In this document: positions 1-6,174 of the stretch, in pieces
Numbering within the stretch: position 1 is the first letter of the stretch
Layout: every line of letters begins with the position of its first letter
DNA from: Pseudomonadota bacterium
Lineage (GTDB): Bacteria > Pseudomonadota > Gammaproteobacteria > Steroidobacterales > Steroidobacteraceae
Reading direction: 5' to 3'
DNA length: 6,174 bases
NCBI GenBank assembly: GCA_021805275.1
Contig: JAJZFQ010000190.1
Location: 1-6,174 of the forward strand
The notes under the pieces: generated by a model
What the model saw: only the letters and a program-made list of their open reading frames with translations
Told to the model about the DNA's origin: nothing
The model's database searches: none
Translations under genes and position numbers: made by a program

Positions 1-618
1 GATCCCGTGACAAATCCGAAGGGATGGGCAGTCCGGACGATCTCTGATGTCGTTGTCGCTGTCGAATATGGCACCAGCACGAAGGCGGGCGAGGGTACGG
101 TTGGCGTTCCCATGATTCGAATGGGAAACGTAGACGTGCAAGGTCGACTAAAACTGCATGATCTAAAGTACGTCGAGCTGGAAGAGGTGGACCGACGGAA
201 ATACAGGTTGCAGCCTGGAGACATCCTGTTCAATCGCACCAACAGCAAAGAACTGGTTGGAAAGACTGGGATATGGCGCTCGGATCGTGATGCAGTGGCG
301 GCATCTTATTTCATCCGGGTCCGCGTCAATGAAACGGTGCTTGCGCCGGACTACCTTTGGGCGTTCATGAACACGCCTCACATGAAGAAGACGCTATTCG
401 GTATGGCTAGGGGAGCAATAGGGCAGTCCAACATCAATTCGCAAGAGCTGCGCAGCATTCCGTTGGCGGTGCCGTCCCTAGCCTTGCAACGCACGTTTTC
501 GGCTCGCGTTTGCGAATGCCTAGAACTGGAACAGTACCAGGAAGTTGCCATTGGTGGTTCCGAGTCTGTTTTTCAGTCCCTTCTGGCGGGGGTGTTTTCG
601 GAGCGACAGGTGACATGA
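1..618 (+). CDS. hsdS: Type I restriction-modification specificity subunit (HsdS), 3' portion
   Basis: HsdS recognises the target sequence for the HsdM methylase and HsdR nuclease of a type I system. The frame is open to the window edge. It begins DPVTNPKGW, which resembles the junction often seen at the start of the second target-recognition domain, so the GTG at 7 is probably an internal valine and the true start lies upstream. Visible in the 205 residues are the domain opening KGWAVRTISDVV (7-18), MIRMGNV (38-44), QPGDILFNR (71-79), GQSNIN (141-146), the IPLAVPSLALQ stretch (153-163) leading into the helical spacer, and a terminal SLLAGVF (193-199). This fits one recognition domain plus the C-terminal conserved helix. 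The stop TGA overlaps the next start (ATGA). hsdM and hsdR are not in the window. Family assignment is firm; completeness and specificity cannot be judged. Confidence 0.88.
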   Translation, partial: DPVTNPKGWAVRTISDVVVAVEYGTSTKAGEGTVGVPMIRMGNVDVQGRLKLHDLKYVELEEVDRRKYRLQPGDILFNRTNSKELVGKTGIWRSDRDAVAASYFIRVRVNETVLAPDYLWAFMNTPHMKKTLFGMARGAIGQSNINSQELRSIPLAVPSLALQRTFSARVCECLELEQYQEVAIGGSESVFQSLLAGVFSERQVT

Positions 619-1529
619 TTCCCGACTATCAAACTCTCATGCGTCTAGTTCTCGAATGCACCTCATCCGGAGAAGTGCGTATCAGCGATGTTGTTGAGCT
701 GCTTGCCAATAAGCTCGGTTTAACCGTTGAGGAACGCGGCATAATTCTGCCGAGCGGGAAACAGACCCGGTTTGCTAATCGCGTCAACTGGGCGAAGAGT
801 TACTTAAAACAGGGCGGCCTTGTCGAAATTACCGGGCGCGGGCGCTTCAAAATTACCGACCGAGGACGCGCCGCCCTGGCTGATAAGGCCGCGACCATCA
901 ACAACGCATACCTCGCTCAGTTCGAAGAGTTCCAAAGCTTTAAGAGGAGGGAAACTGAGGCAGATGCAAAGACACCCGCGACGCAAGGGACATTAGAGAC
1001 CGAATCGACCCCGGATGAAGCCCTGCGCCGCGCCCATGGCGCCATCATGGGCGCGCTATCCGCTGAGCTGCTGGATCGAGTCCGAAACGGGACCCCGGAA
1101 TTTTTCGAAAATCTGATCGTCCAACTTTTGATCGCCATGGGCTACGGTGGCACCTCTGAGGAAGCCGGGCGCGCAATTGGTCAGAGCGGCGATAACGGTG
1201 TGGACGGTGTGATCGACCAAGATCCACTGGGCGTCGATCAGATTTATGTGCAGGCCAAACGATACGCCGAAGGCAACAATATCGCTGCGGGTGCCATCCG
1301 GGACTTTTACGGTGCTCTGAGTTTGAAGAGAGCGCACAAGGGAATTTTCGTAACCACCTCGGCGTTTAGCCCGGCGGCCACCGAAACCACGCGTGGACTG
1401 GGGTCTCGTATTGTCTTGATCGACGGACCTCACCTGGCGCGACTGATGATCCGATATAACGTGGGGTGCCGGGACGAGGAGATTATTCACTTGAAGAAGC
1501 TCGATGAGGATTTCTTTGAGCCGACGTGA
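615..1529 (+). CDS. mrr: Mrr-type restriction endonuclease (type IV, modification-dependent)
   Basis: Mrr cleaves foreign DNA carrying methylated bases. This start gives 304 residues, the length of the E. coli protein. The open frame extends upstream to 510, but that part overlaps hsdS in another frame and is not protein-like. An N-terminal winged-helix Mrr_N-like domain spans about residues 1-90, with the wing near GGLVEITGRGRFKITDRG. A charged linker follows (about 91-150), then the Mrr_cat PD-(D/E)xK domain (about 155-285): E165 in PEFFENLIVQLLIAMGYG, the SGDNGVDG loop with D197, and QAK at Q213-K215. All expected catalytic residues are present, so it looks functional. Its ATG overlaps the hsdS stop by four bases, which implies co-transcription and translational coupling. 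A host type I methylase and a modification-dependent nuclease must be compatible, so its target is probably not the HsdS-directed mark. Confidence 0.93.
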   Translation: MIPDYQTLMRLVLECTSSGEVRISDVVELLANKLGLTVEERGIILPSGKQTRFANRVNWAKSYLKQGGLVEITGRGRFKITDRGRAALADKAATINNAYLAQFEEFQSFKRRETEADAKTPATQGTLETESTPDEALRRAHGAIMGALSAELLDRVRNGTPEFFENLIVQLLIAMGYGGTSEEAGRAIGQSGDNGVDGVIDQDPLGVDQIYVQAKRYAEGNNIAAGAIRDFYGALSLKRAHKGIFVTTSAFSPAATETTRGLGSRIVLIDGPHLARLMIRYNVGCRDEEIIHLKKLDEDFFEPT

Positions 1530-1563
1530 TCGAACCTCAGATCCGATTTACTTCAACGCTGTC

Positions 1564-1591
1564 GCACAATATAAAGGACGTCATATTGCGC
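1564..1591. repeat. Imperfect 9-bp inverted repeat with 10-base spacer
   Basis: GCACAATAT is followed after 10 bases (AAAGGACGTC) by ATATTGCGC; eight of nine positions pair. It lies 35 bases after the mrr stop. There is no T-run, so a rho-independent terminator is unlikely. A protein-binding or recombination site is possible, but nothing else supports either. Confidence 0.45.
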
Positions 1592-1705
1592 AAAATGAAT
1601 CGCGGAGCATAATGGCGGAAAATCTGTAGATGTTTTCGGTGAGTGTCCTGGTCAAGTTGTGCATCAGGCCACGTGTTTGAGCGTCTACGCATCGAGGGCG
1701 ACACA

Positions 1706-1894
1706 CTACGCGGTGTTGATAGCACAGCAGTTATCGCAGTAGACTGCCACGCCCCAGTGCCGTCGCACCGCCAAGTTCAAGTTCGCCGGCACGGGCACGT
1801 TGCGAGCCAAGGGGATGTCCGCCACGTCAATGCTCGGAGCAGCGGGACGTACGCCAACAGAGTCGGTGGCGGAAACCGGCGCAAACAGACGAGT
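1706..1894 (-). other. Unassigned open frame downstream of the SWIM gene
   Basis: After the SWIM stop the same minus-strand frame has a TAA at 1895-1897, then stays open to TAG at 1706-1708. The composition is protein-like and includes DIPLARNVPVPANLNLAV and a Cys-rich end, YCDNCCAINTA. No ATG is present. A GTG at 1823-1825 would give about 39 residues, with only a weak GAG upstream. It could be the remnant of a gene, a small protein with an odd start, or chance. I do not recognise a family. Confidence 0.2.
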
Positions 1895-1930
1895 TTAGAA
1901 TCTCCGCCAGAAGGACCGAGCTTCTGCCTC

Positions 1931-2128
1931 TCAACGCAATTCAATGAGGCCTGCGGCGATTGCTTCTTCTATCGCGAGGGCGACGTGCGGACAAAAGCCC
2001 TGGTTGTGTTCTGCCAGCATCCTTTGAAAATAGGAGCATTCGCAGCGCCAGAGTCGATCGCCATCCGTCTGATAGCAGCGGACTACCTGTCCATCAATGG
2101 CGAATTTTAATAGTTGTGTCCGGGCCAA
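1931..2128 (-). CDS. Small SWIM-type zinc-finger protein
   Basis: This 65-residue protein carries CEC (C29, C31) and, after 14 residues, CPH (C46, H48). That is the CxCx(n)CxH signature of the SWIM zinc finger, a module implicated in DNA or protein binding. The segment RLWRCECSYF before it and HVALAIEEA after it match the usual strand-strand-helix layout. The start is TTG: an in-frame TAA lies 18 bases upstream and there is no other start between, while AGGA sits nine bases before the TTG. A TATAAT hexamer lies just upstream. It stands alone, on the same strand as the FlhD-like gene but about 280 bases away. It is too small for a SWI2/SNF2-associated SWIM protein, so it is probably a stand-alone accessory finger. 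Function unknown. Confidence 0.65.
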   Translation of the reverse strand: MARTQLLKFAIDGQVVRCYQTDGDRLWRCECSYFQRMLAEHNQGFCPHVALAIEEAIAAGLIELR

Positions 2129-2407
2129 GCGTGAGTGTCCTGCAAATTATAGGTATCGCGGTAGGGTCCCCTGCAGCTGATGTCCCAGTGTATGTGGGTT
2201 TGCCGGTGGAATAGGCGTCAGTTTTGGGGAGGTTTCTGGTTCTGACGAATCGATGCTTTGACTTGACACGTGCCATTTCGAGACGCGGAAGTACGGAGGA
2301 GCGTAGTGCGACACTCCAGTCATCAGCCATTTTCTGCTTCGCGCGTATCAAACGGTCTCGCAGTTACTGATGCGGTCTGGCAGGCGTGCGCCAACGGGGC
2401 GAATGGG
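2129..2407. other. Gene-poor interval between SWIM and FlhD-like genes
   Basis: This stretch of about 280 bases carries no gene I can support. A minus-strand frame at 2094-2351 is rich in Thr, Pro and Arg, overlaps the SWIM start and has no recognisable domain. Just inside the end of the FlhD-like gene (2420-2440) is a GTTCGCGGA / GTTCGCGAA tandem repeat that forms only a weak four-pair hairpin, so no terminator is called. Confidence 0.4.
2146..2151 (-). promoter_or_regulatory. Candidate -10 box (TATAAT) for the SWIM gene
   Basis: A perfect TATAAT on the minus strand lies 17 bases before the TTG start, with AGGA between them. No convincing -35 hexamer is seen at 16-18 bases. If used, the 5' leader would be only about 10-14 bases, so the ribosome binding site would sit at the very start of the transcript. 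Confidence 0.3.
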
Positions 2408-3115
2408 TTAGCGCTGAACAGAGTTCGCGGAGTTCGCGAAAAGGTGTGTCGGTGGATGGCTGTTGCGATCCCCGGTAGTTTTTCGGGATTTCTTCAAGGG
2501 TTCTCCGATGAGCAATTCGCCCGTCATGAGTTGAATGCCCTGAAGGTCGATTCGCGCAATCTTTGCGCTATCCTCGGTATTCGCGGCGCGAAGTAGCGCT
2601 CTCCAGAACGCCGGGTGATCGGCCCACCGCGGGCGGAGGTAGGGGTGAACGTGCTCGGCAATCGAGTCAATGGCGGTGACGGGAAGCGTGAGCAGGAGCT
2701 CGACGACTGATTCGTCGAGACCGAGGAGAATAGGGGCGGAGCGCCGATCGGCGCAGACGGCCCGCCAGGCGGCGATGAGCGTTGCGCGCGTGAGGGGCAG
2801 CGCAGTTTCTCGCGGATAGGCAGGTCGAAGCGCGGGTTTACGGATTCTGCGCTCGGGATCATGCGCAATCGCCTGCCACCAGGACCCATTATGGAAGTCG
2901 AGATCCAAGAGCAGGAACGCACGCGTCGCGGCTCGATCGCGGCTGGTCGGGGTGCTCGCGAGAAGCTCCCGTTTCACGGTGCTCACCAGCGAAAGCGGCT
3001 GATCTGTCCTGCGGTGAGCCGCCTGCGCGAGGAGATCGATGGCACGACGATTGAGATCGTGCAACGCCGGAAGCGAGAAGGCGGCTGAGAGGTCCATGTC
3101 GGCTGCCGGGCGCAT
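2408..3115 (-). CDS. FlhD-like putative regulator, uncharacterised family
   Basis: About 235 residues with the ATG at 3115; a GTG at 3139 and an ATG at 3097 are alternatives, and no start has a clear ribosome binding site. I preferred 3115 because 3139 lies inside an inverted repeat and upstream of 3115 a promoter fits well. It resembles a widespread proteobacterial family usually annotated hypothetical: LHDLNRRAIDLLAQAA near the N-terminus, NGSWW (76-80), WADHPAFWRALLRAA (164-178), DLQGIQL (190-196). Residues 131-154, from LGLDE to AIDSIAE followed by LRPRW, line up without gaps with E. coli FlhD from LGINEE to MVKLAE followed by HFRF. This suggests a FlhD-type fold with an extra N-terminal region; FlhD itself is about 116 residues. 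It is divergent from the DUF6502-like gene, and a FlhC-like gene lies downstream of that. The FlhD link is inference. Confidence 0.72.
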   Translation of the reverse strand: MRPAADMDLSAAFSLPALHDLNRRAIDLLAQAAHRRTDQPLSLVSTVKRELLASTPTSRDRAATRAFLLLDLDFHNGSWWQAIAHDPERRIRKPALRPAYPRETALPLTRATLIAAWRAVCADRRSAPILLGLDESVVELLLTLPVTAIDSIAEHVHPYLRPRWADHPAFWRALLRAANTEDSAKIARIDLQGIQLMTGELLIGEPLKKSRKTTGDRNSHPPTHLFANSANSVQR

Positions 3116-3135
3116 AGGCTCGAATGATCCGAGTG

Positions 3136-3158
3136 ACACCGTAATTGACAGACGGTGT
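3136..3158. promoter_or_regulatory. Perfect 7-bp inverted repeat around a TTGACA, candidate operator
   Basis: ACACCGT (3136-3142) and ACGGTGT (3152-3158) are exact inverse complements separated by nine bases, and the spacer contains TTGACA (3145-3150). A + strand -35 box inside a dyad would be blocked by a bound dimer. The matching -10 is weak (TTACAC after 16 bases), so the + promoter is only possible, while the dyad itself is certain. Confidence 0.5.
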
Positions 3159-3172
3159 AAAAAGTATTACAC
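3155..3172. promoter_or_regulatory. Perfect 6-bp inverted repeat over the minus-strand -10, candidate operator
   Basis: GTGTAA (3155-3160) and TTACAC (3167-3172) are exact inverse complements with six bases between. The repeat shares four bases with the neighbouring ACACCGT dyad and covers the proposed -10 of the FlhD-like gene. Two regulators, or one at two sites, could compete here. Confidence 0.5.
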
Positions 3173-3191
3173 GAATAAAAAGTCATGGCAA
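3164..3191 (-). promoter_or_regulatory. Candidate promoter of the FlhD-like gene
   Basis: Read on the minus strand, TTGCCA (3186-3191, five of six to consensus) is followed after 16 bases by TAATAC (3164-3169, three of six). Transcription would start near 3157, leaving a leader of about 40 bases before the ATG at 3115. This fits the start chosen for that gene and would exclude the GTG at 3139 only weakly. Confidence 0.4.
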
Positions 3192-3261
3192 ATTTTGGAT
3201 TTCGGTGCATTTGTGCGCGGACGCGGGTGGGGTGCGTCATGTTTGAGGGCGTTGAATCACG

Positions 3262-4149
3262 ATGAGCGATGCGCTGAAGCGGGCGGTTCAGTCGGCGCTT
3301 ATGCGGCTCCTTCAGCCGCTGGCGCGATGGCTGCTCGATGCGGGAATCGGGGTCGGGGAGTTCGTCAGCCTTGTTAAGGTGGCCTACGTGAGAGCGGCAG
3401 TGGAGCAGGGCCGATCGGTGGCCGGGAGCGTTCGGCCCAATATCTCCCGCATTGCGGTGGTGACGGGACTGACGCGTGTCGAGATCGCTTCCCTGATTGA
3501 GCGGGGCGAGGCGGAGGCGCCTGCAAGCGATCGAGGGCGGCAGCGGGCGGAGCGGGTGCTTTCGGCATGGTGGACGGATCCGGAATTTCTCACGGCGAAG
3601 GGCGAGCCCGAGGTTCTGCGCCCAAAGGGGCCCCGGCGGTCGTTCGCGGCGCTTTGCGAGCGCTACAGCGGTGAGAAACGCTCGGCGCCGGTTTTGCGGG
3701 AGCTGCTACGCGTCGGTGCGGTGCGAGAACTCGCGAATGGTCGGCTGCAGGCGCTGAGTCGTAGCTGCACGATGGTTCGATGGGATCCGGCGGGCGTGCA
3801 GGCCGTCGGTGAACAGTTGCGGGATCACTGCACGACGCTTTTACAGAACCTTCATCAGCCAACGCGAACGCGCTTTGCGCGTCAGGTGGTCAATGCGCAG
3901 CTTGATCCGCGTCATGCGCCGATGCTAATTCGCGAGATCGAGCATGCGCTTGGCGTGCGAACTGATGCTTTGCACGAAACCCTCAACGATCCGAAGCACA
4001 CCGCGCCGGCTGGCGCCCCGGCGATGCGGCTCGGGGTGGGGGTGTATGTTTTCGAAGAAGCGCCCTCGGGGGAGGGCGCTTCTCGCGAGAGCGAATCGAC
4101 GGCTCCATCTGGAAAGGTGAGGTCGGCTCGAAGGAAACGCCGGACGTGA
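3262..4149 (+). CDS. DUF6502-like protein with HTH-like segment (paralogue A)
   Basis: The 295 residues have the length and layout I associate with the DUF6502 family. An N-terminal helical part, LLQPLARWLLDAGIGVGEFVSLVKVAYVRAA (16-46, given here by its ends LLQPLARW and YVRAA), is followed by an HTH-like stretch ISRIAVVTGLTRVEIASLI (61-79). Then come AWWTDPEF (102-109), RSFAALCERYSG (126-137), KRSAPVLRELLRVGAV (139-154), and a C-terminal LGVGVYVFEEAP (257-268). The tail is basic. ATG 3262 has GAGGG 12 bases upstream, rather far. The gene heads a + strand cluster and is divergent from the FlhD-like gene. The family's function is unknown; the HTH suggests DNA binding. The next gene is a clear paralogue that lacks the HTH. 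Confidence 0.85.
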   Translation: MSDALKRAVQSALMRLLQPLARWLLDAGIGVGEFVSLVKVAYVRAAVEQGRSVAGSVRPNISRIAVVTGLTRVEIASLIERGEAEAPASDRGRQRAERVLSAWWTDPEFLTAKGEPEVLRPKGPRRSFAALCERYSGEKRSAPVLRELLRVGAVRELANGRLQALSRSCTMVRWDPAGVQAVGEQLRDHCTTLLQNLHQPTRTRFARQVVNAQLDPRHAPMLIREIEHALGVRTDALHETLNDPKHTAPAGAPAMRLGVGVYVFEEAPSGEGASRESESTAPSGKVRSARRKRRT

Positions 4150-4364
4150 TTCGGGAGCGATAAAAACTCAAAGCGAGGACGTATGGAGCCAGGACGTGGG
4201 TGGACACCCTCTGGTGTCCAGGTGGTCTATTGCTCGCGCGAACCGGCTTGGCTGGGCCGCGGATCGCGGACTTCGGGAGTGCAGTCGGCGGCGAGCGTCG
4301 CGCGGTGTCGGTGGACGGATGCTTGTCCCATAGCCATCCGAGAGACGCGCACAGGGGGTGTCCG
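4150..4364 (+). other. Leader region between the two DUF6502 paralogues
   Basis: The 215 bases hold a perfect hairpin (4201-4220), three copies of a GGTGTC-type motif (4213, 4304, 4357), a short direct repeat of AGGACGT (4176-4182 and 4191-4197), and a possible 61-codon leader ORF. I see no good sigma-70 promoter, so read-through from the upstream gene is plausible. Confidence 0.45.
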
Positions 4365-4368
4365 GTGA
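4183..4368 (+). CDS. Possible leader ORF coupled to paralogue B
   Basis: A 61-codon frame begins at ATG 4183, with GAGG four bases upstream. Its TGA at 4366-4368 overlaps the GTG start of the following gene (GTGA), the classic coupling geometry. The peptide is Arg-, Ser- and Trp-rich and matches no family I know. It repeats SGVQ twice because of the GGTGTC repeats. Codon third positions are not clearly coding-like, so it may be a regulatory uORF or chance. Confidence 0.3.
   Translation: MEPGRGWTPSGVQVVYCSREPAWLGRGSRTSGVQSAASVARCRWTDACPIAIRETRTGGVR
4201..4220. repeat. Perfect 8-bp inverted repeat, 4-base loop
   Basis: TGGACACC and GGTGTCCA flank CTCT. The stem is perfect and GC-rich but no T-run follows, so it is not a standard terminator. 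It shares ACACC...GGTGT half-sites with the dyad at 3136-3158, at a different spacing. An operator or RNA hairpin role in controlling the second paralogue is possible. Confidence 0.5.
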
Positions 4369-5198
4369 AACGAGCGCCCCAGCCGCGCAATGTGCGTCGA
4401 GTTCCTCGCGCGGACCCCGATGAATCTACCGTCCTCATCGAGTCGCTCACCGTCGAAGCTCTGGACCGGATTGTGGCCTTGCTGGCTCGCAACGGCGTTG
4501 AGCAGGGTGCGATCGAGGGTGCCTTCCGACGCGCGTGTGACAAGCATTCACGGCGGCGCCGGTCGGTGTCGTCGGACTCGCTTGCGGCGCAGTACGAGGC
4601 GGTGCTCTTGCTGGCCGCGTGGTACACCGATTTAGAGTATCTCGATCCCGAGGGGCGACCGCTTCGCCTGCCGCTCACAGGGGCAGCGCCCTCGCTGCAC
4701 GCGCTCATCAAACGAGTGGGTCTTAAGCGCTCGGCGCGGGATATCGTGCGGTATCTGGAGCGCGTGAAGGCGATTCGGTTCGTGGAACAGGAGTATGAGC
4801 CGCTCCGGCGCGCCAAGGCGCTCCTCGGTGCCGGACGTCTGGCGAATCGCGAGACGCTGCGGATGGTGGTGAGATTACTGCGCTCGATCGATGAGCGCTG
4901 TGCGCAGCGTCGCGCCGCGAGCCTCGATGAGATCAACGTGGTGACCGCCCTCGAGAGCACAGAGATCCCCGTGCGATTGCGCAGCGTGTGTCGGGCGCAG
5001 GTGACTCGGGACATTCAGCAGTTCCTGAGGGAGCTGGAATCCCGGATGCTGCGCTACGAGCGTGCTCGGGTGCGTGGGGAGCCGCTGATGCACATGGGGA
5101 TTGGGGTGTTTCACTTCGAGGAAGCGCCCCCCGAAGGCCCGTGCCGGGTGCGCACGCGTGCAAAGACTCGGACTGTGGTGGACCGGCGGTCGCGGTGA
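4365..5198 (+). CDS. DUF6502-like protein lacking the HTH segment (paralogue B)
   Basis: With the GTG at 4365 the protein is 277 residues. An earlier in-frame GTG at 4200 would add 55 residues that look nothing like the paralogue. AGGGGG lies just before 4365 at good spacing. Landmarks match paralogue A in order: NGVEQGAIEGAFRRAC (43-58), AWYTDLEY (85-92), SLHALIKRVGLKRSA (110-124), and the C-terminal MGIGVFHFEEAP (244-255). Between the first two landmarks B is about 29 residues shorter, and the gap falls on the HTH-like stretch of A (about 52-80), replaced by a basic HSRRRRSVSS. B therefore probably does not bind DNA the same way and might modulate A by shared oligomerisation; that is inference. 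Ten bases separate it from the FlhC-like start. Confidence 0.82.
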   Translation: MKRAPQPRNVRRVPRADPDESTVLIESLTVEALDRIVALLARNGVEQGAIEGAFRRACDKHSRRRRSVSSDSLAAQYEAVLLLAAWYTDLEYLDPEGRPLRLPLTGAAPSLHALIKRVGLKRSARDIVRYLERVKAIRFVEQEYEPLRRAKALLGAGRLANRETLRMVVRLLRSIDERCAQRRAASLDEINVVTALESTEIPVRLRSVCRAQVTRDIQQFLRELESRMLRYERARVRGEPLMHMGIGVFHFEEAPPEGPCRVRTRAKTRTVVDRRSR

Positions 5199-5208
5199 GG
5201 GTGCTCAC
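5195..5208 (+). promoter_or_regulatory. Hairpin over the FlhC-like ribosome binding site
   Basis: GTGAG (5195-5199) and CTCAC (5204-5208) pair perfectly around GGTG, and the hairpin ends directly before the ATG. The stem contains the stop codon of the upstream gene (5196-5198) and part of the Shine-Dalgarno GAGGG (5197-5201). A ribosome finishing paralogue B would open it, so translation of the two genes is probably coupled. Confidence 0.45.
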
Positions 5209-5832
5209 ATGCGTGTCTCCGAAGATCGGTATTCTCGGGATCTCAGAAGCCTGGCACTCGGGCATCGGTTGATCCGGCACGAGGTGCGGACCCGCTGGAT
5301 CTGCGCCATGACGGGCCTCACGGATGAGCGGGTACGCAATCTCCTGCACTCCTACGGGGTGACGGCGCTACCGAGACACCGCGGTGCGGCCCCGACGAGC
5401 TGCGCGGTGTTCTTTCGGCTGGCGCTGCACCCGGAAGCCTCGGCGCTGGCGGCCTTGGCGCGCATCTGGAAGCTCGTACCGGCCAGTCCGGTACGAAACG
5501 CCCGCAAGGTGCTGCCGAGTCTGGAGTGGGGGGAGAGCCTGTGTGAGGCATTCGAGTTCTTCCACGCCGTGGTGCCGCGCGGAGCGATCACCGGGGATCA
5601 GTTCATTCTCTTGACGCTCGCCCTCGCGGAGGGAAAGCTCGCGGTCGCGCACTGCGCGCAGTGCCAGGCCGCGATCCTGATCGACCCGCTGGAGGTACAG
5701 CTGCTCAGGTGCCGGATGTGCGCGCAGCCCGCACCGCGCGGGCCAAGGCGCCGGAACCCGAAGGCGTCCGACACGTCGGAGCCGCTGCTCGGGGGGGATC
5801 CAGGAACGGGTGATCAGCAGTCCCTTTTTTAG
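5209..5832 (+). CDS. FlhC-like transcriptional regulator
   Basis: FlhC is the DNA-binding, zinc-containing partner in the FlhD4C2 activator. The 207 residues show the FlhC plan: an N-terminal helical part (YSRDLRSLALGHRLIRHEV), TGLTDERVRNLLHSYG (35-50) in the place of TQLSRGRLIKLYKEL of E. coli FlhC, a central helical part, and the zinc site HCAQC (C149, C152) and CRMC (C168, C171). The Cys pairs are spaced almost as in E. coli FlhC. The tail is basic, then acidic, ending QQSLF. ATG 5209 is chosen over an upstream ATG at 5101 because TGAGGG sits seven bases before it and residues before it are not FlhC-like. It closes the + strand cluster and converges on the XRE gene. Away from flagellar genes, such FlhC homologues often regulate mobile elements. 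It could be its own family rather than true FlhC. Confidence 0.85.
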   Translation: MRVSEDRYSRDLRSLALGHRLIRHEVRTRWICAMTGLTDERVRNLLHSYGVTALPRHRGAAPTSCAVFFRLALHPEASALAALARIWKLVPASPVRNARKVLPSLEWGESLCEAFEFFHAVVPRGAITGDQFILLTLALAEGKLAVAHCAQCQAAILIDPLEVQLLRCRMCAQPAPRGPRRRNPKASDTSEPLLGGDPGTGDQQSLF

Positions 5833-5850
5833 GGCGCCCGCATTGGCGAC

Positions 5851-6084
5851 TTAGGCCTCCTCGGCTTCGCGCAGGATCGCCGACAGGGGCGTCTTGAGGC
5901 CCGTCGCGACGCGTTCGAGGGAGGAGAGTCTGAGGTCTTTCTTTCCACGCTCGATCAATCCGTATTGCGCCCGGTGCATCTCAATCTCGTCGGCGAAGCC
6001 TTCCTGGGTCCAGCCGGCCGCTTCTCGGCGGCGCCGGATGATCTCACCTAAGCGCTCCGGCAGCAGGCGGCGTGTGCTCATCAT
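5851..6084 (-). CDS. XRE/Cro-type HTH regulator, 77 residues
   Basis: A single HTH_3-like domain fills the protein: RLGEIIRRRREAAGW (11-25), TQEGFADEIEMHRAQYGLIERGKKD (26-50, the recognition region, with TQEGFADEI and YGLIERG as its ends), LRLSSLERVATGL (51-63), and a short acidic tail. Length and layout match small autoregulated repressors, including restriction-modification controller proteins. ATG 6084 is followed at once by a second ATG (6081), so either could be used. There is no good ribosome binding site, but a -10-like TAAAGT ends six bases before the ATG, which suggests a leaderless mRNA. Its stop is 18 bases from the end of the convergent FlhC-like gene. The regulated genes are not visible. 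Confidence 0.85.
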   Translation of the reverse strand: MMSTRRLLPERLGEIIRRRREAAGWTQEGFADEIEMHRAQYGLIERGKKDLRLSSLERVATGLKTPLSAILREAEEA

Positions 6085-6090
6085 CGCGCT

Positions 6091-6119
6091 ACTTTACGGC
6101 AGGCTAATTGCAAGTTCAG
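6091..6119 (-). promoter_or_regulatory. Candidate promoter giving a leaderless XRE mRNA
   Basis: On the minus strand CTGAAC (6114-6119) and TAAAGT (6091-6096) are 17 bases apart. Initiation would fall at or next to the ATG at 6084. Matches to consensus are only moderate (three and four of six). Confidence 0.3.
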
Positions 6120-6128
6120 GCACCGTAG

Positions 6129-6139
6129 AGTAGGCTACT
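6129..6139. promoter_or_regulatory. 11-bp palindrome AGTAGGCTACT upstream of the XRE gene
   Basis: AGTAG and CTACT flank a central G. It lies 45 bases upstream of the XRE start, between that gene and a possible divergent gene whose ATG may be at 6171. A small autoregulator commonly binds such sites, so this is a candidate operator. Confidence 0.35.
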
Positions 6140-6174
6140 AATAAGACGCCTTACGCCGAAACTGCCGTTCATGA

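Follow-up and report, generated by a model that had tools for sequence, protein, structure and literature searches.

Sequence of a Steroidobacteraceae locus suggests a new version of the FlhDC-like gene-transfer switch with a DUF6502 pair between its halves

In the window (the whole analysed stretch of 6,174 nucleotides) a flhD-like gene (D) and a flhC-like gene (C) lie on opposite strands, and two DUF6502-like genes (F and F') are located between them. This raises the question of what such a pair switches on and what the genes between its halves are for. FlhDC drives flagellar genes, while AcaCD of IncA/C plasmids and SetCD of SXT/R391 ICEs are, according to the available text of PMC4207636 and PMC4344509, FlhC-like plus FlhD-like pairs which activate tra genes. 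The gene order given by an earlier note on this DNA (D on the minus strand; F, F' and C on the plus strand) is present as described. The features are as follows.

1-618, plus strand: HsdS fragment at the left end of the window
615-1529, plus strand: Mrr, after the HsdS fragment
2408-3139, minus strand: D, FlhD-like subunit of 243 aa (family profile, profile-profile comparison and structure)
3155-3172, between D and F: perfect inverted repeat of 18 bases, GTGTAA-N6-TTACAC, candidate operator
3163-3191, minus strand: sigma-70-like promoter match for D, TTGCCA-17-AATACT (consensus match only)
3262-4149, plus strand: F, DUF6502 protein of 295 aa (PF20112)
4365-5198, plus strand: F', diverged DUF6502 paralogue of 277 aa, with a GTG start chosen in the analysis
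5209-5832, plus strand: C, FlhC-like subunit of 207 aa with CxxC..CxxC (family profile, profile-profile comparison and predicted fold)
5851-6084, minus strand: Xre-type helix-turn-helix protein of 77 aa, candidate repressor

The module therefore reads D leftward, F, F' and C rightward, and Xre leftward. D and F are transcribed apart from a 122-base gap. F, F' and C have the same direction; F' and C are separated by 10 bases, F and F' by 215. The three genes possibly form one transcription unit, with the F-F' gap as a reservation, and in that case C would be co-expressed with the DUF6502 proteins, and D expressed from the opposite strand. The promoter-like site of D overlaps the inverted repeat and is the sole sigma-70-like match in the region scanned, where a mean of 0.5 is expected by chance. 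The repeat was seen in the window and in locus L001 only, and L001 retains its inner 16 bases (TGTAA-N6-TTACA). No Rfam family or tRNA was matched within the window. The dN/dS values for D (201 codons), F, F' and C were 0.12-0.29 in six comparisons of the window with L001 or L002.

Single-sequence searches of Pfam, NCBIfam, PHROGs and PDB with D and C of the window gave nothing usable, and FlhD and FlhC were reached by family profiles only. The relatives behind the two final alignments, from which rows were selected, came from a large protein set (35 for D, 132 for C) and 50 genome loci. The profile of the C alignment A4 (79 rows) had FlhC chains as its top two PDB matches (E 2.6e-8 and 2.9e-8), and that of the D alignment A3 (66 rows) had FlhD chains as its top three (E 4.7e-6, 0.0011 and 0.0028). 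Profile-profile comparison, which the earlier note had proposed, paired each subunit with its own counterpart. In hhalign C:FlhC gave E 1.3e-15 with probability 98.6 and D:FlhD E 1.2e-5 with probability 81, and crosswise there was no match (C:FlhD probability 0.2, D:FlhC 6.3); the reference alignments had five rows each, two of which (L124, L125) were weaker FlhD-family matches taken as FlhDC-like.

The likeness to FlhC spans the whole length of C. The candidate zinc-site cysteines C149, C152, C168 and C171 were invariant in 79/79 rows of A4, and the predicted model has the FlhC fold. This agrees with the earlier FlhC-like call, and on this profile and fold evidence C is a homologue of FlhC. 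We keep the wording "FlhC-like" because C of the window itself had no match to PF05280 at E up to 1, a threshold at which 15 of the 44 rows of another C alignment (A2) did match (best 1.9e-4).

The FlhD-like domain of D covers approximately residues 108-215 and was recognised by profile and structure tests, in agreement with the earlier call. The segment LGLDE..AIDSIAE, on which that call was based, aligned without gaps to LGINEE..KLAE of FlhD, and LRPRW stood opposite CHFRF. D is, judged by its family profile, an FlhD-like domain protein and a homologue of FlhD. The wording is chosen because D has 243 aa with an N-terminal extension (approximately residues 1-107, in which no match was noticed), unlike the short single-domain E. 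coli FlhD of 116 aa without such extension. Foldseek with the whole D model alone was not significant. PF05247 did not match D of the window itself, and at E up to 1 it matched three of the 29 rows of D alignment A1 (best 0.0093). In the protein database PF05247 was precomputed for 16 of the 35 D relatives, and our own search of the A1 rows was not as strong.

The earlier note had regarded the separation of D and C by the DUF6502 pair as peculiar. Divergence itself turned out to be general, and the inserted pair is what is special. Among the 50 genome loci with C, D was on the opposite strand in 47, one of which (L039) is a weak match at a contig end which cuts the gene (18.7 bits, E 2e-4) and falls out at E 1e-4, leaving 46/50. 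In the three exceptions (L002, L038 and L040) the contig begins no more than about 1.2 kb from C. Because of these 47/50 loci, divergent D and C are the rule in this family and not a split operon; in L090 and L094, which belong to the non-core loci described below, C and D are adjacent on one strand. No DUF6502 gene was between D and C in 46 of the 47. A common core neighbourhood was shared by 48 loci (L003-L050), each of which has at least one neighbour family in common with five or more other loci, and DUF6502 was found in the stretches of 0/48. Judged by eye, the core neighbours are ABC-transporter, NudC-like, TamA/TamB-like, ArgR and ArgG genes.

What is distinctive in the window is the DUF6502 pair between D and C together with the small Xre gene after C. 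The four-gene set of the note is thus real in its order and has Xre as a fifth member. F', C and Xre are common to the window, L001, L002 and L109, and a conserved neighbourhood, for which the note had proposed a search, is present both here and in the D-C pairing. Of 70 loci scanned (phmmer E 1e-4), these four had an Xre relative directly after C, and in the remaining 66 none was found. D, F, F' and C are in one piece only in the window and L001, where D is cut by the contig end; the cut contigs of L002 and L109 include F'-C, with D and F not seen on them. A window-like D (317 bits) stands at a contig end in L089, which is extended by L110 and counted once with it. In the C tree the window, L001, L002 and L109 formed one clade (support 100/99) apart from the core clade.

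F is a clear DUF6502 member (100.3 bits against PF20112, cut-off 27), while F', even in its longer frame (4200-5198), scored 18.6 bits, under the cut-off. F' was picked up by a profile iterated from F and so is a diverged DUF6502 relative. When the DUF6502 profile was compared with PDB, designed helical repeats were on top and weak regulator rows came next. Profile positions 60-102 touched a LacI-family regulator (E 0.15) and positions 60-92 a prophage protein (E 0.66), neither significantly, and a helix-turn-helix in F is at most faintly indicated by this. A kinship of DUF6502 with D or C was looked for and rejected.

F'-like genes were present in 113/200 genomes of the family of G001, and tandem DUF6502 genes are common in genomes that also carry D/C relatives, but most of these pairs stand away from D/C. 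Twenty F'-like regions were retrieved, of which two were already known (L178, on the contig of L002, and L179) and 18 were the best among the new ones. No D or C was found in the stretch in 18/20; one or the other was present in the two known regions only. At the place of L179, locus L105 has C leftward and D, F and F' rightward, with an integrase and an AlpA-like gene. Against this background of DUF6502 pairs mostly standing apart from D/C, their association with it in the window type and in L105 is conspicuous. In L105 another Xre-like gene was seen nearby by eye.

Is the pair then a flagellar switch? In the same 200 genomes C of either kind, core and non-core counted together, was detected in 187, D in 144 (with the less sensitive profile A1) and flagellin in 125; these are draft genomes, so absences are soft. 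Flagellin was present in 118/187 genomes with C and 7/13 without C (Fisher p 0.56), and C was kept in 69/75 flagellin-less genomes. D/C as the flagellar switch of the family was rejected because the presence of C does not follow flagellin, which agrees with the setting outside flagella that the note had considered.

Mobile-element genes gave another direction. The non-core set was composed of the top 18 D regions by the A1 profile after G001, minus L103, which is core, plus L109, L001 and L002, giving 20 loci. VirB genes were found in five of them, recombinase genes in nine others and AlpA-like genes in ten. Thus VirB or recombinase genes were in the stretches of 14/20 non-core loci versus 0/48 core loci; the markers had been chosen by eye in L091, L092, L098, L100, L101 and L105, six of the 20, which therefore match necessarily, and the core loci are the control. 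Recombinase was confirmed by Pfam in L092, L098, L100, L101, L102 and L105, and in L095, L097 (a 127-aa piece) and L104 it was supported by BLAST to the markers only. In L091 D/C is ahead of VirB4-B5-B6-B8-B9-B10-B11-VirD4 (Pfam), and relaxases were confirmed on contigs of G160 and G046. For non-core relatives, the mobile-element link drawn by the note is therefore supported.

For the window type itself, L109 carries F', C and Xre and then VirB2, VirB3 and VirB4 at 13240-14959 (Pfam), which ties this type to transfer genes. None were recognised in the window, L001 and L002 (4-6 kb each), whereas they are present in L109. Probable cargo lies between Xre and the VirB genes of L109.

From this we lean, with somewhat better than even confidence, to the reading that the window is the regulatory module of a gammaproteobacterial integrative conjugative element or its remnant, with D/C as transfer activator. 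The DNA is probably from a self-transferring element, and the locus suggests an FlhDC-like gene-transfer switch in a new version. By homology, D and C would form a heteromeric activator like FlhDC, and by analogy with SetCD and AcaCD it would turn on the transfer genes of the element. The inverted repeat over the promoter-like site of D may serve as operator, bound by F/F', by Xre or by the D/C pair. F/F' and Xre might restrain or time the switch, as negative regulators close by do in the known systems (Acr1/Acr2 for acaDC and SetR for setCD in the available text of PMC4207636 and PMC4344509).

A different reading is that D/C activates a chromosomal island or host regulon and not conjugation, as the core pair may do. 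The core pair sits in a syntenic setting with VirB, recombinase and AlpA-like genes in 0/48 loci by the same search, and the wide occurrence of C regardless of flagellin would suit a host role; but C of the window type forms a clade apart from that of the core copies and the L109 contig carries VirB2-B3-B4, and we consider this reading unlikely. It is still harder to credit that the element D/C mimics the host core D/C, swaps subunits with it and reads or overrides the host switch. Window-type and other copies do coexist in single genomes, for example C in G002 (at C71, C262 and C428) and D in G113 (at C79 and C24), where C428 and C24 were assigned to the core solely by their score; however, the identity of C of the window with the 35 core-locus rows of A4 is 30-41%. 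We consider it very improbable that the module governs a defence island, with Xre as controller-type protein timing adjacent restriction genes. In favour are the HsdS fragment and Mrr at 1-1529, the match of Xre to PADLOC control-protein profiles (E 5.9e-11) and the GmrSD_N plus HEPN pair downstream in L002; against it, the outside genes vary among the window, L089, L002 and L109 while the module is kept, and short Xre-type proteins match many profiles.

Among known systems, D/C of the window resembles, by the published descriptions, AcaCD and SetCD of transfer elements as an FlhC-like/FlhD-like pair outside flagella. The genes of acaDC and of setDC lie next to each other in the available text of PMC10838148, as the earlier note states, and flhD and flhC of E. 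coli are adjacent on one strand, whereas D and C of the window are divergent with the DUF6502 pair between them. The length of the D subunit is not without parallel, since AcaD is given as 22.8 kDa in the available parts of PMC4207636 and PMC4344509. FlhDC of E. coli and Cupriavidus necator shares the FlhD domain with D, and the fold and CxxC..CxxC of FlhC with C. The available text of PMC7423338 describes BisDC of ICEclc as a heteromer that activates ICE transfer and shows similarity to FlhC; its circuit includes an AlpA gene, which recalls the AlpA-like genes in 10/20 non-core loci. According to the same text DUF2857 is found in BisC and a ParB domain, but no detected FlhD domain, in BisD, while C of the window had no DUF2857 match and D no ParB match.

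In the literature searched, with most subscription journals outside its coverage, neither an FlhDC-like transfer switch in this lineage nor a function of DUF6502 was described. If the transfer-module reading is true, such switches would be extended to this lineage and DUF6502 would gain its first functional setting. The rooted C tree placed the core clade within mobile lineages with moderate support (90/72, 82/58), where long-branch attraction is possible because the outgroup branch is very long. So the core pair may conceivably descend from mobile-element versions; a core pair of such descent and without flagellar tie would be the wider surprise, hinted at faintly by the tree. We put forward only tentatively, and would not bet on it, that an unreported FlhDC-type branch was a mobile-element transfer activator first and was domesticated once as a family-wide non-flagellar core regulator, while elements keep rival versions, that of the window being restrained by a dedicated DUF6502 co-regulator pair. 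The work would also draw attention to a core regulator of FlhDC type without flagellar tie, whose regulon could be mapped directly.

No relative of D or C was confirmed on viral contigs, and no D or C was found in plasmid records; F relatives were on eight of 72,556 records. D was without detectable C in L095, where it is beside a Mutator-family transposase, and in L097. Six non-core loci (L089, L093, L096, L099, L001 and L002) were without VirB and recombinase genes; of these, L093 does carry an AlpA-like gene, and an IS110-type transposase is present in L089.

An FlhC-like gene was found in 187 out of 200 genomes in the family of genome G001 (G001-G200), counting together the core copies, which lie in a shared chromosomal neighbourhood, and the non-core copies. 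In the loci examined, the FlhC-like genes of this family occupied syntenic positions and the FlhD-like partner was divergently oriented. Across G001-G200, the presence of FlhC-like genes, core or not, did not track that of flagellin. Two genomes, G014 and G023, each had 11 flagellin-domain matches, some in tandem.

In the FlhC-like tree rooted on FlhC, where support was moderate and the outgroup branch long, the core clade was placed within the mobile lineages. This nesting hints that the core FlhC-like regulator is a domesticated regulator of a mobile element.

At six loci (L092, L098, L100, L101, L102 and L104), the FlhD/FlhC-like genes shared a stretch with an AlpA-like gene and a tyrosine or serine recombinase gene, and no VirB genes were in view on these stretches. 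Further genes noted at L117, in the window and at L002 were as follows.

L117:10802-15653, minus strand, putative recombinase trio of three consecutive ORFs, recognized by eye, with type IV secretion genes on the same contig
Window 1931-2128, minus strand, short ORF encoding 65 aa, whose match to the SWIM zinc finger is weak and falls below the cut-off (17.1 bits against 19.6)
L002:3319-5177 (a window-type locus), GmrSD_N gene followed by RiboL-PSP-HEPN gene, a defence-like pair about 1.3 kb beyond the small helix-turn-helix gene Xre

Tandem DUF6502 genes were present at L107, L108 and L160-L177, the largest array having four (L108), and their settings look chromosomal; by eye, L107/L108 contain aroK/aroB-like and acyl-CoA ligase-like genes. 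A DUF2857 protein of L187 looks by eye like an FlhD-like part fused to an FlhC-like start, and the FlhD-family hit of genome G306 was also touched by the DUF2857 model, PF11198 (26.8 bits, below cut-off).
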